Positions 1 to 64,000 of a stretch of DNA of 64,000 nt are shown piece after piece; within the stretch, counting starts at the first letter, position 1, and each line of letters begins with the position of its first letter. This DNA comes from Salinigranum halophilum. Lineage in GTDB: Archaea > Halobacteriota > Halobacteria > Halobacteriales > Haloferacaceae. Both the position numbers and the translations under genes were made by a program. The DNA lies in NCBI RefSeq assembly GCF_007004735.1, contig NZ_SSNL01000006.1, forward strand, positions 62,001-126,000, written 5' to 3'. The notes below the pieces were generated by a model. The model was not told the DNA's origin and ran no database searches. It saw only the letters and a program-made list of their open reading frames with translations.

Positions 1-850
1 TCGACGGCTTCGAAACCTGTGGGGCGATGGCCGACCCGTCGTAGGAGTAGACGGCCTCGTACTCGGCCGACTCACCCGCGTGGGCGTACGCGGGAATCTC
101 GACCGTGTCCCCGGTCTGGGCTTCGAGGAACCGCACCGTTCGGTCGTCGGCCTCGACGATTCCCGCCTTGCCGCCCATCTCGATGGCCATGTTCGCGAGG
201 ACCAGCCGTTCGTAGATGGGCAGCGACTCGACGGTCGACCCCGCGTACTCGGCGGCCCGGTACGTACAGCCGTCGAAGCCGACGTCGCCGATGAACCGCA
301 AGATGAGGTCCTTCGCGTACACGCCGTCCGCGAGGTCGCCGTCGACCTCGAACCGGAGGGTCGTCGGGACGCGGAACCACAGCTCGCCGGTGGCGAGTGC
401 CGTCCCCAGGTCCGAGGAGCCGACGCCGGTCCCGAAGCCCCCGAGTCCGCCGTAGGTCGTCGAGTGTGAGTCCGCGCCGATGACCAGGTCACCGGGTCCG
501 ACGAACCCCTCCTCGACGAGCACCTGGTGACAGATGCCGTCGCCGACGTCGTACTGCGCCGCCCCGTGTTCGGCCGCGAACTCCCGGAGCCGGTTGTGGT
601 TGTTCGCGGCCTGCACGCCGTCGGCGGGCGCGTGGTGGTCGATGGTGAACACGGTCCGCTCGGGGGCGAACAGCGTCCCGTCCCCGCCGGTCACCTCCTC
701 GAAGGTGTCGAACGCGAGGGGGCCGGTGATGTCGTGAGCCATCGCGACGTCGATGTGCGCTTCGACGTACTCGCCCGCACGGACGTCCGCGCCCGATTTC
801 GCGGAGAGGAGGTTCTCCGCGAACGTCTTGGTCTCGTCGCGGTCGCGCAT
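1..850 (-). CDS. Aconitase/3-isopropylmalate dehydratase large-subunit family hydratase (partial, C-terminus off the left edge)
   Basis: The protein starts MRDRDETKTFAENLL and is open to the window edge, giving about 283 residues. It shows family hallmarks of a [4Fe-4S] hydro-lyase large subunit: AHDITGP near residue 38, TIDHHAPADG near 70, GDGICHQVL near 104, GADSHSTTYGGLG near 125 and FGTGVGSSDL near 140. The Cys pair of the Fe-S cluster would lie in the missing part. The start codon is shared by TGATG overlap with the lyase gene upstream, so the two are translationally coupled, and a CoA-transferase precedes both. Known family reactions are the hydration or isomerisation of isopropylmalate, homoaconitate, maleate, citraconate or dimethylmaleate. 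With a lyase and CoA-transferase next to it, a catabolic hydratase is more likely than leucine synthesis (inference). A small-subunit gene is expected just left of the window. Confidence 0.88.
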   Translation of the reverse strand, partial: MRDRDETKTFAENLLSAKSGADVRAGEYVEAHIDVAMAHDITGPLAFDTFEEVTGGDGTLFAPERTVFTIDHHAPADGVQAANNHNRLREFAAEHGAAQYDVGDGICHQVLVEEGFVGPGDLVIGADSHSTTYGGLGGFGTGVGSSDLGTALATGELWFRVPTTLRFEVDGDLADGVYAKDLILRFIGDVGFDGCTYRAAEYAGSTVESLPIYERLVLANMAIEMGGKAGIVEADDRTVRFLEAQTGDTVEIPAYAHAGESAEYEAVYSYDGSAIAPQVSKPS

Positions 851-1845
851 CACTGCTCGCCTCCCATATCACCCATGTTACCCTCGCGAGAGCCGGTGGC
901 GGCCGACGAGACCGTCTCCAGCACCCGCTCGACGGTCCCGCCCATGAGAACGTGGCTCGTCGCGCCGAGGCCGAGTCGGTCGGACACCTCGCGGGCGACC
1001 GCCTCCACTCGCGCGACGTCCGCCGAGACGTCGACGTCCATCCCGTCGAGCATCCGGACCAGGTCCTCCGTCGGGGTGTTGCCGACGCCTCGCAGCCCGC
1101 CCGGGAGGACGACGCCGCCGCCGAGTCCGCACACCGAGGAGTCGAAGCGGTCGACGCCACACTGCATCGCGACGAGCGTGTTCGCGAGGCTCATCCCGTT
1201 CGTGTCGTGCAGGTGGAGCCCGACGTCCAGGTCGGGGTGCCGCTCGAACACCGCGGTGAACAGCTCGTACACCTCACGCGGGTTCGCGAGCCCCATCGTC
1301 GTCGCCAGCGTCACCTCGTCGACGCCCGCCTCGACGACCCGGTCGACGACGGTCAGCGTCGCCTCCATCGGGATGCGCCCCTCGTAGGGGCAGTAGAAGC
1401 TCGTCCCCATCCCGGCTTCGACCGCGATGCCGTGGTCGTGTGCGAGGTCGACCGTCGCCTCGATCTCGTCCAGTGTCTCTGCGACCGTCATCGACTGGTT
1501 CTTCGCGCTATAGCTCTCTGAGACCGTCACGAGCGCGTTCACCTTGTCGACCTCGGCCGCGACGGCACGTTCGGTGCCGATTCGATTGGGGACGAGCGCG
1601 CGATAGGTCACCTCGGGGTTGCGGTCGATCCGTCTCGCGACCTCGTCGGCGTCTCGCAGCGTGGGGACCGCCTTCGGGTGCGTGAAGGAGGTGAACTCGA
1701 TCTCGTCGACGCCGGTGGTCGACAGCGCGTCGATGAGTTCGACCTTCTCGGCCGTCGGGACGAACTCGTCCAGTCGCTGAAAGCCGTCTCGCGGGAGCAT
1801 CTCGACCAGGTGGGCTTCGTCGGGGAGCGAAAGCGAGAAGGTCAT
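850..1845 (-). CDS. HMG-CoA lyase-like (DRE-TIM) lyase
   Basis: This 331-residue protein belongs to the HMG-CoA lyase branch of the DRE-TIM metallolyases. It has the substrate and metal loop MLPRDGFQ (residues 16-23), the metal-binding HLHDTNG (211-217) and the signature region SSVCGLGGG (236-244) followed by GVGNTPTEDLV. In true HMG-CoA lyases the signature reads SVAGLGGC, with a mobile catalytic cysteine at the last position. Here that position is Gly244, and a cysteine sits at 239 instead. The family cleaves 3-hydroxy-3-methyl acyl-CoA esters to a ketone or ketoacid plus acetyl-CoA. The changed signature and the flanking CoA-transferase and hydratase point to a different hydroxyacyl-CoA such as a citramalyl-CoA (inference). 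The gene overlaps both neighbours by a few bases. Confidence 0.82.
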   Translation of the reverse strand: MTFSLSLPDEAHLVEMLPRDGFQRLDEFVPTAEKVELIDALSTTGVDEIEFTSFTHPKAVPTLRDADEVARRIDRNPEVTYRALVPNRIGTERAVAAEVDKVNALVTVSESYSAKNQSMTVAETLDEIEATVDLAHDHGIAVEAGMGTSFYCPYEGRIPMEATLTVVDRVVEAGVDEVTLATTMGLANPREVYELFTAVFERHPDLDVGLHLHDTNGMSLANTLVAMQCGVDRFDSSVCGLGGGVVLPGGLRGVGNTPTEDLVRMLDGMDVDVSADVARVEAVAREVSDRLGLGATSHVLMGGTVERVLETVSSAATGSREGNMGDMGGEQ

Positions 1846-3053
1846 ATCACACCCTCCGCGTCGAGTTCGACGAGCGTCTCCGCGTCGTACCCCAGGATGT
1901 CGCCGTACACCCGGTCGTTGTGCGCGCCGAGGGCGGGACCGAGAAAGTCGATGCCGCCGGGCGTCTCGCTGAAACGAGGAAAGGTGTTCTGGACGCGAAC
2001 CTCGCCCACGTCGGGGTCGTCGACAGAGACCACCGCCTCGCGCGCCCGATAGTGCTCGTCGGCGAGGATGTCCTCGACGTTGTAGACGGGGCCGAGAGTC
2101 GCATCACACGCCTCGAAGCGGGCCATGACCTCCTCGCGCGTGTGTCGGTCCATCCACTCTTGGATGATGGCGTCGAGTTCGTCGCGGTTCGCCACGCGCG
2201 CGGCGTTGTCCGCGAAACGCGGGTCGTCTCTGAGGTCGGGCCGCTCGATGGCCTCGAGCGTCCGCATGGCGAGCGGCTGTGCGCTCGCGGAGATGGCGAC
2301 CCAGCGGTCGTCTTTCGTGCGGTAGACGTTCCGCGGTGCCGAGGAGTTCGACTGGTTGCCCGACCGCTCTTCGATCTCGCCGAGGAGGTCGTAGCTGAGC
2401 GGCTGTGGCCCGAGCAGGCTGAAGATGGGCTCGATGAGGCTGGTGTCGATGACCTGGCCCGACCCGCCGTTGACGTCGCGGTGATAGAGCGCGAACGCGA
2501 CGGCGAACGTCGAGAAGAGCGCGGCGATGCTGTCGGCCAGCCCCGTCGGCGGCAACAGCGGTGGTCGGTCGGGAAACCCGTTCAGATACGCGAAGCCGCT
2601 CATCGCTTCCGCCAGGGTGCCGAACCCCGGGCGGTTCGCGTACGGACCGTCCTGGCCGAACCCCGAGACCCTGAGCATCACCAGGCCCGGGTTCAGCTCC
2701 TGTAGGCGGTCGTACCCGAGGTTCCACTTCTCGAACGTCCCGGGGCGGAAGTTCTCGACGAGGACGTCCGCCTCGCTCACGAGGTCCTCGAAGACCACCT
2801 GGCCCCGCTCGCTCCCGAGGTCGAGGGTGACTGACTGCTTGTTCCGGCCCAGATACTTCCACCAGAGGCCGGCCCCGTTCTTCTGTGGGCCGAAGTTACG
2901 GAGGTGGTCGCCGAACGCCGGATGTTCGATCTTGATGACGGTCGCGCCGAAGTCGGCGAGGATCCGACCGACGGTCGGTCCGGAGATCATCGAGCCGGCC
3001 TCGATGACGGTGACGCCGTCGAGTGGCCGCACGGCAGTAGTTGAATCTGACAT
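1842..3053 (-). CDS. Class III (CaiB/BaiF family) CoA-transferase
   Basis: This 403-residue protein is chosen from the ATG at 3053 (MSDSTTAVRPLDG); an in-frame GTG-type extension to 3116 adds residues unlike the family. Family III CoA-transferases move CoA between carboxylates through an aspartyl-CoA thioester. The N-terminal LDGVTVIEAGSMISGP, the KIEHP motif near residue 41, VTLDLGSERG near 75, LVENFRPG near 98 and the catalytic Asp174 in GLADSIAAL are all present, and the length is typical. The stop overlaps the lyase start as ATGA. The gene heads a three-gene operon (CoA-transferase, lyase, hydratase), so it probably activates the hydroxy acid that the lyase cleaves (inference). Confidence 0.88.
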   Translation of the reverse strand: MSDSTTAVRPLDGVTVIEAGSMISGPTVGRILADFGATVIKIEHPAFGDHLRNFGPQKNGAGLWWKYLGRNKQSVTLDLGSERGQVVFEDLVSEADVLVENFRPGTFEKWNLGYDRLQELNPGLVMLRVSGFGQDGPYANRPGFGTLAEAMSGFAYLNGFPDRPPLLPPTGLADSIAALFSTFAVAFALYHRDVNGGSGQVIDTSLIEPIFSLLGPQPLSYDLLGEIEERSGNQSNSSAPRNVYRTKDDRWVAISASAQPLAMRTLEAIERPDLRDDPRFADNAARVANRDELDAIIQEWMDRHTREEVMARFEACDATLGPVYNVEDILADEHYRAREAVVSVDDPDVGEVRVQNTFPRFSETPGGIDFLGPALGAHNDRVYGDILGYDAETLVELDAEGVI

Positions 3054-3194
3054 GGCTGGTGCTGGTGCGTACTCCCCCGTGTCGCGCTCCGAGGGGCGAC
3101 GCGGCGATAGTGGCACAGATTGGCACCCACGGGCAATAAAGATGGCCGACCCGCCGGGTCGGCCAGGCGGTCTCGGCGGGTCGCCGGTGAGCGC

Positions 3195-3866
3195 TCAGAA
3201 CAGCTCGACCCGCATGCCGCGCGCCTCGACGTCGTCCGCGAACGCCTCGGCGTCCGTCTCGATGGCCTCGAACGTGTCGTAGTGCACCGGGAGGACGAGC
3301 GCCGCACCGACGGCCTCGGCGAGGGCGGCCGCCTCGTGACGGTCCATCGTGTAGGTCCCGCCGATGGGCGGGATGACGACGTCCGCGCGGAGGTCGCGGT
3401 GGTCGTCGAGGAAGTCGGTGTCGCTCGGGAAGTAGACGGTAGTGTCACCGATGTCCACCACCACCCCGACGACCTCACCCACCGCGTGGTACGGGTTCCC
3501 GTCGTCGTCGACGTGGTCGCCGTCGGCGCGGTTGTACGCCGGGACCGCCTCGACCGAGAGCCCATGGACCGTGACGGTCGCGTCGGCCGCCAGAGGCGTC
3601 ACTGGTCGGCCGAGGTCGCTCGTGTCGATGGCCTCGTAGGCGACGACCGTCGTCGCGTCGTTCGAGACCGCGTCGATGCCGTCGGGGTCGTAGTGGTCGT
3701 CGTCGTCGTGGGTCACGACCACGACGTCGGCGTCACCCGGTTCACCGTCGACGACGTCGCGCCACGGGTCGATGTAGACGACCACGCCTTCGGACTCGAT
3801 GCGCACGCTCGCGTGGCCGGGGTGGGAGAACTCGATGCCGTCGTACGCGACTCCGTCGACTACCAT
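3195..3866 (-). CDS. Metallo-beta-lactamase-fold metal-dependent hydrolase, UPF0173-like
   Basis: This 223-residue protein has the order of motifs of small MBL-fold hydrolases: SHPGHASVRI near residue 14, DPWRDVV near 33, THDDDDHYDP near 52, FPSDTDF near 145 and LPVHYDTF near 193. The canonical HxHxDH metal motif reads H53-D-D55-D-D57-H58, so the second histidine is replaced by Asp. Either Asp55 serves as the ligand or the metal site is altered. It lies between two CoA-transferases on the same strand with short gaps and may be co-transcribed. The substrate is unknown. Confidence 0.75.
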   Translation of the reverse strand: MVVDGVAYDGIEFSHPGHASVRIESEGVVVYIDPWRDVVDGEPGDADVVVVTHDDDDHYDPDGIDAVSNDATTVVAYEAIDTSDLGRPVTPLAADATVTVHGLSVEAVPAYNRADGDHVDDDGNPYHAVGEVVGVVVDIGDTTVYFPSDTDFLDDHRDLRADVVIPPIGGTYTMDRHEAAALAEAVGAALVLPVHYDTFEAIETDAEAFADDVEARGMRVELF

Positions 3867-3903
3867 ACCCGACCGTCGGCGGCGACGGTGATAGAGGTGG
3901 GGG

Positions 3904-5127
3904 CTAGACGACCTCGTCAGCCTCGAACGCCTCGCGTTCCGCCGGCGAGTAGCCGTACTCGGCCAGCACCTCGTCTGTGTGTTCGCCGAGGAGCGGCGGG
4001 TGCGCTCGAATCGACGCCGGCGTCCGCGAGAAGTGCATCGGCGTGCCCGACATCTCCACCACCCCCGCCGTGGGGTGGTCGACCGACTGGCGCATCCCCC
4101 GCGCGCGGACCTGTTCGCGGTCGAACACCGATTCGAGGTCCTCGACGGGGCTCGCGGGGACGCCCTCGCTGTCGAGCAGTTCTACCGCCTCCGCGGTCGT
4201 GTACGCCGAGAGTTCCGCGTCGAGGAGCGGGTCCAGCACGTCGCGGTGCTCGACCCGCGCCTCGTTGGTGGCGAACCGCTCGTCGTCGACGAGGTCCGCG
4301 CGGTCGATGGCGCGGCAGAAACGCGGCCACATGTTCTCCGAGGAGACGGCGACGACGACGTAACCGTCGCTTGTGGTGAGTGCCTGGTACGGCGCGATGT
4401 TGGGGTGTTTCGAGCCCATCCGTCCGGGCGGCCTCTCGGTCGCGAAGTACTGGCTCGCCATGTACGACATCCACGCGACCTGCCCGTCGAAGAGGCTCAC
4501 GTCCACCTTCTGTCCCTCGCCGGTCCGCTCGCGCTCGAAGAGCGCGGCGAGGACGGCCTGCGTGGTGTACATCCCCGCGCCGATGTCGGCGATAGCGACG
4601 CCGACGCGCACGGGCGCGCCGTCTTCGGGGCCGGTGATGCTCATCATCCCCGCCTCCGCCTGGATGGCGATGTCGTACGCCGCCCGGTCGCGGTCGGGTC
4701 CCCACTCGCCGTAGCCAGAGAGCGAGGCGTACACCAGTTGGGGGTTCTCCGCCGCGAGGTCGTCGTAGCCGAGTCCCCACGCGTCCATCTTCCCGACGCG
4801 GAAGTTCTCGACGACGACGTCCGCCTCCCGGGCGATGCGCCGGAAGACCGCTCGGCCGTCCTCGCACCCGAGGTCGAGCGTCACCGACCGCTTGTTGCGG
4901 TTGACGCTCAGGTAGTACGACGACTCGTCGCTGTCGCCGTACGTCGGCGGGCGGAACCCGCGCGTCTGGTCGCCGACCCCCGGCCGCTCGATCTTGATCA
5001 CGTCGGCACCGAGGTCGCCGAGTTGCATCGTACAGAACGGCCCCGCGAGGACGCGCGAGGCGTCGAGGACGGTCACGCCGTCGAGGGGGCCCACGTCACC
5101 CGTGGGATGCTGTGCTTCACCCACCAT
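3904..5127 (-). CDS. Class III (CaiB/BaiF family) CoA-transferase, second copy
   Basis: This 407-residue protein has the family pattern: LDGVTVLDASRVLAGP (15-30), KIERPGVGDQTR (45-56), VTLDLGCEDGRAVF near 82, VVENFRVGKM near 105 and the catalytic Asp181 in VAIADIGAGM. It is clearly paralogous to the protein at 1842-3053 but divergent (for example SYYLSVNRNKRS against WWKYLGRNKQS), so the two probably use different acids. The C-terminal TPASIRAHPPLLGEHTDEVL is typical for family members closest to formyl-CoA and succinyl-CoA-dependent transferases. The substrate is not predictable from sequence alone. Confidence 0.87.
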   Translation of the reverse strand: MVGEAQHPTGDVGPLDGVTVLDASRVLAGPFCTMQLGDLGADVIKIERPGVGDQTRGFRPPTYGDSDESSYYLSVNRNKRSVTLDLGCEDGRAVFRRIAREADVVVENFRVGKMDAWGLGYDDLAAENPQLVYASLSGYGEWGPDRDRAAYDIAIQAEAGMMSITGPEDGAPVRVGVAIADIGAGMYTTQAVLAALFERERTGEGQKVDVSLFDGQVAWMSYMASQYFATERPPGRMGSKHPNIAPYQALTTSDGYVVVAVSSENMWPRFCRAIDRADLVDDERFATNEARVEHRDVLDPLLDAELSAYTTAEAVELLDSEGVPASPVEDLESVFDREQVRARGMRQSVDHPTAGVVEMSGTPMHFSRTPASIRAHPPLLGEHTDEVLAEYGYSPAEREAFEADEVV

Positions 5128-5277
5128 GGGCGTCGGTGGGGGCCGCGGCGGTCAGAGTGTGAGACGGGCAGTCGTGCGCGGACATACCCGAGGGAAGTGA
5201 CCGTTCCACATAATCGTATGGTCTCCGGTGGTGACACCGAGGCTCGCCGACGCGCGTCTCAGCGGGCCGTCACGAAC

Positions 5278-5285
5278 AGTTATAC
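5278..5285 (+). promoter_or_regulatory. Archaeal TATA box for the MmgE/PrpD gene
   Basis: The sequence AGTTATAC lies about 27 to 30 bp upstream of the ATG at 5308, in otherwise GC-rich DNA. This spacing fits a TATA box with a very short leader or leaderless transcript, as is common in haloarchaea. Confidence 0.45.
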
Positions 5286-5307
5286 CGGCGTGGGGTGAGC
5301 GACTCAC

Positions 5308-6672
5308 ATGGTTAGCGTGCCGGAAGACAGCGCCTGGCTCAGCGACGTCGCAGCGTTCCTCTCTGGCCCCGTTCCGCCCGCGGTCCGAGACCGGGGGGCG
5401 CAGGTCGTCGCGGACGTCCTCACGGCGACCGTCGCGGGCGCGGCCGTCCCGGCGAACGACGCCGTCTCCGCGCAGGTGGCGCTCGGGGCGGGCGACGCCT
5501 CCGTCGTGGGGACGGAACGGACGGCCGACGCGGGCAGCGCCGCACTCTTGAACGGGACGGCGAGCATCTCACAGGAGATCGAAGAGGGACACAACACCGG
5601 CGGGCACGTCGGGGCCGGCGTCGTCGTCGGGGGGTTCGCCCTCGCAGAGCACGCCGACGCCGACGGCGAACGCCTCGTCGAAGGGGTGGTGAAGGCGTAC
5701 GAACTGTGTGCACGCATCGAGAACGCCATCTTCCTCATGAAAGACCGGATGAACGAGGCGCTCCCGTGGCTCGTCCGTGACCCCCACTCGACGTGGACGA
5801 CGCTCGGGCCCGCGGTCGCGGGGGCCATCGCGCTCGGTGCCGACGAGGAAGCAGTGCTGGAGGCGTTCAGACTCGGGGCGAACCTGGCCGTGGTCTCGAT
5901 GTGGGACCCCTACCGCGAGGGTGCGCCGGCGCGGAACTACACCGCGGGGTTCTCCGCACAGGCGGGCGTCAACGCGGCGCTGTTGGCCGACTCCGGGCTC
6001 GCGGGGTCGCGCGCGGCCATGCATCACGTGTACGACCCGCTCCGGGAACTGAAAGGCGAGGCGTTCGACCGCGCCTTCGCCGAACTCGGTGAGACGTGGG
6101 AGATCGAGACGAACTACTACAAGTTCGCCCCGTCGTGTCGGTACACCCACGCCCCGCTGGGTGCGGTCGAAGAACTCGCCGACGAGGTCGACGTCGAACG
6201 GGTCGACGCCATCGACGTCTACTCGTATCGCAACGCCTGCGACCTCGACTACACCGACTACACCAACGCGACGAGCGCGAAGTTCTCCATCCCCTACGTC
6301 CTCGCGCGCTACCTCACGAGCGGCCCGTTCTGGCTCGACGACTTCGACGAGACGTCCCTCTCGGACCCCGCGGTCCGGGCGCTCGCAGCGCGCGTCAGCG
6401 TTCACTACGACGAACAGTACGAGGAGACGTTCCCCGAACACTGGAGCGCGCGCGTCGCGGTGACCCACACCGACGGGTCGACCGTGGCGGCCGAGTGCAT
6501 CGACCCGCCGGGCGACTACCGGAACTTCCCGGGGACGGACGCCCTCCGAGAGAAGTGGCGGCGACTGCTCGCGTCCCGCCTCGACGACGCGGACGAGGCG
6601 TTCGACGCGCTCGTGTCGATTCGCGAGCGTGACGCGCGCGCCGTCGGCGAGGCGCTCAGACGCGGTCCCTGA
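5308..6672 (+). CDS. MmgE/PrpD family protein (2-methylcitrate dehydratase-like), copy 1
   Basis: This 454-residue protein belongs to the MmgE/PrpD family, whose known members include 2-methylcitrate dehydratase, cis-aconitate decarboxylase and immunoglobulin-like epimerase/dehydratases acting on branched tricarboxylates. Family landmarks are the N-terminal helical domain with EGHNTGGHVGAG (near residue 92), VVKAYELCARI near 128, YYKFAPSCRYTHAPLG near 270 (the conserved K-x-x-SCRYTH stretch) and NATSAKFSIPYVLARYL near 322. It is divergent from the operons on either side and has its own TATA box. It probably dehydrates or hydrates an intermediate of the surrounding pathway (inference). A paralogue lies at 11133-12518. 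Confidence 0.85.
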   Translation: MVSVPEDSAWLSDVAAFLSGPVPPAVRDRGAQVVADVLTATVAGAAVPANDAVSAQVALGAGDASVVGTERTADAGSAALLNGTASISQEIEEGHNTGGHVGAGVVVGGFALAEHADADGERLVEGVVKAYELCARIENAIFLMKDRMNEALPWLVRDPHSTWTTLGPAVAGAIALGADEEAVLEAFRLGANLAVVSMWDPYREGAPARNYTAGFSAQAGVNAALLADSGLAGSRAAMHHVYDPLRELKGEAFDRAFAELGETWEIETNYYKFAPSCRYTHAPLGAVEELADEVDVERVDAIDVYSYRNACDLDYTDYTNATSAKFSIPYVLARYLTSGPFWLDDFDETSLSDPAVRALAARVSVHYDEQYEETFPEHWSARVAVTHTDGSTVAAECIDPPGDYRNFPGTDALREKWRRLLASRLDDADEAFDALVSIRERDARAVGEALRRGP

Positions 6673-6717
6673 GGTCGTCTTCTGGACCGAGGGTCCCACA
6701 CGCGAGGGTCAGTCGGG

Positions 6718-7491
6718 TCAGTGCGCCGTGTAGCCGCCGTCGACGACGAGACACTGTCCGGTGATGTATCGCCCGAGGTCCGAGGCGAGGAACGCGGCCA
6801 TCGCGCCGACGTCGTCGGGGTCGCCGAGGTACGGAAGCAGCGTCGCCGATTCGAGGAAGGCGCTCGAGTCGGGGTCCGACAGCGCCTCCCGGGTGAGTTC
6901 CGTCCGGACGACGCCGGGGCAGATAGCGTTGACGAGGACGGGCACGTCCGCGTAGTCCACGGCCAGTTGCCGGGTGAGCGAGACGACACCGCCCTTCGAG
7001 GCGAGGTAGGCCGGCTTCCGCGGACGACCCACGAGCGCGAGCTGGGAGGCGACGTTGATGACCCGGGCGGCGGGGCTCCGTTTCAACACGGGCATCGCGT
7101 GGTGGACGCCGTGGTAGACGCCGGTGAGGTTCACCCCGAGGACGCGGTCCCAGGTCTCGGGTGTCGTCTCCTCGACAGTGCCGTCGTGTGAGACGCCGGC
7201 GTTGTTGACGAGCACGTCGAGCCCGCCGTAGGACGCGACGGTCTCGGCGACCAGCGCCTCGACCGCGTCGCCGTCGGCGACGTCGGTCTCGACGTAGCGC
7301 GCCTCGCCGCCGGCTGTTTCGATGGCCTCGACGGTGGGGACGACCTCGCCCGTCGGCGGTGTCTCGTCGACGTCGGCGACGACGACGCTCGCACCTGCCT
7401 GCGCGAGCGCGAGGGCGATGCCGCGGCCGATACCGGCGCTCGCGCCGGTGACGATGGCGACCCGGTCAGTGAGGGAGATTTCGAGCGACAT
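6718..7491 (-). CDS. Short-chain dehydrogenase/reductase (SDR), linked to the Liv operon
   Basis: This 257-residue classical SDR has the cofactor motif TGASAGIG (near residue 15), NNAGVSHDG near 94 and the catalytic YLASK near 161 with NVASQLA before it. It ends in DGGYTAH, a common SDR C-terminus. The ATG at 7491 is preferred; a GTG at 7503 would overlap the permease stop. It is the last gene after the Liv-type SBP and two permeases on the same strand, so it probably acts on the imported compound or a hydroxy intermediate. Substrate and preference for NAD or NADP are not clear. Confidence 0.88.
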   Translation of the reverse strand: MSLEISLTDRVAIVTGASAGIGRGIALALAQAGASVVVADVDETPPTGEVVPTVEAIETAGGEARYVETDVADGDAVEALVAETVASYGGLDVLVNNAGVSHDGTVEETTPETWDRVLGVNLTGVYHGVHHAMPVLKRSPAARVINVASQLALVGRPRKPAYLASKGGVVSLTRQLAVDYADVPVLVNAICPGVVRTELTREALSDPDSSAFLESATLLPYLGDPDDVGAMAAFLASDLGRYITGQCLVVDGGYTAH

Positions 7492-7499
7492 GGATGACG

Positions 7500-8546
7500 T
7501 CACCGGGAGCGGCCGAACCGCTCGCGGAGCGAGATGAGGCCGTTGGGGAGCAGCAGCGCGATGGCGACGAGCGCGACGCCGTAGACGACGTCGTCGAGGC
7601 CGACGACCTGGTCGACGTTGACGCGGAAGAACTCCGCGAGCGGGAAGACGACGAACGCCCCGAGGATGGGACCGGCGACCGTCCCGATGCCGCCGACGAC
7701 CGCCGGGAGGAGGATTTCGACGTTCTTGAAGAGGCCGAAGACGGTGTCCGGGCGGACGATCTCGAAGTACATGCTCCAGAACGACCCGGCCCACGCGGTG
7801 AAGAAGGCGCTGACGCCCGTCGCGAGCATCTTGTAGCGGTAGGTGGGGATGCCGACGCTGGCGGCGGCGTCCTCGTTCTCCCTGATGGCGAACAGATACA
7901 GCCCCGCCTGGGACTCCCGGATGGCGTAGGCGACCGTCGTGACGACGACGAGCAGGCCGAGGATGAGGTAGTAGTACGGCAGGTCGCTCGTGAACTGGAA
8001 GGCCGCGAGGCCGTAGTCGAGGCCGTAGTCGCGGGGGAACGGGCGGTAGAAGCCGATGGCCCCGCGGAGTTCGCTGACGTTGTTGGTCCCGACCGAGAAC
8101 AGCATCGCGACGGCGAACGTCGCCAGCGCGAAGTAGTGCCCGCGGAGGTTGTACCGGAAGTTGAGGTAGCCGACGGCGAAGCCGACGACCATCGCGACCA
8201 CACCACCGACGAGCATGCCGACCCACGGGTTGACCGCGAAGTCGATGGCGAGCTTCATCGTGGCGTACGCGCCGATGCCGAAGAAGGCGGCGTGGCCGAA
8301 CGAGAAGTAGCCGGTGAAGCCCGAGACGATGTTCCACGACTGGCTGGCGTAGGCGAACACGAGCGTCACGATGAGCATCTTCAGCGTTAACACGGAGCCG
8401 AGGCTGAACCCCAGCAGTTCGAACTCGATGATCATCGGCAAGAGCGCGAGCAGGCCGAAGCCGGCCCCACCCTTCAGCAGGAAGCCGTACGACCAGGCGT
8501 CGAGCCGGGCGCGCACCGTCTCGGTCCCGAGGGCGTCTCGACTCAC
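7500..8546 (-). CDS. livM: Branched-chain amino acid-type ABC transporter permease LivM
   Basis: This 348-residue polytopic membrane protein starts at a GTG. About nine hydrophobic segments begin near residue 30. The family signature SQSWNIVSGFTGYFSFGHAAFFGIGAYA (residues 68-95) is typical of LivM, and the EAA-like loop IRENEDAAASVGIPTYRYK lies near 222. One base separates its start from the LivH stop. Together with LivH, the SBP and the LivF/LivG ATPases nearby it forms a full importer. In this setting the substrate is more likely an organic acid or amide than leucine (inference). Confidence 0.9.
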   Translation of the reverse strand: MSRDALGTETVRARLDAWSYGFLLKGGAGFGLLALLPMIIEFELLGFSLGSVLTLKMLIVTLVFAYASQSWNIVSGFTGYFSFGHAAFFGIGAYATMKLAIDFAVNPWVGMLVGGVVAMVVGFAVGYLNFRYNLRGHYFALATFAVAMLFSVGTNNVSELRGAIGFYRPFPRDYGLDYGLAAFQFTSDLPYYYLILGLLVVVTTVAYAIRESQAGLYLFAIRENEDAAASVGIPTYRYKMLATGVSAFFTAWAGSFWSMYFEIVRPDTVFGLFKNVEILLPAVVGGIGTVAGPILGAFVVFPLAEFFRVNVDQVVGLDDVVYGVALVAIALLLPNGLISLRERFGRSR

Positions 8547-8547
8547 G

Positions 8548-9492
8548 TCACACCTCCCGAGCCCCGAACAGGCCCGTGGGTTTCAGGTAGAGGAGGAGGA
8601 CGAACAGGACGAAGATGAGCACCTCGTTGACCGTGCCCGGCAGGTAGAAGCCGCCGAACACCTGGATGAATCCGACGATGAGGCCACCGACGAGCGCGCC
8701 GGGGAACGACCCCAGCCCGCCGAGGACGACGATGACGAACGCCTTCACCAGATACGACTCGCCGATGAACGGGTCGAACGGCGAGAAGATGACGATAGCC
8801 GACCCCGCGAGGCCGGCGAGCGCGCTCCCGATACCCACCGTGAGGTGGTCGATGTGCGGGACGTTGATGCCGACGTACCACGCGCCGTCGCGGTTGTCCG
8901 CGGTGGCGCGAATCGCGGTCCCGAGTTCGGTCTTCTGGAGGAACACCCACAGCCCGGCCATCGCCACGACGGCGAGGGCGAGCGCGTAGAGTTGCCCGCG
9001 CGGGATGAGCGCGCCGTAGAAGTCGATGCGGCCGAGGTCGAGCGCGATGGATCGGGGGTCGCCCGTGAAGATGATCTGGATGATCGCCAGCAGGATGAAC
9101 GTCAGCCCGAGCGTGACGATGAACTGGTTCTCCTGGGGTGCCTCGATGATGGGTTCGATGGAGGTGACGCTGATGACGACGCCCACGACGAAGAGGAAGG
9201 CGACGGCGACGGGAATCGCGAGGAACGGGTTCACGCCGAACGTCGTCGTGAGGAAGAACACGGTGTACATGCCGGTGACGATGAGCATGCCGTGGGCGAA
9301 GTTGACGACGTCCATCACCCCGAAGATGAGCGTCAGGCCGAGCGCGGCGAGGGCGAAGACGCCGCCGAGCAAGACGGCGAAGACGCCGAGCTGCAACAGG
9401 ACGGGGTCCAGGGTAACGACGTCCTGGACGAACTCCGAGAGCGGCCCGACGACGTCGTCGGGCGTGATGAGCGGAAGCGTGAGCGTGAGCAT
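8548..9492 (-). CDS. livH: Branched-chain amino acid-type ABC transporter permease LivH
   Basis: This 314-residue inner-membrane permease has about eight hydrophobic stretches. Typical LivH features are GVFALAALGLTLIFGVMDVVNFAHG near residues 44-68, FLQKTELGTAIRATADNRDGAWYVGIN near 202 and LGGLGSFPGALVGG near 262. It follows the SBP gene by 51 bp and is nearly fused to livM, which supports a single KHM transcript ending in the SDR gene. Confidence 0.9.
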   Translation of the reverse strand: MLTLTLPLITPDDVVGPLSEFVQDVVTLDPVLLQLGVFAVLLGGVFALAALGLTLIFGVMDVVNFAHGMLIVTGMYTVFFLTTTFGVNPFLAIPVAVAFLFVVGVVISVTSIEPIIEAPQENQFIVTLGLTFILLAIIQIIFTGDPRSIALDLGRIDFYGALIPRGQLYALALAVVAMAGLWVFLQKTELGTAIRATADNRDGAWYVGINVPHIDHLTVGIGSALAGLAGSAIVIFSPFDPFIGESYLVKAFVIVVLGGLGSFPGALVGGLIVGFIQVFGGFYLPGTVNEVLIFVLFVLLLYLKPTGLFGAREV

Positions 9493-9543
9493 GAGTGGAT
9501 CGGGGTATGGTGGGTGCAGTGAGAGACGGGAACAGGTGCCGGG

Positions 9544-10875
9544 TCAGAACTGGACGTCGGCCTGTGCGTACTCCTCGGGCCAGACGACGACCGGTTCGAG
9601 GTCTTGGACCTGGTACATCGGCGAGAGCGCGTTGGCGTTCTCACCGTTCTCCTGGAACTCGATGGGGCCCGCCGCCGCGGGGTGGTCGTCGACGGAGACG
9701 GTCTTGAGCGCCTCGTTGATGTCGTCGGGGTCGGCGGAGCCGGCCTCCTCGAGCGCCGCCCGGACGACACTCACGACAGAGTAGGTCATCACCGCGTGGG
9801 TGACGCCGAGCCGGCGGTCGTACTCCGCCTGGTAATCGGCGAAGACGCGGTCGGTCAGGTCGTTGGTGTAGTCCCACGAGTAGTTGTTGCCGAACCCGCC
9901 GTTCGCGAACTCCCCGATCTGGGAGATGACGTCCGAGTCGGTGAAGGTCGGCGTCGACGTCCCCGACATGATCGGCGGGCGATACTCGACGTTCTGCAGC
10001 GACTGCATCATCCGAATCCCACCGGCACCGTAGCCGACGAAGATGAACGCGTCGGCGTCGGCCTCCTTGACCTGCGTCGCCTCGGTGTCTAAGCTCTCCT
10101 GGCCGAACGAGTACGCCGACTCCATGACGAGTTCGACGTTCTCACCCGGGAGGCGCTCGACGAGCGTCTGCCGGATGGACTGGCCGAACGAGTTGTCGAG
10201 GTAGACGAGCGAGGCGGTGTCCATCGTCTGGCCGTTGTCCCGAGCGAGTACCGGCATGAAGTCGGCGTAGTTCCCCGCCATCCCGCTCGCGGGCGTCTGG
10301 ATGCGGTAGGTGTAGTTGAGCCCGCGCCCCTGCAGGATGTCGTTCGAGACCGAGACGTCGATGATGTGCGGGATACCCGTCCGCTCTGCCACCTGCGTGG
10401 CCGCCAGCGTGACCGGCGAGGAGTAACAGCCGGTGAGGACGTGTGCGCCCTCGTCGATGAGCTGCTGTTCGACCTCGCCGCCGAGCTCCTGGGTGCCCTC
10501 GTTGTCGGCGCTGATGAACCGGAGCTGTGCGCCGTCGAGCGCCTCGATGCCGCCGGCCTCGTTGACGTGCATCGCCGCAATCTTGCCCGTGTTCGACATC
10601 GCGGTCCCCGCCGGGCCGAGCGAACCGGTCAACGGGTGGTTCGCACCGATGACGACCTCTTCGATTGGCGTCTGGGGCTCGCCCGTCGACGTCCCGCCGC
10701 CGCCTTCGCTTCCACCACCACCCTCGCTCCCGCCACCGCCGCCGCCCTCGCTGCCGCCACCCTCACTTCCACCACCACCGCCGGTACAGCCTGCGAGACC
10801 TGCCGTCACGCCGACACCGATGGCTTTCAGATACGTACGTCTGCTCGACGGGCGGGTCTTGCTATTGTCTCTCAT
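9544..10875 (-). CDS. Liv-type ABC transporter substrate-binding lipoprotein (Tat-exported)
   Basis: The 443-residue precursor has a Tat signal with lipobox: twin arginines at 12-13 (SSRRTYLK), a hydrophobic stretch and LAGCT with the lipidated Cys30. A low-complexity Gly/Ser/Glu linker follows (residues 31-65), a usual haloarchaeal anchor spacer. The rest is a periplasmic-binding-protein type 1 fold of the amino-acid type: VIGANHPLTGSLGPAG near 76, GCYSSPVTLAATQVAER near 150 and VYLDNSFGQSIRQTL near 222. The ATG at 10875 is preferred over an upstream in-frame ATG at 10884 because it fits the TATA box. It would present the ligand to LivHM at the cell surface. The ligand is unknown. Confidence 0.9.
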   Translation of the reverse strand: MRDNSKTRPSSRRTYLKAIGVGVTAGLAGCTGGGGGSEGGGSEGGGGGGSEGGGGSEGGGGTSTGEPQTPIEEVVIGANHPLTGSLGPAGTAMSNTGKIAAMHVNEAGGIEALDGAQLRFISADNEGTQELGGEVEQQLIDEGAHVLTGCYSSPVTLAATQVAERTGIPHIIDVSVSNDILQGRGLNYTYRIQTPASGMAGNYADFMPVLARDNGQTMDTASLVYLDNSFGQSIRQTLVERLPGENVELVMESAYSFGQESLDTEATQVKEADADAFIFVGYGAGGIRMMQSLQNVEYRPPIMSGTSTPTFTDSDVISQIGEFANGGFGNNYSWDYTNDLTDRVFADYQAEYDRRLGVTHAVMTYSVVSVVRAALEEAGSADPDDINEALKTVSVDDHPAAAGPIEFQENGENANALSPMYQVQDLEPVVVWPEEYAQADVQF

Positions 10876-10908
10876 GCTGACCAATGCGCTGTATAGTCTG
10901 TGACTCTA

Positions 10909-10916
10909 CTTATAAT
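10909..10916 (-). promoter_or_regulatory. TATA box of the livK-H-M-SDR operon
   Basis: Read on the minus strand the sequence is ATTATAAG, about 34 bp upstream of the SBP start at 10875 and in the only AT-rich patch of this intergenic region. It fits a haloarchaeal TATA element. Confidence 0.45.
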
Positions 10917-11132
10917 TTCGTACACCGGACGGGCGTCGCTCGGGCCGCTGGGCCGTGAGACGGGAGGATTCGTGGCGGACGGTTCAGCCGCGGGCCGGGT
11001 GAGAGGCGAACGACGCGAATCTCTATGTAGTCTTACGTCCGACAGGTCCGTACATGGTACGTGTGAGCACTGCCCGGACGACACGGGAGCGCCAGCGGAG
11101 CACGAATCGGCCGGGGGGCGGGGAGAGACACG

Positions 11133-12518
11133 ATGGAACGCGGTGAGGTGGCCGCGTCGGCGGGCGGCGACCCCGTCTCGGACGCCGAGGCGCGGGCGGC
11201 GGCGTTCGCGGCCGACCTGAGGCTCGCGGACGTCCCACCGGAGGTCCAGACACACGTCGGGCTCGTCATCGCAGACACGGTGGGAGCGGTCGTCGGCGGG
11301 GCGACCGACCCCGCGGTCGGCTCGCTCGTCGACCGCCTCGCGGACGAGGCAGCGCCGCAGGCACCGACAGCGGCCGTGCTCGGGACCGCGTCTCGGCTGT
11401 CGCCGCGGCTCGCCGCGCTCGTCACCGGCACCGCGGGCACGGTGCTCGAACTCGACGAGGGCCACAAGTACGCCGCCGGCCACCCGGCCATCCACGTCCT
11501 CCCGGCGGTCCTCGCCGCGGGGGACGCGACGGACGCCACCACCGAGGAGTTCCTCACCGCGTTCGTCGCCGGCTACGAGGTGGTCACCCGTGTCGCGCGA
11601 GCCTGTGCTCCGCTGACCGCCGGCTACCACCCACACGGGGTCTGGGGGGCCGTCGGGGCGGCCGTCGGTGTCGCCCGGCTCCGGGGGCTGGACGCCGAGA
11701 CGACGCTGACGGCGATGCGCATCGCCGCGAACGGGGCACAGCACACCCGGATGGCCGCCGCCACGGAGGGGGCGACGGTACGAAACAGCTACGCGGGCAA
11801 GGCCAACCTCGACGGGATGCTCGCCGTCGAACTCGCCGAGGCCGGCTTCACCGGGCTGGTGGGTGGGGTGGCCCGTCACCTCTCGCCCGCCTGCGGCGAC
11901 GGCTTCGACGCCGACGAACTCACTCGCGACCTGGGCGAGCGGTGGGACGTGACGGGCGGCTACTTCAAGCGTCACGCCGCCTGTCGGTACACCCACCCCA
12001 CCCTGGACGCGCTCGACGCGCTCTTCGAACGCGTCTCCTTCGACGCCGACCGGGTCGCCGAGGTGGACGTCGAGACCTATCCGATGGCGGCCGAACTCAC
12101 GGCGGTGCGCCCGACGAACGCGCTGCAGGCGAAGTTCTCAATCCCGTTCGCGGTCGCGACGCGCCTGCTCACCGGCTCGTCGGGGAAGCCGTCGTTCGAC
12201 GAGCGGGCCCGCTCCGCGGCGACGTTCGAACTCGCCGAGCGCGTGACGGTCCGGGGGGCGTCCGACCTCACCGCACGGCTCCCCGACGCCCGAAGCGCAC
12301 GTGTGCGGGTCACGCTCGACGACGGGCAGTCCTACGAGGAGGAGGTCGTCCACGCCCGGGGCGGGGCCGAGCGTCCCTGGGCCGAAGCGGAACTCCGCGA
12401 GAAGTTCGACGAACTCGTCGGGCCGGTGCTCGGCGACGACGCGGCGGACACGCTGTGGCCGGCGGTCCGCGAGCGTTCGGTCACGCCACGGGAGCTCGGG
12501 GTGCTCGCGTCTCGGTGA
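11133..12518 (+). CDS. MmgE/PrpD family protein, copy 2
   Basis: This 461-residue paralogue of the protein at 5308-6672 has the same layout: LIVADTVGA-like start near residue 46, LDEGHKYAAGHPAIHVLPAVLAA near 105 (the HPxxHVLPA family motif), GGYFKRHAACRYTHPTLDAL near 273 and NALQAKFSIPFAVATRLL near 325. The gene sits between the two halves of the Liv transporter in opposite orientation, and its stop is 15 bp from the livF stop. The family acts on branched di- and tricarboxylates. Two diverged copies suggest two dehydration or isomerisation steps in the local pathway (inference). Confidence 0.84.
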   Translation: MERGEVAASAGGDPVSDAEARAAAFAADLRLADVPPEVQTHVGLVIADTVGAVVGGATDPAVGSLVDRLADEAAPQAPTAAVLGTASRLSPRLAALVTGTAGTVLELDEGHKYAAGHPAIHVLPAVLAAGDATDATTEEFLTAFVAGYEVVTRVARACAPLTAGYHPHGVWGAVGAAVGVARLRGLDAETTLTAMRIAANGAQHTRMAAATEGATVRNSYAGKANLDGMLAVELAEAGFTGLVGGVARHLSPACGDGFDADELTRDLGERWDVTGGYFKRHAACRYTHPTLDALDALFERVSFDADRVAEVDVETYPMAAELTAVRPTNALQAKFSIPFAVATRLLTGSSGKPSFDERARSAATFELAERVTVRGASDLTARLPDARSARVRVTLDDGQSYEEEVVHARGGAERPWAEAELREKFDELVGPVLGDDAADTLWPAVRERSVTPRELGVLASR

Positions 12519-12533
12519 CGTGACCGAACAGCG

Positions 12534-13286
12534 CTACTCGAGCCCGAGGTAGAGTTCGATGAGTTCGTCCTCCTCGCTGAGGGCCGTCGCCGGCCCGTCG
12601 AACTGCGTCTTCCCCTGGGCGAGGATGTAGACGTGGTCCGCGATGCGAAGCGCGGCGCGGACGTTCTGTTCGACGAGGACGACCTGCGCGCCGTGGTCGA
12701 CGAGAGTGCGGACCTGGTCGATGACGTCGTCGACGAGCGTGGGCGAGAGGCCGGCGCTCGGCTCGTCGAGCAAGAAGACGTCCGAGTCCGAGATCATCGC
12801 CCGCCCGAAGCTGACCATCATCTGCTGGCCGCCGGAGAGCGCGCGCGCTTTCGAGGAGAGCTTGTCTCGGAGGTCGGGGAACGCCGCCAGCGCCGCCTCC
12901 AGCCGCTCGTCGACGACCGACTTGTCCGAGACGGTGTACCCACCCAGTCGGAGGTTCTCGCGGACGGTGAGGTTCGGGAAGAGCCCACCGTCTTGCGGAA
13001 GCGTGATGATACCGCTCGCGACCACCTCGTTCGGACCCATCGCCGTGAGGTCCGTCTCTCCGTAGGTGACAGCGCCCGACCAGACGGGGACCATGCCGTT
13101 GAGCGCCTTGATGAGCGTCGACTTGCCGCTGCCGTTCGGGCCGAAGATACAGGTGACACCGTCGTGGCTCTCGACCGAGACGCCGTGGAGGATTTCCGAA
13201 CTGCCGTAGCCGGTGACGATGTCCCGGCCGACGAGTCGCGGTCGGTCCACCTGGCCGTCCGTCGCCGGGGACTCGGCGGCGGTCAT
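12534..13286 (-). CDS. livF: Liv-type ABC transporter ATP-binding protein LivF
   Basis: This 250-residue ATPase has Walker A GPNGSGKS near residue 52, the Q-loop LPQDGGLFPNLTVREN near 97, the signature LSGGQQMMVSFGRA near 150 and Walker B VFLLDEPSAGLSP near 171, with the H-loop position as VEQN (usual for LivF). Its ATG overlaps the livG stop (ATGA). It pairs with LivG to energise the LivHM permease encoded 3 kb away. Confidence 0.9.
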   Translation of the reverse strand: MTAAESPATDGQVDRPRLVGRDIVTGYGSSEILHGVSVESHDGVTCIFGPNGSGKSTLIKALNGMVPVWSGAVTYGETDLTAMGPNEVVASGIITLPQDGGLFPNLTVRENLRLGGYTVSDKSVVDERLEAALAAFPDLRDKLSSKARALSGGQQMMVSFGRAMISDSDVFLLDEPSAGLSPTLVDDVIDQVRTLVDHGAQVVLVEQNVRAALRIADHVYILAQGKTQFDGPATALSEEDELIELYLGLE

Positions 13287-14023
13287 GGGAGGACGTCCTC
13301 CACGCCCGCCTCGCTCCCGAGATACGCCTCTCGGACCCGGTCGTCCCCTTTCACCTCGTCGAACGAGCCCTCGGCGATGACGCGCCCCTGGTCGAAGACG
13401 GTGACCGAGTCGGCGAACCGCTCGATGAGCGACATGTCGTGCTCGACGATGATGAACGTCTTCCCGCGGCGGTTCATCTCCTCGAGCCGGTCGAGGATGC
13501 GGTTCTGGAGCGCGGGGTTGACGCCCGCGGTCGGCTCGTCGAGGAGGATGCACTTCGGGTCGAGCATCAACACCCGCGCGAGTTCGAGGAGCTTCTGCTG
13601 CCCGCCGCTCATCTCGCTGGCCTCGTTGTCGGCGATGTGGTCGATCTCGAGGAACGCCAGAATCTCGTCCGCGCGGTCGCGTTTCTCCCGGGAGACCCGC
13701 AGGCCCGGCGTGTACACCGCGAGCAGGTTCTCCTTGACCGTCAGGTCCTCGAACGGCGAGACGATCTGGAACGTCCGGGCGAGTCCACGGCGGGCGATGG
13801 CGTGCGTCGACCACCCGGTGACGTCCGTCCCGTCGAACGTGACCGTCCCCCCGTCGGCCTGATAGAAGCCGGTGAGCGTGTTGAAGAACGTCGACTTGCC
13901 GCTCCCGTTCGGACCGATGATACCCCTCACCGCGCCGTCCGGTACCGAGATGGAGATGCCGTCGTTCGCGACGAGCGCGCCGAACGTCTTGGTGAGCCCA
14001 TCCGTCTCGAGGAGTGCGACCAT
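13283..14023 (-). CDS. livG: Liv-type ABC transporter ATP-binding protein LivG
   Basis: This 246-residue ATPase has Walker A GPNGSGKS at residues 37-44, the signature MSGGQQKLLELARV near 148, Walker B CILLDEPTAGVNP near 168 and the H-loop VEHDMSLIE near 201. The LivG-specific ARRGLARTFQI stretch lies near 77. The ATG at 14023 is chosen because a TATA-like sequence lies about 28 bp upstream. It is the first gene of the livG-livF pair. Confidence 0.9.
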   Translation of the reverse strand: MVALLETDGLTKTFGALVANDGISISVPDGAVRGIIGPNGSGKSTFFNTLTGFYQADGGTVTFDGTDVTGWSTHAIARRGLARTFQIVSPFEDLTVKENLLAVYTPGLRVSREKRDRADEILAFLEIDHIADNEASEMSGGQQKLLELARVLMLDPKCILLDEPTAGVNPALQNRILDRLEEMNRRGKTFIIVEHDMSLIERFADSVTVFDQGRVIAEGSFDEVKGDDRVREAYLGSEAGVEDVLP

Positions 14024-14371
14024 CTGGCAGTAGTTCCGGCTTCCGAGCAATAAACTTTCGTCTCCGGCCGGTTTCAGGCCTGTGAGCCGCTGTACCGTCC
14101 AGACGGAACGGTTTTGTCGGCTCCGACACGTGTGAGCGGCGTGAACACTCGTGACAGTCGAAGCGACACACACCCGACGCACACTCGGCCTGCTCGACGA
14201 CCCCACCCTCGACGAGTCGAGAGGGCTGGCCGGCACCGAGCGAGCGGCCCGCACACGGTTCGCGACCCCACCCGACGCGAGGGCTGACCGGCCCATCGTT
14301 CGCGCGTCGACGGCTACTGACGCGGACACACGCCGGCGGACGGTCGAGGCCCGCACACCGTGGGGCCAGTC
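14024..14371. promoter_or_regulatory. Intergenic region with the livG promoter
   Basis: This divergent gap of about 350 bp lies between livG and the second SDR. Read on the minus strand, TTTATTG at 14049-14055 is a TATA box 26 to 32 bp before the livG ATG, implying a leaderless or nearly leaderless transcript. The remainder is GC-rich. A possible 74-codon frame (14151-14375) shows no recognisable features and I do not call it. Confidence 0.4.
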
Positions 14372-15166
14372 GTGACCGACCAGCGAGCGGGCACGGGCGA
14401 ACTCGCGGGGAAGACGGCCGTCGTGACCGGTGGGGCGAGCGGTATCGGGCGCGAAATCGCCGCCGCGCTCGCCCGCGACGGGGCGAACGTGGTCGTCGCG
14501 GACCGACGCGAGACGCCGCGCGAGGGGGGCCCGCCGACCGTCGAACGGATCGAATCGGCGTTCGAGGTCGAGGCGGCGTTCGTCACCTGCGACGTCGCCG
14601 ACCCCGCGGCGTTCGAGGCAGTAATCGACGCCGCAGCGGGTCTCGGCGGCGTGGACGTGATGGTGAACAACGCGGGCGTCTTCCGCGCCAGCGAGTTCCT
14701 CGAGACGACGCCCGCGGTGTTCGACGAGGTGATGGCCGTCAACGCCCGCGGCGTCTTCTTCGGGGCGCAGGCCGCGGCGCGGGCAATGGTCGACGGGGGG
14801 CGAGGCGGGAGCATCGTCAACCTCTCCAGCACGGCCGGCCTGTACGGCGTCGGCGACTACGTGGCGTACTCCGCCTCGAAGGGAGCCGTCCGTCTGATGA
14901 CGTACGCGATGGCGGACGCACTCGGTGACGCGGGAATCCGGGTGAACGCCGTCCACCCGGGCGTGGTCGAGTCGGCGATGACGCGACGTGACTCGGCGGT
15001 CGTCGACACCGCCCGCGGGGAGGCGTTCGAGTCCCGAATCCCGCTCGGGCGGTTCGGCGTCCCGGGCGACGTCGCCGAGGCGGTCGTCTATCTGGCGAGC
15101 GACCGGTCGGCGTACGTCACCGGGAGTTCGCTCGTCGTCGACGGCGGCCTCGCCAACACGGGGTGA
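14372..15166 (+). CDS. Short-chain dehydrogenase/reductase (SDR), second copy
   Basis: From the GTG at 14372 this is a 264-residue classical SDR; a GTG at 14360 is equally possible. Motifs are TGGASGIG near residue 19, a basic-to-acidic switch at VVADRRETP near 45, NNAGVFRAS near 104 and YSASKGAV near 167, with the C-terminus SSLVVDGGLANTG. It is only about 65 bp upstream of the lyase gene on the same strand, so the two are probably co-expressed. It would oxidise a secondary alcohol or reduce a ketone intermediate. Substrate unknown. Confidence 0.86.
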   Translation: MTDQRAGTGELAGKTAVVTGGASGIGREIAAALARDGANVVVADRRETPREGGPPTVERIESAFEVEAAFVTCDVADPAAFEAVIDAAAGLGGVDVMVNNAGVFRASEFLETTPAVFDEVMAVNARGVFFGAQAAARAMVDGGRGGSIVNLSSTAGLYGVGDYVAYSASKGAVRLMTYAMADALGDAGIRVNAVHPGVVESAMTRRDSAVVDTARGEAFESRIPLGRFGVPGDVAEAVVYLASDRSAYVTGSSLVVDGGLANTG

Positions 15167-15232
15167 GGGGCGGTCACAGCCCGGGCGTGCCCCGACGCAC
15201 AGCTTGAAGGCCCCGTCTCACCCACGGAGGTC

Positions 15233-16129
15233 ATGCGTGTGAGTTTACGCGAGCGACTCGGTTCGGAAGGTATCCTCATCGCCCACGGTGCCTGGGACGC
15301 CCTCACCGCGCGGATGGCCGAACAGGCGGGTGCCGAGGCGGTGTACATGTCGGGGTCGTGCGTCTCCTCGTCGGTCCACGGCGGCCCCGATATCGGCCTC
15401 ACGACGATGACGGAGATGGCCGCGCGCGCCCGACAGATGGCGGGCGTCCTCTCGGTGCCGCTCGTCGCCGACGGCGACACCGGGTACGGGAACGCGCTCA
15501 ACGTCCGCCGGACGGTCAAGGAGTACGAGCGCGCCGGCGTCGCGGCCATCCAGCTAGAGGACCAGGACTTCCCGAAGAAGTGCGGGCACTTCGCGGGGAA
15601 GCGCCTCGTCGACGCCGCCGAGTTCGCCGCGAAGGTCGAAGCCGCCGTCGACGCACGGGAGCACGACGACTTCCTCGTCATCGCCCGCACCGACGCCATC
15701 GCCGTCTCGGGCGTCGAGGACGCCATCGCCCGGGCGGAACTCTACCGCGACGCCGGTGCCGACGTCCTCTTCGTCGAGGCCCCCACCTCCCCGGAGATGA
15801 TGCGGGAGGTGACGAGCGCCGTCGACGGCCCACACCTCGCGAACATGGCGGCGAAGGGAAAGACGCCGCCCCTGTCGAAACAGGAGCTACACGCCCTCGG
15901 CTACGACGTCGCCATCCACCCCTCCGACGCGTTCAAGGCCGCACTCAAGACGGTCAGGGAGGTGTACGAGACGGTTATCGCCGAGGGGAGCCAGCGGTCG
16001 GTCCTCGACCGGATGGTCGAGTGGGACGAGCGCGACGACATCACGGCGAAGGGCGAGTGGAACCGCCTGGAGGAAAAGTACGACGAGCGCGAGACGCAGT
16101 ACGCAGCGCGGTTCGCCCGAGAGGACTAG
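15233..16129 (+). CDS. Isocitrate lyase/PEP mutase superfamily carboxylic-acid lyase (methylisocitrate or 2,3-dimethylmalate lyase-like)
   Basis: This 298-residue TIM-barrel protein has the Mg-binding VADGDTGYGNALNV (near residue 78), EDQDFPKKCGHF (110-120, the K-K-C-G-H catalytic loop of 2-hydroxy-acid lyases) and IARTDAIAVSGVEDAI near 145. Its length fits methylisocitrate lyase (PrpB), 2,3-dimethylmalate lyase and oxaloacetate hydrolase rather than the longer isocitrate lyase. The presence of the catalytic Cys117 argues for C-C bond cleavage. Its 3-prime end overlaps, in convergent orientation, a hydratase small-subunit gene. A hydratase plus this lyase is the arrangement used by dimethylmaleate hydratase and dimethylmalate lyase in nicotinate fermentation (known), which makes a substituted malate a plausible substrate (inference). 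Confidence 0.86.
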   Translation: MRVSLRERLGSEGILIAHGAWDALTARMAEQAGAEAVYMSGSCVSSSVHGGPDIGLTTMTEMAARARQMAGVLSVPLVADGDTGYGNALNVRRTVKEYERAGVAAIQLEDQDFPKKCGHFAGKRLVDAAEFAAKVEAAVDAREHDDFLVIARTDAIAVSGVEDAIARAELYRDAGADVLFVEAPTSPEMMREVTSAVDGPHLANMAAKGKTPPLSKQELHALGYDVAIHPSDAFKAALKTVREVYETVIAEGSQRSVLDRMVEWDERDDITAKGEWNRLEEKYDERETQYAARFARED

Positions 16130-16617
16130 CGCGTCGCACGCTGTCGGTACGCCACCAGCCCGCCGGCTTCGAGTATCTCCAGCAGGTCGGGCGGGAGCGG
16201 GTCGGTGTCGAACGACTCGCCGGTGGTGAGGTTCTCCACCTCGCCGCGAGCGACGTCGACCCGGAGGGTGTCGCCGTCGGAGACGTGGTCGGAGATTCCG
16301 GGCACGACGGCGATGGGGAGGCCGACGTTGATGGCGTTCCGGTAGAAGATGCGCGCGAACGACTCCGCGACGATGGCGCCCACCCCCGCGTTCCGGAGCG
16401 CGACCGGGGCCGACTCGCGAGAGGAGCCGAGCCCGAAGTTCGTCCCCGCGACGAGGACGTCACCGGCTTCGATGCGCGCCGCGAAGTCGGGGTCGTACCC
16501 CCGAAGCGCGTACTCGCCGAGTTCCTCGTTCGGCACCGTCGTCAGGAACTCGCCGGGGAGGATCTGGTCGGTGTCGACGTCGTCGGGGAGCCGGTGAACG
16601 CGCCCGCGACGCTCCAT
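16126..16617 (-). CDS. Aconitase/isopropylmalate dehydratase small-subunit family protein
   Basis: This 163-residue swivelling-domain subunit has DDVDTDQILPG (12-22) and the active-site loop FGLGSSRESAP (61-71) that are diagnostic for LeuD-type small subunits. It starts in a TGATG overlap with the large-subunit gene and is therefore coupled to it. Its stop overlaps the convergent lyase gene by four bases. Family members hydrate isopropylmaleate, maleate, citraconate or dimethylmaleate. Context argues for a catabolic member. Confidence 0.9.
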   Translation of the reverse strand: MERRGRVHRLPDDVDTDQILPGEFLTTVPNEELGEYALRGYDPDFAARIEAGDVLVAGTNFGLGSSRESAPVALRNAGVGAIVAESFARIFYRNAINVGLPIAVVPGISDHVSDGDTLRVDVARGEVENLTTGESFDTDPLPPDLLEILEAGGLVAYRQRATR

Positions 16618-17873
16618 CAGCGGACCTCCCGGGGGTCGGTTATCTCGCCGTAGATGGCAGTCGCGGCCGCCGTCTCGGGGCTGCCGAGGTAGATCTCCCC
16701 CTCACCCATCCGCCCGGGGAAGTTGCGGTTCATCGTCCCGAGACAGACGTCGCCCTCGCCGAGGATGCCGCCGTGCGCGCCGAAGCAGGGGCCGCAGCCG
16801 GGGGTGCCGACCATGCCGCCGGCCTCGACGATGACGTTGGTGAGCCCCGCGTCGTTGAGTCGCACGAGCGCCCGCCGGCTCCCCGGGATGACGATGAGGT
16901 CCGTTCCCGACGCGACGGTCTCGTCCTCGACGAGCCGGGCGAAGGCGGCGATGTCCTCGTAGTCGGAGTTGTTGCAGGTGCCGACGAACACCTGGTCGAC
17001 GCGGGTACCGACGTGGTCGGCGACGCTCCCGACGTTGTCCACGCGCGAGGGACGCGCGAGGAGCGGCTCGACCGTCCGGGCGTCGACGCGGACCTCGCCG
17101 ACGTACGCGGCGTCGTCGTCGGGCGTCACGACGTCGGGCGCGCGTCGTGCCACGTCCTCGACGGCCGCCGCCGTCGTCTCGTCGGGCGGCACCAGTCCGG
17201 CCATCGCCCCAACTTCGACGGCGAGGTTCGAGAGCGTCCGCCGCTCGTACATCGCGAGCGCTTCGACGCCCTCGCCGTGGTACTCCAGCGCCTCGTAGAT
17301 GGCTCCCTTCGCCGTCAGCTGCCCCATCAAAAAGAGCCCGAGGTCCTTCGCCGACGTGTGGGGAGGGAGGGTGTGTTCCACGACGACCCGCCGCGTCTCG
17401 GGGACGCGCAGCCACAGCCGCCCGGTGCCGAGCGCGTCCGCGCAGTCGGTGTGGCCGATGCCCGTCCCGAACGCGCCGTACGCGCCGTGGGTCGTCGTGT
17501 GCGAGTCCGCGCCGAGGATGAGCGCACCGGGGGTCGAAAACCCCTCCTCCGCGAGGACGTTGTGGCAGATGCCGGAGCCGGCGGGGAAGAAGTGCTCGAT
17601 GCCCTGTTCGCGAACCCACGCCTCGACCTCGTTCAGGTGGTCGGTGATGAGGCTGCTCTTCGAGGGGACGTGGTGGTCGAAGACGACGACGTGGCGGTCG
17701 GGGCGAGCGACCCGGTCGAAGCCGAGTTCGGCCAGCCGGTTCATCACCGGGTACGTCGAGAGGTCGTGGGTGAGGACCCAGTCGGGCGTCACGGTGACGT
17801 GTTCGCCCGGTGAGACCGACGCCCGGTCGGCGTGGGACGCCAGTATCTGCTGGGCCATGGTCGCACCAGTCAT
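16617..17873 (-). CDS. Aconitase/isopropylmalate dehydratase large-subunit family protein
   Basis: This 418-residue [4Fe-4S] hydro-lyase large subunit has VFDHHVPSKSS near residue 60, GSGICHNVLAEEG near 99, LGADSHTTTHGAYGAFGTGIGHTD near 120, the cluster Cys in VGTCNNSDYED near 297 and the Cys pair in GTPGCGPCFGAHGG near 360. It pairs with the small subunit immediately downstream. A second, diverged large subunit lies at the left edge of the window, so the region holds two distinct hydratases. Read on the minus strand, AATAGTTA near 17900-17908 is a plausible TATA box about 28 bp upstream. Confidence 0.9.
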   Translation of the reverse strand: MTGATMAQQILASHADRASVSPGEHVTVTPDWVLTHDLSTYPVMNRLAELGFDRVARPDRHVVVFDHHVPSKSSLITDHLNEVEAWVREQGIEHFFPAGSGICHNVLAEEGFSTPGALILGADSHTTTHGAYGAFGTGIGHTDCADALGTGRLWLRVPETRRVVVEHTLPPHTSAKDLGLFLMGQLTAKGAIYEALEYHGEGVEALAMYERRTLSNLAVEVGAMAGLVPPDETTAAAVEDVARRAPDVVTPDDDAAYVGEVRVDARTVEPLLARPSRVDNVGSVADHVGTRVDQVFVGTCNNSDYEDIAAFARLVEDETVASGTDLIVIPGSRRALVRLNDAGLTNVIVEAGGMVGTPGCGPCFGAHGGILGEGDVCLGTMNRNFPGRMGEGEIYLGSPETAAATAIYGEITDPREVR

Positions 17874-17952
17874 ACCGTCTCAGAGGCGAGCGCGGGATGA
17901 TAACTATTGTCCCACAAACGAGACGTCGGCCGAGACGCAGGACGTCTCACGA

Positions 17953-18621
17953 CTAACGGGCGACCGATTCGAGCATCGCGAGCACTTCGGTCGTCTCGCG
18001 GACGTCGGCGTACTTCATCCACATGTCGAGCAGGGAGACGCGGTGTGAGAGGTCGAGGCGGTCGAAGACGCACTCCTGGGGGACGACCACGTTGAAGCCG
18101 GACTGCTGGGCGTCGACGACCGTCGCCCGGAGACAGCCGCTCGTCGTGCCGCCGACGACGACCAGGGTGTCCACGCCCGCCCGGACGAGCCGCGAGACGA
18201 GGTCCGTCCCGTGGAAGCAACTGGCGTAGCGCTTGTCGAGGACGTCGTCTTCGGGGGCGGGCGCGAGCGCGTCGACCACCGCCAGGTCCGGATGCCCGGG
18301 GTCGTCGTACGCGGGCGGGACGACTCGGGTGTAAGTGATGGGGTGTCCCAACTCACGGGCTCGTTCGACGAGGTCGACCATCTCCGCCATCGCCCGCCAC
18401 GCCCCCTCACCGATGGCGATACGCGACGTCTCCTCGATGGCCTCGAAGATGGAGACGTCCTCGGCGACGATGAGCCGCTGCATGTCCACGACGAGCACCA
18501 TCGGTCGCTCGCCGACCCCTCTCGTGTTCCAGTTCGATGCGCCTCGCGCGTCGTAGCCTGCCGCCTCGATGACCTGGCGGTCACGCTCGGAGAGCAGGTC
18601 GTCCCACGGTCGTTCAGTCAT
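17953..18621 (-). CDS. Isochorismatase-fold cysteine amidohydrolase (N-carbamoylsarcosine amidase-like), copy A
   Basis: This 222-residue cysteine hydrolase has an intact catalytic triad: Asp46 in LVVDMQR, Lys130 in VLDKRYASCF and Cys163 in GTTSGCLRAT. The architecture and the long loop ending SCFHGTDL match N-carbamoylsarcosine and maleamate/half-amide amidohydrolases, which release ammonia from a carboxylic amide. It lies downstream of a hydantoinase/imidase gene on the same strand (78 bp gap). The ring opener and this amidase would act in series. Close paralogues lie at 26663-27343 (intact) and 21865-22368 (degenerate). Confidence 0.86.
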   Translation of the reverse strand: MTERPWDDLLSERDRQVIEAAGYDARGASNWNTRGVGERPMVLVVDMQRLIVAEDVSIFEAIEETSRIAIGEGAWRAMAEMVDLVERARELGHPITYTRVVPPAYDDPGHPDLAVVDALAPAPEDDVLDKRYASCFHGTDLVSRLVRAGVDTLVVVGGTTSGCLRATVVDAQQSGFNVVVPQECVFDRLDLSHRVSLLDMWMKYADVRETTEVLAMLESVAR

Positions 18622-18699
18622 GACGTGTGGTCACGTCGTCCACACAGTCGAGGGACGTGACGGTTGCGGTGTTCGAATCAGCGAGACACGCGGGCGCGC

Positions 18700-20118
18700 T
18701 CACAGCGCCCGCTCCCCCGCCGGCCCGCGGGCGAGGAACCGTCCGCCGCCGGGGTCGGCGAGCAGCGTGCGGTCCGCGACGGCGAGGTCGCCGCCGACGA
18801 TGGTGTGAGTCGCCATCCCCTTCACGTCGCGCCCGTGGACCGACGACCAGCGGGGCTCGCGGGTGTGGAAGAAGTCGTCGTCGACCGTCGTCTCGCGGTC
18901 GGGGTCGACGACGACCAGGTCGGCGTCCGAGCCGACCGCGATGGCCCCCTTGCGGGGGTAGAGCCCGAACCGCTTGGCGTTGTTCGTCGAGCAGACCTCG
19001 ACGAGTCGCTCCATCGAGAGCCGGTTCCGGTTGTACCCCTCCGTGAGCAGCATCGGGAGCATGAACTCCATGCCCGGCTGGATACCCGGAGGGGCGTCCC
19101 AGAAGTGCTCGCCGTACCGTCCCTCGCCGAGTTCCTGTTCCTCGACGGTCATGGCGACGTGGTCCGACCCGATGTGGTCGATGGCACCCACGCGAACCGC
19201 CTCCCACAGCGCCTTCTGGTGGCGAGGGCCGCGGAGCGGTGGCGACACCTTCCCCCAGACGCCGAGGTCGTCTTCGACCGTGTTGGCGAGGAACGTCACC
19301 AGGGTCTCGCCGACGACGTCCGCCCCCCGGTCTCGGGCGCGGGTGACGGCCGCGACACCCTCGGCGCTGCTGACGTGAACGACGTAACAGCGCGCGTCGG
19401 CGAGGCTCGACAGGTGACCGATCTGGTCGATCTGCATCGCCTCCGCCGCGGGGGGCGAGGCGTCGGCCCACGCCCGGAGGTCGTGACGGCCCGCCGCTCG
19501 GATCTGGCGTTCGCACTCGCGCTGGAGTTCGGCGTTCTCCGCGTGGAACATCCCCACCGCTCCCGGAATCTCGGCCACCTGCGCGAGAACCCGGTAGACC
19601 CGGTCGGCCTCGCAGGGCTCGATGTCGATGTCGCTGTACTTGTACATGTTGAAGAACATCTTGTACGACGTCACCCCCCGCTCGGCGAGGGCGGGTATCT
19701 CGTCGATGTGGTGGGCGTGACTCATCACCACGTGGTAGCCGAAGTCGATGTACGAGTTCGCCTCGCCGACCTCGATGAAGACGTCGAGGTCGGGCACGTA
19801 GTGGCCGCCCTGTTCGACGAAGTTCAACAGCGAGGTCACACCGCCGAACAGTGCGCCGCGCGTCTCGGTCTCGAAGTCGACTACGAGCTGCTCCGGATAG
19901 CCCGTGCCCCGTCGCCCGAGGTGGACGTGTGGGTCGATAAGCCCCGGGATGAGGTAGTTCCCCTCGGCGTCGACCTCCTGGTCGCCGCGCGGGAGCGTCG
20001 GGTCGGCCGCCACGGCGACGATGACCCCATCGTCGACGGCGACCCCGCCGCGACGCGTCCCTTCGGGGGTGACGACGCGTGCGTCGCGCACGACGAGGTC
20101 GACGGTACTCGGTAGCAT
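18700..20118 (-). CDS. Dihydropyrimidinase/hydantoinase-family cyclic amidohydrolase, copy A
   Basis: This 472-residue amidohydrolase-fold enzyme has the metal motif DPHVHLG near residue 63, TSYKMFFNMYK near 155 (region of the carboxylated lysine), MFHAEN near 195, VHVSSAEG near 250 and GSDHVAMT near 323. The C-terminal GSDADLVVVDPDRE motif is usual for the family. Such enzymes open cyclic amides (dihydropyrimidines, hydantoins, imides). It differs clearly from the two copies on the plus strand. An adjacent amidase and a hydratase/lyase set downstream suggest a cyclic imide or hydantoin substrate (inference). Confidence 0.87.
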   Translation of the reverse strand: MLPSTVDLVVRDARVVTPEGTRRGGVAVDDGVIVAVAADPTLPRGDQEVDAEGNYLIPGLIDPHVHLGRRGTGYPEQLVVDFETETRGALFGGVTSLLNFVEQGGHYVPDLDVFIEVGEANSYIDFGYHVVMSHAHHIDEIPALAERGVTSYKMFFNMYKYSDIDIEPCEADRVYRVLAQVAEIPGAVGMFHAENAELQRECERQIRAAGRHDLRAWADASPPAAEAMQIDQIGHLSSLADARCYVVHVSSAEGVAAVTRARDRGADVVGETLVTFLANTVEDDLGVWGKVSPPLRGPRHQKALWEAVRVGAIDHIGSDHVAMTVEEQELGEGRYGEHFWDAPPGIQPGMEFMLPMLLTEGYNRNRLSMERLVEVCSTNNAKRFGLYPRKGAIAVGSDADLVVVDPDRETTVDDDFFHTREPRWSSVHGRDVKGMATHTIVGGDLAVADRTLLADPGGGRFLARGPAGERAL

Positions 20119-20198
20119 ACGCCCCGTGCGCGGCGAGCCCGCTAAAAGCTACCTCCCGTGACGTCGCGAGCGGAGAGCGTGGGTACCGGCGGGCCGGC

Positions 20199-21197
20199 TC
20201 ACGAGTGGGTGGGGGCGAACGTCCGGACGACGCGTTCGGCCTGGTCTCGGTCGGCGGCCGTCGGCGCGCGGACGATGGGGAGGTCGACGCCGGCCTCGCG
20301 AATCGCGGCGAGTCGCGTGCGCGTCTCGTCGGGAGTACCCCACACCGCCAGGGTGTCGAGGAAGCCGTCGGAGACGTGTTCGAGCGCCTCGGCGGTCGAG
20401 TCGGCGGCCTTCACCGACTGCACCTCGTCGGCGAACCCCGCCTCGGCCGCCGGTCTGTCGTAGTAGCCCGGGATGTCCCGGAGGTAGTAGACGACGTGTT
20501 CGGCGGCCAGTCGCCGGGCGACGTCGGCGTCGTCGTCGACGGCGGTGAGGACGTACATCGCGACGTCGATATCGTCGACGTCCCGCCCGGCCCGCTCGGC
20601 TCCGACGCGAAGCTGGTCGAGCGCCTCGTCGAACGCGTCGAGCGGGTACAGGTTGGGAAGCCACCCGTCGGCGAACTGGCCGGTGAGCCGGATGTTCGCG
20701 GGACCGAGCGCGGCGTTGTAGATGGGAATCTCGGCCCGAGGTGGCTGGAAGGCGTCCCAGAAGCTCGTCCGCTCGGGCGAGCAGAACTCGCCGTCGAACG
20801 GCTCGGCAACGCCAGCGAGATACCGACGCAAGAGCCCGATATACTCGTCCATGCGGGCGAGCGGGCGCTCGAACGGGAGGCCGTGAAACCCCTCGACGAC
20901 CCCCGGATGCGCGACGCCGAGGCCGAGGATGGCGCGGCCGTCGGAGTGGGCGTCGAGCGTCGCGGCCTCCTGCGCCAGCGCCGCGGGCGTCCGCGAGAAG
21001 ACGTTGACGATGCCCGTCCCGAGTCTGATCGTCGAGGTGTGCACCGCCCAGCGTTCCAGCTTCCCGAAGGCGCTCTTGCCCTGTCCTTCGGCGCTCCACG
21101 CGCTCTCGTACCCCAGCTCCTCGGCTAACTGGACGAGCGAGGGGTCATCACGCAGGGCGAAGAGGACGCCCGTGCGCTCGGTCGACGGCGCGGTCAT
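20199..21197 (-). CDS. Luciferase-like (LLM) flavin/F420-dependent oxidoreductase
   Basis: The 332-residue protein from the ATG at 21197 (MTAPSTERTGVLF) overlaps the stop of the gene upstream (ATGA). The bacterial-luciferase TIM-barrel pattern is seen in LGYESAWSAEG near residue 25, LGTGIVNVFSRTPAALAQEA near 52, AILGLGVAHPGVVEG near 84 and PIYNAALGPANIRLTG near 148. Family members are FMN monooxygenases or F420-dependent dehydrogenases. Haloarchaea make F420, so the latter is likely. The role in the local pathway is uncertain; it may hydroxylate or reduce the ring compound before hydrolysis (inference). Confidence 0.83.
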   Translation of the reverse strand: MTAPSTERTGVLFALRDDPSLVQLAEELGYESAWSAEGQGKSAFGKLERWAVHTSTIRLGTGIVNVFSRTPAALAQEAATLDAHSDGRAILGLGVAHPGVVEGFHGLPFERPLARMDEYIGLLRRYLAGVAEPFDGEFCSPERTSFWDAFQPPRAEIPIYNAALGPANIRLTGQFADGWLPNLYPLDAFDEALDQLRVGAERAGRDVDDIDVAMYVLTAVDDDADVARRLAAEHVVYYLRDIPGYYDRPAAEAGFADEVQSVKAADSTAEALEHVSDGFLDTLAVWGTPDETRTRLAAIREAGVDLPIVRAPTAADRDQAERVVRTFAPTHS

Positions 21198-21580
21198 ACC
21201 ACACCCTCGACGGCGAGGTCGTTCCAGATGTCGAGCCGCGTGATGCGGCCGTCGACGACCTCGTAGACGTCGACGTAGCGGACCCCTTCGAACGCGTCGC
21301 CCGCCCGGTCGACGCCGGAGAGCGTCCCGATGCTCACGACCTCGTCGCCGCTCTCGAGCCACCTGTCGAACTCCTTTTCGGCCCACTCGTACCGGGGCGC
21401 GAGGAACGCCAGGAACTCACCCGGGGCGTCGGGGCCCGAAAAGCGCGCACCCGGGAGCGTGACGACGGCGTCGTCGGCGAACAGCTCGGCGATGGTGTCG
21501 CGGCGCTCGTCGGCCATCCGGTCGAAGAACTCCTCGACCACCGCCCGCGGCGTCGACAGTGGTGTGGGTGAAGGTGGCAT
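21194..21580 (-). CDS. NTF2/SnoaL-like small protein
   Basis: This 128-residue single-domain protein has the SnoaL pattern: VVEEFFDRMADERRDTIAELFADDAVV near residues 14-40, the central DRWLESGDEVVSIGTLSG and the C-terminal YVDVYEVVDGRITRLDIWND. Members are small cyclases, isomerases or accessory binding proteins, often encoded beside oxidoreductases of catabolic clusters. It is translationally coupled to the luciferase-like gene, which suggests they act together. Confidence 0.75.
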   Translation of the reverse strand: MPPSPTPLSTPRAVVEEFFDRMADERRDTIAELFADDAVVTLPGARFSGPDAPGEFLAFLAPRYEWAEKEFDRWLESGDEVVSIGTLSGVDRAGDAFEGVRYVDVYEVVDGRITRLDIWNDLAVEGVV

Positions 21581-21684
21581 ACGAGTGGCTCTGTGAGGGG
21601 TGATGGCAAAAGGGTTCCTGCGGCGGTCGGGGGCGACCCGCCCATCGCACGAGCGCTTATCATCCCTCCGGAGAACGTCCAGCG

Positions 21685-21855
21685 ATGCACCAGCGGCCAC
21701 TAGAGACCATCACGGTTATCGACTGGGCGACGCTCATCGCGGGGCCGATAGCGGCGACGTTCATGGCCGACTCATCGGCCGGGCGGACGTCACCAACCAG
21801 GCATAAGCGGGGGAGAGACACGGTTAAGACGCTGACCCGAATATGGCACCTGTGA
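21685..21855 (+). pseudogene. N-terminal stump of a class III CoA-transferase gene
   Basis: This 56-codon frame begins MHQRPLETITVIDWATLIAGP, which aligns without gaps with the first 25 to 30 residues of CaiB-family proteins (compare VRPLDGVTVIEAGSMISGP in the gene at 1842-3053). Similarity stops after about residue 29 and the frame ends at 21855, with no later CoA-transferase sequence. It is best read as the remnant of a third CoA-transferase cut by a deletion. It sits directly before an amidase gene that has also lost an internal segment. Confidence 0.7.
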
Positions 21856-21864
21856 GCAGTACTC

Positions 21865-22368
21865 ATGGTGTCAACAGACCCCGCAGATTGCCTCTCCCCG
21901 CAGGACCGTGCCGTCCTCGACGCGACGGGCCCGAAGCCACTGCCGGGGCTGGACGTCCGCCCGGTGCGGGGGGCCGTCCCGGCCGTCCTGGCCATCCACC
22001 TGCAACGACACCTCTTCGGTGACCACGTCGACGTCGTCGACGTCGTCGACGCCGTCGCGCCACAGAACGGCGACGCTGTCCGCGACAGGTCGTCCTCGAG
22101 CGCCTTCTCCGGGACGGACCTGCTCTCGCGGCTCGTGCGCGCCCGGCGTGACCCGGTCGTCGCCCTCGGCTGTGCGGCGAGCGGATGTGTCCGGTCGACG
22201 ATGCTCGATGCCGCCCAGCACGGGTTCGCGGTCCTCGCCCCGCGCGAGTGCGTCTTCGACCGGGTGCAGGCGTCGACAGCCATCGCGCTACTGGACGCGT
22301 CCGCGTCGTTCGCCGAGGCCGCATCGACCGGCGAGGTCCAGAGGTATCTCGAGGAGGTGGCGGCGTGA
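21865..22368 (+). CDS. Degenerate isochorismatase-fold protein, copy B (probable pseudoenzyme)
   Basis: This 167-residue relative of copies A and C lacks about 57 internal residues between FGDHVDVV and VDAVAPQ. The catalytic Asp is His45 (AIHLQR in place of VIDMQR) and the catalytic Lys is Arg75 (RDRSSSSAFSGTDL), while Cys108 in ASGCVRST remains. The loss of two triad residues and a core segment makes amidase activity unlikely. The frame is nevertheless intact, and its stop still overlaps the hydantoinase start as GTGA. It may survive as a coupling leader, as a binding or regulatory subunit, or as a pseudogene not yet frameshifted. Confidence 0.72.
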   Translation: MVSTDPADCLSPQDRAVLDATGPKPLPGLDVRPVRGAVPAVLAIHLQRHLFGDHVDVVDVVDAVAPQNGDAVRDRSSSSAFSGTDLLSRLVRARRDPVVALGCAASGCVRSTMLDAAQHGFAVLAPRECVFDRVQASTAIALLDASASFAEAASTGEVQRYLEEVAA

Positions 22369-23732
22369 GGACCCACGACCTCGTCGTTCGGAACGGGACC
22401 GTCGTCACCGTCGAACACGGGACGTTTCGCGCCGATGTCGCCGCCGACGGCGACGTCATCTCGGCCATCGCCGCGCCGAACACGCTGTCGGGTGACGACG
22501 AGGTCGACGCCACCGGGAAGTACGTCCTGCCGGGGGCCATCGACCCGCACGTCCACTACGGCCTCCACCACGACTACGCCGAAGACCACGCGACCGAGAC
22601 GCACGGCGACCTAGTCGGCGGGGTCACCACCGTCGGGAACATCTTCCGACGGCCCGACCCCTACCTGGCGGTCATGGACGGCTACGTCGCCCAGAGCGAG
22701 GCGAACAGCTACCACGACTACTTCTACACCCTCGGGGTGCTCACCGAGACGCACGTCGGCGAACTCCCCCGAATCGTCTCCGAACTGGAAATCACCTCGT
22801 TCAAGTGGTACGTCCTCTACAAGTACCTCGCCCGCGAGAAGTTCGGCCTCGACCGCGACCTGCTGGACGACATCGGTGACGGGCTAGTCCGGTCGCTCGC
22901 CGCCGTCGACGCGCCGACGACGCTCGGCTACCACTCCGAGAACCCCGAGCTCACGCAGTCGCTCCTCGACCCCGGTCCGGCGGACGCGGGCTACGACGCG
23001 CTGCGAGAGCGCTTTCCGGGCTCCGCCGAAACCCAGAGCATGGTCGCCGGCGCGTCGCTCGCGAAGACCCACGGCTACGACGACCACTTCTACGCCGTCC
23101 ACATCTCCTCGGGGACGACCGCGAACGAACTCGCCGCGCTCAGAGCGGCGGGCTACGGCGCGTGGGGCGAGACCTGTCCACACTACCTCACGCTCACGAG
23201 CGAGGCCTGCGACGAGCGGATGAAGGTCACCCCGCCCATCCGGTCGGCGTGGGACCGCGACACGCTGTGGGCGCGCGTCGCCGACAGCACCATCTCCTGT
23301 ATCGGGACCGACCACGTGCGGAACACGACGGCCGAGAAGGTGGGCGCGGACATCTGGGAGACGGGACTCGCCTTCTCGGGCACGCAGACGATGCTCCCGC
23401 TGATACTCTCGGAGGGGGTGAACGCGGGCCGCATCTCGCTCGAACGCGCCGTGGCGGTGACGAGCACGAACACGGCGAAGGCGTGGAAGCTCTACCCGAA
23501 GAAGGGGACCATCCGTGTCGGGTCCGACGCCGACCTGGTGGTCGTCGACCTCGACGAGACGAAGACGGTCACCGCCGACCTCCTGCAGGCCGGGTCGGAC
23601 TACTCTATCTACGAGGGCCGGGCGGTGACGGGCTGGCCGACCCACACAGTCGTCCGCGGGCAGGTGGCCTTCGCCGAAGGAGAGGTCGTCGGCGACAAGG
23701 GGTACGGCACGCAGGTTCGTCGCCCGGTCTGA
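22365..23732 (+). CDS. Dihydropyrimidinase/hydantoinase-family cyclic amidohydrolase, copy B
   Basis: From the GTG at 22365, which overlaps the preceding stop, this is a 455-residue protein. Metal and active-site motifs are DPHVHYG near residue 60, TSFKWYVLYK near 143, GYHSEN near 187, VHISSGTTANELAAL near 250 and GTDHVRNT near 322. It is closely related to copy C at 27340-28737, including long identical DNA near the 3-prime end (23490-23581). Its amidase partner is degenerate, so the half-amide it makes must be handled by copy A or C. It acts in the cytoplasm, since no signal is seen. Confidence 0.87.
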   Translation: MRTHDLVVRNGTVVTVEHGTFRADVAADGDVISAIAAPNTLSGDDEVDATGKYVLPGAIDPHVHYGLHHDYAEDHATETHGDLVGGVTTVGNIFRRPDPYLAVMDGYVAQSEANSYHDYFYTLGVLTETHVGELPRIVSELEITSFKWYVLYKYLAREKFGLDRDLLDDIGDGLVRSLAAVDAPTTLGYHSENPELTQSLLDPGPADAGYDALRERFPGSAETQSMVAGASLAKTHGYDDHFYAVHISSGTTANELAALRAAGYGAWGETCPHYLTLTSEACDERMKVTPPIRSAWDRDTLWARVADSTISCIGTDHVRNTTAEKVGADIWETGLAFSGTQTMLPLILSEGVNAGRISLERAVAVTSTNTAKAWKLYPKKGTIRVGSDADLVVVDLDETKTVTADLLQAGSDYSIYEGRAVTGWPTHTVVRGQVAFAEGEVVGDKGYGTQVRRPV

Positions 23733-23814
23733 CGCACACGGGGCGACCCGCCTCCCGACCCGGGGTCACCGCAACCGATACAGCGAAGCCACCCGGCGCA
23801 GTCGGGAGCGGTGG

Positions 23815-25032
23815 ATGCAGCGACCCGACATCGACAGCGTCCGGAGCCACCTCGCCGCACTGGGTGAGGAACTCTGGCGCGACGGCCGCGGGTGGGTCTT
23901 CCTCGTCGTCACCGTCGGGTGGTTCTTCGCCATCGGCGGGCGCGTCGTGTTCCCGGCGCTGATTCCGCGCGTCCGGGTCGCTCTGGACATCTCGCTCGCG
24001 ACTGCCGGGGTGGTGTTGACGCTCCTGTGGCTGGCGTACGCCCTCACGCAGTTCCCCGGTGGACTCCTCGGTGACCGCGTCGGCGACCGGGCGGTCCTCG
24101 TGGGGAGCATGGCGGTCACGGGGCTCAGTCTCGCCGTCGCCGCCGCCGCGCCGGGCCTGGCCGCGTTCGTCGCGGCGGCGGTGCTGTTCGGCGTCGGCTC
24201 CGGCCTGTTCTCGACGACGCGGCTGACCGTCATCTCGGACGTCTACCCGCGCGTGGCGAGCACGGCCATCGGGCTGAACCAGGCGGCCGGCAACGTCGGG
24301 ACGTCCCTCCTCCCCGTGCTCGCGGGTGTCGTCGCCGCGACGACACTGGGCTGGCGGAGCGGGTTCACGGTCCTCGTCGTCCCCGTGTTCCTCACGGTCG
24401 GGGCGCTGTGGCTGACCGTCCCTCGCCGGACGCACGCGACACCGTCGCGGGAGTCGCTGTCGGTGCGGGCGGTCCTCGCGGGCGTCCGTCAGCCGACGCC
24501 GCTGCGTCTGACGGCGATGATGTTCACCATGTCGGCGGTCTACCAGGGGTTCACCAGCTTCTATCCGGCGTATCTGGTGAGCGAGAAGGCGCTCTCGGAC
24601 GCCAACGGGGCCACCCTGTTCGGCCTCTTCTTCGCCACCGGCGTCGTCGTCCAGCCGCTGGCAGGGGTCGCCGCGGACACGTTCGGCCCGAAGCGGACCC
24701 TGACTCTCACCACCGTCACGACCATCGCCGGCCTCCTCGTCCTGCCGTTCGTCGAGGGGCTGGTGGGTCTCACGCTCGTGACAGTGCTCCTCGGCGTCCA
24801 TCTCGGGTTCTGGCCGGTCATCAACTCGCTGACCATCTCGGTCATGCCAGCGTCCATCCAGGCGAGCGGCTTCGGGCTCATCCGCACGCTGTATCTGGTG
24901 TTCGCCGCCGCCACCCCCGCGGGAATCGGGCTTCTCGCCGACGCGGGACTGTTCGACGAAGCGTTCGTGGGGCTCGCGGGGGCGGCGCTCGTCTCTCTGG
25001 CCGTCGGGCGACGGCTCCCGGCGAGCGAGTGA
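23815..25032 (+). CDS. Major facilitator superfamily transporter
   Basis: This 405-residue protein has about twelve hydrophobic segments beginning near residue 30 (VFLVVTVGWFFAIGGRVVFPAL). The MFS loop signature between segments 2 and 3 reads GGLLGDRVGDRAVL near residue 82, with a second-half equivalent VAADTFGPKRTL near 283. It follows hydantoinase copy B by 82 bp on the same strand and may import its substrate or export an end product. The nearest functional class is not evident. Confidence 0.85.
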   Translation: MQRPDIDSVRSHLAALGEELWRDGRGWVFLVVTVGWFFAIGGRVVFPALIPRVRVALDISLATAGVVLTLLWLAYALTQFPGGLLGDRVGDRAVLVGSMAVTGLSLAVAAAAPGLAAFVAAAVLFGVGSGLFSTTRLTVISDVYPRVASTAIGLNQAAGNVGTSLLPVLAGVVAATTLGWRSGFTVLVVPVFLTVGALWLTVPRRTHATPSRESLSVRAVLAGVRQPTPLRLTAMMFTMSAVYQGFTSFYPAYLVSEKALSDANGATLFGLFFATGVVVQPLAGVAADTFGPKRTLTLTTVTTIAGLLVLPFVEGLVGLTLVTVLLGVHLGFWPVINSLTISVMPASIQASGFGLIRTLYLVFAAATPAGIGLLADAGLFDEAFVGLAGAALVSLAVGRRLPASE

Positions 25033-25056
25033 GACGCGGCGGCGGCCCCCGACGGT

Positions 25057-26493
25057 TCACTCGCTGAGCGACTTCCGAGCGTGGATGCCGGCGAGCCGTC
25101 CGAGTCCCAGCGCCGCCGTGAGGCCGTTGCCGCTGAGGTAGCCGCCCGCGCCGTGGCCGCTGATTCCGCACGCGACCCCACCGCCCGCGTAGAGGTTCTC
25201 GACGGGCGTGTCGTCGGCGCGGAGGACGCGCGCGTCGCCGTCGACGACGAGGCCCCCCTGCGTGTGAAAGAGCGACCCCGTAATCTTGGTGCCGTAGAAG
25301 GGCGGCGAGAGCGTGTGGACGCCGTCCGTGCGCCCGACCTCGTCGGGGTCGCCATCCGCGACGGCCGCGTTGTACCGTTCGACTGCCGCGGTCGCGGCGT
25401 CGGGCGCACAGCCGATAATCTCACAGAGGGCCGCGGCGGTGTCGGCGTGGTCGTACGCGCCGAGTTCGACCGCGTCGTCGAAGTCGTCGAACTGCCCCTG
25501 GAGCTTCTCGAAGATGCGCCCGTCGAACAGCTCGAAGGCGACACCGCCCGGTTGACGGAGCACGTCGATGGCGAACTCCGAGTAGCCAGCGGACTCGTCG
25601 CCGAAGCGGTCGCCGTCGACGTTCACGAGGATGCCGCCGTTCATGATGACGGCGTACGTCGAGAGCATCCCCGTCTGGTGGGCGACCGTCGCGTGGCCCT
25701 GGTACGAGTCCATGTAGGCCAGGTCGCCGCCGAGTTCGGCACCGAACCTGATGCCGTCTCCCGTGTTGCCGTCCGATCCGAAGTAGAGCGCGTCGACGAT
25801 TTCCTCGTCGCAGAAGTCACGGACCATCCGCTTGTTCCCGGCGAAGCCGTCGGTCGCGAGGACCACCTTCCGGCACTCGATGGCCTCTTCACGCCGGGAG
25901 CCGGCGACGACGCCGACGACCCGCCCGTCGTCGTGGACGAGCTTCGTCACGGGCGTGTTGGTGAGGAGTTCGACGTTCGGCTGGGCACGTAACAGGTCGA
26001 CCAGCTCCGCGACGAGGTTCTCCCCGTTGTTCCCCGTGGGGGCGTGCATCCGGAACTCGGAGTGTTTGGGATACTTGAAGTCGTCCACGAGGTGGAGTGT
26101 GACGTCCCAGTCGTCGACGAGCCAGTGGATGAGGTTCACGCTCTCCGCGGCGAGGTGTCGCACCATCGCCTCGTCGGCCTCGTGGCCGTTCTTCTCGAGG
26201 ATGTCCCGCACCATGTCCTCGGGCGTCTCCTCGATTCCCTTCGCTTCTTGAAGCCGCGTCCCCGCGGCGGGAATCATCCCCGTCGACAGGGCCGTGTTCC
26301 CGCCGGGGTCGGGAGCCTTCTCCAGGACGGTGACCGTGAGGTCGGGGTTCTCACACGCGGCGAGTGCCGCGACGAGTCCGGTTCCGCCCGCGCCGGCGAC
26401 GAGAACGTCCGTCGCGACGTCCCACTCGACGGCCGAGACCGGGATGGTTTCCGTGACGTCGTCACCGATGGTCGGCTGTTCGGCCTCACTCAT
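25057..26493 (-). CDS. FAD-dependent oxidoreductase of the fumarate reductase/succinate dehydrogenase flavoprotein family
   Basis: This 478-residue flavoprotein is counted from the ATG at 26493. The FAD-binding VLVAGAGGTGLVAALAAC lies near residues 28-45 and GGNTALSTGMIPAAGTRLQ near 64. A family pattern appears at the C-terminus: GGLVVDGDARVL, NLYAGGGVACGISGHGAGGYLSGNGLTAALGLGRLAG (residues 430-470). It resembles soluble enoate reductases and dehydrogenases (fumarate or urocanate reductase, ketosteroid dehydrogenase) that act on alpha,beta-unsaturated acids. The gene is divergent from the amidase/hydantoinase copy C pair. A palindrome directly before its start could be an operator. It may saturate or desaturate the dicarboxylate of the pathway (inference). 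Confidence 0.8.
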   Translation of the reverse strand: MSEAEQPTIGDDVTETIPVSAVEWDVATDVLVAGAGGTGLVAALAACENPDLTVTVLEKAPDPGGNTALSTGMIPAAGTRLQEAKGIEETPEDMVRDILEKNGHEADEAMVRHLAAESVNLIHWLVDDWDVTLHLVDDFKYPKHSEFRMHAPTGNNGENLVAELVDLLRAQPNVELLTNTPVTKLVHDDGRVVGVVAGSRREEAIECRKVVLATDGFAGNKRMVRDFCDEEIVDALYFGSDGNTGDGIRFGAELGGDLAYMDSYQGHATVAHQTGMLSTYAVIMNGGILVNVDGDRFGDESAGYSEFAIDVLRQPGGVAFELFDGRIFEKLQGQFDDFDDAVELGAYDHADTAAALCEIIGCAPDAATAAVERYNAAVADGDPDEVGRTDGVHTLSPPFYGTKITGSLFHTQGGLVVDGDARVLRADDTPVENLYAGGGVACGISGHGAGGYLSGNGLTAALGLGRLAGIHARKSLSE

Positions 26494-26495
26494 AC

Positions 26496-26513
26496 GTAGG
26501 GGGGTGCCCCTAC
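26496..26513. promoter_or_regulatory. Perfect inverted repeat, candidate operator
   Basis: GTAGGGG-GGTG-CCCCTAC is an 18-bp perfect palindrome with 7-bp arms and a 4-bp spacer. It lies between the TATA box at 26518-26525 and the ATG of the flavoprotein gene, where bound protein would block initiation. It is also within the 169-bp divergent region shared with the amidase/hydantoinase pair. Confidence 0.5.
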
Positions 26514-26517
26514 CGGA

Positions 26518-26525
26518 TTGTAAAC
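26518..26525 (-). promoter_or_regulatory. TATA box of the flavoprotein gene
   Basis: Read on the minus strand it is TGTTTACA, 25 to 32 bp upstream of the ATG at 26493. The position and AT content fit an archaeal TATA element. Confidence 0.4.
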
Positions 26526-26625
26526 ATATCGCATGGAGTTTCGATGCGCAGGGGTCACGCCGAGACCAGCGATGCCGGGTCACGTCACCGGGGCCCGAGT
26601 GACGAGCGAGGGCACCACCGGATAC

Positions 26626-26633
26626 GTTTATCT
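26626..26633 (+). promoter_or_regulatory. TATA box of amidase/hydantoinase pair C
   Basis: GTTTATCT lies about 30 to 37 bp upstream of the ATG at 26663. It would give a short-leader transcript covering both genes. Confidence 0.4.
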
Positions 26634-26662
26634 CTCTCGCTGATAACGTGTCACACATCCAC

Positions 26663-27343
26663 ATGACGAAACGAATCTGGGAAGACCTGCTCACCGAGCA
26701 GGACAGACAGGTCATCACGAAGGCGGGGTACGACAAGGAGGGCGCGGCCTCGTGGGAGTCGCGGGGGCTCGGCGAGAACCCGATGGTGCTCGTCATCGAC
26801 ATGCAGCGGCTCGTCGTCGGGGAGAACGTGCCCATCCTCGAGGCGGTCGAGGAGTACCGCACGGCGATGGGGTCGATCGCCTGGGACGCCATCGACTACA
26901 TGGTTCCCTTCCTCGCGTTCGTCCGCGAACGCGACATCCCCGTCACCTACACCCGGGTCGTCCCCGCGAGCTACGACGACCCCGACCACCCCGACCTGGC
27001 CATCGTCGACCCCGTGGCCCCCGAAGAGGGTGAGACGGTCATCGACAAGTCCTACGCGAGCGCCTTCTACGGGACGGACCTGCTCTCACGGCTCGTGCGC
27101 GCGGGGACGGACACGCTCGTCGTCGTCGGTAACTCGACGAGCGGCTGTGTCCGGGCGACCGCCGTCGACGCCCAGTCGAACGGCCTGAACGTCATCCTCC
27201 CCCAGGAGTGTGTCTTCGACCGCATCGAAGCCTCGCACAAGGTCGGGCTCCTCGACCTGTGGATGAAGTACGCCGAGGTGCTGGAGGTCGGGGAGGTCGA
27301 GACGTACCTCGAAGAGATGAGCGCGAGGGGAGCAGACGAATGA
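26663..27343 (+). CDS. Isochorismatase-fold cysteine amidohydrolase (N-carbamoylsarcosine amidase-like), copy C
   Basis: This 226-residue protein has a complete triad: Asp46 in LVIDMQR, Lys129 in VIDKSYASAF and Cys162 in NSTSGCVRAT. It is highly similar to copy A through the first 50 residues and again from the catalytic lysine on. The ATG at 26663 is preferred to an in-frame GTG-type start at 26648 because it aligns with copy A and fits the TATA box. Its stop overlaps the hydantoinase start (ATGA), so ring-opening enzyme and amidase are made together. Family activity is hydrolysis of carbamoyl or half-amide carboxamides with release of ammonia. Confidence 0.88.
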   Translation: MTKRIWEDLLTEQDRQVITKAGYDKEGAASWESRGLGENPMVLVIDMQRLVVGENVPILEAVEEYRTAMGSIAWDAIDYMVPFLAFVRERDIPVTYTRVVPASYDDPDHPDLAIVDPVAPEEGETVIDKSYASAFYGTDLLSRLVRAGTDTLVVVGNSTSGCVRATAVDAQSNGLNVILPQECVFDRIEASHKVGLLDLWMKYAEVLEVGEVETYLEEMSARGADE

Positions 27344-28737
27344 GCCACGACCTCGTCGTTCGGAACGGGACCGTCGTGACACCGGAGCACGGGACGTTCC
27401 GCGCGGACGTCGCCGCCGACGGCGACCGCATCTCGGCCATCGCCGCGCCGAACACGCTGTCGGGCGACGACGAGGTCGACGCCACCGGGAAGTACGTCCT
27501 CCCCGGAGCCATCGACCCGCACACCCACCACAGCATCTACCGGGGGATGGAAGCCGACGCGGAGAGCGAGTCGCGGTCGGACCTCGTGGGAGGGGTCACC
27601 ACCATCGGGAACTACTTCCGGCGGGCCGGTGCCTACCTCGAAATCATGGACGACTACTTCGCCGAGGCGGAGGCCAACTACTACCACGACTACTTCTTCT
27701 CGCTCGGCCTGCTCTCGTTCGAACACGTCGAGGAGATTCCCGACATCGTCTCCGAGCTCGGCATCACCTCGTTCAAGTGGTACATGAACTACAAGGACTC
27801 CGCGCGGCAGAAGTTCGGCGTCGACTGCGACATGCACGACGACTTCGGTGACGCCTTCATTCGGACCCTCGCCGAACAGGAGGTCCCCACGACGCTCGGC
27901 TACCACTCGGAGAACGTCGAAATCACCAACGCCCTCGCCGGGGGGAACGTCTATCTCACGTCGGAGGAGGAGTCGAGCGGGCCGACCGACGAGGGGTACG
28001 AGGTGATGGTCGAGGAGTTCCCCGGCTACGCCGAGACTCAGAGCATGGTCGCCGGCGCGTCGCTCGCGAAGCTCCACGGCTACGACGACAGTTTCTACGC
28101 GGTCCACATCTCCTCGGGGAAGACCGCGGACGAACTCGCCGCGCTCAGAGCGGCGGGATACCGCCACTGGGGTGAGACCTGCACGCACTACCTCTGTCTC
28201 ACGACCGACGAGTGCGACGAGCGGATGAAGGTCAACCCCCCGGTGCGCTCGCAGGCGGACCAGGACACCCTGTGGAAGCGCGTCGCCGACGGCACCATCT
28301 CCTGTATCGGGACCGACCACTGTGCGAACCGCACCGAGGACAAACTCGGCGAGGGTATCCGCGACAGCCAACTCGGCTTCCCGAGTTCCGCGACGATGCT
28401 CCCGCTGCTGCTCTCGGAAGGGGTGAACGCGGGCCGCATCACGCTGGAGCGGGCGGTCGAAGTGACGAGTACGAACACGGCGAAGGCGTGGAACCTCTAC
28501 CCGAAGAAGGGGACCATCCGTGTCGGGTCCGACGCCGACCTGGTGGTCGTCGACCTCGACGAGACGAAGACGGTCACCGCCGACCTGCTCCAGGGCGGTG
28601 CCGACTACTCCATCTACGAGGGGCGGGCGGTGACGGGCTGGCCGACCCACACGGTCGTCCGCGGACGGGTGGCCTTCGCCGAGGGTGAAATCGTCGGCGA
28701 GAAGGGGTTCGGGACGCACATCGACCGGCCCATCTGA
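27340..28737 (+). CDS. Dihydropyrimidinase/hydantoinase-family cyclic amidohydrolase, copy C
   Basis: This 465-residue protein has the metal motif DPHTHHS (59-65), TSFKWYMNYK (143-152, region of the carboxylated lysine), GYHSEN near 188, VHISSGKTADELAAL near 253 and GTDHCANRTEDKL near 326. It is a close paralogue of copy B. Substrate loops differ (LGLLSFEHVEEIP against LGVLTETHVGELP), so specificities may differ too. No signal peptide is seen, so it is cytoplasmic. It is followed after 275 bp by an IclR regulator. Confidence 0.88.
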   Translation: MSHDLVVRNGTVVTPEHGTFRADVAADGDRISAIAAPNTLSGDDEVDATGKYVLPGAIDPHTHHSIYRGMEADAESESRSDLVGGVTTIGNYFRRAGAYLEIMDDYFAEAEANYYHDYFFSLGLLSFEHVEEIPDIVSELGITSFKWYMNYKDSARQKFGVDCDMHDDFGDAFIRTLAEQEVPTTLGYHSENVEITNALAGGNVYLTSEEESSGPTDEGYEVMVEEFPGYAETQSMVAGASLAKLHGYDDSFYAVHISSGKTADELAALRAAGYRHWGETCTHYLCLTTDECDERMKVNPPVRSQADQDTLWKRVADGTISCIGTDHCANRTEDKLGEGIRDSQLGFPSSATMLPLLLSEGVNAGRITLERAVEVTSTNTAKAWNLYPKKGTIRVGSDADLVVVDLDETKTVTADLLQGGADYSIYEGRAVTGWPTHTVVRGRVAFAEGEIVGEKGFGTHIDRPI

Positions 28738-29012
28738 TCGGCCTGCCCCGCGTCTTCTCCGACGGCGTATCGGCCGCACGAGCCGACGCGACGAGTGAGT
28801 GATAGGAGTTCACTGAGGTACCGAGACAACGGTCACCGCCAGCCGTCCCCCCGTCCCACTCACGACTCCCAGTGTGTTCCGTCAGGAGGAACCGTCGTTC
28901 GAGCAGCTTTCGTGAGGAGAGAGGGTCCGAGCGCACGAATCCGGTCGATTCGTCGGCGAAGCTTCGTTAGCGAGGGCGGAACAGTCATGAGGATTGGTGT
29001 CGTGCCCCACGT

Positions 29013-29786
29013 ATGAGCTCCCAGCCACACGAGTCGGGTGCGGTGAAGGCAGCGGAGACGATGTTCGACGTCATCACGGGGATCCGGGAACTGGATGGGG
29101 CGCGAGTGACCGAACTCGCCGACGAACTGGGCCTCGCGAAGAGTACGGTCCACCGGCATCTGACGACGCTCGAACGCAACCACTACGTCGTCAAAGAGGG
29201 CGTCGAGTACCACCTCGGCCTCCGGTTTCTCGGGCTTGGCGAGTACACCCGCGAACGCAACCCGGTCTACCCGCTGGCGCGGACGCTCGTCGACCAGATC
29301 GCCGCCGAGACAGAAGAGCGCGCGCTGTTCATGGTCGAAGAGCACGGGCTCGCGGTGTACCTCTACCGGGGCCTCGGAAGCCACGCAGTGCGGACGAACT
29401 CGCGGGTCGGGACGCGGCGACACCTGCATACGATCGCCGGGGGGAAGGCCATCCTCGCACACCTCCCCGCCGAGCGAGTCGATCAGATCGTCGAAGAGTG
29501 GGGGCTGCCGGCGGACACACCCGAGACGATCACCCAGCGTCGCGACCTCGAGACGGAACTCGACCGCGTCCGCGAGCGCGGGGTCGCGTTCAACCGAGAG
29601 GAGTGTATCGTCGGTCTGAAGGCCGTCGCCGCGCCGGTGCTCGGTCCCGACGGCGAAATCATGGGTGCCCTGAGCGTCTCGGGGCCGGCTCACCGGATGA
29701 AAGGCGAGTGGTTCGAATCGGAGATTCCCGACCTCCTGCTGGGGTCGACGAACGAGCTCGAACTGAACCTCGAGTACGCCAACTAA
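29013..29786 (+). CDS. IclR family transcriptional regulator, copy 1
   Basis: This 257-residue protein has an N-terminal winged helix (residues 10-75: VKAAETMFDVITGIRELDG, then LADELGLAKSTVHRHLTTLE) and a C-terminal ligand domain. The typical IclR end is seen in VGLKAVAAPVLGPDGEIMGALSVSGPAHRM near 205-234. It stands at the end of the catabolic island and is the likely ligand-sensing regulator of the amidase, hydantoinase and transport genes (inference from position). Confidence 0.88.
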   Translation: MSSQPHESGAVKAAETMFDVITGIRELDGARVTELADELGLAKSTVHRHLTTLERNHYVVKEGVEYHLGLRFLGLGEYTRERNPVYPLARTLVDQIAAETEERALFMVEEHGLAVYLYRGLGSHAVRTNSRVGTRRHLHTIAGGKAILAHLPAERVDQIVEEWGLPADTPETITQRRDLETELDRVRERGVAFNREECIVGLKAVAAPVLGPDGEIMGALSVSGPAHRMKGEWFESEIPDLLLGSTNELELNLEYAN

Positions 29787-30241
29787 TTACACCAGTAGGT
29801 ATGTAATTTCGGTCCGGCCCGAGTGACGATCGTCGCGACAGGCGGATGACGAATCACACACTAGATAGAGAACTACTTGTAATCAACAGCGCTGATTCAG
29901 TGGACGAGTGGCGCGGCTAACCGGCATCGAGAGCGGCTGTGGCCGCTCGAGCGAATGGGTGCAAAAGTATTTTGGGAATTCAGTTTTGAAATGAACTCTC
30001 TTTGGACGTATTATTCGGCTTTTTGTGTCAATTCCCGTCTGTATCGATATATCGTAGAGAGTGCATCGAGTGAGTAGCGTCAAGTCCCCGAGTTCGACCG
30101 AGAGTGAGCGAAGGTCTCGTACCAGCCAGAGTCTAAGTAATTATAAGCAATTGCGGGCAGGTCGTCGTGGCGGTCGCTCTTCCGGCAGCGGGTTCGGTGC
30201 CGAGGCAAGGGTGATGCCCCTGGTCCGCGTGGGTGCGGACG
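29787..30241. other. AT-rich intergenic region, no gene recognised
   Basis: This 455-bp gap is much richer in A and T than its surroundings, notably 29955-30060. It contains a small inverted repeat, AGCGGC/GCCGCT, near 29935 followed by T-rich tracts that could end transcription of the IclR gene. A TTATAAGC element near 30139 may be a promoter for the DUF3891 gene. I found no coding frame, tRNA or transposase remnant that I can support. Confidence 0.35.
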
Positions 30242-31087
30242 ATGATCGTCGCGACGTCGGAGGCGGGGTACCGACTCGTCACACAGAACGAACACGGCGC
30301 ACAGGTCGGCCAGCTAGCGGCGGCGTGGGGCGGAGACGCGTTCGCGGCTCCCGACCCACGGGCGGCCGTTCGGATGGCGGCGGCGCTGCACGACGCCGGC
30401 TGGTGGGAGCACGACTTCGCCCCACGACTCGTCGACGGCGCGCCGGCGTCGGTAATCGAGGCGTCCCACGACGACTGGACCGCGTTCTACGACCACGGAA
30501 TCGTGAGTGTGGCCGAACGGGACCCCTACGCCGGACTGCTGTGTGCGCTCCACGGGGCGGGCGTCCGACGGCAGCGATACGGGACACAGCCGTCGATGTC
30601 GGACCGGACGGCGGCGTACGCGTCGTTCATCGAGACCCAGGAGGACCGACAGCGCGAACTGCTCGACGCGCTCGTCGACGACCCACAGTACGCGGCCGTC
30701 GTCACCGAGGCGGACCGTGCGGTCCTCACGGAACTGCGGGAGACGGGGAGCGTCGACGGGCCGACGGACAGCGGCGTCTGGCGGAACTTCCGCCTGCTCG
30801 AGGCGTGGGACCGGCTCTCGCTGTACTGCTGTCGTAACGCCGACCCCGAGCCGACGACGCTCGAACCGGTCCCGCTCACCCCGGACGCGGCTGACGTGGC
30901 GCTCGAACTCACGCCCGTCGACGCGACGACCGTTCGTCTCGACCCCTATCCGTTCGTCCGGTCACCGATGGCGGTCCCGGTTCGAGCGCGGACGATTCCG
31001 GCCCGCGACTACGGTACGGAGACCGCGCTGCGTACAGCGTACTACGACGCCCCTCTCGAATCGGTCCCGTTCGAGTTCGTCGCGTGA
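30242..31087 (+). CDS. DUF3891 family protein
   Basis: This 281-residue soluble protein matches the DUF3891 layout: MIVATSEAGYRLVTQNEHGAQVGQLAAAWG at the N-terminus and AAALHDAGWWEHD near residue 46, an HD-domain-like His-Asp pair, with GIVSVAERDPYAGLLCALHGAG near 87 and LLEAWDRLSLYCC near 188. The ATG at 30242 is preferred over a GTG at 30233. The HD-like pair hints at a metal-dependent hydrolase, but no activity is established for the family to my knowledge. Confidence 0.75.
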   Translation: MIVATSEAGYRLVTQNEHGAQVGQLAAAWGGDAFAAPDPRAAVRMAAALHDAGWWEHDFAPRLVDGAPASVIEASHDDWTAFYDHGIVSVAERDPYAGLLCALHGAGVRRQRYGTQPSMSDRTAAYASFIETQEDRQRELLDALVDDPQYAAVVTEADRAVLTELRETGSVDGPTDSGVWRNFRLLEAWDRLSLYCCRNADPEPTTLEPVPLTPDAADVALELTPVDATTVRLDPYPFVRSPMAVPVRARTIPARDYGTETALRTAYYDAPLESVPFEFVA

Positions 31088-31165
31088 CCGTGCGGTGACG
31101 ACATCCACTCGGGCAGGCGAGGGCGTGCTCGTGTCGTCGGTCGTGGCCGTGGACGGCCCAAAGTC

Positions 31166-31186
31166 GTTCTGTGTCGCGGAACGAGA
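31166..31186. repeat. Direct repeat copy 1 (21 bp)
   Basis: The core TTCTGTGTCGCGGAACGAGA is repeated exactly at 31267-31287. The inner GTTC-(9 bp)-GAAC arrangement suggests a protein-binding site. Confidence 0.5.
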
Positions 31187-31266
31187 GCGGAAGGCGGAGA
31201 CCGTGCCTCGTCGGCCCCTCGGGGCCGACTCGTGGGCAGCAGACGTTTACCACGGGAGAGAACGCG

Positions 31267-31287
31267 GTTCTGTGTCGCGGAACGAGA
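31267..31287. repeat. Direct repeat copy 2 (21 bp)
   Basis: Identical to 31166-31186 in the same orientation. The start-to-start distance is 101 bp. Confidence 0.5.
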
Positions 31288-31418
31288 CGTGTCTTCGGAG
31301 CCACACGACAGCGTCGTCGGTTCCGGGTCGGGACAGCAGTCGCGAGGGCGGCGAGGGCGGGACGGGCGACGAGAGCAGAGTCACATCGAGCGGTCGGGAC
31401 GGACCACGGCGGCGTCCG

Positions 31419-31757
31419 CTACTCGCCGCTGGGACTCCCGATGACGAGCGAACGGACGGCAGACGCGTAGACGCTCATCTCCCGCCCCTTCGAGGAGTAC
31501 CGGGTGCCGACGACGGTGACGAGTCCGGCGTCCTCGAGTTTCGAGAGGTGGTAGCCGACGTTCTGCAGCGACGTGTCGACCCGGTCGGCGACCTCGCCGG
31601 GCGTCCCCGGTTCGTCACTCAGTTCGACCAGAATCGACTGTGCGGTCTTCGAGGTGAGCGAGTCCAGCACGGGGCCTGCCTCCTCGAGCGAGAGACACCG
31701 GTGGTCGGGGTCGGGCGCGTCACACTGCTCCGCGTTCAGACGTTCGAGCGTCGACAT
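31419..31757 (-). CDS. Small winged helix-turn-helix regulator (ArsR-like)
   Basis: This 112-residue protein from the ATG at 31757 has an ArsR/MarR-like winged helix: TSKTAQSILVELSDEPGTPGEVADRV near residues 35-60, SLQNVGYHLSKLEDAGLVTVVGTRYSSKGREMSVYA near 63-98. The recognition helix and wing are complete, and no sensor domain is attached. It lies 64 bp after the Bat-type regulator on the same strand and has its own AT-rich upstream patch. Target genes are unknown. Confidence 0.8.
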   Translation of the reverse strand: MSTLERLNAEQCDAPDPDHRCLSLEEAGPVLDSLTSKTAQSILVELSDEPGTPGEVADRVDTSLQNVGYHLSKLEDAGLVTVVGTRYSSKGREMSVYASAVRSLVIGSPSGE

Positions 31758-31821
31758 CAACAGACAGTACCGGTGGAGATAATAATAGCCTCATGCCGTG
31801 GCTGTTCGGTATCCGCGGAGG

Positions 31822-33765
31822 CTACACGGAGAGGTCGTCGAACACCGTCGTGAGCAGTTTGCGGTGGGCCGCCTGCAGGTGCTGGTGGAGCGTCGACGGG
31901 GCGATGTCGAGCGACTCGGCGAGCTCACGCGCGGTGGTCCCTCGCGGACTGTCGAAGTACCCGGCGAGGAACGCCGCCCGCATCGCCGCGCGCTGCTTGT
32001 CTGTCAACCGGTCGTCGACCGCCTGCCGGACCGTCGTCACGGAGCGGTCGGAGACGTCGACGACCCGTTTGGCGACCAGTTCGGCCGAGGGAAACGCCTC
32101 GCGGGTCACCGCCATCGCCTCCCGTGGGGCCGTCGACGCCGGGAACCGGGCCGTGACCGTCCCCCTGCCGGCTGTAGCGGTCGCCGTCCGGACCGTCGCG
32201 CCGTACTCGGCGATGCTCCCGAGACCCGCGTCGTCCCGCCGGACGGTACACTCGCCGAACCACTGGTCGCCGTCCGTGGCCAGCGTGCTCACGCGCTCGA
32301 TAGCCGGAAGCGCGGCGAGTTCGGCGGGGACGGTGTCGTTTGTCACGTCCTCGACCGTGACGTACTCGGTGAGCGCGTCGTCCCCGGTCGGGACCAGCCC
32401 CTCGACGGTGACGCGTCCGTCGAGACGCTCGGCCGCCGGGACGAACCACGCGTTCGTGCCGTCGAGTGCCACTCGCAGTTCGACGGCCGTCGTCCCCAAG
32501 AGCAGTTGTCGGTTGTTGGTCGCGTTGGTGATGAACCCGACGACGCGGCCGAGCGTCTCGAACGCGGTCGCCTCGCGGTCGCTGAAGCCGTCCGGCGTCG
32601 GCGCGAAGACGAGGAGTGCCCCGAAGACCGTGTCGGCGTACGCCAGCGGTGCGACGAGACAGGCCTCCGCGCCGACGTCGCGGGCGACCTCCTGCGCCTC
32701 CGACGAGAGGCGGTCGTCGTCGACGTGTGACACCACCTGCAGGGTCCCCTCCTCGATTGCCGTCGCGGCGGGGGTCAGACCGGAGAGTCCCTCCGTGGTC
32801 GCGGGTATCGAATCGGAATCAGGGTCGGCGTCCGTCGTCCCGGTTCGCCGGACGACGCGGCCCGCGGAGTCGCGCTCGACCACCCACGCACCCACGTACA
32901 GCTCCGACGACGCCAGGCTGTCGCAGACGGTTCGCTCGATCTCCGCGCGCGTCGCGGCACCGACGAGCGCGCCGATGGTCTCTTCGACGAGCGCGTTGAT
33001 GCGGTTCAGCGTCTCCAGTTCGTCGCGTCGACGCTCGAGTTCGCGACGGCGGGCGCGGCGTGCCGCCAGTCGGTCTGCGCGTTCGAGCGCGGTCTCCGCG
33101 TTCGCCGCCAGGACGCGACTCAACGAGACGTCGACGTCGTCGAAGGCACCGACGGCCGGCGACGACGCGTTCAGCACGCCGTACGACCCAAGCGGGAGGA
33201 CGAGTTCGCTCCGGACGCTCGTCTCGGGGTCGTACACCTCCTGTGCGGTGGTGATGTCGTCGTAGACGCGGTAGCGCCCCGAGTCGAACGCCCGACCGAC
33301 GAGGCTCCCCTCGACCGGGAACGCCGGCGGTTCACCGTACTCTTCGACGCCCTCGTCGGTCCACGCGACCGGGTCGAGCATCGCCCGGTCGGGGTCGTAG
33401 AGCCAGAGGCCACACAGCGACAGACCGAGGATTCGCTGTGCGGCCGTGACGGCGATGTCGGCGACGTCCTCGTGGGTCTCGGCGCGCATCAGGCGGCGGC
33501 TGGCGTCGTGGAGGTCTCGCAACCGTTCGCGCGCGCCCGCTCGCTCGTCAGAGGTGGGAGGAGAGTGCCACCACACCCGGCCGCGCGCGCCAACCTTCTT
33601 CGTCTCGACTACTCCCTCGTCGGCGAGGCGGGTGAGCTTCTTGTGGGCGGTCCGCCGCGCACAGCCGACGTGCTCGGCGACCTCGGGAGCAGTGAACGGG
33701 GTCCCGGCGTCGTCCGTGAGCACGGTCAGGACCGCGGTGGCGGCGACCCTCGACGGTTCGGACAT
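31822..33765 (-). CDS. Bacterio-opsin activator-type regulator with winged helix, GAF domains and HTH-10
   Basis: This 647-residue protein has an N-terminal winged helix (5-65, APEVAEHVGCARRTAHKKLTRLADEGVVE), a first GAF domain (80-230), a coiled segment rich in Arg and Glu near 235-260, a second GAF domain (270-410), a Bat/GAF-HTH associated domain (430-570) and a C-terminal HTH-10 (590-645, LTDKQRAAMRAAFLAGYFDSPRGTTARELAESLDIAPSTLHQHLQ). Haloarchaeal Bat proteins sense redox or light through GAF or PAS domains and activate promoters. A DNA-binding domain at each end is uncommon. Targets are not visible from context. Confidence 0.85.
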   Translation of the reverse strand: MSEPSRVAATAVLTVLTDDAGTPFTAPEVAEHVGCARRTAHKKLTRLADEGVVETKKVGARGRVWWHSPPTSDERAGARERLRDLHDASRRLMRAETHEDVADIAVTAAQRILGLSLCGLWLYDPDRAMLDPVAWTDEGVEEYGEPPAFPVEGSLVGRAFDSGRYRVYDDITTAQEVYDPETSVRSELVLPLGSYGVLNASSPAVGAFDDVDVSLSRVLAANAETALERADRLAARRARRRELERRRDELETLNRINALVEETIGALVGAATRAEIERTVCDSLASSELYVGAWVVERDSAGRVVRRTGTTDADPDSDSIPATTEGLSGLTPAATAIEEGTLQVVSHVDDDRLSSEAQEVARDVGAEACLVAPLAYADTVFGALLVFAPTPDGFSDREATAFETLGRVVGFITNATNNRQLLLGTTAVELRVALDGTNAWFVPAAERLDGRVTVEGLVPTGDDALTEYVTVEDVTNDTVPAELAALPAIERVSTLATDGDQWFGECTVRRDDAGLGSIAEYGATVRTATATAGRGTVTARFPASTAPREAMAVTREAFPSAELVAKRVVDVSDRSVTTVRQAVDDRLTDKQRAAMRAAFLAGYFDSPRGTTARELAESLDIAPSTLHQHLQAAHRKLLTTVFDDLSV

Positions 33766-33846
33766 CGGATGGACGGTGCGTCATCCGCGCGGGTCATAAA
33801 TTGTTCCCTCAACGGTATCGGTCGGCCGTCGGCCCGCGACGGCAGG

Positions 33847-34401
33847 TCACTCGTGTTCGTCGGCCGTCTCGCGGGCAGTCCACTCGCGCTCGAGGACACC
33901 GAAGTAGTGCGTGTCGTGGTACGCGCCGTCGAAGAATGCGTCCTCGCGGCCGACGCCCTCCTCGACGAAGCCGAGCGAGTCGAGCAGCTTCCGCGAGGCG
34001 TCGTTGGCGGCGTAGGCGTTCGCGGTCACCTTGTGGAGGCGGAGTTCCGAGAAGGCGTAGTCGACGACCAGTGCGACGGCTTCGCGGGCGAGTCCGCCGC
34101 GGCGTCTGTCGGGGTGGATCCAGACGGCGAGGTCGGCGACGCCCGTCTCCCGGTCGATGGGGTCGAGTTCGACGACGCCCACCCGCTCGTCGTCGGCCGT
34201 GACGAGCAACTGGACGGCGTCGGTGCGCTCGTTCATCTCCGCGAAGTACCGGCGTTCGCGGCTGAGGCTCGTCGGGACCGACTGCCCGACCAGCCCGCGA
34301 ACCCGCGGGTGGTTGACGCCCTCGGTGACGAACTCGAGGTCCGCCTCCTCGAGCGGGTGGAGCGAGACGCGGTCGCCCTCGGCAAACGTCGCGTGTGGCA
34401 T
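33847..34401 (-). CDS. GNAT family N-acetyltransferase (RimJ/RimL type)
   Basis: This 184-residue protein is chosen from the ATG at 34401 (MPHATFAEGDRVSLHPLEEADLEF). The acetyl-CoA binding motif A is seen in ADLAVWIHPDRRRGGLAREAVALVVDYAF near residues 89-117, followed by HKVTANAYAANDASRKLLDSLGFVEEG, the typical RimJ/L end. It probably acetylates a protein N-terminus, amino acid or toxic amine. The substrate is not predictable. Confidence 0.88.
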   Translation of the reverse strand: MPHATFAEGDRVSLHPLEEADLEFVTEGVNHPRVRGLVGQSVPTSLSRERRYFAEMNERTDAVQLLVTADDERVGVVELDPIDRETGVADLAVWIHPDRRRGGLAREAVALVVDYAFSELRLHKVTANAYAANDASRKLLDSLGFVEEGVGREDAFFDGAYHDTHYFGVLEREWTARETADEHE

Positions 34402-34463
34402 GCTCGAGGAGAGGCCCAGCAGTCGTTTCAACCTACTCCTCGTCACTCCTCAGCGGGGTTGTA

Positions 34464-34793
34464 ATGGGTTTCGGGGTCGTACTCTCTCCGTTCAGCACCG
34501 CTAAGTGGTGGTTCAAGCAACACGAACTGGATGTCCTCGGCCTCACCGGCGACGGCCTCGTCGCCGGCGAGTGTACGTTCACGTCCAGACCCGTGAGCGA
34601 AGGCGTCCTCGCCGACCTCGAACGAACGGCGTCGAAAGTCCGGTGGTCAGAAGAACCAGCAGACGGAGAGACGCTGTACGTCTTGTTCAGCCGCTCTGGG
34701 TACACTGACGACCTCACAAACGTCGCTGACAGGCGTGACGACATCCGACTCTTCGAGTTGTCCGCCCTGCTGACGACTGACACGAACACGTAG
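34464..34793 (+). CDS. Orphan DUF234-type nuclease-like domain (fragment of an archaeal ATPase gene)
   Basis: This 109-residue protein matches only the C-terminal domain of archaeal ATPase/DUF234 proteins: TAKWWFKQHELDVLGL, GECTFTSRPVSEGVL and LYVLFSRSGYTDDL. That domain is PD-(D/E)XK nuclease-like. Asp23 and Glu36 are in place, but the expected Lys is Thr38 (GECT instead of GECK). No ATPase part precedes it, since the acetyltransferase gene lies directly upstream. It is either a remnant after deletion or a reduced stand-alone protein. Confidence 0.6.
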   Translation: MGFGVVLSPFSTAKWWFKQHELDVLGLTGDGLVAGECTFTSRPVSEGVLADLERTASKVRWSEEPADGETLYVLFSRSGYTDDLTNVADRRDDIRLFELSALLTTDTNT

Positions 34794-34881
34794 CAGAGAG
34801 TGTCGGTCGCGTATCGGAGTTCCTCGACGGTGACGTCTCTCCCACACGTGGGAAGCCTCGCCGTGTCCGGCGAAAGGGAGG

Positions 34882-36204
34882 TCACTTTGCAGACTGTGGC
34901 CCGAGATACCCCCACGCCTGTAGCCGGTCGCCGTCGCCGTCGATCCATCGCTCACCGATGTCGTCTCGGTAGTAGAGGTTCGGGATGACGATGTTGTCCA
35001 CGCGCTCGTAGGCCTGTCGGCGGGCGTTCTGCATCGTGTCTCCCTTCCCGGTGACGACGAGCGGCATGCCGCTCTCACCAGCGACCCGCCACTGTCCATC
35101 GACCTTCTTGGTGTCCTCTAAATGGATTCCGTCGCGGCTCTCGGTGTCGAAGACGACCGCCGCGTTTCGAGAACTCTCGTCGTACGTCTTCTCGTCGTCG
35201 AACGGGAAGGGCGGCAAGACGACGCGGACCCCGATCTGATAGCCGTTGTGGACCTCCAGTTCGGGGTCGTTGCCGTGGGCGAGGTCGAAGAAGAACTGCC
35301 CGGTCGGCGATTCGAACGACTCCTCCTGGAGGGCGATGGTCGGATAGCCGAATCTCGGGGTGAACTCTAGCGGGTAGATGCCGGTCTCGTTGACGATGCA
35401 GTTGATGTCGATACTCCCGACGTACCCTTCCGCCGCGAGCCACTCTTCGAGCCTCCCGAACGTCTCCTCGAACAGTCTGTTCCGCCCGCCCCAGAACATC
35501 GACGTCCCCATCTCACCGGTCGAGGGGCCGATGTTGCCCGGGAAGAGTCTCTTATGCTCGAAGTTGAAGTTGACCTGGTCGATGAACCGCTCACCGTTGA
35601 AGAACCCACAGATGGCGATTTCTACCCCCTCGACCTTCCGCTGGAGTTGGAAGCCCTTCATGCGGTGGCCCCACGCTTTCTTGTAGGCACGGAGGACGTC
35701 GACGACGTCGCTACCGTCGTCCTCGTTGCCGACGTAGAGGAGTCGCTTGACGTTCTGGACCTCCCCGAGCGGTTTGATTACGTACGGTGCGGGGTTCTCC
35801 TGGACGTGCTGGATACCGGCGTCGAACTCGGAGAAGACGTGGTGCTCGATAGTGTTGACCCCGTGGGCTTCGAGAATCTCCATCGCGTAGCCGCGGTCCT
35901 CTTCGAGGCGGTCGGTGTTCGGCGTGCCACCGACGACGGCCTTCCCTTGCTCACGGAGCTCGTTCGCGAGTTGGCCTGTCCCGATATCCGAGCCGACCCA
36001 GATGTCGTCGAAGACGATGACGTCGGCCCACTCGACGTCTGCCTCCCAGTCGTCGGTCTTCGGGACGAACCCATCGCCGATTTCTGTGTCCGATTCGGCT
36101 TCGATGTAGTACTTCACGTCGTGGCCTTCTCGATGAACTTGCCACGCGAGGTCGGTGATCAGTGCCGAGTCGGCCGAGACGAACAGGAAGTGTTTCGAGT
36201 CCAT
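34882..36204 (-). CDS. ATP-grasp protein related to phosphoribosylamine-glycine ligase (PurD-like)
   Basis: This 440-residue protein from the ATG at 36204 (MDSKHFLFVSADSAL) has the GARS-type order: an N-terminal Rossmann-like part (1-110), the ATP-grasp lid with PYVIKPLGEVQNVKRLLYVG near 145, and the C-terminal catalytic core EFTPRFGYPTIALQEESFESPTGQFFFDLAHG near 285. A glycine-rich GPSTGEMGTSMFWGG loop lies near 234. It lacks the exact PurD signatures, so carboxylate-amine ligation is likely but the substrates are open. The gene is divergent from the GH15 gene with a 146-bp gap. Confidence 0.75.
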   Translation of the reverse strand: MDSKHFLFVSADSALITDLAWQVHREGHDVKYYIEAESDTEIGDGFVPKTDDWEADVEWADVIVFDDIWVGSDIGTGQLANELREQGKAVVGGTPNTDRLEEDRGYAMEILEAHGVNTIEHHVFSEFDAGIQHVQENPAPYVIKPLGEVQNVKRLLYVGNEDDGSDVVDVLRAYKKAWGHRMKGFQLQRKVEGVEIAICGFFNGERFIDQVNFNFEHKRLFPGNIGPSTGEMGTSMFWGGRNRLFEETFGRLEEWLAAEGYVGSIDINCIVNETGIYPLEFTPRFGYPTIALQEESFESPTGQFFFDLAHGNDPELEVHNGYQIGVRVVLPPFPFDDEKTYDESSRNAAVVFDTESRDGIHLEDTKKVDGQWRVAGESGMPLVVTGKGDTMQNARRQAYERVDNIVIPNLYYRDDIGERWIDGDGDRLQAWGYLGPQSAK

Positions 36205-36350
36205 ACCGCCCCGACGAGCGCCGCCGGTATTAAACACGTCAGTGCCCCGTCTAATTCTACTCCACGAGGAGGGCACGAGGAGTGGGAGGACCGCGAGGGC
36301 CGCGAGCCGACGCGAACGGTTATGACACTCACCAGTGTCAACCACCGGTA

Positions 36351-38402
36351 ATGAGTGAAGACCGGGAAGCCGCCCTCCAGCCGAGCGACAAGGACGCCAT
36401 CGTCAGCGCCCCACTCGGCAACGGGACCGAGGTGCTCGCAACAGTCAACAAGTACCCCGGCGTCGGGCGTCTCGGCTGGAACGGGGCCCTCATCGAGGAC
36501 ACCTCGGCGTTCCGACTCGACGTCGAGCAGTTCTACGATATGCACACGCTGCTGTGGGACGAGGCGGTGGGACAGACGCTCGACGTCCGCAACGACGCCG
36601 TCGGGAGTTCGGTCGAGTACCGCTCCAGCCGCGTCCCGGAGATCAGTCTCCACAACGCGTTCGAGTTCCGGGACGGGACCACCGCGGACCTCGACCAAGA
36701 CGTCCTCGTGAGCGTCGATACGGCCGCGCTCTTCGTGCGGAGTCGCGCGCAGTTCGCCGCGCCGTCGACGCGAACCATCTACACGCTGTTCGGTCTCGGC
36801 ATCCACGACGGCTCGGGGAGCGACGACGTCGACGAGGCGTACGTCGTCCACGAGCACGGCTACGACTTCGTCGTCGCCCACGATTCGGGTCGCTATCTCG
36901 CCATCGCCCAGCGCCGACCCGCGACGGGACAGACGACGTTCGACGGCTGCCGCGTCGGGCGACAGGGCGTCCCCCGAGGGCCCGAAAAGAGCGCCTGGCG
37001 CGACATCTACGTGGAGAACGACGGGTTCGTCGACGACAACGACCACCTCCGTGGGAAGGTCGACGTCGGCTTCGGCCTGTTCGTCGACGACGCCACCGAC
37101 GTGACCTGGGTCACCGCCGTCGGGTTCGGTGAGGACGAACTCACCGCCGTCGAGAACGCGCTCGAGACGCTGTGGAACGGCTATCGCGCGGAGCAGTCGA
37201 TGTTCGCCGCCGTCTGGGAGAGCTGGCACGAGAACTGCTCGGGCTGTCCGGTCGATGACGGGTTCGCCACCGAGACGTACGAGCTGTCGCTGACGAGCAT
37301 GAAGTGCGCACAGGACCGCCGCGGCGGCATCGTCGCCGGGGCGTTCAAACCACAGCAGTTCGCCTACCGGTTCGTCTGGCCGCGCGACCTCGTCGTCGTC
37401 ATCCAGGCGTTCCTCTCTGCTGGTGCCCACGTCGAAGCACGGGAGGCGCTCGACTGGCTCTATCACGCCCAGATCACCGACGAGGTGACCGACAGCCGCG
37501 GCATCGACCGCTACGGGACGTGGTGGCAGAACTACTACGCGGACTGGGAGCCACACTGGCGGGCGCTCCAACTCGACCAGGTCGGCGGCCCCATCTACGC
37601 CCACTGGCTCTGCTGGCGCGAGACCGGCGACGACTCGCTCCTCGACGCCTACTACTCGATGAGTCGGCGCGCCGCGGACTTCCTCCTCGGGTGGGACGAC
37701 GGCGGCTTCCCGAGACGACACCAAGACCCCTGGGAGGAGATCTGGGGGTACACCACCGAGGGCAGTGCGGCCGCCATCGCTGGCCTCCGCTCGATGGCCG
37801 AGTTGGCTGTGGCGAGGGGCGAACCCGAGTACGCAGCCGAGTGCCACGCCGTGGCCGACACCTGGGCGGGGAGCTTCGACGCCCGCTGTTTCCGGCGTGA
37901 CGGCCTCCTGGGTGACCACTACGTGACGGCCACCGACCCCGAGTGGGAGGACCACCCCCCTGCCGACGAACGCCCGGACGCCGCGGCGTTCATGGCGTAC
38001 TGGCCGTGGAACGTCGTCGCCGCCGACAGCGACGCGATGCGTTCGACCGTCGCCCACGCCGACGACCCCGCCTGGAGCGCCGACGGAACCCCCTGCGTCG
38101 GCCGGTATCCCGGGGACGACTACACGCCGACCGGAACGGCCGAAGACGGCGGCTGGCCGCTCTGCGAGGCGTACGCCGACGTCGTGCGCTGGCAGGGCGG
38201 CGTCGACGCGGACGCGGTCGCAGACCACCTCTTCGCGCACAGCCAGGCGTGGCGGACGGCCGCCGGCCTCCTCCCCGAACGTGTCGACGGTGACGGCCAG
38301 GTCCGCTGGAACTCGAACTTACAGTGGAGTCAGGCGATGTACGTCCTCCTCGTCGAGAGCGACGCTCGTGGGGAGCCGTTCGGGTTCGCCCCCGAGGGGT
38401 GA
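36351..38402 (+). CDS. Glycoside hydrolase family 15 protein (glucoamylase/glucodextranase/trehalase-like)
   Basis: This 683-residue protein has an N-terminal beta-sandwich domain (about 1-290) and an alpha/alpha-barrel. AGAFKPQQFAYRFVWPRDLVVVIQAFLSAG near residue 330, TWWQNYYADWEP near 390, the general acid region DPWEEIWGYTTEGS (Glu462/463) and the base region LLPERV (Glu643) are all present. There is no signal peptide, which points to cytoplasmic glycogen, maltodextrin or trehalose turnover rather than starch digestion. Family GH15 includes inverting exo-glucosidases and archaeal trehalases. The exact substrate is uncertain. Confidence 0.85.
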   Translation: MSEDREAALQPSDKDAIVSAPLGNGTEVLATVNKYPGVGRLGWNGALIEDTSAFRLDVEQFYDMHTLLWDEAVGQTLDVRNDAVGSSVEYRSSRVPEISLHNAFEFRDGTTADLDQDVLVSVDTAALFVRSRAQFAAPSTRTIYTLFGLGIHDGSGSDDVDEAYVVHEHGYDFVVAHDSGRYLAIAQRRPATGQTTFDGCRVGRQGVPRGPEKSAWRDIYVENDGFVDDNDHLRGKVDVGFGLFVDDATDVTWVTAVGFGEDELTAVENALETLWNGYRAEQSMFAAVWESWHENCSGCPVDDGFATETYELSLTSMKCAQDRRGGIVAGAFKPQQFAYRFVWPRDLVVVIQAFLSAGAHVEAREALDWLYHAQITDEVTDSRGIDRYGTWWQNYYADWEPHWRALQLDQVGGPIYAHWLCWRETGDDSLLDAYYSMSRRAADFLLGWDDGGFPRRHQDPWEEIWGYTTEGSAAAIAGLRSMAELAVARGEPEYAAECHAVADTWAGSFDARCFRRDGLLGDHYVTATDPEWEDHPPADERPDAAAFMAYWPWNVVAADSDAMRSTVAHADDPAWSADGTPCVGRYPGDDYTPTGTAEDGGWPLCEAYADVVRWQGGVDADAVADHLFAHSQAWRTAAGLLPERVDGDGQVRWNSNLQWSQAMYVLLVESDARGEPFGFAPEG

Positions 38403-38432
38403 GCTCGGGCCGACGGCGGGCGCGGCGGGCGG

Positions 38433-39479
38433 TTACAGCGCCGACGCCAGCGCGTCCATGGCGCGGTCGACCTTCTCGACCTCGGCGTTGGCACCCATGT
38501 GTCCCACGCGGAGGACGTCGTCGGCCAGGTCGGCGAGCCCCGTCGCGAGGACGACGTCGTGTTCGTCCGCGAGTGACCGCTGGAGGCGCTCGGCCTCGCC
38601 GGGGATGTGCAGCGCCGTCACCGTCGGGGCGCTCCGTTCGACGGCCGGGTAGAGGTCGATGCCCAGTTCCGCGGCGCGGTCGCGACAGTGAGCGGCGACC
38701 GTCTCGTGGCGGTCGTAGACGGCGTCGAGTCCCTCCTCCAGAAGCATCGACAGCGACTCGTCGAGCGCGGCGACGTTGGCCGCCAGATGCGTGTACGGAA
38801 AGCCCTCGCTCGTGTCCCGCCACGGGAGGAGGTTGGTGTAGAGCGACGCGGGGGCGCGGTCCGCGATGACCTCCCACGCGCGGTCGCTGACGGCGGCCGT
38901 CGTCAGTCCCGGCGGCGAACTGAACGCCTTCTGTGACGCGCCGAGGTTGATGTCGATGTGCTCGCTCGGGACGGGCGTCCCCCCCAGCGACGAGACGGCG
39001 TCGACGACCGTCAGCACGTCGTGGGCTGAGAGGAGCTCGAGGACCGGTTCAATGTCGTTGAGCGTCCCCGTCGGCGTCTCACAGTGGACCATCGTCGCGA
39101 GTTTGTACTCGCCGTCGGCGAGCGCCGCCTCGACTCCCTCGACGTCGACCGGGTCGGTGTACGCCGCGCCGACGAGCGTCGGGTCGCCGTCGTAGCTCTC
39201 GACGAAGTCGGCGAAGCCGTCGCCGTAGAGGCCGTTCGAGACACAGAGCACCTCGTCGCCGGGAGCGACGGTCGAGGCGATAGCGGCTTCGAGGCCGAGG
39301 ATGCCCTCACCCCCCATGACGACCACGTCGTCGTCGGTGTCGTAGACGGTCTGGAGTTTCTCACAGACCCCGTCGTAGAGGTCGAAGAAGGACTGTTCGA
39401 TGTCGGGGTTCGGCATCGGGTCGCTCATCCGGTCGCGGACCCGTGGCGGCACCGCCGTCGGGCCGGGAGTCAACTGCAT
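38433..39479 (-). CDS. Class V aminotransferase, alanine-glyoxylate/serine-pyruvate type
   Basis: This 348-residue PLP enzyme has MQLTPGPTAVPPRV at the start, typical for AGXT-like enzymes. The cofactor-binding GGEGILGLEAAIAS lies near residues 56-69, VHCETPTGTLNDI near 131, VVDAVSSLGG near 158 and the Schiff-base Lys184 in GASQKAFSSPPG. It would transfer the amino group of alanine or serine to glyoxylate or a similar keto acid, in the cytoplasm. It is divergent from the histidine kinase gene across the hairpin-bearing region. It could also be a purine-type ureidoglycine-glyoxylate aminotransferase. Confidence 0.85.
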   Translation of the reverse strand: MQLTPGPTAVPPRVRDRMSDPMPNPDIEQSFFDLYDGVCEKLQTVYDTDDDVVVMGGEGILGLEAAIASTVAPGDEVLCVSNGLYGDGFADFVESYDGDPTLVGAAYTDPVDVEGVEAALADGEYKLATMVHCETPTGTLNDIEPVLELLSAHDVLTVVDAVSSLGGTPVPSEHIDINLGASQKAFSSPPGLTTAAVSDRAWEVIADRAPASLYTNLLPWRDTSEGFPYTHLAANVAALDESLSMLLEEGLDAVYDRHETVAAHCRDRAAELGIDLYPAVERSAPTVTALHIPGEAERLQRSLADEHDVVLATGLADLADDVLRVGHMGANAEVEKVDRAMDALASAL

Positions 39480-39646
39480 TGCCAGCGGCTACGGCGGACG
39501 GAATCTTAGTCGTACGGGCTTCGTCTTCGACAGCTGTCACGTTCCGCGTCGGCCGCGAGCGGCGGTCTGTCTGCGTGCGCGGTGGCGTCGAACCGCATCT
39601 ACTTATCAACATTTCGTCAGGGTTCGTTTCCTGCGCACAGTCCAGG

Positions 39647-39691
39647 TCGGGTGGTCGCGTCCGCCGGCGCTCACCGGACGCGACCACCCGA
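39647..39691. promoter_or_regulatory. Strong perfect stem-loop between divergent genes
   Basis: The arms TCGGGTGGTCGCGTCCG (39647-39663) and their exact complement (39675-39691) flank the 11-base loop CCGGCGCTCAC, giving a 17-bp perfect stem. It lies 62 bp before the histidine kinase ATG and 167 bp before the aminotransferase start. It could be a large operator or a structured leader element. It could also be a terminator-like insulator, although no T tract follows. Confidence 0.6.
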
Positions 39692-39752
39692 GCGTATTCA
39701 GCAGTGATAGCCGGGGGGTGATGTTTAACAGAGTCGACACGCACCGAGTGGT

Positions 39753-41186
39753 ATGACAGATCGGTCGGACGACGGTTCTTCGGGAGGCGGGCAGGTGGCC
39801 CTCGACCATCGGGCCTACATCGACAACGCTCCCGTCGGGGTGTTCGTCGTCGACGCGGCTGGCAGGTACGTCGACGTGAATCCCGAGGCCTGTCAGATGC
39901 TCGGCTACTCCCGCGACGAGTTGCTGTCGATGTCGATCGTGGATGTCACGGCAGCCGACGTCGAAGGTGACCCCTCGAGCGATGCGGCGTTCTTTCGGGT
40001 GACGCACGACGGACGCGCCAGAGAACAGGTCTCGCTCGTCCATCGCGACGGCCACGTGGTCGAGGTGATCCTCGACGCCGTCGCGCTCCAGAACGACCAC
40101 TACCTGGCGTACTGTCAGGACATCACCGAACGCAAGGCGTACGAACGCGAACTGCAGACGCAGCAGCGAAAGTACGCCACGCTCGTCGAGCAGAGTCACG
40201 ACGGGGTCGTCATCATCACCGACGGGAGGTTCGCCTACGTCAACCGGCAGGTCGAACAGCTCACGGGGCGGAGCGCCGCGGACCTGGTCGGCACGCCGTT
40301 CCAGACGGTCGCCGCACCCCATCAGCAGGACCGACTGCTCGACAGATATCGGGCGCGGATACGGGGTGAGGACGTCGAGTCCCGGTACGACATCGATATC
40401 CGCCACCCGGACGGCGGCAGTCGAGCCGTCTCGGTGCAGGCGAGCACCATCGACTACCGCGGCGAGACGGCCGTCCTCGCCACGCTGCGCGATATTACGG
40501 AACGGAAGGCGTACGAGGAGATGGTCCGCGAGCAGAACGAGAAACTCCAGCTGTTCAACGAGATCGTCCGACACGACATCCGGAACGACATGAACGTCGT
40601 CCTCGGATACGCGGAACTGGTCGGCGAGACGATCACCGACCCCGACGCGCGTGCGAAGTTCGAGACGCTCGTCGAGCGCAGCGAACACGTCGTCGAACTG
40701 ACCGAGATCATCCGGGACCTGACCGACGTCATGTTGAACGAGCCCGACCAGGAGGCGCAGGTGGATCTGGTGACCGTCCTCGAGGACGTGATCACCGATG
40801 TGACCACCTCGACAGCCCTCGCCGTCGAGCCGTCCTGGGCGGAGACGCGCGTGATGGTCACGGCCGACGACTCGCTAGGTATCGTGTTCACGAACATCCT
40901 GACCAACGCGGTCAACCACAACGACACCGACCAGCCGCGTGCCGTCGTCTCACTCCAGCAGTCGGCGGAGGCAGTCACCGTCCGAATCGCCGACAACGGC
41001 CCCGGTATCGCCGACGACGAGAAAGAGCGTGTCTTCGGCCGAGGCGAGAAAGGACTGGACAGCCCCGGCACGGGCATCGGGCTGTATCTCGTCGAGCGAC
41101 TCGTCGACGGGTACGGCGGTGAGGTGTGGATCGAGGACAACGAGCCGACCGGCTCGGTGCTCAACGTGCGGTTGGCGACGGCCTGA
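39753..41186 (+). CDS. PAS-domain sensor histidine kinase
   Basis: This 477-residue protein carries two PAS domains (residues 20-130 and 140-258, each ending DITERKAYE), then a HisKA-type dimerisation helix with the phospho-acceptor His274 in NEIVRHDIRNDMN. An HATPase domain follows with N box NAVNHND near 388, G1 IADNGPGI near 410 and G2 GTGIGLYLVERLV near 435. No membrane segment is present, so it senses a cytoplasmic signal. No response regulator gene is adjacent; it is probably an orphan kinase working through a distant receiver protein. Confidence 0.9.
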   Translation: MTDRSDDGSSGGGQVALDHRAYIDNAPVGVFVVDAAGRYVDVNPEACQMLGYSRDELLSMSIVDVTAADVEGDPSSDAAFFRVTHDGRAREQVSLVHRDGHVVEVILDAVALQNDHYLAYCQDITERKAYERELQTQQRKYATLVEQSHDGVVIITDGRFAYVNRQVEQLTGRSAADLVGTPFQTVAAPHQQDRLLDRYRARIRGEDVESRYDIDIRHPDGGSRAVSVQASTIDYRGETAVLATLRDITERKAYEEMVREQNEKLQLFNEIVRHDIRNDMNVVLGYAELVGETITDPDARAKFETLVERSEHVVELTEIIRDLTDVMLNEPDQEAQVDLVTVLEDVITDVTTSTALAVEPSWAETRVMVTADDSLGIVFTNILTNAVNHNDTDQPRAVVSLQQSAEAVTVRIADNGPGIADDEKERVFGRGEKGLDSPGTGIGLYLVERLVDGYGGEVWIEDNEPTGSVLNVRLATA

Positions 41187-41296
41187 CCGGGCAGTGGCGG
41201 ACGTGAGCGGTGGCCGAACGACTCGGCGGGTCGGTTCGTCCCGCCGACTCGTCGGCTCCGCTCACCGAGTCCTCGTGGACGAGTCCGTGCGAGGGG

Positions 41297-41575
41297 TCAC
41301 TCCCGAATCGACAACTCCCCCTCCGCAGCCGTCGTGGCCTGACGCCACCACACGAGCTCGAACTCGATGCTCTGTTTCGCCTCCGTGTCACCCTCCGACC
41401 AGTCGGACTCCCCTTCGAGTTTGAACGTCACCGGGTCGGACGGATCCAACAGGACCTCGGTGCCGCCGAGTTCGAGCGTCATCTCACCGCCGCCGTCGAG
41501 TTGGTCGGCCAGTCCGCGGAGGTAGTCGGCGATTTCGCTTCGACTCATCTGTGCTTCCGTCTCGAGTTCTCCCAT
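41297..41575 (-). CDS. Amphi-Trp domain protein
   Basis: This 92-residue protein has the haloarchaeal amphi-Trp pattern: EAQMSRSEIADYLRGLADQL near residues 7-26, MTLELGG, VTFKLEGESDW and KQSIEFELVWWRQ near 67-79. Function is unknown. It is a small, very acidic, single-domain protein. A T-rich upstream stretch around 41605-41630 may hold its promoter. Confidence 0.8.
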   Translation of the reverse strand: MGELETEAQMSRSEIADYLRGLADQLDGGGEMTLELGGTEVLLDPSDPVTFKLEGESDWSEGDTEAKQSIEFELVWWRQATTAAEGELSIRE

Positions 41576-41807
41576 ACGTCTCGTGAGAGGAACCCTGAAC
41601 TGAAATACGTATCAGTGAGTTTTCAACTATCGAGAACCGGTCGCTCGTCGTCAGCCCGGAGCGGTGTGGCTGGGCGAGAGGGGAGAAATCGGGGCGTCCC
41701 CGACGGTCGTTCGCCGCCGCGAACGGGCATCGGCGGAGTCGGGGCGGGCATCTGGGTGCACCGCGCCGGACGGGAAGACAGAAAAGCGGACCCACACAGG
41801 GTAGGGT

Positions 41808-42785
41808 ATGAGCAAACTCTCGCCCGCGGACCTCGAGCGGTACATCTTCTCGCGGACAGGGGCGGACAACGACGACCTGCTCGTCGGTGCCGGCTACGGC
41901 GAGGACGCCGCCGCCGTCGCCATCGACGGGTCGACGATGGTCGTCAACACCGACCCCATCTCGCTCGCCGCCGAACGCATCGGCACGCTCGGCGTCGCTA
42001 TCGCGAGCAACGACGTCGCCGCGTGCGGTGGCGTCCCCGAGTGGCTGGTGTGCACCATCCTGCTCCCCGAACCGGACGTCGAACTGCTCGACGACATCAC
42101 CGCACAACTCGACGCCGAGGCCAGACGGCTGGGCATCACCATCATCGGCGGCCACACCGAGACGGTCGTCGGTCTCTCTCAGCCGCTCTTATCGCTCACC
42201 TGTCTGGGTGAGACCGACCGGTACGTCCCGACGTCGGGTGCGGCGCCCGGCGACGCGGTGCTCTGCACGAAGGCGGCGGGCATCGAGGCGACCGCCGTCC
42301 TCGCGACCGATTTCCGTGCCGAACTCGACGAGGCCGGTGTCGACACCGACACCGTCGACCGCGCCGTCGCGTTCTTCGACGACATCAGCGTCCTGCCCGA
42401 GGCGGCCGTGCTCGCACCCGCCGCAACCGCGATGCACGACCCGACCGAGGGGGGCGTCCTCAACGGGCTCGTCGAACTCGCCTGTGCCTCTGCCGTCCAC
42501 GTCGGCGTCGACGTCGACGCCGTCCCGGTCCGGTCCGAGACGCGGACACTCTGTGCCGCGATGGGCGTCGACCCGCTTCGGGTCCTCGGGTCGGGCGCAC
42601 TCCTCGCGACGGTGCCCGGCGACGAGGCCCAGTCGGCAGTGGCGGCACTCGGCGCGGAAGGGGTCGACGCGACGGTGGTCGCGACGGTCGAGGAGCCGAC
42701 GGACGCGGCCGGAGCCGGCGTTACCTACGACGGCCGACACTACACGGGCGGCGTCCGTGACGAGATGTACGACCTCTGGGAGTAA
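41808..42785 (+). CDS. AIR synthase-related protein (HypE/ThiL/PurM superfamily)
   Basis: This 325-residue protein has GYGEDAAAVAIDGSTMVVNTDP near residues 28-50 (glycine-rich ATP loop and metal-binding Asp), IASNDVAACGGVPEW near 64, IIGGHTETV near 111 and HDPTEGGVLNGLVELA near 209. The order is like HypE, but the C-terminal Pro-Arg-Ile-Cys tail needed for cyanide ligand formation is absent; the protein ends DEMYDLWE. HypE in the strict sense is therefore unlikely. It may be an ATP-dependent enzyme activating a carbonyl group. It abuts the replication origin. Confidence 0.78.
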   Translation: MSKLSPADLERYIFSRTGADNDDLLVGAGYGEDAAAVAIDGSTMVVNTDPISLAAERIGTLGVAIASNDVAACGGVPEWLVCTILLPEPDVELLDDITAQLDAEARRLGITIIGGHTETVVGLSQPLLSLTCLGETDRYVPTSGAAPGDAVLCTKAAGIEATAVLATDFRAELDEAGVDTDTVDRAVAFFDDISVLPEAAVLAPAATAMHDPTEGGVLNGLVELACASAVHVGVDVDAVPVRSETRTLCAAMGVDPLRVLGSGALLATVPGDEAQSAVAALGAEGVDATVVATVEEPTDAAGAGVTYDGRHYTGGVRDEMYDLWE

Positions 42786-42939
42786 GCAGGGAGCGAAGGA
42801 CGGTCGGATGAGAGTGCGGACAGGGGCGATCGCTCGACTGTGTTAACCAACAGAAACGGGTGAGCAGCGCGGTTTGTTGGTTAACATCGCCGGCGGTTGC
42901 AGCCCTGACAGCCCCCAGTGAGAGAAAAGCGAACACACA

Positions 42940-42962
42940 CACCCCTCGTCCAGAGTGTAAAC
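42940..42962 (-). repeat. Origin repeat box (ORB) 1, leftward
   Basis: Read on the minus strand it is GTTTACACTCTGGACGAGG followed by GGTG. It carries the G-string typical of ORBs and points opposite to boxes 2 to 6. Confidence 0.8.
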
Positions 42963-43165
42963 CGACGAGAGGGGGTGGGGGTGGTTCCACACGAAACGGG
43001 GGTCGAGGGTCGGTGAGCCGACACCACCATCGAGAACATCCCACGATTTCGGCGGGGAGAAGCCGTGAGGAGGGTGGAGGACGGCGGAGAACACGGAGCG
43101 GGAGGGAACAGAGGGCGAACACCCCGAGGTCGGTTTCCACACCGGCCAGACGAATACCGCCTTCG

Positions 43166-43275
43166 TCTATATTTCTAACTGAAATACACTTGGTGGGCTT
43201 TTCGCCTGTATAGTATAAGAATCATACGTTAAGTATACGTAAGATGATACAACTAGTCGAGTACACGTTCTATCC
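43166..43275. other. AT-rich candidate DNA unwinding element
   Basis: This is the most AT-rich stretch of the intergenic region, with TATAGTATAAGAATCATACG near 43209 and overlapping TACGT/ACGTA inverted motifs near 43225-43240. It lies between the oppositely oriented boxes 1 and 2, the place where origin melting is expected. Confidence 0.6.
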
Positions 43276-43377
43276 TGTACTAGTCCCCGGAATGAGGCCA
43301 CAATGGCACCGCCTTCGTGCGGTTTCGTCAGGTGACAGTCCAGTGGGGCCGACCACACCCCCCGACCCCTTCGGACT

Positions 43378-43400
43378 GTTACACTCTGGACGAGGGGTGT
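43378..43400 (+). repeat. Origin repeat box 2
   Basis: TTACACTCTGGACGAGGGG core with G-string, rightward. It is the first box to the right of the AT-rich tract. Confidence 0.8.
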
Positions 43401-43553
43401 GTGGGTCCGTTCGTCCATCGGTGCCCTCTCGCTCCACGGGCCCTCACCCCCGGTCGACCACCCGGAGCGTCACCGCCGACACCGTCCGTGACCGGAGAAC
43501 TGGTCAACGTAACCACATCGGCCCGAACGCGTCTCTGTGTGACCTCCACTGCC

Positions 43554-43577
43554 GTTTACACTCTGGACGAGGGGTGT
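43554..43577 (+). repeat. Origin repeat box 3
   Basis: Exact TTACACTCTGGACGAGGGG core, rightward. Confidence 0.8.
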
Positions 43578-43640
43578 CTGCCGGACGTCAGACGTTCGTT
43601 TCTCTGTTTGACTCTCGAATATTGATACGAGCGGACCGCT

Positions 43641-43663
43641 GTTACACTCTGGACGAGGGGTGT
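43641..43663 (+). repeat. Origin repeat box 4
   Basis: Exact core, rightward, 87 bp after box 3. Confidence 0.8.
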
Positions 43664-43741
43664 CCCTGGTCGACTTGCGGGTCCACCTCGGGGCCTCGGT
43701 CCTTCGCACTCACCGACACGAACGGCCGCTCGACTTCTCAC

Positions 43742-43765
43742 GTTTACACTCTGGACGAGGGGTGT
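43742..43765 (+). repeat. Origin repeat box 5
   Basis: Exact core, rightward, about 101 bp after box 4. Confidence 0.8.
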
Positions 43766-43884
43766 CCGACGCGCGCGGCGACGCGACTAGTGTGTCCCTC
43801 TCGACGTCGTATCACTCGGGACAGAGTCCGTTAGCACCTGTTCGATACACGCTCGAATACGCGTTACCGTCCAGCCAGCCGTCG

Positions 43885-43908
43885 ATTTACACTCTTGCCG
43901 AGGGGGGC
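43885..43908 (+). repeat. Origin repeat box 6 (variant), next to the orc1/cdc6 promoter
   Basis: The variant core TTACACTCTTGCCGAGGGG lies directly before the ATTATATA box at 43913-43920. Binding here would place the initiator on its own promoter and suggests autoregulation. Confidence 0.7.
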
Positions 43909-43912
43909 GAAT

Positions 43913-43920
43913 GATTATAT
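43913..43920 (+). promoter_or_regulatory. TATA box of orc1/cdc6
   Basis: The sequence ATTATATA lies 27 to 34 bp before the ATG at 43947. It supports that start over an upstream in-frame ATG at 43911, which would place the TATA box inside the coding region. Confidence 0.6.
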
Positions 43921-43946
43921 ACTGGGAGGACGCGTATGTGATACCG

Positions 43947-45224
43947 ATGGCTGACGAATCCTCACGGCTCTCTGATTTCGGCGACCGGTTCGAGGACCCC
44001 TCTGAGGACCCGCTGTTCAACCTCGACGAGGACGACCCCGACCGTGTCGACATCTTCGCGCGCAAGGAGCTGCTGAAAGTCGGGCACGTCCCCGAGAGCG
44101 CGCGCATCGTCGGCCGCGATAACGAGATCGAGGCCGTGGCCGCGGAACTCCGACCGATCGTTCGCGGCGACCCGCCGAACAACGTGATCATCTACGGGAA
44201 GACGGGCACGGGCAAGTCGCTCGTCGCTCGGCACGTCACCGAGCGTGCTCGGCGGGCCGCCGAGTCGAACGGCAAGCTCGTGGGAACGGTGTACGTCGAC
44301 TGCGCACAGCACAACACCCAGACGCGCGTCGCCCGCATGATTACGCGCTCGCTCAACGACACCGCGCGCACTGACTTCGAGATTCCCCGTGCGGGGATCG
44401 GGAGTGGCGAGTACTACGACTACCTCTGGGAGATTCTCGACCAGGCCTACGAGTCGGTGATCATCATCCTCGACGAGGTGGACCGCCTCGACGACGACGA
44501 CATCCTCATGCAACTCTCACGTGCCCGCGAGTCGGGCAAGGCCGACTGTCACCTCGGGGTCATCGCCGTGAGCAACAAGATCGAGTACCGGAACCGCCTG
44601 AACGAGCGGGTCAAGTCCAGTCTCCGCGAGGAAGAGTTCGTCTTCCAGCCGTACGATGCGAACCAGCTTCGTGGCATCATGGAACACCGGCGCGACGCCT
44701 TCCAGGAGGACGTCCTCTCCGACGACGTCATTCCCCTCACCGCCGCCGTCGCCGCACAGGAACACGGCGACGCGCGGAAGGCAATCGAGATCCTCCGCCA
44801 CGCCGGTGAACTCGCCGAACGCGACGGTGCCGAGTGGGTCACCGAGGACCACGTTCGCGACGCACAGGAGTGGGCCGAGGTCGACCGATTCGAGGAACTC
44901 CTGCGCGGGTCGACGACGCAGGTGAAGTACATCCTCTACTCGCTCGCGCTCTTGACCGAGGAGAACCCCGACGCCGACGGTTTCTCGACGAGTCGTATCT
45001 ACCGCCACTATTCCGAGACGGTGAGCACCATCGACGCCACGACACTGAGCGAACACCGGGTGTACGAACTGCTGAAAGAGCAGGCGTTCCTCGGCGTGGT
45101 CGAATCGACCCGAACGGGCGGCGGGCGCGGCCAGGGGAGCTACCTCGAACACCGACTGGTCCAGGATACCGATATCGTCCTCAAATCCGTCCTCCGGGAC
45201 AGCCGGCTGAAAGAACTCGCGTAG
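43947..45224 (+). CDS. Orc1/Cdc6-type replication initiator
   Basis: From the ATG at 43947 this is a 425-residue AAA+ ATPase. Walker A GKTGTGKS lies at 84-91, Walker B IIILDEVD at 172-179 and sensor 1 VIAVSNKIEYRNRL near 200. The initiator-specific motif sits inside the AAA domain, and a C-terminal winged helix (about 335-415, with STSRIYRHYSETV and HRVYELLKEQAFLGVVES) binds origin repeats. It is flanked by the repeat boxes it should recognise. Haloarchaea carry many orc genes, each tied to its own origin; this one belongs to the TTACACTCTGGACGAGGGG repeat class seen here. Confidence 0.95.
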   Translation: MADESSRLSDFGDRFEDPSEDPLFNLDEDDPDRVDIFARKELLKVGHVPESARIVGRDNEIEAVAAELRPIVRGDPPNNVIIYGKTGTGKSLVARHVTERARRAAESNGKLVGTVYVDCAQHNTQTRVARMITRSLNDTARTDFEIPRAGIGSGEYYDYLWEILDQAYESVIIILDEVDRLDDDDILMQLSRARESGKADCHLGVIAVSNKIEYRNRLNERVKSSLREEEFVFQPYDANQLRGIMEHRRDAFQEDVLSDDVIPLTAAVAAQEHGDARKAIEILRHAGELAERDGAEWVTEDHVRDAQEWAEVDRFEELLRGSTTQVKYILYSLALLTEENPDADGFSTSRIYRHYSETVSTIDATTLSEHRVYELLKEQAFLGVVESTRTGGGRGQGSYLEHRLVQDTDIVLKSVLRDSRLKELA

Positions 45225-45290
45225 CCTGGGAACGCGACCCCTCGTTCCCGCCCGCCCTCTCGTTCGAACCGGCTGGCTGTTCTCCGCCGA

Positions 45291-45312
45291 CACCCCTCAT
45301 CAAGAGTGTAAC
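45291..45312 (-). repeat. Origin repeat box 7 (variant), downstream of orc1/cdc6
   Basis: Read on the minus strand it is TTACACTCTTGATGAGGGG, pointing back toward the initiator gene. Together with box 6 it frames the gene with variant boxes. Confidence 0.65.
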
Positions 45313-45426
45313 TTCGGGCGAGACGGTCCGTCGGGATTCGACGGTCGCGACTGCCCAGTCGCTCGCGGAACCGCCGGACGACTCCCGGTAGCACTCCTGA
45401 AGGCCACCAGAGAGACATCGGGCACC

Positions 45427-45465
45427 ACTAGTGAATGTTACTAATGAACACCATTAGTGAACATA
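45427..45465. repeat. Three tandem 13-bp repeats
   Basis: ACTAGTGAATGTT, ACTAATGAACACC and ATTAGTGAACATA follow one another with an exact 13-bp period, sharing the core TARTGAA. They resemble iterons or a phased array of half-sites and lie 115 bp beyond repeat box 7. Confidence 0.6.
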
Positions 45466-45643
45466 CGAGCTGACCGCAGCGGACTCGTCGCTCGACTGTC
45501 TCGCTGGTGCCTTTCCTCCCCCATCTGCCGAACGGGTTGACGCGTGGTGGGACGTCGCGTTCAGTCCGTTGACACGACTTCGTATCGGTCAAACCGTGTG
45601 TGTCGGCCAACCCGTGTGCCGAAGAACCGTGTGAACAGACGGG

Positions 45644-46072
45644 CTAGCTGATGTCCGCCAGCGGACCGAAGTCGTCGACCGGGAGTACCGAGTAGTCGAC
45701 TGTGAGCGTGTCTTTGGTCGCTCTGATCTTCCCGACGAACGTGGAGATGTCCTCGAGCGAGCCTTCGAGCACGAACAGTTCCATGCAGTGGTGGCCGCCG
45801 ACGTGGCTGTGGAAGTTCGAGGCGACGGTGTCCTCGTACTCGTGACGGAGCCGCATCATCTTCTCCTCCACGCTGGTCGTCTCGTAATCGAACACCACCG
45901 TGACGATGCCCATCAGTTCGCGGCCTTCGAGTTTCTTGTCCTGGAACTCGCCGAGGAGGTTACGGCTCGCCTCACGGAGCACCTCGCTGCGACCCGTGTA
46001 GCCGTGGTCGTCCGCGAACTGGTCGATCCGCTCGAGTAGTTCCTCCGGCATGGAGATACTGACGACGGTCAT
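45644..46072 (-). CDS. nikR: Nickel-responsive regulator NikR
   Basis: This 142-residue protein is counted from the ATG at 46072. A ribbon-helix-helix domain (2-45, [35 protein letters not shown]) is followed by an ACT-type nickel domain. Ligands His77, His88, His90 and Cys96 (in [14 protein letters not shown]) match the His-His-His-Cys set of NikR with a one-residue offset. It represses nickel uptake when nickel is abundant. No nickel transporter is in the window. The 80-bp gap to hutH is AT-rich and holds its promoter. Confidence 0.9.
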
Positions 46073-46087
46073 ATAACAATTCAACCG

Positions 46088-46112
46088 CCGTCAAATATTA
46101 AGAGTTATTATT
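46088..46112. promoter_or_regulatory. AT-rich nikR promoter with imperfect dyad
   Basis: Around ATATTAAGAGTTATTAT the arms ATATTAA and TTATTAT pair with one mismatch around GAG. The segment lies about 16 to 40 bp upstream of the nikR start and could be both TATA element and autoregulatory site. Confidence 0.35.
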
Positions 46113-46152
46113 TATCTGTGGACCGTTGCCGTGGATCGGGGTACCGTGTGGT

Positions 46153-47790
46153 TCACACACGCCGCCGCAGGCCAGCGCGGTCGCGCCACTCGTCGCCGAG
46201 CGTCGCATCGAGCGCCTCGTCGAGGAGCCCATCAGACACGACCCGTTCGACGGCCCGAATGTCCGGTGCAGGGGGGCGGTCGTCGTCGAGCGCGGGCACG
46301 ACTGCGCGGACGGTGTCGTATGTCGCCCCCGTGCCGTCCCCGTACGCGAGGTCGTCGTCGACGAACTCCGCGGCCTGCGCACCACAGAGGAGTTCGATGG
46401 CGGTCACCTTCCTGGCGTGGTCGAGTGTCCGACGGGTCGCGAACGCCGAGGTGGCCGAGAGGCTGACGTGGTCCTCCTGGTTCCCCGAGACGACCGCGTT
46501 GTCAGTCGCCGGGTTTCCGACGCTGCGACACTCCGCGACGAGCGACGCGGCAGTGTAGCCCGCGATCATGTACCCGGAGCGGACGCCGCTCTCGCGGGTG
46601 AGAAACGGCGGGAGATGCGACTCCTGTACGTTGGGGTTGAGCATCCGGTCGATGCGGCGCTCCGCGATGGCCGCGAGTTCGGTGAGCGCGCTCGTGACGT
46701 AGTCGAGGCGGAGCGCCAGCGGCTCGCCGTGGAAGTTGCCGCCCGAGACCACGTCGGCGTGCTCCGTCCCCGAACTCCGGAGGTCAACCTCCCCGGGAGG
46801 AAAGACGAGCGGGTTGTCGGTCGCGCTGTTGAGTTCGACCACGACCGCCTCGCGGAGGTGGTCGACGGCGTCACGGACCGCACCGTGGACCTGTGGCAGG
46901 CACCGCACGGAGTACGCGTCCTGCACGCGGTCGCAGTTGCGGTGTGACTCGACGACCTCCGACCCCGCACAGAGTCGCTTGACCATCCACGCGCTCGTCG
47001 CCTGTCCGGCGTGCGGTCGGACACGCTGGATCGCCGAGTCCGAGGCGACGGTCGAACCCATCGTCACCTCCGTGGTGAGCGCGCCGGCGGCGTCGGCGGC
47101 GCGGAGCAGTTGCTCGGCGTCGTGTACGACGAGTGCGGCGAGTCCGACGCTGAGTTGGGTCCCGTTGATGAGCGCGAGCCCCTCCTTCGCGCGGAGCGTG
47201 ATTGGCTCGCAGCCGGCGGCCGCAAGCGCGTCCTCGCCGGAGCGACGCTCGCGGCCGTCGTCCGTCTCGACGTCCGCCTCGCCCTCGCCGAGCAGGACGA
47301 GCATCGCGTGCGAGAGCGGGGCGAGGTCGCCGCTGGCCCCGAGACTGCCGCGCGAGGGCACGACGGGTGTCACCCCCGTATTCAACAGCGCGAGGAGGTG
47401 GTCGACCACCTCCTCGCGGACGCCGGAGTAGCCCTTGACGAGCGCGTTGATTCGGGTACAGAGGAGCGCGCGGACCTCCTCGCGGTCGAGTTCGCGCCCG
47501 ACACCGGCGGCGTGACTGCGGACGAGGTTGGTCTGGAGTTCGTCCACGCGGTGGTCGTCGATGCGCGTGTCGACGAGTTCGCCGAACCCCGTGTTCAGCC
47601 CGTAGACGGCCTCACCGGTCTCGACGACCTCCTCGACGCGACGACGAGCGGCGCGGACGTCCGCTCGTGCGGCCTCGCTCACCGCGACGGTCGCATCGTC
47701 ACGAGCGACCCGGACCACGGCCGCCGGTGTGAGCGACGCCCCGTCGAGGACGACCGTCGCATCCTCGGGGTCGAGGCACGCTTCGGTCAT
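46153..47790 (-). CDS. hutH: Histidine ammonia-lyase
   Basis: This 545-residue protein deaminates L-histidine to trans-urocanate. The MIO prosthetic group forms from Ala-Ser-Gly at 152-154 (GSLGASGDLAPLSH). YGLNTGFGELVDTRI near residue 63 and QEDHVSLSATSAFATRR near 430 are family signatures. It is the last gene of hutU-G-I-H and overlaps hutI by ATGA. The length fits haloarchaeal and bacterial HutH. Confidence 0.94.
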   Translation of the reverse strand: MTEACLDPEDATVVLDGASLTPAAVVRVARDDATVAVSEAARADVRAARRRVEEVVETGEAVYGLNTGFGELVDTRIDDHRVDELQTNLVRSHAAGVGRELDREEVRALLCTRINALVKGYSGVREEVVDHLLALLNTGVTPVVPSRGSLGASGDLAPLSHAMLVLLGEGEADVETDDGRERRSGEDALAAAGCEPITLRAKEGLALINGTQLSVGLAALVVHDAEQLLRAADAAGALTTEVTMGSTVASDSAIQRVRPHAGQATSAWMVKRLCAGSEVVESHRNCDRVQDAYSVRCLPQVHGAVRDAVDHLREAVVVELNSATDNPLVFPPGEVDLRSSGTEHADVVSGGNFHGEPLALRLDYVTSALTELAAIAERRIDRMLNPNVQESHLPPFLTRESGVRSGYMIAGYTAASLVAECRSVGNPATDNAVVSGNQEDHVSLSATSAFATRRTLDHARKVTAIELLCGAQAAEFVDDDLAYGDGTGATYDTVRAVVPALDDDRPPAPDIRAVERVVSDGLLDEALDATLGDEWRDRAGLRRRV

Positions 47791-49019
47791 CGAACACCAC
47801 CCGAAGCGAGTCGCTCCGTGTCGTGCACCACGGTTCCGCCTTTGAGTACGGTCCCGACCCGGTTCACGCCGAACGAGTAGGGGATGTGGACGTGCGTCGG
47901 CGCGTCGAGAACGACCAGGTCGGCCGGCGCGCCCGGTGTGAGCGTTCCGACACCGTCCGCCCGGTCGAGTGCGAGTGCACCGCCCCGCGTCGCCGCATCG
48001 AGCGCGTCGCGAGGGGACAGCCCCATCCCGACACACGCGAGCGCGAGCGTCATGCCCATCGACGACGAGTGACAGTTCGGGTTGAAGTCGGAGGCGATGG
48101 CGATGGTCGCTCCGGCCGCGGTGAACGGCTCGGCGTCGGCGTACGCCGTCCCGAGCGAGAACGCGGTGCCCGGGAGGAACACGGGCGTGACGCCGGCCGC
48201 GGCCAGTGCGGACGCGTCCGCTGCGGTCGCCTGGAGGAGGTGGTCGGCGCTGGCCGCGCCGACCTCCGCACCTAACTGTGCCCCGCCCAGGTGGCTCAAC
48301 TCCTCGGCGTGGATTTTCGGCGTCAGGCCGTACTCGCGCCCGGCTTCGAGGATGCGCCTGGACTGGTCGACGGAGAAGACGCCGTCCTCACAGAAGACGT
48401 CGCAGAACTCGGCGACGCCCTGTGCGGCCACCGCGGGCAGCTGGTCGTCGATTACCTCGGCCGTGTACGCCTCGGCGTCTCGGCCAGTCGGCACCGCGTG
48501 CGCACCCATGAACGTCGCCACGACGTCCACCGGGTGGCGTGCGTTCGCCGTGTCGATCACCTCGAGCATCCGGAGTTCGGTCTCGGCGTCGAGGCCGTAG
48601 CCCGACTTCACCTCGACGGTCGTCGTCCCGTGTGCCAGCATCGTGTCCAGCTGACCGAGCAGGTTCCCGAGGAGGCGCTCGTCGCTCGCCTCGCGGACGG
48701 CCTCGACGGTGCGGAGGATACCGCCCCCTGCGGCCAGAAGCTCCTGATACGTCTTCCCGCGGAGCTTCGCGGCGAACTCGTCCGAACGGTCACCGGCGAA
48801 GAGTGCGTGCGTGTGCGCATCGACGAGTCCCGGAATCACGGCCCGCCCGGTCGCGTCGACCCGTTCGACGGCGTTCTCCGGTGGATACTCGCGCGTGACG
48901 GCGTCGGTCGACCCGACCCTGGCCACGCGACCGTCTTCGATGGCGACCGCGCCGTCGGCGTACGACTCGCCCGGGGCGACGACCAGTTCGGCGGCGTCGT
49001 GAACGACGGCGTCGATCAC
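47787..49019 (-). CDS. hutI: Imidazolonepropionase
   Basis: This 410-residue amidohydrolase opens imidazolone-5-propionate to N-formimidoyl-L-glutamate. The metal motif is [10 protein letters not shown] near residue 67, with [15 protein letters not shown] near 158, [10 protein letters not shown] near 190 and [13 protein letters not shown] near 320, all typical of HutI. It overlaps both hutH and hutG by four bases. Confidence 0.94.
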
Positions 49020-49942
49020 GAGCCATCACCTCCCAGGGCACAGACGACGTGAGCAATCGCGCGAGCGGCCGCAGCGACGGTCAGCCCGTCGCGGTCGAGC
49101 GGAGGCGCACACTCGACGACCTCGAAGCCGGCGAGTCGGTCGTCCGACGCGAGGTGGCGGAGGAGTCGGAAACACTCGCGTGTGGTCAGCCCGCCGGGCG
49201 TGGGTGCGCTCACCCCGGGGGCCGCCGTGGCGTCGAGCACGTCACAGTCGAGCGAGAGGTAGAGTCGGTCCACGTCACCCATCGCGTCGAGCGCTCGGTC
49301 CGCTGCGGCGACCGGGTCGTCACCGACTTCCTCGGCCGTGACGACCGCTCCGTCCCGCTCGCGAACGTACTCGTGGTACCGTGTCGAGGTCTCGAAGTGG
49401 CGCGCGCCGAGACACGCGTACGCGTCGAGTCCCGCCTCGAGGAGTTGGCGATAGGGCGTCCCGCTCGTCGCGCCGTGCCGTTGCTCGCGAACGTCCAGAT
49501 GTGCATCGAGGTTGATGACGCCGAGTGAGTCCGCCAGCAACGGACTCGCGTTCGCGTAGGTGAGCGAGTTGTCGCCACCGAGGAAGACGGGGACGCTGGT
49601 CGTCTCGTGGACCGACGCGGCGACCGACCGCACCGCCCGCTGGACCGTCCGCACGTCCCCGGTCGGCAGGGCGACCGTCCCGAGGTCGCCGACGCGTGCG
49701 ACCGGGCCGGCGTCGAAGTGGTGGGTCTTCAGTCCGGCGAGCGCCTCGCGGATGGCCGCCGGTCCGTCTTTCGCGCCGGGTCGACCGATGACGCCCCCGT
49801 CGTAGGGCTCGCCGACGAGCGTGACGTCGTACTCGTCGGCCAAGTCGAGCGTCGTCGGCTCGACCACGTCGCCGAACTGTTCGTCGTTCGGGTCGTCCGA
49901 AGGACCGACCCACTCGACGGTCGGCGGATGGAGCGCGCTCAT
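49016..49942 (-). CDS. hutG: Formimidoylglutamase
   Basis: This 308-residue member of the arginase/agmatinase superfamily hydrolyses N-formimidoyl-glutamate to glutamate plus formamide. Binuclear Mn motifs are [13 protein letters not shown] near residue 120, [10 protein letters not shown] near 143 and [15 protein letters not shown] near 228 (one Asp-x-Asp replaced by Asp-x-Asp in CDVLD as usual). It overlaps hutU and hutI by four bases each. Confidence 0.92.
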
Positions 49943-51678
49943 TCGCCCTCGCGGTCGTCCATGGGGACGGCCACGTCGGACCGCTCGGCCGCCTCGATGG
50001 CCGTTTCGTAGCCCGCATCGGCGTGACGGATCACGCCCATCCCGGGGTCGGTCGTGAACACACGGCGTGCCTTCTCGGCCGCGAGGTCGGTCCCGTCGAG
50101 GACGACGTGGTTGTTGGTGTGGAGCGCGTTGCCGATGCCGACCCCGCCGCCGTCGTGTACGCTGACGATGTCGGCACCGGCCGCGCAGTTGACCAGCGCG
50201 TTGAGAATCGGCCAGTCGGCCACCGCGTCGGAGCCGTCTCGCATCGCCTCGGTCTCGCGGTTCGGCGAGGCGACGGAGCCGGCGTCGAGGTGGTCGCGCG
50301 TGACGACGACCGGCGCGGCGATCTCGCCGTCACGCACCAGTTCGTTGATCCGAAGCGCGAATCGCGCACGCTCGGTGAGCCCCTCCGCGTCCGTCTCGTA
50401 CCCGAGCCAACACACCCGCGAGGGGAGGCCCTGGAACTGCACCTGCGCTTGCGCCAGTTCGATCCACCGGTGTAACGACTCCTTCTCGGGGAACAGCGCT
50501 CTGACGGCCTCGTCCGTCCGGTGGATGTCCGCCGGGTCACCGGAGAGCGCGACCCACCGGAACGGTCCCTTCCCCTCACAGAACAGCGGACGGATGTACG
50601 CGGGCACGAAGCCGGGGAAGTCGAACGCGTCGGCCACGTCGCGGTGGGCTTCGACCTGTCCACGGATGTTGTTCCCGTACTCGAACGCGACGGCCCCCTC
50701 TTCTTGGAGGTCGAGGATGGCCCGGACGTGCCGCGCCATCGTGTCGAGGCTCGCCTCGACGTACGCCTCGGGAGCCGACTCACGGAGGCGGTCGGCCTCC
50801 GCGACCGTGTAGCCCGACGGGTAGTACCCCTCCAGTTCGTCGTGCGCACTGGTCTGGTCGGTCACGAGGTCCGGAACGAACCCGCGGTTGAGCATCCCTT
50901 CGAGCATGTCGGCGGCGTTCATGTGGACCGCGATGGAGTACGCCTCACCTGCCGCGGCGGCGGCGTCGACCCGCTCGATGGCCTCGTCGAGGTCGTCGGT
51001 CTTCTCCTGACAGTATCCGGTCTCGATTCGCCGGTCGATTCGGCGCTCGTCGACCTCCGCGGCGAGACAGCACCCGCCGTTCATCGTCACCGCGAGCGGC
51101 TGTGCCCCGCCCATCCCGCCGAGTCCACCCGTGGCCGTGACCGTCCCCGTCAGGTCGCCGTCGAAGTGCTGTCGACCGGCTTCCGCGAGCGTCTCGTAGG
51201 TGCCCTGGATGATGCCCTGTGTCCCGATGTACGCCCACGACCCGGCGGTCATCTGTCCGTACATGATGAGCCCCTTCGCCTCGAGTTCGTGGAAGTGGTC
51301 CCAGTTGTCCCACTTGCCGACGAGGTTGGAGTTCGCGATGAGCACGCGTGGGGCCCGCTCGTGCGTCTCGAACCGGCCCACGGGCTTGCCCGACTGAACG
51401 AGCAGCGTCTCCGTATCCCCCAGTTCCCGGAGCTCGGCCACGATGGTGTCGTACGCGTCCCACGACCGCGCTGCACGCCCAGTCCCGCCGTAGACGACGA
51501 GGTTCTCGGGGTCCTCGGCCACCTCCGGGTCGAGGTTGTTGTTCAGCAGCCGGAGGGCCGCCTCCTGTCGCCAGCCGTTGCACTCGATTTCGGCCCCGGT
51601 CGATGCCCCCTGGGACGCTCGCCACTGTTCCATCGGCTCGCCGACGCCGTGGGCTGTGGAGGACGGCTTCTGTGCCAT
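49939..51678 (-). CDS. hutU: Urocanate hydratase
   Basis: This 579-residue protein from the ATG at 51678 converts urocanate to imidazolonepropionate using tightly bound [27 protein letters not shown] near residue 30, [18 protein letters not shown] near 60 and [18 protein letters not shown] near 168 are diagnostic. An in-frame ATG at 51693 adds five residues and is also possible. It is the first gene of the hut operon, transcribed away from the Bat-type regulator. Confidence 0.94.
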
Positions 51679-51737
51679 GTCTAGGTGGAACATGGTCCTC
51701 CCGCGGGGAGAGCGTAGAGTCTCCGTGCGGACAGCGT

Positions 51738-51759
51738 TTTAAATAGTAGCCGCGAATAG
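51738..51759. promoter_or_regulatory. Bidirectional promoter of hutU and its regulator
   Basis: The symmetric TTTAAA at 51738-51743 lies 45 bp from the upstream hutU ATG and 30 bp from the regulator ATG, so it can serve as TATA box in both directions. The hexamer AATAGT occurs at 51742-51747 and again at 51754-51759, a 12-bp repeat that could be the regulator site. Confidence 0.45.
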
Positions 51760-51773
51760 TTGTCACATACCAC

Positions 51774-52415
51774 ATGTACGAGGCCGTCTTTCACATCCAG
51801 GGGGAGGGACCGTACGAGCGGGCGACGGCCGCGAACACGACGCGCATCGAACTCTGGTGTAACGACCACTGCGACCTGCTGTTCGTCGTCGGTGACGAGG
51901 ACGACCACGTGCTCGACCACATCCGCGAGTCGGTCGGGGTCCGCCAGCACCTCGCTGACGACGACCGAATCATCGTCACGGACGCCTGTCTGAAACAGCA
52001 CGGCGAGGAACACATCGAACAGTACCTCACCGCACACGGCTGTCTCACGGTCCCGCCACTGCGCTACGAGAACGGCTCGAAGGTCGTCCGCGTACTCGCC
52101 CTCGACGCCGCGAACCTGACTGCGTTCTACCGCGACGTCGCGAGCGACCACGCCGTGACCGTCGAGTCGAAGCGTGAACTCGGCACGCCGCGCGTCGATG
52201 CGCCGGTCTTCTCCCCCGACGCGCTCCTCCCGACGCTCTCGCCGCGCCAGCGGGAGGTCTACCGGACGGCTCACGAGCAGGGGTACTTCGAACTCCCCCG
52301 CGAGACGACGACGGCGCAGATCGCCGAAGCCGTCGGCATCGGACGGCGGACCGCCGAACACCACTTGCGCCGCGCAGAGAAGAAACTCGCCGACGCGCTG
52401 GTCGAGTCGCTCTGA
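51774..52415 (+). CDS. HTH-10 (Bat-type) regulator, probable regulator of histidine utilisation
   Basis: This 213-residue protein has an N-terminal sensor half (1-145) of the kind found in small haloarchaeal Bat-like regulators, starting MYEAVFHIQGEGPYERATAAN. The C-terminal HTH-10 domain lies at about 155-208: LSPRQREVYRTAHEQGYFELPRETTTAQIAEAVGIGRRTAEHHLRRAEKKL. Divergent orientation and a shared promoter with hutU make it the likely activator or repressor of the operon (inference). Confidence 0.85.
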   Translation: MYEAVFHIQGEGPYERATAANTTRIELWCNDHCDLLFVVGDEDDHVLDHIRESVGVRQHLADDDRIIVTDACLKQHGEEHIEQYLTAHGCLTVPPLRYENGSKVVRVLALDAANLTAFYRDVASDHAVTVESKRELGTPRVDAPVFSPDALLPTLSPRQREVYRTAHEQGYFELPRETTTAQIAEAVGIGRRTAEHHLRRAEKKLADALVESL

Positions 52416-52566
52416 CCGCCGCCTCGAACGATTCTATAACAAACGTATTTGTCTCCATAGGGTTTGACTCTCAACCACTGATGACCGAGACTCACGGCCA
52501 CGCCCGGTGGCACCAGGACCGACCCGACGGCGACCCGTCTCCCCGCCCGGCCGCAGGGACCGACGC

Positions 52567-55428
52567 ATGACGGCCACCCCGACCGGACTCGACTCGTCGA
52601 CGGTGCTGCTCGTCGGGACGAGCGAGTGGCTCACGCGGTTCGGGGCGACCCTCGAGACACGAACGGGAGCGACCGTCCAGCGGGTCCACTCCGAGCGTGC
52701 GGCACTCGAGGCCGTGCGTCAGCGGCCTCCCGACTGTCTCGTCAGCGGGTGTACGCACGAGGAGGCGACGGGGCTCGACCTCATCGAGACGGTCCGCGGT
52801 GACACCACCGCACTCCCCGTCATCGTCGCCACGACCTCCGGGAGCGAGGCACTCGCGAGCGCAGCGCTGGCGTCCGGGGCGACCGACTACGTCGCACTCG
52901 CGGACGCGGGCGAACAGGCGGTCGCGGAGCTGTTCGAGCGCACCCAGCGGGCGGTTCGGTCCGCACAGCGGGCGGCGACCCGACGAGAGCGCGCCCGGCA
53001 GTTCGATGCCATCTTCACCGACTCGCGGACGGCGACGTGGGTGCTCGATCCGGACGGGACGCTCGCGCGCGTGAACCAGACGGCACGGGAGATGGTCGAC
53101 GAGGCGGTCGAGACGCTCGTCGGCGAGCCGTTCTGGACGCTGCCGTGGTGGGCTCCGTCCGAATCGACCGCGGCGGAGGTGCGCCAGGTCGTCGAAGCGG
53201 CCCTCGACGGGACGTTCGGCAACGTCGTCGTCCAGCAGCCAGCACGGTTCGCGGACCCACGCGTCATCGACCTCTCGGTGCGCCCGGTCGAGAACGGACA
53301 CGGCGACCTCGTCTCGGTCGTCGTCGAGGGTGTCGACATCACAGAGCGAGTCGCTCTCGAACGGAACCTCCGTCAGTCCGAGGAACTCCACCGCGTCACC
53401 CTCAACAACATGACCGACACCGTCCTCATCACCGACGAGGACGGCGAGTACACCTACGTCTGCCCGAACGTCCACTTCATCTTCGGCTACACGGCGGCGG
53501 AAATCCGTGACCTGGGGACGATCGACGACCTCCTCGGCGCGGACCTCTTCGAGCGGTCCGCACTCGCGACCGACGGTGTGTTGAAGAACATCGAGACCAC
53601 GGCGACCGACAAGGCCGGCCGGGAGCACACCCTCCTGGTCAACGTTCGCGAGGTGTCGATCCAGGACGGAACCCTCCTCTTCAGCTGTCGGGACATCACG
53701 AAACGCAAACAACGCGAGGAGGCGCTCGCAACCCTCCAGGAGACGGCTCGCAGTTTCCTCTACGCCGAGACCCACCAGGAAATCGCCCAACACCTCGTCG
53801 ACGATACGCCCAGCGTCCTCGACCTGGAGGCGAGCACGGTCTATCTCTTCGACGCCGATGCCAACGACCTCCGCCCCGCGGCGCAGTCGTCGACGATGCG
53901 TGCGCTGAACGGACCGCTTCCCACCGTCCACGCGGACGGCGACACCCTCACCGGTTACAGCTTCGTCGAAGACGACGTGCTGTTCTTCGACGACGTCCAC
54001 GAGGCCGAGCGGCTCGAAAACCGGGCGAGCGACCTCCGGAGTGCGACGTACATCCCGCTCGGCGAGCACGGCGTGTTCATCGCGGGTTCGGACCAGGTGG
54101 GTGCCTTCGACGACGTGACGCGGGAACTGGCCGACCTGCTGGCGGCGACCGCCGAAGCGGCCCTCGACCGCGTCACGCGCGAATCACGACTCCGTGCACA
54201 GGACCGAACCCTCCAGGAGCAAAACGAGCAGTTGACCTCGCTGAACCGCATCAACGAGACGATTCGAGCGATCGACCAGGCCCTCGTGCAGGCGGAGACC
54301 CGAGAGGAGATCGACCATACGGTCTGTGAACTGTTGACCGCCGACGACCGGTTCCGGTTCGCGTGGATCGGGACCGTCGACCCGACGACCGACAGCGTCG
54401 ACCCGCGGGCCTGGGCCGGGACCGAACAGGGGTATCTGGACAGCCAGTCGTTCGTCGTCGACCCGGCGGGCGTGGAGCCTGCCGGACGAACCGCGGCCAC
54501 CGGCGAGGTGACGATGGTGGCGAACGTCGCCGCCCGCCTCCGCGAGGAACAGTGGCGGAAGGACGCCCTCTCTCGGGACTACCTCTCGCTGATGAGCATC
54601 CCGCTCGTGTACAACGACCTCTCATACGGTGTGTTGACGGTGTACGCGCCGACGCAGGACGCCTTCGACCAGATGGCAAAGACCGTCCTGGCCGAACTCG
54701 GAGAGACCATCGCGTCCGCCCTCAGCGCGATCGAACGGAAAAACGCCCTGCTCACGACGTCGGTGACGCGCGTCGAGTTCGAGATCGACGACCCCTCGTT
54801 CGTCCTCTCACGGCTCGCACAGGAGGCCGAGTGTACCCTCTCGTACCAAGGTGGCGTCCAGCAGTCCGCGGAGGGCAGTTACGTGTTCGTCACCGTCGAA
54901 GACGCCCCGGTGACGGCCGTCACCGACGCCGCGTCGGGGCTGGTCGCCATCGACGACGTCCAACAGATCAACGCCGACGGCGAGGGCAGCGTCCTCCGAC
55001 TGCGGCTGACACAGCCGTTCCTCGCGTTGGAACTCGCCGACCACGGCGCCGTCTTCCGAGAGGCGACGGCCGACCCGACCACGACGACGCTCGTCATCGA
55101 CATTCCGGGGAGCATCGCCGTCCAGACCATCGCACAACTCGTCCGTGAGACGTTCTCGACGGTCGAACTCCGGTCGAAGCAGACGCTCGACCAGACGATG
55201 GACCGCGACCTCTACGCGACGTTCCTCGAGAAACTGACCGAGCGGCAACTCGAGGTGATCCAGACGGCGTACTACAGCGGATACTTCGAGTCCCCGCGCG
55301 AGCGCACGGGCGAGCAGGTGGCGGAGACGCTCGACATCAGTCCGCCCGCCTTCTACAAGCACGCTCGCACCGTCCAGCGGAAACTGTTCGCCACGCTGTT
55401 CGAGGAGAACAACCTCTCGACCGCGTGA
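52567..55428 (+). CDS. Large PAS/GAF bacterio-opsin activator-type regulator with pseudo-receiver
   Basis: This 953-residue protein from the ATG at 52567 has these domains: a receiver-like fold (about 10-125), PAS (140-265), PAS (275-395, ending RDITKRKQREEAL), GAF (400-545), a coiled linker, GAF (560-730), the Bat-associated domain (735-880) and C-terminal HTH-10 (890-945, TERQLEVIQTAYYSGYFESPRERTGEQVAETLDISPPAFYKHARTVQ). In the receiver-like part the phospho-acceptor region reads CLVSGCTHEEATGLDL, without the expected acidic acceptor. It thus looks like a pseudo-receiver. It senses cytoplasmic signals and activates unknown promoters. Confidence 0.87.
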   Translation: MTATPTGLDSSTVLLVGTSEWLTRFGATLETRTGATVQRVHSERAALEAVRQRPPDCLVSGCTHEEATGLDLIETVRGDTTALPVIVATTSGSEALASAALASGATDYVALADAGEQAVAELFERTQRAVRSAQRAATRRERARQFDAIFTDSRTATWVLDPDGTLARVNQTAREMVDEAVETLVGEPFWTLPWWAPSESTAAEVRQVVEAALDGTFGNVVVQQPARFADPRVIDLSVRPVENGHGDLVSVVVEGVDITERVALERNLRQSEELHRVTLNNMTDTVLITDEDGEYTYVCPNVHFIFGYTAAEIRDLGTIDDLLGADLFERSALATDGVLKNIETTATDKAGREHTLLVNVREVSIQDGTLLFSCRDITKRKQREEALATLQETARSFLYAETHQEIAQHLVDDTPSVLDLEASTVYLFDADANDLRPAAQSSTMRALNGPLPTVHADGDTLTGYSFVEDDVLFFDDVHEAERLENRASDLRSATYIPLGEHGVFIAGSDQVGAFDDVTRELADLLAATAEAALDRVTRESRLRAQDRTLQEQNEQLTSLNRINETIRAIDQALVQAETREEIDHTVCELLTADDRFRFAWIGTVDPTTDSVDPRAWAGTEQGYLDSQSFVVDPAGVEPAGRTAATGEVTMVANVAARLREEQWRKDALSRDYLSLMSIPLVYNDLSYGVLTVYAPTQDAFDQMAKTVLAELGETIASALSAIERKNALLTTSVTRVEFEIDDPSFVLSRLAQEAECTLSYQGGVQQSAEGSYVFVTVEDAPVTAVTDAASGLVAIDDVQQINADGEGSVLRLRLTQPFLALELADHGAVFREATADPTTTTLVIDIPGSIAVQTIAQLVRETFSTVELRSKQTLDQTMDRDLYATFLEKLTERQLEVIQTAYYSGYFESPRERTGEQVAETLDISPPAFYKHARTVQRKLFATLFEENNLSTA

Positions 55429-55556
55429 CGGTGGGTTGAATAACGAACCATCTATCGAGACAGTAGTTTGTCTCCGAACCCGCTCTTATTCCCTTATACA
55501 ACTAATACACGTTTGTAGAGTGCCCCAGACGGTCTGTCGGCACTCGTGACCCAATC

Positions 55557-55700
55557 ATGAGAGACGTCGAAACTGCGTCCGACGAGGAACGGCCGTACGA
55601 GTGCTTCGAGTGTGGCGACATCGTCATCACCGACACCAACCCGGTGAGCTGTCCGAACTGTCACGGACCGATGCGAAACCGACAGATGCCACTCGAATAA
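55557..55700 (+). CDS. Small zinc-ribbon (rubrerythrin-like domain) protein
   Basis: This 47-residue protein has the zinc knuckles CFEC and CPNC (residues 16-19 and 32-35), embedded in [31 protein letters not shown]. Haloarchaea have many such tiny CPxCG-like proteins. Its stop lies two bases before the glutamate dehydrogenase ATG, which implies co-transcription and perhaps a regulatory or partner role for the enzyme. Confidence 0.8.
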
Positions 55701-55702
55701 CC

Positions 55703-56998
55703 ATGGCATCCGCATCCGAGACCAGCTCTGACCCTGCTGGCGACCCGCCGGACGCCCCGACGGAATCGGCGCTCGAGACGGCGCTTCGACAGCTCCGTGC
55801 CGCTGCGGACCACCTGGACATCGACTCGAACATCGTCGAACGGCTCAAACACCCGACGAAAGTCGAGGAGGTGACGGTCCCCGTCGAACGCGACGACGGC
55901 ACGGTCGAGGTGTTCACCGGCTACCGAGCCCAACACGACAGCGTCAGAGGCCCGTACAAGGGTGGGCTCCGGTACCACCCCGACGTGACCCGAGACGAGT
56001 GTGTCGGGCTCGCGATGTGGATGACCTGGAAGTGTGCCGTCATGGACCTCCCGTTCGGCGGGGCCAAGGGCGGGGTCGCGGTCGACCCCAAGACGTTGAG
56101 TCGGGCGGAAAAAGAGCGGCTCACGCGTCGGTTCACCCAGGAACTGCGCACCGTTATCGGCCCCAACCAGGACATCCCTGCTCCCGACATGGGGACCGAC
56201 CCCCAGACGATGGCGTGGGTGATGGACGCGTACTCGATGCAAGAGGGCGAGACGATACCCGGTGTCGTCACCGGCAAGCCCCCGGTCGTCGGCGGCAGCG
56301 AGGGCCGCGCAGAAGCGCCCGGGCGGAGTGTCGCCATCGTCACGCGACTGGCGTGTGAGCAGTACGACCGACGACTCGACGAGACGACGGTCGCGGTACA
56401 GGGCTACGGGAGCGTGGGGGCGAACGCGGCCCGCCTGCTCGACGACTGGGGGGCGACGGTCGTCGCAGTCAGCGACGTGAACGGGGCGATGTACGACCCG
56501 GACGGCATCGAGACGGCGGCCGTCCCGTCGCACGACGAAACGCCGGAGGCGGTCACGAGGGGCGCCGACAGGGTCATCTCGAACGACGAACTGCTCACGC
56601 TCGACGTCGACGTCCTCATCCCCGCGGCGCTGGGGAACGTGATTACGAAGGCGAACGCAGAGGCCGTCGCCGCGGACATCGTGGTCGAAGGCGCGAACGG
56701 CCCGATCACCTCGACCGCCGACTCACTGCTTGCAGCGCGAGACGTCGCGGTCCTCCCCGACATCCTCGCGAACGCCGGGGGCGTCACCGTGAGCTACTTC
56801 GAGTGGCTCCAGGACATCAACCGGCGAGCGTGGTCGCTCGAACGGGTGAACGACGAACTCGAAGCCGAGATGGAAGCCGCCTGGCGTGCCGTCCGCGCCG
56901 AGTTCGAACGCCGCGACGTCACCTGGCGCGAGGCAGCGTACATCGTCGCGCTGTCTCGCATCGCAGACGCACACGACGCCCGAGGGCTCTGGCCGTAG
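55703..56998 (+). CDS. gdhB: Glutamate dehydrogenase (Glu/Leu/Phe/Val family)
   Basis: This 431-residue enzyme interconverts glutamate and 2-oxoglutarate plus ammonia. [15 protein letters not shown] near residue 82, the catalytic Lys122 in [34 protein letters not shown] near 158 and the dinucleotide fold [15 protein letters not shown] near 232 are present. The length and N-terminal acidic extension are usual for haloarchaeal GDHs. It lies downstream of the hut region and would oxidise the glutamate released there (inference). Cofactor preference is not certain. Confidence 0.92.
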
Positions 56999-56999
56999 C

Positions 57000-57764
57000 C
57001 CGACGCCCTACTCCGGCCTGCTGCGGCATCTCGCCGCGCCCTGCTCGCCCGTCTCGCCCGCGACCGTTCACAGAAACCCACGGCGTGAGTCCACGACTCT
57101 GGCTGTGGAAGGACCTCGACCCCTGCTGTGAGACTGTGGCCGGATGGTGACGACACGCGCGCGTCCCCTCTCGCGTGCACGACACCGACCTGCTGACGAA
57201 CGGCACCAAAATCCAAGCTATTATCTTGTCTTTACTTTCGCCGGGATTCCACAATCGTTTATTGGTGTATCCGAAGAACACGCTCTCGTCTCGAATATAC
57301 ACGTGAAATAAACCAGATAAAGAGGTAAAGCCTACTTCTACTCAGATCTCTCGAACACAACTGGATACGGTTCCGGAGTGGCTCTGCTTACACCCCGACG
57401 ATGTCACGACGGTCCGAAATTCTTCACACGAATCGGCTCCTTGGCGCTTCTGTCGACCGTACAGGCCGGCTTCGACTCCTCCCTGAACCACTCTCTCGTC
57501 GGGCTATGGGTTCTGGGGCCCGACCTCGCCGCCGCCTCTCTGCTCGACATTGTTACATTAGTAGTCGTACAACAGCGGCGCTCGTCAACGCTTTCTCGAC
57601 GACCGCTCCCTGTCGTCGTGAGTCGGGGCCGCCCCGATACCGTAAGCCTCGTCGCCTCGTCCCCGCGGCGTCGAATCCGCCGAGAGATTTGTTCGGGAAT
57701 GACGAACAGGGGTGCGACGATGCCTCTGGAACGCCCGTTACAACGTTATAGCTGTAACTCACTC
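57000..57764. other. Long intergenic region without a recognised gene
   Basis: This 765-bp gap has an AT-rich part (about 57210-57340, including TTTATTGG and GAAATAAACC) and a GC-rich remainder with several short frames that lack family features. A GTTACA-(10 bp)-TGTAAC inverted repeat lies at 57737-57758, just after the stop of the IclR gene read on the minus strand; it may help end that transcript. The segment may be debris of a lost gene. Confidence 0.4.
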
Positions 57765-58580
57765 TCAGCTGAACGTTGGGAACTCGTCGTCGGACTCCTC
57801 CATGTTCACGTTCACCTCGATGACGTTCGCCGTGTTGACGACGCTCTCGACGAGAGTCTCGTGGTACTCCGGCTCGCGCATTCGTCGAACCGGTCCGGAG
57901 ACGCTTATCGAGCCGAGGACGCGGCCGTGGCGGTTTCTGACCGGGGCTCCGACCGCCTGGAGTCCCTTTATCTCTTCCTCGTCGTTCAGGGAGTACCCCC
58001 GGTCGCGTATCAGTTCGAGTTCCTCCGCGAGCGACTCGCGGTCGGTGATCGTCGCGTCCGTCTTTCCGGGGAGGCCGTAGCGGTCGACGATCCAGTCGAC
58101 ACGCTCTCTCGGCAGGTGTGCCAGGATGCTCTTGCCGGTGGCCGAGAAGTGGAGGTAGTCCGCTCGCTGGAGCTTGTTGACCTGGTACTCGCTCCCGACG
58201 GCCTTGTCGCCGCTCACCTTGTAGAGGTTGACTCCGAGGCCGTGCTGTTCGGTCGCGAGGTGGGCGAACTCTCCGGTCCGCTCGGCGAGTTTCTCTAGCT
58301 CTGGCTTGCCGATGCGATAGAGTGTGCTCTGATTCCGAACGTACTCACCGACGAGGAGGAACTGGAGCGAGAGGCGGTAGGTCCCGTCTTCTTTGACGAC
58401 GTACTTCTCCGCTCGAAGCGTGCTCAGATACGAGTAGACCACGCTCTTCGAGAGGTCGAGGTGTGCGGCGAGTTCGGTGACACCCGCCCCGTCTAGCTCC
58501 TCGAGCGCTCGTACGACGTCGAACGCGCGAGACACCGTCTTCAGGGTCCGCGGCGAACCAGTCGGGCGTTCGTCCGGCAT
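57765..58580 (-). CDS. IclR family transcriptional regulator, copy 2
   Basis: This 271-residue protein has an N-terminal winged helix (residues 10-75: TVSRAFDVVRALEELDGAGVTELAAHLDLSKSVVYSYLSTLRAEKYV) and the IclR ligand domain, ending IKGLQAVGAPVRNRHGRVLGSISVSGPVRRM near 207-237. It lies next to the Zn hydrolase on the same strand and near the peptide transporter, and it is the likely regulator of both. An inverted repeat in its own promoter suggests autoregulation. Confidence 0.88.
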   Translation of the reverse strand: MPDERPTGSPRTLKTVSRAFDVVRALEELDGAGVTELAAHLDLSKSVVYSYLSTLRAEKYVVKEDGTYRLSLQFLLVGEYVRNQSTLYRIGKPELEKLAERTGEFAHLATEQHGLGVNLYKVSGDKAVGSEYQVNKLQRADYLHFSATGKSILAHLPRERVDWIVDRYGLPGKTDATITDRESLAEELELIRDRGYSLNDEEEIKGLQAVGAPVRNRHGRVLGSISVSGPVRRMREPEYHETLVESVVNTANVIEVNVNMEESDDEFPTFS

Positions 58581-58610
58581 ACACGCACTCGGTCCGTCAC
58601 CCGCTTAGCT

Positions 58611-58627
58611 GTTTGTATTTGACAAAC
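58611..58627. promoter_or_regulatory. Inverted repeat in the IclR promoter
   Basis: GTTTGT-ATTTG-ACAAAC has perfect 6-bp arms and a 5-bp spacer. It is centred 39 bp upstream of the IclR start at 58580, where the TATA element is expected, and is a candidate autoregulatory site. Confidence 0.45.
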
Positions 58628-58831
58628 CCAGACAGTAGACAGGAGGCGACGCTTCTCTCCCACTCCGGACCATCTGTGCGCGTTACTGAACCGAATCCCC
58701 CACAGACGACCCGCTCAGGCGTTCCTATTTCGAGAACACAAGTCGAACCCTGGTCGGGCGACGACGCCCAGTCGTCGGGTGGCGCTGCTCGACGAGGTGA
58801 ACGGCCGCAGGAGCGAAACGGTGGCTTTGGA

Positions 58832-60079
58832 CTACTCGGTCGCGAGCGAGGCGAGTGCTCCGGCGAGCACGCGCGTCGCGTCGGCGCAGTCTTCCCAGTC
58901 GGTCCACTCGCGGGGGTTGTGCGAGATTCCGTCCCGCGACGGGGCGAAGAGGAGCGCGGCGTCGGTCACCTCCGCGAGGTACATCGTGTCGTGGCCAGCA
59001 CCCGAGTGCAGGTCGAGCGTCTCGAGCCCCGCCGTCTCGCCCGCCGCGTGCAGTGCGTCTCGACAGCGTTCGCTCATCTCGACTGGCGGTCGGTCCCAGG
59101 GGTGTTCGAGCGAGGTCTCGACCGGTCGTTCCCGTTCGAGGCGGTCGAGACTCGCCCGGGCCTCGTCGATGATCTGCTCGATCGACGCGTACTCGACGTC
59201 ACGGATGTCGAGGGTGAGCGAGGTCTTCCCGGCGATGACGTTCGGTGCGTTCGGCGAGACGTCGGCCTGCCCGACGGTTCCGACGGCCGTCGCCGACGTC
59301 TCGGCCCGCTCGTTCGACGCGCGTTCGACGTCGAGGATGAACTCGCTCGCGGCCGCCAGCGCGTCTGACCGCTCTCCCATCAGCGTCGACCCGGCGTGGT
59401 TCGCCTCGCCGGCAATCTCCACGTCGCACCGAGAGAGCCCGACGATGCTCGTCACGACGCCGGCCGGGACGCCTGCATCCGTCAGCTGTTCGGCCTGTTC
59501 GATGTGGAGTTCGAGCCACGCGTCCCACGACCGTGCGTCGACGACTCCGTCGCCACTGAACCCGATATCGGCCAGGGCGTCGCCGAGCGGGATGCCGTCG
59601 GCGTCCTCGATGGCGAGCGCCGCATCGACGGACATCTCCCCGACGGCCACCGCCGACCCGATGAGCCCGCCGCCGAACCGCTGTCCTTCCTCTTCGGTGA
59701 AGTTGACCACGTCGACCGGGCGAACCGGTTCGATTCCGGCGTCCTGCATTGCCCTGACGCTCTCGAGTGCGGCGTAGACGCCGAGGGGACCGTCGAAGAT
59801 GCCCCCCTCGGGAACCGAATCGAGGTGACTCCCCGCGGCGACCGGGTCGGCGTCGGGGTCCGCACTCGGCGGCTCCCACCGGCCGACGATGTTGCCCACC
59901 GCGTCAATGCGGGTCGTGAGCCCGGCGTCGCGCAGTCGCTCGCAGAAGAACTCTCTCGCTCGCCTGTCCGCCTCGCTCCCCGTCAGGACCGTCCGTCCGC
60001 GCCCCTCGTCGGCAGGGACGGCACCGAACTCCGCGTTCGTCTCGATGTCACTGCGGAGTCGTTGCTGATTGACTTGCAT
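58832..60079 (-). CDS. Zn-dependent hydrolase of the allantoate amidohydrolase/N-carbamoyl-L-amino acid hydrolase family
   Basis: This 415-residue M20-type amidohydrolase is counted from the ATG at 60079 (MQVNQQRLRSD). Metal ligands lie in AAGSHLDSVPEGGIFDGPLGV near residue 86 and NFTEEEGQRFGGGLIGS near 125, with LELHIEQ near 192 and the C-terminal LHSGAGHDTMYLAEV near 356. A lid domain (215-325) contains NHAGSTLMGERSDAL. Family members hydrolyse N-carbamoyl amino acids, beta-ureidopropionate or allantoate. It could finish the breakdown of a hydantoin or pyrimidine opened elsewhere. The gene is divergent from the peptide-type transporter. Confidence 0.88.
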   Translation of the reverse strand: MQVNQQRLRSDIETNAEFGAVPADEGRGRTVLTGSEADRRAREFFCERLRDAGLTTRIDAVGNIVGRWEPPSADPDADPVAAGSHLDSVPEGGIFDGPLGVYAALESVRAMQDAGIEPVRPVDVVNFTEEEGQRFGGGLIGSAVAVGEMSVDAALAIEDADGIPLGDALADIGFSGDGVVDARSWDAWLELHIEQAEQLTDAGVPAGVVTSIVGLSRCDVEIAGEANHAGSTLMGERSDALAAASEFILDVERASNERAETSATAVGTVGQADVSPNAPNVIAGKTSLTLDIRDVEYASIEQIIDEARASLDRLERERPVETSLEHPWDRPPVEMSERCRDALHAAGETAGLETLDLHSGAGHDTMYLAEVTDAALLFAPSRDGISHNPREWTDWEDCADATRVLAGALASLATE

Positions 60080-60240
60080 AGTCGTTGGTACCGTGAGTCG
60101 AGGGGCATCGTACATTACTGTTTGCAAAGCACGACCGCGGCCCGTACTCTTCACACGCGCGGAATGCTACGTCCGTCGAAGTGGTCGACGAGCCAACGAA
60201 CTCGTGTGCCGGCTTCGCGCCGAAAGCCCAATAATCACAA

Positions 60241-60247
60241 GTTTTAT
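60241..60247 (+). promoter_or_regulatory. TATA box of the oligopeptide transporter operon
   Basis: GTTTTAT lies 26 to 32 bp upstream of the ATG at 60273 and fits a leaderless or short-leader transcript. Confidence 0.45.
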
Positions 60248-60272
60248 CACGACCTCTGTGTTTCGCAATTGC

Positions 60273-61955
60273 ATGCAAGAGAGTAGCAAAAACGCCAGCT
60301 CTGCAGACGACTCCTCGGGGACGCGTCGGTTACGGCGGCTCGACAGACGGACGTTCCTGAGCGCGGCGGGGGCGACGGGCGCGGCCGCCCTCGCCGGCTG
60401 TACGGGCAACTCCTCGGGTGACTCGTCGGGTGAGGGCTCCGGCGACTCCGCGGGCGATTCGTCCGGTGAGGGGGGCTCCGGAACGGCGACGGCGTCGACG
60501 GCGAACGCGAAGGTCGGCGGCACGCTCCAGTGGGGCGGTGCAGTCCCCGTCCAGGGGCTCGACCCTCACATCGACACGTCCGCCGCCTCCAAGCGCGTCC
60601 TCGAGAACATCTACGAGGAGGTCGTCCGCCTGCAGGACGACTACTCCATCGAACCGCACCTCGCGACCTCGTTCGAGCAGTCCGACGACAACACGCTGTT
60701 GACGTTCGAACTCCGCGAGGGCGTCACCTTCCACAACGGCAAGGAGATGACCTCCGCCGACGTGCTGGCGACGTACGAGCGCGTCCAGAACGGCGACTAC
60801 CTCGCGACGGGCTTCTTCGACAACGTCGAGGAACTCCGTGCCCCGGACGACTACACGTTCGAGATTCAACTCACCCAGCCGTTCGCACCGTTCCTCGCGA
60901 AGATGGCGACGGCCGAACTCGCGGTCATGCCGGCGGAGAACGCCGAGCAGGACATGGTCGAAGAGCCCATCGGGACCGGCCCCTACCAGTTCGAGAGCCG
61001 CGAGATCGAGACCTCGTTCACCATGACCCGGTACGAGGACTACTGGGGCGCGAGCGACGAGGACGGCCCCTTCATCGACACCATCGTCAAGAGCGAGATT
61101 CCGGACCCGAGCGTCCGCCTGCAGTCGTTCCTCGCCGGTGAGTACGACTTCATCAACGGCATCGCGCCGAAGGACGTCTCGCGCGTCGAGAGCGCCCCGG
61201 ACGTCCGCTTCGACTCGCAGTTCCCCAAGTCGCTCGTCTATCTCGGGCTGAACTGTGACGAGGCTCCCTTCGACAACAAGGACGTCCGCCTCGCGCTCGA
61301 CTACGCCATCGACAAGGAGAAGGTGGCCGAGGCCGCCCTCTACGGGACCGGCCAGACGACGGCGTCGCCGGCCGCGCCCGGCAGCCCCTGGGTCAACCCG
61401 GATATCAGCCCGCGCGAGCGCGACCTGGAGATGGCACAGGAGCACCTCGACGCCGCGGGGATGTCCGACGGCTTCTCGGCGACGTTCAAGATTCCCCAGT
61501 CGTACCCGACGCAGGTCCAGGCCGCGGAGGTCATCGCCGACGACGTCTCCGACGCCGGCATCGACCTGCAGATCCAGCAGATAACGTGGAGTTCGTGGCT
61601 CTCGGACGTCTACACCGACCGGAACTTCCAGGCGACGACGAGTTCGTACCTCGCGCTCTGGTACCCCGACGTGTCGTTCTACAAGTTCCTCCACCCCAAC
61701 GGGGCCTTCTTCTTCACCGGCTGGGAGAACGAGGAGTACAACTCCCTCGTCGAGGAGGCTCGAACCATCTACGACGAGGACCAGCGCGCGGACCTGTACC
61801 ACCAGGCGACGGAGATCCTCCACGAGGAGCGCGCGGGTCACCTGCTACTGTGGTGGCAGCCGAGCCTCTACGGGGCGGCGTCGGCCTACAAGGGCGACAT
61901 CGGCGCACCCGACGGCTCGACGCTCCAGTTCTGGAACAACTGGCTCGACCGCTGA
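60273..61955 (+). CDS. Peptide/nickel-type ABC transporter substrate-binding lipoprotein (Tat-exported)
   Basis: The 560-residue precursor from the ATG at 60273 has a Tat signal (RRLDRRTFLS, residues 21-30) and a lipobox ending at Cys43, followed by a Gly/Ser-rich linker to about residue 75. The SBP family 5 fold shows GGTLQWGGAVPVQGLDPHID near 85, LREGVTFHNGKEMTSADVLATYER near 150 and LDYAIDKEKVAEAALYGTGQ near 352. It binds oligopeptides or other amides at the cell surface. The adjacent carbamoyl-amino-acid-type hydrolase suggests the ligand may not be a peptide (inference). Confidence 0.9.
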   Translation: MQESSKNASSADDSSGTRRLRRLDRRTFLSAAGATGAAALAGCTGNSSGDSSGEGSGDSAGDSSGEGGSGTATASTANAKVGGTLQWGGAVPVQGLDPHIDTSAASKRVLENIYEEVVRLQDDYSIEPHLATSFEQSDDNTLLTFELREGVTFHNGKEMTSADVLATYERVQNGDYLATGFFDNVEELRAPDDYTFEIQLTQPFAPFLAKMATAELAVMPAENAEQDMVEEPIGTGPYQFESREIETSFTMTRYEDYWGASDEDGPFIDTIVKSEIPDPSVRLQSFLAGEYDFINGIAPKDVSRVESAPDVRFDSQFPKSLVYLGLNCDEAPFDNKDVRLALDYAIDKEKVAEAALYGTGQTTASPAAPGSPWVNPDISPRERDLEMAQEHLDAAGMSDGFSATFKIPQSYPTQVQAAEVIADDVSDAGIDLQIQQITWSSWLSDVYTDRNFQATTSSYLALWYPDVSFYKFLHPNGAFFFTGWENEEYNSLVEEARTIYDEDQRADLYHQATEILHEERAGHLLLWWQPSLYGAASAYKGDIGAPDGSTLQFWNNWLDR

Positions 61956-61982
61956 AGGACACGCTGACTCACTTCACACTCT

Positions 61983-62942
61983 ATGTCGATGTACACCTAC
62001 GTCCTCCGGCGTCTCGGGTTCATGGCGGTGACGCTGTTCTTCGTGACGCTCATCGCCTTCGGCGTCACCAACATCCTCCCGGGTGACGTCGCGCTCCTCA
62101 TCCTGGGGCCGAACGCGACACAGGAGTCACTTGAGGCGCTCCGTGCACAGCTCGGGCTCAACCGACCGCTGTATCTACAGTACATCGAGTGGGTCCTCGG
62201 TCTCGTCCAGGGCAACATGGGCGAGTCACTACGGTTCAGCGAGCCGGTGACGGCACTCATCGCCGAGCGGCTGCCCCGGTCGCTCATGCTCGCCGTCGCC
62301 GCGACGTTCGTCGCCGTGTGTCTGTCGGTCCCGCTCGGTGTCTACGCCGCGATCAACCAGAACGAAGCACCCGACGTCACCGCGTCGATGTTCGCCTTCG
62401 TCGGCATCTCGATGCCCATCTTCCTCTGGGGGCTGGTGTTCATCCTGCTGTTCGCCGTCTGGTTGAACCTCTTCCCGACCGGCGGGTACGTCTCGCCCTC
62501 GGAGGACCTCGTCGGCTCGCTGCAGCGACTGGCGCTCCCCGCGGGGGCGATGGGTTTCGCACTCACCGCCTACATCATGCGGATGACACGCTCGTCCATG
62601 CTGGAGGTGCTGAGCGAGGAGTACATCAACCTCGCTCGCGCCAAAGGGATGAGCCAGCGGGTCATCGTCCTCCGCCACGCGCTGAAGAACGCCATCATCC
62701 CGGTCATCACCGTCATCGCGTTCCAGTTCAGCTACGCGTTCGGGGGCGTCGTCGTCCTCGAAGAGGTGTTCTTCTGGCCCGGCATCGGGCGACTGACGCT
62801 GACCGCCATCCAGAGCCGTGACATCCCCCTCATCCAGGGGTGCATCGTCGTCGTCGCACTGATATACATGTTCTCGAACTTCGCCGCAGACCTGTTGTAC
62901 GCGTACTTCGACCCGCGCATCCGCTACGGGGGTGACGAGTGA
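61983..62942 (+). CDS. Dipeptide/oligopeptide-type ABC transporter permease DppB
   Basis: This 319-residue permease has about six membrane segments. The family start MYTYVLRRLGFMAVTLFFVTLIAFGVTNILPGD (3-35) is followed by LGLNRPLYLQYIEWVLGLVQGNMGESL near 58, and the EAA loop EEYINLARAKGMSQRVIVLRHALKNAIIP lies near 213-241. Its stop overlaps the next permease start (TGATG). It pairs with the permease at 62942-63841. Confidence 0.92.
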   Translation: MSMYTYVLRRLGFMAVTLFFVTLIAFGVTNILPGDVALLILGPNATQESLEALRAQLGLNRPLYLQYIEWVLGLVQGNMGESLRFSEPVTALIAERLPRSLMLAVAATFVAVCLSVPLGVYAAINQNEAPDVTASMFAFVGISMPIFLWGLVFILLFAVWLNLFPTGGYVSPSEDLVGSLQRLALPAGAMGFALTAYIMRMTRSSMLEVLSEEYINLARAKGMSQRVIVLRHALKNAIIPVITVIAFQFSYAFGGVVVLEEVFFWPGIGRLTLTAIQSRDIPLIQGCIVVVALIYMFSNFAADLLYAYFDPRIRYGGDE

Positions 62943-63841
62943 TGGCGGCCGAACAGCAGTCGGTCGCCGACCGCCTCGGGCTCACCGGGCCGAAACGCGA
63001 ACGGGCGGCCCGCTTCGCCCGCAAGTTCCGGAGTAACACGAAGGCGATGGTCGGGCTGTCGCTCGTGTTGTTGCTCGTGCTTGTCGCGGTGTTCGCGCCG
63101 ATCATCGCGCCGTACCCCGTCGCCGAGACGAGCATCGAAGACCGCACGGAGGCACCCTCGCTCGAACACCCCTTCGGCACCGACGACCTGGGTCGCGACA
63201 TCTTCAGCCGCGTCGTCATGGGCAGCCGCATCTCGCTGTACGTCGGGTTCGGTGCCATCTCGGGCGCGCTCGTGGTGGGCGCGGTCATCGGCGTCGTTGC
63301 GGGGTACTCGGGCGGTATCGTCGACGAGATCCTGATGCGGGTCATGGACGCCGCGATGGCGTTCCCCCCCGTACTGCTCGCGCTCACGCTGCTCGTCGTT
63401 CTCGGCCCCGAGTTGAGTAACGTCGTCATCGCCCTCGCGTTCGTCTACACGCCGTACATCGCCCGGGTGACGCGGAGTGCGGCGCTCGCAGAGCGGAGCG
63501 AAGCGTACGTCGAAGCCGCCGTCGCCCGTGGCGAGGGCGACTCCCGGATCGTGTTCAGCGAGGTCCTACCCAACTGCATGGCACCCATCCTGGTTCAAGG
63601 GTCGCTCAACGTCTCGTTCGCCATCCTGGCGGAGGCGAGCCTCTCGTTCCTCGGCCTCGGTGCACAGCCGCCGCGGCCGTCGTGGGGGCTCATGATCAAC
63701 ACCGGGCGGGGGTTCATGGAGACGGCTCCGTGGATGCTCCTGTTCCCCGCGCTCGCAATCGGCATCGCCGTCGTCGGCTTCAACATGCTCGGTGACGGGC
63801 TCCGTGACGTCCTCGACCCGAAGGTGGAGGCGATCGAATGA
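62942..63841 (+). CDS. Dipeptide/oligopeptide-type ABC transporter permease DppC
   Basis: This 299-residue permease is counted from the ATG at 62942. LGTDDLGRDIFSRV-type sequence (FGTDDLGRDIFSRVVMGSRISLYVG near residues 76-100) and the EAA loop AYVEAAVARGEGDSRIVFSEVLPNCMAPILVQ near 188-219 are diagnostic of DppC. A GTG one codon upstream is equally possible. The stop overlaps the ATPase gene (ATGA). Confidence 0.92.
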   Translation: MAAEQQSVADRLGLTGPKRERAARFARKFRSNTKAMVGLSLVLLLVLVAVFAPIIAPYPVAETSIEDRTEAPSLEHPFGTDDLGRDIFSRVVMGSRISLYVGFGAISGALVVGAVIGVVAGYSGGIVDEILMRVMDAAMAFPPVLLALTLLVVLGPELSNVVIALAFVYTPYIARVTRSAALAERSEAYVEAAVARGEGDSRIVFSEVLPNCMAPILVQGSLNVSFAILAEASLSFLGLGAQPPRPSWGLMINTGRGFMETAPWMLLFPALAIGIAVVGFNMLGDGLRDVLDPKVEAIE

Positions 63842-64000
63842 GCGCCGACATCGACGCGGCCACGACGGGTGAGGCGGACGCAGCGCCGCTCCTCGACGTC
63901 CGGAACCTCCGCACGGAGTTCCGCACCGAAGACGGTCCCATCGTCGCCTCGAACGACGTCTCGTTTACGCTCGAACGCGGCGAGACCATGGGACTCGTCG
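63838..64000 (+). CDS. Dipeptide-type ABC transporter ATP-binding protein (partial, cut by the right edge)
   Basis: Only the first 54 residues are in the window: MSADIDAATTGEADAAPLL, then DVRNLRTEFRTEDGPIVASNDVSFTLERGETMGLV, the usual DppD start just before Walker A. Overlap with the permease gene shows the operon continues. A second ATPase gene is expected after it. Confidence 0.88.
   Translation, partial: MSADIDAATTGEADAAPLLDVRNLRTEFRTEDGPIVASNDVSFTLERGETMGLV

Follow-up and report, generated by a model that had tools for sequence, protein, structure and literature searches.

Why should two imperfect copies of an origin box flank an initiator gene that has five exact copies of the same box upstream of it? 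The question is raised by a locus of Salinigranum halophilum, at 42.9-45.3 kb of the stretch of DNA analysed here (the window: 64,000 nucleotides, C5:62001-126000), which belongs to the 645-kb contig C5 of a 4.197-Mb genome. The earlier note, made from the letters alone, had read the locus as a seven-box origin framing an orc1/cdc6 gene, with a core of five exact boxes and two variant boxes that would be weaker sites used for autoregulation. The locus was compared with its relatives by aligning 42 loci (40 out of a set of 49, plus L001 and L024), which fall into 19 lineages at 90% gene identity, so that orc DNA differs by more than 10% between lineages. Left out were one truncated locus (L083), one at a contig end (L085), three fragments (L092, L094, L095) and four members of a sister family at 48-49% (L088, L089, L090, L093); loci L025-L046 were inspected separately, outside the 42-locus set. 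The layout listed below was found to be maintained across the 19 lineages.

42940-42960, minus strand: box 1, exact ORB, its left half toward the AT tract (opposed box in 18 of 19 lineages)
42985-43003, plus strand: oriC1-type ORB, TTCCACACGAAACGGGGGT, candidate site for the host universal Orc1, between box 1 and the AT tract
43166-43265, no strand: AT-rich tract, presumed duplex-unwinding element
43379-43399, plus strand: box 2, exact ORB, matching TTACACTCTGGACGAGGGGTG
43556-43576, plus strand: box 3, exact ORB, matching TTACACTCTGGACGAGGGGTG
43642-43662, plus strand: box 4, exact ORB, matching TTACACTCTGGACGAGGGGTG
43744-43764, plus strand: box 5, exact ORB, matching TTACACTCTGGACGAGGGGTG
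43810-43826, plus strand: upstream half-box, TATCACTCGGGACAGAG, a left half without G-string (12 of 19 lineages)
43887-43907, plus strand: promoter half-box, TTACACTCT kept, G-string broken, three mismatches to the box (42 loci, 19 lineages)
43908-43921, plus strand: BRE-like CGAAT and TATA box TTATATA of orc (TATA at 43915-43921), from the sequence
43950-45224, plus strand: orc1/cdc6 initiator gene, 424 aa (Pfam AAA+, Cdc6 lid and C-terminal winged helix; TIGR02928)
45291-45311, minus strand: downstream ORB, two mismatches, G-string intact (downstream boxes in 7 of 19 lineages)

A core origin and its initiator gene

All seven boxes stand where they had been reported: TTACACTCTGGACGAGGGGTG occurs in the window in five exact copies, one copy with three mismatches and one with two, whereas none of 100 dinucleotide shuffles yields any match at up to three mismatches. 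At the same threshold the whole genome contains 11 sites, seven of them, which are also the seven closest matches, at this locus and the other four on contig C8, where three lie beside an orc paralog of 55% protein identity (two upstream, one downstream); the reversed pattern, searched genome-wide as a control, finds no site. Box 1 is indeed opposed to boxes 2-5 over a tract richer in AT than any other 100 bp of the window, and the most AT-rich 40 bp, starting at 43209, likewise fall between boxes 1 and 2. A G-rich stretch inside box 1 pairs with a weaker one at box 2 (arms of 54 nt, 78% complementary), and these arms resemble the oriC1 enhancer repeat of Haloarcula hispanica (PMC3936714). The locus has the features of haloarchaeal orc1/cdc6-adjacent origins, namely an AT-rich tract between inverted G-string ORBs and an adjacent full-length AAA+/winged-helix Orc. 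It is not of the oriC1 family: its boxes are of its own TTACACTCTGGACGAGGGGTG type rather than the TTCCASNNGAAACGAAGGGG type, and its Orc, only 41% identical to the oriC1-type paralog over residues 100-422, is not oriC1-type.

The cumulative GC-skew maximum of contig C5 lies at 105,119 after detrending (window 43119) and at 105,115 without it, which puts it within the interval separating boxes 1 and 2, 50 bp from the centre, and the skew range was reached by none of 2000 permutations of 2-kb blocks. Among six replicons tested, the maximum coincides with the origin only in C5; it lies 13 kb away in the Salinigranum marinum plasmid, and for four further plasmids 297 to 1206 of 2000 permutations attain the observed skew range, which is thus not significant. 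Skew support is therefore strong for C5 without being general, and GC skew as a general proof of origin was rejected because the pattern was not repeated in the other five replicons. Taken together, the ORB layout, the AT tract, the opposed box 1 and the skew turning point in the AT gap make the reading of the locus as a core origin, already proposed for the five exact boxes, well supported.

The gene most likely starts at ATG 43950; an in-frame ATG at 43911, chosen in the first ORF call, was rejected, since it lies inside the BRE/TATA region and 43950 fits the relatives. The Pfam domains of the product are those of Orc1/Cdc6, with no Rep-type (RepE/RepA) domain among them, and no phage relatives were found. 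The gene is patchy: at E <=1e-150 it was detected in 22 of 148 family genomes. Across genera the protein is nevertheless 79-88% identical in the full-length loci that were compared, and most copies lie on plasmids or on contigs of 30-440 kb; of 413 plasmid records with any match, 25 match at 80-90% identity and three at 60-80%. Salinigranum marinum carries the same gene on plasmid NZ_CP100462.1, while relatives L060 and L082 are on records titled chromosome and L073 and L075 on 'chromosome 2' records. Patchy spread, high cross-genus identity and a mostly plasmid setting identify the locus as a mobile replicator-initiator cassette, mainly plasmid-borne, of the kind described, as far as these sources were drawn on, by Wu and colleagues (PMC3528665) and in PMC4441112. 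The former describes orc/cdc6-adjacent families that likewise have family-specific G-string ORBs, an AT tract and a patchy species spread, with Orc proteins at least 80% identical within a family and ORBs in both intergenic regions of some members. Paired copies of the present origin about 104-110 kb apart were seen in G105:C4 (L028 and L045), in a Halosimplex aquaticum plasmid (L054 and L068) and, with one copy partial, in G107:C3 (L035 and L046); such plasmids are possibly cointegrates or dimers.

What kind of replicon does this origin serve? The 645 kb of C5 contain no tRNA gene detectable by ARAGORN, and the 16S gene is on contig C10. In three other genomes of the Salinigranum group, the hut genes that neighbour the locus are carried by large contigs of chromosome size, so the C5 megaplasmid may have taken up genes from a chromosome, or else the origin itself may be part of chromosomal DNA. 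The absence of tRNA genes favours the former. Chromosomal integration as the simple reading is weakened by this absence and by the skew maximum, and it was retained as a rival in the form of a relic origin, carried by a plasmid that integrated in the chromosome and no longer firing. The hut neighbours and the bimodal GC content of C5 speak for such a relic; yet a tRNA-free contig, a skew turning point within the AT gap, and boxes and an orc gene that are all intact make it quite improbable. The two GC levels (~0.66-0.69 at about 30-190 kb versus 0.53-0.59 at 255-520 kb) suggest a composite replicon, and C5 and the S. marinum plasmid have little in common apart from orc and a scatter of other genes. 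Just after the origin, at window 45644-46084, lies a gene for a NikR-like regulator (RHH and NikR_C), with similar DNA again at C5:639144.

Two variant boxes that differ in kind

The earlier note had one variant box abutting the TATA box. This box does sit directly at the core promoter; it ends, however, 7 nt upstream of TTATATA, and the intervening CGAATGA is BRE-like, so that what it abuts is the BRE and not the TATA box itself. Its left half, TACACTCT (positions 2-9), is exact in all 42 loci, and each of these columns carries 2.0 bits, compared with a mean of 0.32 over 60 upstream columns. The right half, by contrast, is broken: GGGGTG is intact at the promoter in only one of the 42 loci and one of the 19 lineages (L024), whereas core boxes, called at up to six mismatches within 1500 nt upstream with the last 100 nt excluded, retain it in 102 of 107 cases across the 19 lineages. 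Because these core boxes had been picked by similarity, left halves upstream were also listed irrespective of what follows them, and GGGGTG still accompanies 93 of 106 outside the promoter versus 1 of 19 at it. Two further positions separate the classes, position 12 being A in 94% of core boxes and in 4 of 19 promoter boxes, and position 3 being fixed as A at the promoter while T occurs in 41 of 107 core boxes; under a leave-one-out PWM, all core boxes of a locus outscore its promoter box in 18 of 19 lineages.

The place of the half-box is fixed relative to the TATA box and the ATG, whereas its spacing to the core boxes varies; from its start to the TATA-like element there are 25-29 nt in 18 of 19 lineages (38 nt in L080, Haladaptatus sp. 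DYF46). TACACTCT has ten copies in the 645-kb contig. Seven belong to this origin, and a TATA-like element at the appropriate distance accompanies the promoter copy alone. Judged by conservation, the promoter site is a conserved half-box and not a random variant. Some other loci have degenerate boxes abutting the promoter too: they are strong in the sister loci L088 and L089 (1 and 0 of 5000 shuffles reach the score), fair in paralog L007 (15 of 5000) and weak in paralog L002 (239 of 5000), and none is found in paralog L008 (1073 of 5000 shuffles reach the score), the motif used for L007 and L008 having been derived from L008.

A count of seven boxes overlooks an eighth element, the upstream half-box TATCACTCGGGACAGAG at 43810. 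In twelve of the 19 lineages the promoter box is preceded, at a distance of 76-78 nt, by a counterpart that departs from TTTCACTC at no more than one position; of the remainder, two contain a full box that is spaced differently and five contain versions with 2-3 mismatches.

The variant downstream of the gene is of another sort. Downstream boxes, searched at up to six mismatches, occur once or twice in 7 of 19 lineages and are missing in 12, and GGGGTG is present in 10 of the 11 copies found; the one in this window scores 36.2, against 37.9 for the core boxes. Given that the promoter box lacks the G-string that the downstream box keeps, the two variant boxes, which do flank the orc gene with three and two mismatches as described, differ in kind. 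The proposal of weaker autoregulatory sites consequently suits the promoter box, with its invariant half, broken G-string and promoter-tied position in 18 of 19 lineages, and does not suit the downstream box, with its near-core score and limited spread. By its sequence the latter is a full ORB, and it may titrate the initiator, the role proposed for such boxes at oriC2. That orc genes can have ORBs on either side is already established (PMC3528665, PMC3936714), and the order seen here, ORBs upstream of orc and one or more directly downstream, is that of the H. hispanica oriC2-cdc6E locus, where the downstream oriC2D ORBs were shown to restrain the origin, probably by initiator titration (PMC3936714). 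The same source counts 11 ORBs in oriC2D and three in Halorubrum lacusprofundi, as opposed to one here, and its description of oriC2-cdc6E, in the part drawn on, is without a promoter half-box. The upstream side of orc in L080 has one core box and yielded no box 1, and two exact boxes follow the gene, as though the origin had shifted to its other side. L002, the locus of the 55% identical paralog (G000 contig C8, 89363-90565), has related boxes upstream and about five downstream, an oriC2D-like arrangement; the undetrended skew maximum of contig C8 lies about 2.6 kb from it.

A site of the oriC1 type

Between box 1 and the AT tract lies an ORB of a different family, TTCCACACGAAACGGGGGT, comparable with the TTCCAGTTGAAACGAAGGGGT and similar ORBs of the chromosomal oriC1-type loci examined, although its G-run is shorter than theirs. 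Its 19-mer pattern occurs only once in the 645-kb contig, even at two mismatches. CCASNNGAAAC with at most one mismatch is found 18-27 nt inside box 1 in 13 of the 18 lineages having box 1 (seven exact), compared with 2 of 18, none exact, in a control search on the box-2 side; across six replicons (1.97 Mb) this shorter pattern at the same tolerance has five sites, all at this origin, with no match in the S. marinum replicon. Two ORB types beside one orc gene have been recorded in two genomes (PMC3528665). By analogy with DnaA sites in bacterial plasmid origins, the element may be a site for the host universal Orc1. It was rejected as a rule for all orc origins, being absent from most other orc loci scanned. 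The oriC1-type loci themselves (L009, L239, L240, L249 and L250) have an intact ORB (CCASNNGAAAC and G-run) near the orc start in five of five genomes; there it starts 23-27 nt before the likely start codon and would thus cover the TATA-to-start region, which suggests autoregulation at oriC1 too.

How the initiator might govern its own gene

What could an incomplete box at the initiator's promoter be for? Orc1/Cdc6 recognises the G-string through its AAA+ domain (PMC3936714); a half-box lacking the G-string is hence best read as a low-affinity site for the winged helix only, and because the half-box sits so constantly on the BRE, it is likely to influence orc transcription. The picture that we consider probable, with real room for doubt, is a bidirectional megaplasmid-type origin run by its own Orc1/Cdc6, with negative feedback through the half-box and titration or looping downstream. 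Orc would bind box 1 and boxes 2-5 as full ORBs, through winged-helix half and G-string, open the AT tract and load MCM. Once the origin boxes are filled, the same Orc would weakly read the winged-helix half-site at the promoter and, lying against the BRE, hinder TFB/TBP and so lower orc transcription, perhaps assisted through cooperation or looping by the second half-box 77 bp upstream, while the downstream full ORB would soak up or loop initiator and restrain firing. Orc binding, the reading of the half by the winged helix, the weaker affinity, the repressing sign and the titration are all steps that we infer from the arrangement of sites.

The sign of the feedback deserves particular care. 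Negative feedback is favoured by analogy with dnaA and iteron plasmids. Archaeal activators also sit just upstream of the BRE, and with Sulfolobus Orc1-2 being an activator as well, the sign could be positive. Orc at about -50 would then recruit TFB/TBP; the near-fixed TATA spacing in 18 of 19 lineages, a BRE that is not itself overlapped in the window, and the room that a missing G-string half would leave for TFB are compatible with this, as is the footprint of Sulfolobus Orc1-2, likewise an Orc1-type AAA+/winged-helix protein, on its own promoter, where it acts as an activator (PMC9738581). That protein, unlike the present Orc, is a non-initiator that uses the motif ANTTTC and drives the DNA damage response (PMC9738581). 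A self-activating initiator would, moreover, be expected to run away in copy number unless held by some other brake, and the broken G-string is suggestive of a low-occupancy sensor, so that we regard activation as unlikely, albeit the strongest competitor. The two half-boxes share the orientation of boxes 2-5, and their 76-78 nt spacing in 12 of 19 lineages would suit a low-affinity, gene-proximal end of the origin that aids the spread of an Orc filament and has no role in transcription; such an end should hardly be tied, as the promoter half-box is, to TATA and ATG instead of the variably spaced core boxes, and we think it rather improbable. Could the half-box be read by another factor altogether, a transcription regulator, its likeness to the left half of an ORB being inherited and not functional for Orc? 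The idea deserves mention, Orc binding there being a prediction; yet in each of the 42 loci the 8-mer is identical at every base to the left half of the ORB, and of its 10 copies in the contig just 3 are found outside the origin, none with a TATA, which leaves this very improbable.

The locus also has a bacterial counterpart in layout. The oriS-repE-incC order of the F plasmid runs, like the present locus, from a host-initiator site through an AT tract, iterons and operator to the rep gene and downstream iterons (PMC13028717). The initiators are nevertheless unrelated, RepE not being an AAA+ Orc; the F operator is an inverted repeat bound by dimers, and incC has five iterons where one downstream box is present here (PMC13028717). 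It is a tentative thought, and one we hold below even odds, that a widespread haloarchaeal plasmid replicon with a eukaryote-type initiator evolved the same control circuit as bacterial iteron plasmids. If so, full boxes would fire the origin; half-boxes without the AAA+-contacted G-string would form the operator on the BRE; the parts would be completed by a host Orc1 site next to box 1 and by a box downstream that titrates or loops; and the initiator would tell operator from origin by the presence of both box halves.

The literature searched yielded no account of a replication initiator in archaea that controls its own gene via a modified ORB. Nor did it mention a conserved promoter half-ORB, a paired half-box or a lone oriC1-type ORB, elements that may stand in supplementary ORB lists; in the portion of the PMC3528665 survey used here, a promoter half-site or an extra oriC1-type ORB is not set apart. 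What the locus offers is a candidate operator defined to base level by 42 relatives: a conserved, incomplete copy of the binding site beside orc that probably lets the initiator adjust its own production. If true, this would explain how one Orc can be both initiator and regulator and would provide a handle on archaeal megaplasmid copy number.
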